NCBI GenBank assembly: GCA_017538685.1
Contig: JAFYIK010000155.1
Span: 1 to 5,799 of the forward strand
Direction: 5' to 3'
Source: Bacteroidales bacterium
Lineage (GTDB): Bacteria; Bacteroidota; Bacteroidia; Bacteroidales; UBA932
Length of the DNA: 5,799 nt
Part shown: positions 1 to 5,799 of the stretch, piece by piece
Layout of the letters: each line of letters begins with the position of its first letter
How positions within the stretch are numbered: position 1 is the stretch's first letter
Notes under the pieces: model-generated
Databases searched by the model: none
Told to the model about the DNA's origin: nothing
Seen by the model: the letters and a program-made list of their open reading frames with translations, nothing else
Made by a program: the position numbers and the translations under genes

Positions 1-108
1 AGGGGTAATGATTTGTTTTCGATGCACAAACCACATCCCTCTAGGGTGATACCGCCAGGTTTATTAAAAAGAATTCATAACTATCTCTCGGACAATAAGT
101 ATATATAG
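1..108 (+). CDS. hicA: HicA-type mRNA interferase toxin, C-terminal fragment cut by the window edge
   Basis: Frame 1 is open from the first base to a TAG at 106-108 and gives 35 residues. They contain a HKPHPS segment (residues 9-14), then a helix-like tail beginning PPGLLKRIHNYL. This matches the C-terminal end of HicA toxins, where a H-x-PHP or H-x-PH segment on the last strand precedes a final helix. HicA has a small dsRBD-like fold and cleaves mRNA when free of HicB. The part that normally carries the catalytic histidine lies upstream of the window, so activity cannot be judged. The TAG is one base before the hicB ATG, the usual hicA-hicB order with tight coupling. Being only 35 residues long, the call rests as much on the neighbour as on the sequence. 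Confidence 0.72.
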   Translation, partial: RGNDLFSMHKPHPSRVIPPGLLKRIHNYLSDNKYI

Positions 109-109
109 T

Positions 110-442
110 ATGGGTTTGCTAAAATACAAAGGTTACTCCGGAAGCGTCGAGTACGAAGAAGAAGAGAATCATTTTTACGGAAAGGTTCTTGGTTTATGGC
201 GCCACTGCATTCTTTACGAAGGGGATTCGATAGACGATTTGATTAAAGATTTCCACGAGGGTATCGATTATTACCTTGATACTTGTAAGTTGGAGGGAAT
301 TACTCCAGATCATCCGTATAGCGGGAAGGTGATTCTTAGAATGTCAAGTGACCTTCACGGCGAAGTAGCCGCAAAGGCCGCCGATGCCGGTATCAGCCTG
401 AATGAATTCATCAATCGGGCTATTCAGATGGCTGTGAGGTAG
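110..442 (+). CDS. hicB: HicB family antitoxin with C-terminal ribbon-helix-helix domain
   Basis: This 110-residue protein has the two-part layout of HicB. Residues 5-60 (YKGYSGSVEYEEEENHFYGK onward) resemble the degenerate RNase H-like HicB fold that caps the toxin. Residues 71-110 (SGKVILRMSSDLH, then AGISLNEFINRAIQ) are a ribbon-helix-helix DNA-binding segment of the Arc/HicB type. The family neutralises HicA and represses its own operon through the RHH domain. The start follows the hicA stop by one base with no Shine-Dalgarno, as is normal in Bacteroidota; translational coupling is likely. The gene is clearly richer in A/T and in codons such as GAA, ATT and TTT than the GC-rich genes to its right, which suggests horizontal acquisition. 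Its stop lies 3 bp from the convergent envC-like stop. Confidence 0.9.
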   Translation: MGLLKYKGYSGSVEYEEEENHFYGKVLGLWRHCILYEGDSIDDLIKDFHEGIDYYLDTCKLEGITPDHPYSGKVILRMSSDLHGEVAAKAADAGISLNEFINRAIQMAVR

Positions 443-445
443 GGG

Positions 446-1639
446 CTATTGCAACCAGAGTTCGGGGTCCTGGGGGTCGGTGATGTGCCAGAGCTGGAAG
501 TGGAGCTGGGTTTCGCCGGAGATGGTGTCCACTGAGCCGAGGATATCGCCGACATTGACTTTGTCGCCGGTGTTCACGCGGACGTCGTGGAGTTTGCAGT
601 AGAAGGTGTAGTAGTCGCCGTGCTGGACGAGCACGCACTGGTTGTATCCCGGCATCATCGCAACGTTTTTCACCGTGCCGCCGAAGACGGCCTTGACAGG
701 CTCGTTGGTGGCGGTGGCAATGTTGCAGCCGTTGTTGAACGGCATCTTCACGTTCGTGTAGACGGGATGATTGTGCTGGCCGTACTGCCAGACCACCGTG
801 CCCTTGACGGGCCAGGGAAGTTTGCCCTTGTTGGCGGCGAACTCGTTGGAGAGCTTGATGTCCGCCTGGGTCTTGGGGCTGCTCTTGCCGGTTGTGCCCT
901 TCTTGGCCTTTTTCTGGGCTGCGGCCTCTTTGGCCACTATGTCCCTGATGGCCTTGTTCAGCGCCTCGACCTCCTTCTGCTTCTTGGCTATCTGCTTTTC
1001 GTAGGAGGATTTGTTGCGCTTGAGCTTGTCCACCATCGCCTTCTCGTTCTTCTCGTCCTTTTTCAGGCTCTGAAGCTCGTCCGAGCGCGCCTGGAGCAGC
1101 GCCTCTTCCTCAGCGCGAAGCGAGTCCAGCGCTGCCATCTCACGCTCGAGGTACTCCTTCTGCCCGCGTATGTCTTTTGCCTGCGCGCGCATATCCTCCG
1201 ACACGCTGTGGAGGTAATTGTAGCGCCTGAGCATCTGGCCGACGTCTTTTCCGGAGAGGATGTAGGTCAGCCACATCTTCGTGTCGCGGTTCACATAGGC
1301 TTGGCGGATGAGCAGCTCGTAGGCATCCAGCATCATCCGGTAGCGCTCCGAGGCCTTCGAGATGTCCTTCTTTTTCGCTCCGATTTCTTTATTGGTAGCG
1401 TCTATCTCACGGCTCAGCTCGGCGGCGAGCTCCTTGCCGGCGGCGATCTTCTTCCGCGTGAGCGTCAGCTGCGCCGCGGCGTCCGAGCTCTTGGCCTCGT
1501 TGGCCTTGATCTGCTTGTCGAGCTCCGCGATTTCGTTCTGCACTTTCGTGAGCTTCTTCTCCATACCGGCCTTGGTGTCGCCGAAAGCGGGGACGAGGGC
1601 CAGGGCAAGCAAAACGGATATGCAGATCAGTCGTTTCAT
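446..1639 (-). CDS. EnvC-like murein hydrolase activator: exported coiled coil plus degenerate LytM (M23) domain
   Basis: The 397-residue protein starts with a signal peptide (MKRLICISVLLALALVPAFG, cleavage near residue 20). A long charged coiled coil follows at about 22-245, a low-complexity Lys/Thr/Ser hinge at about 240-262, and a LytM/M23 domain from about 272 to the end. Active M23 enzymes bind zinc through HxxxD and HxH and have a further histidine in a YxHL motif. Here the first site is NNGCN (302-306), so both ligands are asparagine; the YxHL position is YCKL (K349); and the last motif is QLHF (378-381), with only H380 kept. It should therefore be catalytically dead and, like EnvC, act by activating cell-wall amidases at division. 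Its ATG overlaps the TGA of the upstream TPR gene (ATGA, 1636-1639), so the two are co-translated. The amidase partner is not in the window. Confidence 0.9.
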   Translation of the reverse strand: MKRLICISVLLALALVPAFGDTKAGMEKKLTKVQNEIAELDKQIKANEAKSSDAAAQLTLTRKKIAAGKELAAELSREIDATNKEIGAKKKDISKASERYRMMLDAYELLIRQAYVNRDTKMWLTYILSGKDVGQMLRRYNYLHSVSEDMRAQAKDIRGQKEYLEREMAALDSLRAEEEALLQARSDELQSLKKDEKNEKAMVDKLKRNKSSYEKQIAKKQKEVEALNKAIRDIVAKEAAAQKKAKKGTTGKSSPKTQADIKLSNEFAANKGKLPWPVKGTVVWQYGQHNHPVYTNVKMPFNNGCNIATATNEPVKAVFGGTVKNVAMMPGYNQCVLVQHGDYYTFYCKLHDVRVNTGDKVNVGDILGSVDTISGETQLHFQLWHITDPQDPELWLQ

Positions 1640-3009
1640 TTCTTGAGGAGCTTTGCTTCGTACAACGACTTATAATATAGTGCGAGTTCCTTCTCTCCCA
1701 GCGCATCCAGCACCAGGTAATAGTGATACAGCACGGTCTCGTTGTCCTTTCCGCCGTAAATCATAGCCTTTTTGAAATAAGTCTTCGCCTCGGCCGGGCG
1801 CTTCAGCAGATAAAGAATGTAGCCGTAGGTGTCCAGGGAATTCACGTTGTCCGGTTCCGCCTCCACCGTCCGGCGGCTCATCTTCTCCGCCTTCAGGAGG
1901 TTGCGCTTCTCCAGCGAAAGGAAATAGGCGTAGTTGTTCAGGGTCATAAGGTTGTCCGGGTCTATCTTCAGCGCCTTTTCGTAGGTGCGGAAGGCCTTGC
2001 CCTTCTTCCCCAGTTTATAGAGACAGTCGGCCTTCAGGCTGAGCAGCTCCACCTTCTGCTTCGGCTGCTTGAACCTCTTCAGCGCCTGGTCGCAGGCCTC
2101 CACCACCTCGGCGTCCGTGCCCTCCGAGACGATGATGGATATCCACAGCATCTCGGCGTTGTAGTTCCACGGGTTGGTCTCCCTCCACTGCTTGAACAGG
2201 GCTATGCCCTTCTCCTTCTGGTCGGTCGAATAGAACCACTGCCCGGCGGGCACCAGCGCGCACGAGTCCGTGGGGTGAGTCTGGACGAACGCGTCCATAA
2301 TGCCGTCGATCTGCTTGTGCCACACGCGGTAGGTCGGCCCGTCCAGCCGCTTGACCACCTGCTCCAGGTAGGAGCATTTAACGTCCGCGGTCAGGTAGAT
2401 CGCCCGCATAAACGCCTCCACCGTGGTGAAATAGCCCAGATAATTGCCCATACTGAGGCACAGCTCGGCCTTTCCATACAGCGCCGGCGGATATTCTTCG
2501 TCGGCCGCGAGCGCTTCTTCGAAATAGCGCAGGGCCAGCGAATCGTTGCGCTCCTCCAGCCATTCGTGCTGAGCCAGCCTCACTAGCGCGAAGGGCGTAC
2601 GGAACTTCCGGGGGAAGCGGACCGCCATCTCGCAGATCAGCGAATCGGCCGTTTCCTCCGCGCCCATACAGCTGTATGCGGAGTACAGCCCTTCGTAGTA
2701 GCTGGCGTTAGTGGGGTCGAGTTCCACGGCGCGCTCCAGGTCCCGGGCGGATTCCGTGCAGCGCCTGAGCCCGAGCAGGCTCATCCCGCGGTAGTACCAC
2801 AGCGCGTCGTCCAGCGAATCGGCGGCCATCAGGGAATCGAGCGCGGAGAGCGCTTCTTCCAGCCTGCCTTCGCTGACCATAAGGCCCACGTCCGTGATAT
2901 CCGTGCCTATGGGCACATACGGCCCCGGTTCCTCCGTGAGCTGCTGCCCGCGGAGGCCGAAGGAAAATGCGAGAGCCGCAAGCGCGGCTAGAAGAGTTCT
3001 TCGGGCCAT
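1636..3009 (-). CDS. Exported tetratricopeptide repeat (TPR) protein
   Basis: The protein has 457 residues from the chosen ATG. Residues 1-21 (MARRTLLAALAALAFSFGLR) are a signal peptide, so it is exported to the periplasm or its membranes; no lipobox cysteine is seen. Helical TPR-like units run through the rest. The clearest are at 37-100 (EALSALDSL, then WYYRGMSLLGL, ending ERAVELDP), 155-190, 320-352 (KADCLYKLGKKGKAFRTYEK, ending ALKIDPDN) and 355-420 (NNYAYFLSL, TYGYILYLL). TPRs are protein-interaction scaffolds; no catalytic motif is seen. A TTG nine bases upstream would extend the frame by three residues but overlaps the -7 promoter box, so the ATG is preferred. The gene is first in an operon with the EnvC-like gene, overlapping it by 4 bp. 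Work on the envelope or with the EnvC-like protein is inferred from this coupling only. Confidence 0.88.
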   Translation of the reverse strand: MARRTLLAALAALAFSFGLRGQQLTEEPGPYVPIGTDITDVGLMVSEGRLEEALSALDSLMAADSLDDALWYYRGMSLLGLRRCTESARDLERAVELDPTNASYYEGLYSAYSCMGAEETADSLICEMAVRFPRKFRTPFALVRLAQHEWLEERNDSLALRYFEEALAADEEYPPALYGKAELCLSMGNYLGYFTTVEAFMRAIYLTADVKCSYLEQVVKRLDGPTYRVWHKQIDGIMDAFVQTHPTDSCALVPAGQWFYSTDQKEKGIALFKQWRETNPWNYNAEMLWISIIVSEGTDAEVVEACDQALKRFKQPKQKVELLSLKADCLYKLGKKGKAFRTYEKALKIDPDNLMTLNNYAYFLSLEKRNLLKAEKMSRRTVEAEPDNVNSLDTYGYILYLLKRPAEAKTYFKKAMIYGGKDNETVLYHYYLVLDALGEKELALYYKSLYEAKLLKK

Positions 3010-3015
3010 CTCCCA

Positions 3016-3023
3016 CAAAAATA
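3016..3023 (-). promoter_or_regulatory. Predicted -7 box (TATTTTTG) for the TPR-envC operon
   Basis: Read on the minus strand this is TATTTTTG, a full match to the TAnnTTTG -7 element used by the primary sigma factor of Bacteroidota. Its last G lies six bases before the ATG of the TPR gene, so the transcript would start at or next to the start codon (leaderless or almost so). No clear -33 TTTG is seen about 20 bp upstream, so the call rests on the -7 box and its position in the only intergenic gap. Confidence 0.55.
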
Positions 3024-3034
3024 CGAAAAATGCT

Positions 3035-3042
3035 TACTTTTG
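3035..3042 (+). promoter_or_regulatory. Predicted -7 box (TACTTTTG) for the sigma/anti-sigma operon
   Basis: TACTTTTG matches the Bacteroidota -7 consensus TAnnTTTG. It ends 16 bases before the first in-frame ATG of the sigma gene, which implies a leader of about ten bases. It is 11 bp from the oppositely directed box at 3016-3023, so the two promoters share the same short stretch. A good -33 TTTG is not visible. If the ECF sigma factor also drives its own gene, its site would have to lie in or near this gap, but I cannot identify it. Confidence 0.55.
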
Positions 3043-3058
3043 TATAGAAGTTATTGTG

Positions 3059-3613
3059 ATGCGTATGCAACTTTTTGGAGGCAAATCGCATCTTAATACG
3101 TGGTTGGAAGACGCAAAGTCCGGCGACCGTCGGGCCCAGAAAGCGATCTACGATATGCTGGCGGACAAAATGTTCGCCGTTTGTCTGCGCTATATGGGAG
3201 ACCGCGACAGCGCGCAGGATGTATTGCAAGACGGGTTTGTGACCCTCTTCAATAAGTTGGACACCTACCTGGGCGAAGGCTCTTTCGAGGGCTGGGCCCG
3301 CAAGATCTTTGTAAACACTGCGCTGATGTCCCTGCGAAAGCACGACGTGCTGAAGCAGAGCGACGACGTGGAGGAGGCGCGCGGCATAATCGCCGACACC
3401 CCTTCGGCCACGGCCCAGATCGGGTACAAGGAGCTGCTCAAACTGATAGCCGCTCTGCCCCCGGGGCTGAGGACCGTTTTCAATATGTATGTGATCGAAG
3501 GATACTCCCATAAAGAGATAGGAGAGGCCCTCGGGATCTCGGAAGTGACGTCGCGCTCGCAGCTTCAAAGAGCCAGGGTGACGCTGCAGAAAAAGATCAA
3601 AGAAGAGTATTAA
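3059..3613 (+). CDS. ECF-type RNA polymerase sigma factor (sigma-70 family)
   Basis: The 184-residue protein has the two-domain layout of ECF sigma factors. Region 2 is at about 24-95 and includes the MFAVCLRYMGDRDSAQDVLQ segment (38-57), F60, the SFEGWARKIFVN stretch (75-86) and R93/K94. Region 4 is at about 126-180, with LPPGLRTVF (133-141) and a helix-turn-helix YSHKEIGEALGISEVTSRSQ (149-168), then the LQRAR recognition-helix end. There is no sigma 1 or sigma 3 domain. The frame is open further upstream, but that part is the antisense of the TPR gene and crosses the promoter. The start is therefore placed at the ATG at 3059, with an ATG at 3065 as the alternative. The stop is one base before the next gene (TAAGATG), so the sigma factor and its likely anti-sigma factor are translated together. 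Its regulon cannot be read from the window. Confidence 0.93.
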   Translation: MRMQLFGGKSHLNTWLEDAKSGDRRAQKAIYDMLADKMFAVCLRYMGDRDSAQDVLQDGFVTLFNKLDTYLGEGSFEGWARKIFVNTALMSLRKHDVLKQSDDVEEARGIIADTPSATAQIGYKELLKLIAALPPGLRTVFNMYVIEGYSHKEIGEALGISEVTSRSQLQRARVTLQKKIKEEY

Positions 3614-3614
3614 G

Positions 3615-4847
3615 ATGCGTAAAGACACAAATAAGGATTTAGACCTCCTCTTCAAGGAGGGCCTCGAAGACGCCGCGGTGAAAGCACCCCGCGGAGTCTG
3701 GGAGGCCGTGTCTGCGCGTCTTGATGCCGCGGCTCCTGCCGCCGCAGCCGCCCCCAAACGGTCGTGGCTACTCTGGGGGGCGCCTGCGTTTGCCTTTGCG
3801 GCTGCGGCTCTCGCCGTGGTTCTCGTGGTAGGCAGAACAGACAAAACCATCATCAGCTCGGGCGAAGAAATCGTCGCCGTCGCGGACGCTCAGCCGTCAG
3901 GCCCCGTCGCGCTGGCGGACGAGACCGCCGATCAGGTCAGTGGTGACGCATTGGTCGCCGCCAACGTTTTGCCCGTCACGTCCAACGCCAATCGTTCATC
4001 CAATATCGGAGTTCGCGCCGATTACGTTCCGAAAGAGGTTCAGAATCCCGATCAGATTACCGTAATACCCTCTGTCATTCCCGACACGGACGTTATTCCC
4101 GAATCCAACCCTAGTGTCATTCCCGACACCGATCGGGAATCTGATGATGTCGTTTCGAACGACCCTTCTGTCATTTCGAGCGAAGTCGAGAAATCTTTCT
4201 GGGCCGATGTTGAGGCTGAACCGGCGAAGCGTTCGGGCGGCCGTGTTGCCCTGCAGGCCGGCGGCATTACGGGAGGAAACGACGCGCATATTCAGATTTC
4301 GCGTCCCGCATTCTCCAGCGGTCTTCCGTCGGAGGGAATCCAGGAAAACACTCCTTCTTATTACCACGTCCCCGTGTCCGTAGGCCTCGGCGTACGTTAT
4401 TATTTCACTGATAAGCTTGCGGCAGGTGCGGGCGTGAACTGGTCGTTCCTGACCAGGGAGTTCTCGGGCAAATACAAGACCGAAGAAGGAACCTTCACGC
4501 ACAACCTTCAGTATGTCGGAATCCCCGTGTCTGTGTCGTACGACGTGGTGAACAGCAAGACCCTTCTGTTCTACTGCTATGCAGGAGGAAGTGTGGAGAA
4601 GGCCATCTCGAGCAAGTATTACATTTACTCCGTCAACTCTTCGCCGCTTCTTAGCGAAGATGTGCCGTCGCTGCAGTATGGCCTGCTCGGAGGTATAGGC
4701 GTGGAGTTCAGGCTCTCTGACCGCATCGGTCTGTACGCGGATCCGGGCGTGAAGTATTACTTCCCCGGCAACCAGCCGAAGAGCGTGAGGACAGACAGGC
4801 CGCTTATGTTCAGCCTGGAAGCCGGTCTGAGATTCAATCTTAAGTAA
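3615..4847 (+). CDS. Dual membrane-spanning anti-sigma factor: cytoplasmic motif, TM helix, disordered linker, outer-membrane beta-barrel
   Basis: The 410-residue protein has four parts. Residues 1-49 are a short charged cytoplasmic segment with a DLDLLFKEGLED helix (8-19) and a P-x-x-VW motif (25-29), the likely sigma-binding part. Residues 51-73 (WLLWGAPAFA onward) form one hydrophobic helix with K48/R49 on the inner side. Residues 74-207 are an acidic, Pro/Ser/Asp/Val-rich linker without predicted fold. Residues 208-410 show alternating beta strands typical of small outer-membrane barrels (HVPVSVGLGVRYYF, YVGIPVSVSYDVV, QYGLLGGIGVEF, FSLEAGLRFNL). No cleavable signal peptide is seen; the helix would remain as an anchor. 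This order matches the Dma anti-sigma factors I recall from Bacteroides thetaiotaomicron, paired with a Das sigma factor. The one-base spacing to the sigma gene supports the pairing. The linker holds palindromic DNA repeats in frame. Binding to the sigma factor is inferred, not seen. Confidence 0.85.
   Translation: MRKDTNKDLDLLFKEGLEDAAVKAPRGVWEAVSARLDAAAPAAAAAPKRSWLLWGAPAFAFAAAALAVVLVVGRTDKTIISSGEEIVAVADAQPSGPVALADETADQVSGDALVAANVLPVTSNANRSSNIGVRADYVPKEVQNPDQITVIPSVIPDTDVIPESNPSVIPDTDRESDDVVSNDPSVISSEVEKSFWADVEAEPAKRSGGRVALQAGGITGGNDAHIQISRPAFSSGLPSEGIQENTPSYYHVPVSVGLGVRYYFTDKLAAGAGVNWSFLTREFSGKYKTEEGTFTHNLQYVGIPVSVSYDVVNSKTLLFYCYAGGSVEKAISSKYYIYSVNSSPLLSEDVPSLQYGLLGGIGVEFRLSDRIGLYADPGVKYYFPGNQPKSVRTDRPLMFSLEAGLRFNLK
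4074..4195. repeat. Cluster of short palindromic repeats inside the anti-sigma linker
   Basis: GTCATTCCCGACAC occurs at 4074-4087 and 4116-4129, 42 bp apart. The core ATTCCCGA occurs at 4077-4084, 4095-4102 and 4119-4126. The third copy forms a perfect 8-bp inverted repeat with TCGGGAAT at 4133-4140 around a 6-base loop. A related element starts at 4170 (GTCATTTCGAGCGAAG) and closes with TCGAGAAAT at 4186-4194, giving a partial hairpin. All copies are in the same coding frame. They encode SVIPDTD twice (residues 153-159 and 167-173) and SVISSEVEKSF (185-195). Elements of the form GTCATTcccg...cgggAATC and GTCATTTCGAGCGAAGTCGAGAAATC are, from general experience, common dispersed repeats in Bacteroidota genomes, usually between genes. 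Confidence 0.75.
4119..4140. repeat. Perfect inverted repeat, 8-bp arms and 6-base loop
   Basis: ATTCCCGA (4119-4126) and TCGGGAAT (4133-4140) are exact reverse complements separated by CACCGA. The hairpin lies inside the anti-sigma reading frame and is not followed by a T-run, so it is not read as a terminator. The form resembles ATTCCC-N-GGGAAT repeats, such as dRS3 of Neisseria, though no relationship is claimed. Confidence 0.8.
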
Positions 4848-5351
4848 TTATCTGAGCTTAACAAGTTCGACAGCACCCGGACATACATCTTCCTCCACAG
4901 GAGTGAGATGTATGATTCTTTGATTGGGGCTGCCCCTGAAAAGAAGGGTGGTGTCGCGCTGCTCGAGGATGAACGGCCCGTCCACCAGTGTGTCGATATA
5001 GGGCAGCATCTGCGCCAGGCGCTCGTCGGCCTGGATCTCTTCGAGGGTGTAGCCGGTCCAGCACCATATGTTCTTGGTGGTCTCGGCCTTGATCCTGCGC
5101 GCGAGCTCCGTGAACGCCTCCGGCTGGCAGAACGGATCCCCGCCCGTGAAGGTGACGTTGGACATACTGTCCGCCTTAATGATGTCCATCAGCTCGTCTA
5201 TCTCCATCCAGTGGCCGTTCGCTATGTTCCACGACTGCGGATTATGGCAGCCCGGGCAGGCGTGGTTGCACCCTGCACAGTAAATGGCCGTACGGAAACC
5301 GGGTCCGTCGGCCATTGTCTGATGCACTATGTCCAGTACGCTGATCTTCAC
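4848..5351 (-). CDS. nrdG: Anaerobic ribonucleoside-triphosphate reductase activating protein (radical SAM)
   Basis: NrdG is the radical SAM activase that uses a [4Fe-4S] cluster and S-adenosylmethionine to make the glycyl radical on NrdD. The 167-residue protein has the ADGPGFRTAIY entry (14-24), the cluster motif C28-x3-C32-x2-C35 in CNHACPGC, the GGDP motif (70-73) that helps bind SAM, and the LFRGSPNQRI segment (137-146) near the C-terminus, all typical of the family. The start is set at GTG 5349-5351, which overlaps the last base of the nrdD TAG (TAGTG). This gives MKISVLDIVH, in line with usual NrdG length. The frame is open further upstream, but that part overlaps the conserved end of NrdD in another frame and does not look like protein. 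It is the second gene of an nrdDG operon, and its TAA directly abuts the TAA of the convergent barrel gene. Confidence 0.95.
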   Translation of the reverse strand: MKISVLDIVHQTMADGPGFRTAIYCAGCNHACPGCHNPQSWNIANGHWMEIDELMDIIKADSMSNVTFTGGDPFCQPEAFTELARRIKAETTKNIWCWTGYTLEEIQADERLAQMLPYIDTLVDGPFILEQRDTTLLFRGSPNQRIIHLTPVEEDVCPGAVELVKLR

Positions 5352-5799
5352 TATTTGTGGACCACGCGGTCTTTGAGCTCCGCGAGCTTGGCGCTGTTCC
5401 ACCTGTTGGTGGTGCCGACCAGATAACCGGTAATACGCTGGAGGGTGTCGATGTGGTGACCGTGGCAGTGAGGGCACTCGGTAAGGTCTTCGGTGCTGTC
5501 TTCATAGCCGCAGTCAAGGCAGCGGTTGCGGTTGTGGTTCACTGAGCCGTAGCCGATGTCGTACTTGTCCATCAGGTCCACGATCTGCATAATGGCCTCC
5601 GGGTTGTGGGTCGCATCTCCGTCGATCTCCACATAGAAGATGTGGCCTGCGTTCTCGTATTTGTGGTACGGGCCTTCGATCTTCGCTTTGTGCTCGGGTG
5701 TGCAATGGTAGTATACCGGGATGTGCGAGGAGTTGGTGTAGTAGTCCTTGTCCGTGATGCCGGGCAGAACGCCGTAGGTCTTCTTGTCCCTGCGGGTGA
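5351..5799 (-). CDS. nrdD: Anaerobic ribonucleoside-triphosphate reductase, C-terminal fragment cut by the window edge
   Basis: The frame is open from the right edge to a TAG at 5351-5353, giving 148 residues of the C-terminus of class III ribonucleotide reductase. This enzyme reduces ribonucleotides to deoxyribonucleotides without oxygen. Visible are GITDKDYYTNSSHIPV, the segment GHIFYVEIDGDATHNPE, the zinc-site cysteines as CLDC (5510-5521) and CPHC (5465-5476), and the glycyl radical loop RITGYLV. The radical-bearing glycine is encoded at 5426-5428, 25 residues from the C-terminus, the expected place for this family. The final RVVHK also fits. The N-terminal catalytic barrel and the allosteric region are beyond the window. 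The nrdG start overlaps the stop by one base, so activase and reductase are co-translated. Confidence 0.96.
   Translation of the reverse strand, partial: TRRDKKTYGVLPGITDKDYYTNSSHIPVYYHCTPEHKAKIEGPYHKYENAGHIFYVEIDGDATHNPEAIMQIVDLMDKYDIGYGSVNHNRNRCLDCGYEDSTEDLTECPHCHGHHIDTLQRITGYLVGTTNRWNSAKLAELKDRVVHK

Follow-up and report, generated by a model that had tools for sequence, protein, structure and literature searches.

The locus analysed here raises the question of whether one protein can hold a sigma factor inside the cell and, at the same time, reach the outer membrane. The window, that is, the whole stretch of DNA under study, covers 5,799 nucleotides of a Bacteroidales contig and carries on its + strand an open reading frame for an ECF sigma factor (3059..3613, counted from the ATG at 3059 chosen by the first-pass annotation). 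One base downstream, as that annotation had stated and as we find, begins a second gene (3615..4847, + strand) that encodes a 410-residue candidate anti-sigma factor of the Dma type. In this gut bacterium, the off-protein of a gene switch seems to extend from inside the cell across both membranes.

The architecture initially proposed for the partner, a short cytoplasmic segment, a single transmembrane helix, a linker and a C-terminal barrel, is confirmed, the helix being now placed at residues 50-77 (3762..3845, +). The N-terminal cytoplasmic segment (residues 1-45; 3615..3749, +) contains two helices in the predicted structure and constitutes the putative sigma-binding domain. Beyond the membrane helix, a disordered tether (residues 78-209; 3846..4241, +), whose pLDDT values stay for the most part under 50 as far as residue 187, leads to a predicted eight-strand, OmpA/OmpW-like beta-barrel of the outer-membrane type (residues 210-410; 4242..4844, +). 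The pLDDT of the three N-terminal helices is only about 45-76. Among 77 aligned sequences the tether is 101-199 residues long with a median of 134. The partner found no match in the PDB by sequence search up to an E value of 10, its profile gave weak scattered PDB matches only (best E 0.058), and Pfam yielded nothing for its N-terminal segment at E values of 1 or less. The NCBIfam model NF052375, named "anti-sigma factor", aligned with residues 19-95 at 17 bits (E 0.0045), below its cut-off of 100.

Conservation is uneven along the protein. In the 33 closest rows of the alignment, mean identity is 0.89 in the N-terminus (residues 1-50), 0.88 in the transmembrane helix and 0.73 in the barrel, and variability is concentrated in two slots of the tether (0.17 and 0.13). 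Between these slots lies an island (residues 134-152; 4014..4070, +) whose identity is 0.70 in the same rows and 0.14 in distant ones. Judged from these alignments, the tether appears tolerant of changes in both sequence and length.

A total of 127 proteins match the partner at E up to 1e-3 (7998 candidates scored), and of 199 genomes sampled within the G001 family, 171 encode relatives, many of them matching in the barrel only. The genomes compared are drafts, and the six named loci from the genome collection are all from Bacteroidales MAGs. The best-match set was composed of these six loci, the 30 best family matches and the window, and contains 35 distinct loci, L023 being a repeat of L001. 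In 33 of the 35 the partner gene immediately follows a homologous sigma gene of the same orientation, as it does in all 20 weaker family matches, which were selected by hand. Overall, the pairing is found in 53 of 55 loci and the other two (L050 and L052) end at contig ends. Both the pairing and the order of the domains are thus established at the sequence level.

These data bear on a rival reading, in which the partner is a conventional outer-membrane barrel whose unusual export signal is cleaved after the hydrophobic stretch, leaving the barrel alone and the sigma factor free or otherwise controlled. The names of homologs, where the sources give them, would agree with it, since they are only "PorT family protein", "outer membrane beta-barrel protein" or "hypothetical protein". 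However, a long segment (37-62 residues in the 77 sequences) precedes the hydrophobic stretch and is conserved like the transmembrane helix, unlike the tether slots, and the gene is constantly found right behind the same sigma gene. We regard this reading as very unlikely. PorT of type IX secretion is exported as a barrel and lacks an N-terminal regulatory segment. The conserved 50-residue N-terminal segment and the sigma pairing set the partner apart from PorT, and homologs bear this name because the barrel domain is common to both. One family member, P0069 (473 residues), has an unrelated membrane N-terminus joined to the tether and barrel of the partner family, and is probably an assembly chimera.

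The domain order found in the partner is that of the Dma class, which has been studied in Bacteroides thetaiotaomicron. According to the available part of PMC13088901, Dma proteins consist of an N-terminal anti-sigma domain, a transmembrane helix, a long disordered tether and a C-terminal barrel, and are encoded next to an ECF21 sigma gene. The same part of that source describes an operon composed of BT_1559 (das2), BT_1558 (dma2), BT_1557 (DUF4943), BT_1556 (DUF4858) and then BT_1555, the latter predicted to be similar to enoyl-ACP reductases and nitronate monooxygenases (NMO). It also reports that das2 rises upon deletion of dma2, and that Dma/Das affect PUL and OMV in this species.

Since a second protein search, run with the alignment, showed no named Bacteroides protein among the matches listed, Dma2-type operons were sought through DUF4943. 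This domain is present in 13 of 393 Bacteroidales genomes, and two of the ten DUF4943 regions examined (L138 and L139) carry homologs of both the sigma factor and the partner. The Pfam order in L138 is sigma, barrel, DUF4943, DUF4858 and NMO, and the order of the open reading frames in L139 is the same. Both loci were called Dma2 type from this gene order and stand in for the B. thetaiotaomicron sequences in the homology comparison. The window sigma factor is 41% identical to that of L138 (E 7e-44), and the barrels of the window and L139 share 27% identity (E 1e-17). A profile comparison between the partner and the Dma2-type proteins reached a probability of 99.7 (E 4.5e-26) and covers the barrel only, the N-terminal segments showing no alignment at profile level.

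Since L138 and L139, with their das2-dma2-DUF4943-DUF4858-NMO order, encode homologs of both proteins, the window pair very probably belongs to the recently described Das/Dma class. The partner has a single transmembrane helix followed by a long disordered tether, a predicted C-terminal barrel, two predicted and conserved helices where Dma proteins have their anti-sigma domain, and homology to the Dma2-type proteins of L138 and L139 in the barrel only, while its gene is adjacent to a sigma gene related to the das2 type. This supports the first-pass annotation, which had recognized a Dma-like architecture and pointed to this class, by both operon homology and conserved pairing. As far as the available text of PMC13088901 allows comparison, the window system has in common with that of B. 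thetaiotaomicron the putative anti-sigma segment, helix, disordered tether, barrel and adjacent ECF sigma gene, together with homologous sigma and barrel sequences and signs of autoregulation, which are the rise of das2 in a dma2 deletion there and the promoter-like motif upstream of the sigma gene in this system. The differences concern the next gene, which is a convergent nrdG in the window and in L001-L005 but DUF4943 in B. thetaiotaomicron; the regulon, with lipoproteins, an M6-type protease and outer-membrane proteins predicted here versus the PUL and OMV effects; and the palindromic repeats in the tether, a feature of the window lineage unlike the B. thetaiotaomicron Dma.

All these features can be assembled into a working model. 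The N-terminal helices of the partner would keep the ECF sigma factor bound to residues 1-49 and so confined to the inner membrane, and the transmembrane helix and flexible periplasmic tether are predicted to link them to a barrel that would be inserted in the outer membrane, so that the protein would be anchored in both membranes simultaneously. An outer-membrane event would be relayed along the chain and free the sigma factor. Free sigma is predicted, from conserved sites, to transcribe from TGCAAC-N16-GCATCT both the operon that encodes it and a limited number of genes for exported lipoproteins, outer-membrane proteins and a protease. In FecR-type cell-surface signaling, a TonB-dependent transducer and a separate anti-sigma factor pass an outer-membrane event to an ECF sigma factor. 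The window system would share with it the relay of such an event to an ECF sigma factor; however, receptor and anti-sigma factor are separate proteins in FecR/TonB systems and one chain here.

The conserved island would fit a different way of transmitting the signal, namely the regulated cleavage of the tether of a dual-membrane anti-sigma factor instead of a mechanical or conformational pull, with residues 134-152 acting as a protease site or a contact site with the cell wall. The preservation of this island between two highly variable slots in close homologs speaks for this proposal, but the island is lost in distant homologs, and the window sequence QNPDQ is replaced by QTPDQ, QAPDQ or QTPEQ in most of the close homologs listed. 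Regulated cleavage is less likely than not. RsgI proteins undergo self-cleavage at an Asn-Pro bond. Since the Asn of the partner varies among its homologs, an RsgI-like self-cleavage was rejected as unlikely.

Outside the island, the tether of the window is partly built of dispersed palindromic repeats, all of them on the + strand and in frame. A type B repeat is present as a partial, reversed copy (3930..3947, read as DQVSGD), as a left half (4074..4085) and as a full copy, GTCATTCCCGACACCGATCGGGAATCT (4116..4142), read as VIPDTDRES. A full type A repeat, GTCATTTCGAGCGAAGTCGAGAAATCT (4170..4196), is read as VISSEVEKS. Each of the four elements analysed is open in five of its six reading frames. 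The dispersal of the repeats was counted in the genomes of relatives. Type A (up to three mismatches) has 18 copies in G004, three in G003, three in G001 and none in the other three genomes, whereas type B has ten in G001, ten in G002, three in G003, six in G005 and none in G004 and G006. A variant found in the tether of L004 occurs 56 times in G004 and once each in G001 and G006, a few of its places coinciding with type A matches. Reversed-pattern controls gave zero for all repeat searches. Some of these copies lie within the partner gene (2 of 10 in G001, 1 of 10 in G002 and 2 of 56 in G004).

Repeat peptides are present in the tethers of 41 of 68 close homologs and in the N-terminus or barrel of none of the 68, and tandem growth is seen in the tethers of P0040, P0050 and L004. 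Distant homologs have tethers of similar length and no repeat peptides (0/49). The search expressions were written after inspection of the linkers, and P0069-P0071 were excluded from both groups. The sequences indicate that in the window lineage the tether was lengthened by in-frame dispersed palindromic repeats and by tandem duplication. The linker of such a regulator can accordingly take up mobile palindromes with the reading frame kept.

Other genes have also received these elements. Ten open reading frames of G004 carry a repeat copy, and the five compared with Pfam all match known families (VanZ, nucleotidyl transferase, Mur ligase, chorismate synthase and methyltransferase), the repeat falling inside the Pfam match in the chorismate synthase. 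In G001-G003, 18 of 20 examined copies lie within an open reading frame of at least 120 amino acids, as called mechanically. Since repeats sit in frame inside other genes, the tether is, on this genomic evidence, one tolerant site among many. The recurrence of repeats, halves and tandem growth at different places of the tether, together with the location of two of the ten type B copies of G001 in the partner gene alone, could instead indicate that the repeats are selected to tune tether length or charge, beyond mere tolerance. However, the same lineage has in-frame repeats in other genes, enzymes included, so that tolerance suffices; the peptide counts come from expressions that postdate inspection of the linkers; and distant tethers attain similar lengths without these peptides. 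Selection is therefore unlikely, and we retain tolerance as the explanation.

Several G004 loci (L010, L011, L014, L015, L016 and L020) show in-frame dispersed palindromes inside conserved genes; the methyltransferase has several insert-like stretches, and L016 was judged by eye only. A type B repeat also occupies apparently the same place of an RNase R-like reading frame in L156 and L164 (from G001 and G002), according to a by-eye reading. In-frame palindromes are known from Rickettsia (RPEs), as intragenic REPs, and from other bacteria, as described in the accessible part of PMC3733652. The window repeats resemble those RPEs and intragenic REPs in being short dispersed palindromes, single or paired, that are read in frame in genes of varied function, and differ, within what that part of PMC3733652 covers, in their occurrence in rumen Bacteroidales and in the repeated use of one disordered regulator tether. 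Although the repeats are short dispersed palindromes in the genomes of relatives, they lack the CGTC tag of one described REP group, both full window copies beginning with TGTC. A literature search for in-frame repeats in Bacteroidales brought up nothing recognised beyond the part of PMC3733652 considered.

The window contains a single exact copy of the predicted ECF autoregulatory promoter, TGCAAC-N16-GCATCT (3066..3093, +); another stretch, 426-453, fits it with two mismatches, no more than chance would give. The motif was read by eye from upstream sequences and then counted on the same 34 distinct sequences (33 loci and the window). All of them have TGCA(A/G)C-N16-GCATC before the sigma gene, always with a spacer of 16 although 13-19 was allowed, and these sites make up 34 of the 36 occurrences of the loose motif on both strands of those loci (327,798 strand-bases). 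The further loci and the genome counts are independent tests. Outside the defining set, the motif is present in 16 of 20 loci, again with a spacer of 16. As written, it is absent from L205, L206, L209 and L213; by eye, TCATC occupies its place in L206 and L209 and another variant does so in L205, while L213, a 35% identical paralog, has no motif. The sigma genes of L138 and L139 have TGCAGC-N15-GCGTCTAA at the corresponding place.

At the genome scale the motif co-occurs with the partner. Twelve partner-bearing genomes contain the exact pattern 69 times, including the 12 sites of the sigma genes themselves, versus three times for the reversed pattern, and 20 further genomes with the partner contain it 33 times (reversed, 7). 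Twenty genomes of the same family without the partner contain 7 (reversed, 20), and the difference between the two groups of 20 is significant (Mann-Whitney p 1.3e-4). The partner-bearing genomes of both groups were hand-picked, and the 20 partner-less ones are those listed of 28. In the 20 further genomes, an exact site lies just before the listed partner gene in three (G007, G016 and G139). The conserved site predicts that the sigma pair is autoregulated. No promoter signature for the Dma class was found in a literature search that covered PMC13088901 in part and did not cover the founding 2024 PNAS paper. The motif, the regulon predicted from it and a tether partly made of dispersed repeats are additions to the first-pass annotation.

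The position of the motif also bears on the start of the sigma gene, since it overlaps codons 3-12 of the frame counted from ATG 3059. For this reason, and because the motif sits farther upstream of the sigma gene in most distant homologs and its spacer in close relatives varies in a way that alters the encoded protein, we consider the alternative TTG at 3104 the more likely initiation codon of transcripts that begin at this promoter. Another promoter, further upstream, may give rise to a longer sigma product.

Target genes were assigned as the longest reading frame starting within 260 nt of an exact site, and export was judged by eye. The close genomes G001-G005 have 31 exact sites, 30 of which lie ahead of the sigma gene or of a gene for a putative exported protein that opens with a signal-like or lipobox-like stretch. 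The lone unexplained site (L098, in G003) precedes just a 76-residue reading frame. Five target groups are present in 5/5 close genomes, the first being the sigma gene itself. The others are a lipoprotein with a VWA domain (Pfam VWA_4); another lipoprotein, of about 400 residues and assigned to no family, whose reading frame in G005 is just 118 amino acids; an M6-type metalloprotease 68-232 nt downstream of the site, barely over the Pfam M6 cut-off and under that of NCBIfam; and an outer-membrane-like protein with SMYDAY after a signal-like start. Five of the 30 sites, those of the SMYDAY type, are doubtful because in all five genomes they are located within the coding end of the upstream gene, about 190 nt away. 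The remaining five close-genome sites precede small barrel-like proteins (L108 and L091) and lipoprotein-like proteins (L058, L092 and L096).

Seven distant genomes, with 38 exact sites, give a mixed picture. Besides sigma genes, these sites precede an M6-like reading frame (L057), small barrel-like proteins (L060, L066 and L112), a SurA-like protein identified by Pfam (L086) and a radical-SAM-associated lipoprotein (L101). LpxD begins 139-230 nt after a site in four of them (L075, L076, L102 and L115), two with near-identical sites. Other sites have no clear downstream gene (e.g., L064, L103, L113 and L116) or lie inside coding sequence (L105 and L114). The LpxD and SMYDAY-type groups are weak members of the regulon. 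An envelope programme under control of the motif is the best reading of these predicted sites, firm for the close genomes only. The control targets of a Dma-type regulator are now directly testable, because one family has relatives in 171 of its 199 sampled genomes, the promoter-like motif is sharp and the list of predicted targets is short.

A more specific idea is that the anti-sigma factor is itself a client of outer-membrane assembly. The inserted barrel would keep sigma off through the tether, failed insertion or damage would turn on the envelope programme, and in-frame mobile palindromes would reshape the length of the tether. We advance it tentatively, as rather less than probable; if true, Bacteroidales would have an equivalent of the sigma-E response built on a single chain.

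The surroundings of the pair are conserved as well. L001-L005 share the neighbours of the window, the pair being flanked by genes for an EnvC-like peptidase and a TPR protein at one end and by those for NrdG and NrdD at the opposite end. Their sigma factors are 96-97% identical to that of the window, but the partner is only 59-69% identical. At the left end of the window lies a gene for a HicB-family protein (110-442; Pfam HicB, E 7e-18), with no partner seen. The genes for the EnvC-like M23 peptidase and the TPR protein (446-3018) are back to back with the sigma gene, an arrangement kept in L001-L005, and may share an intergenic control region with it.
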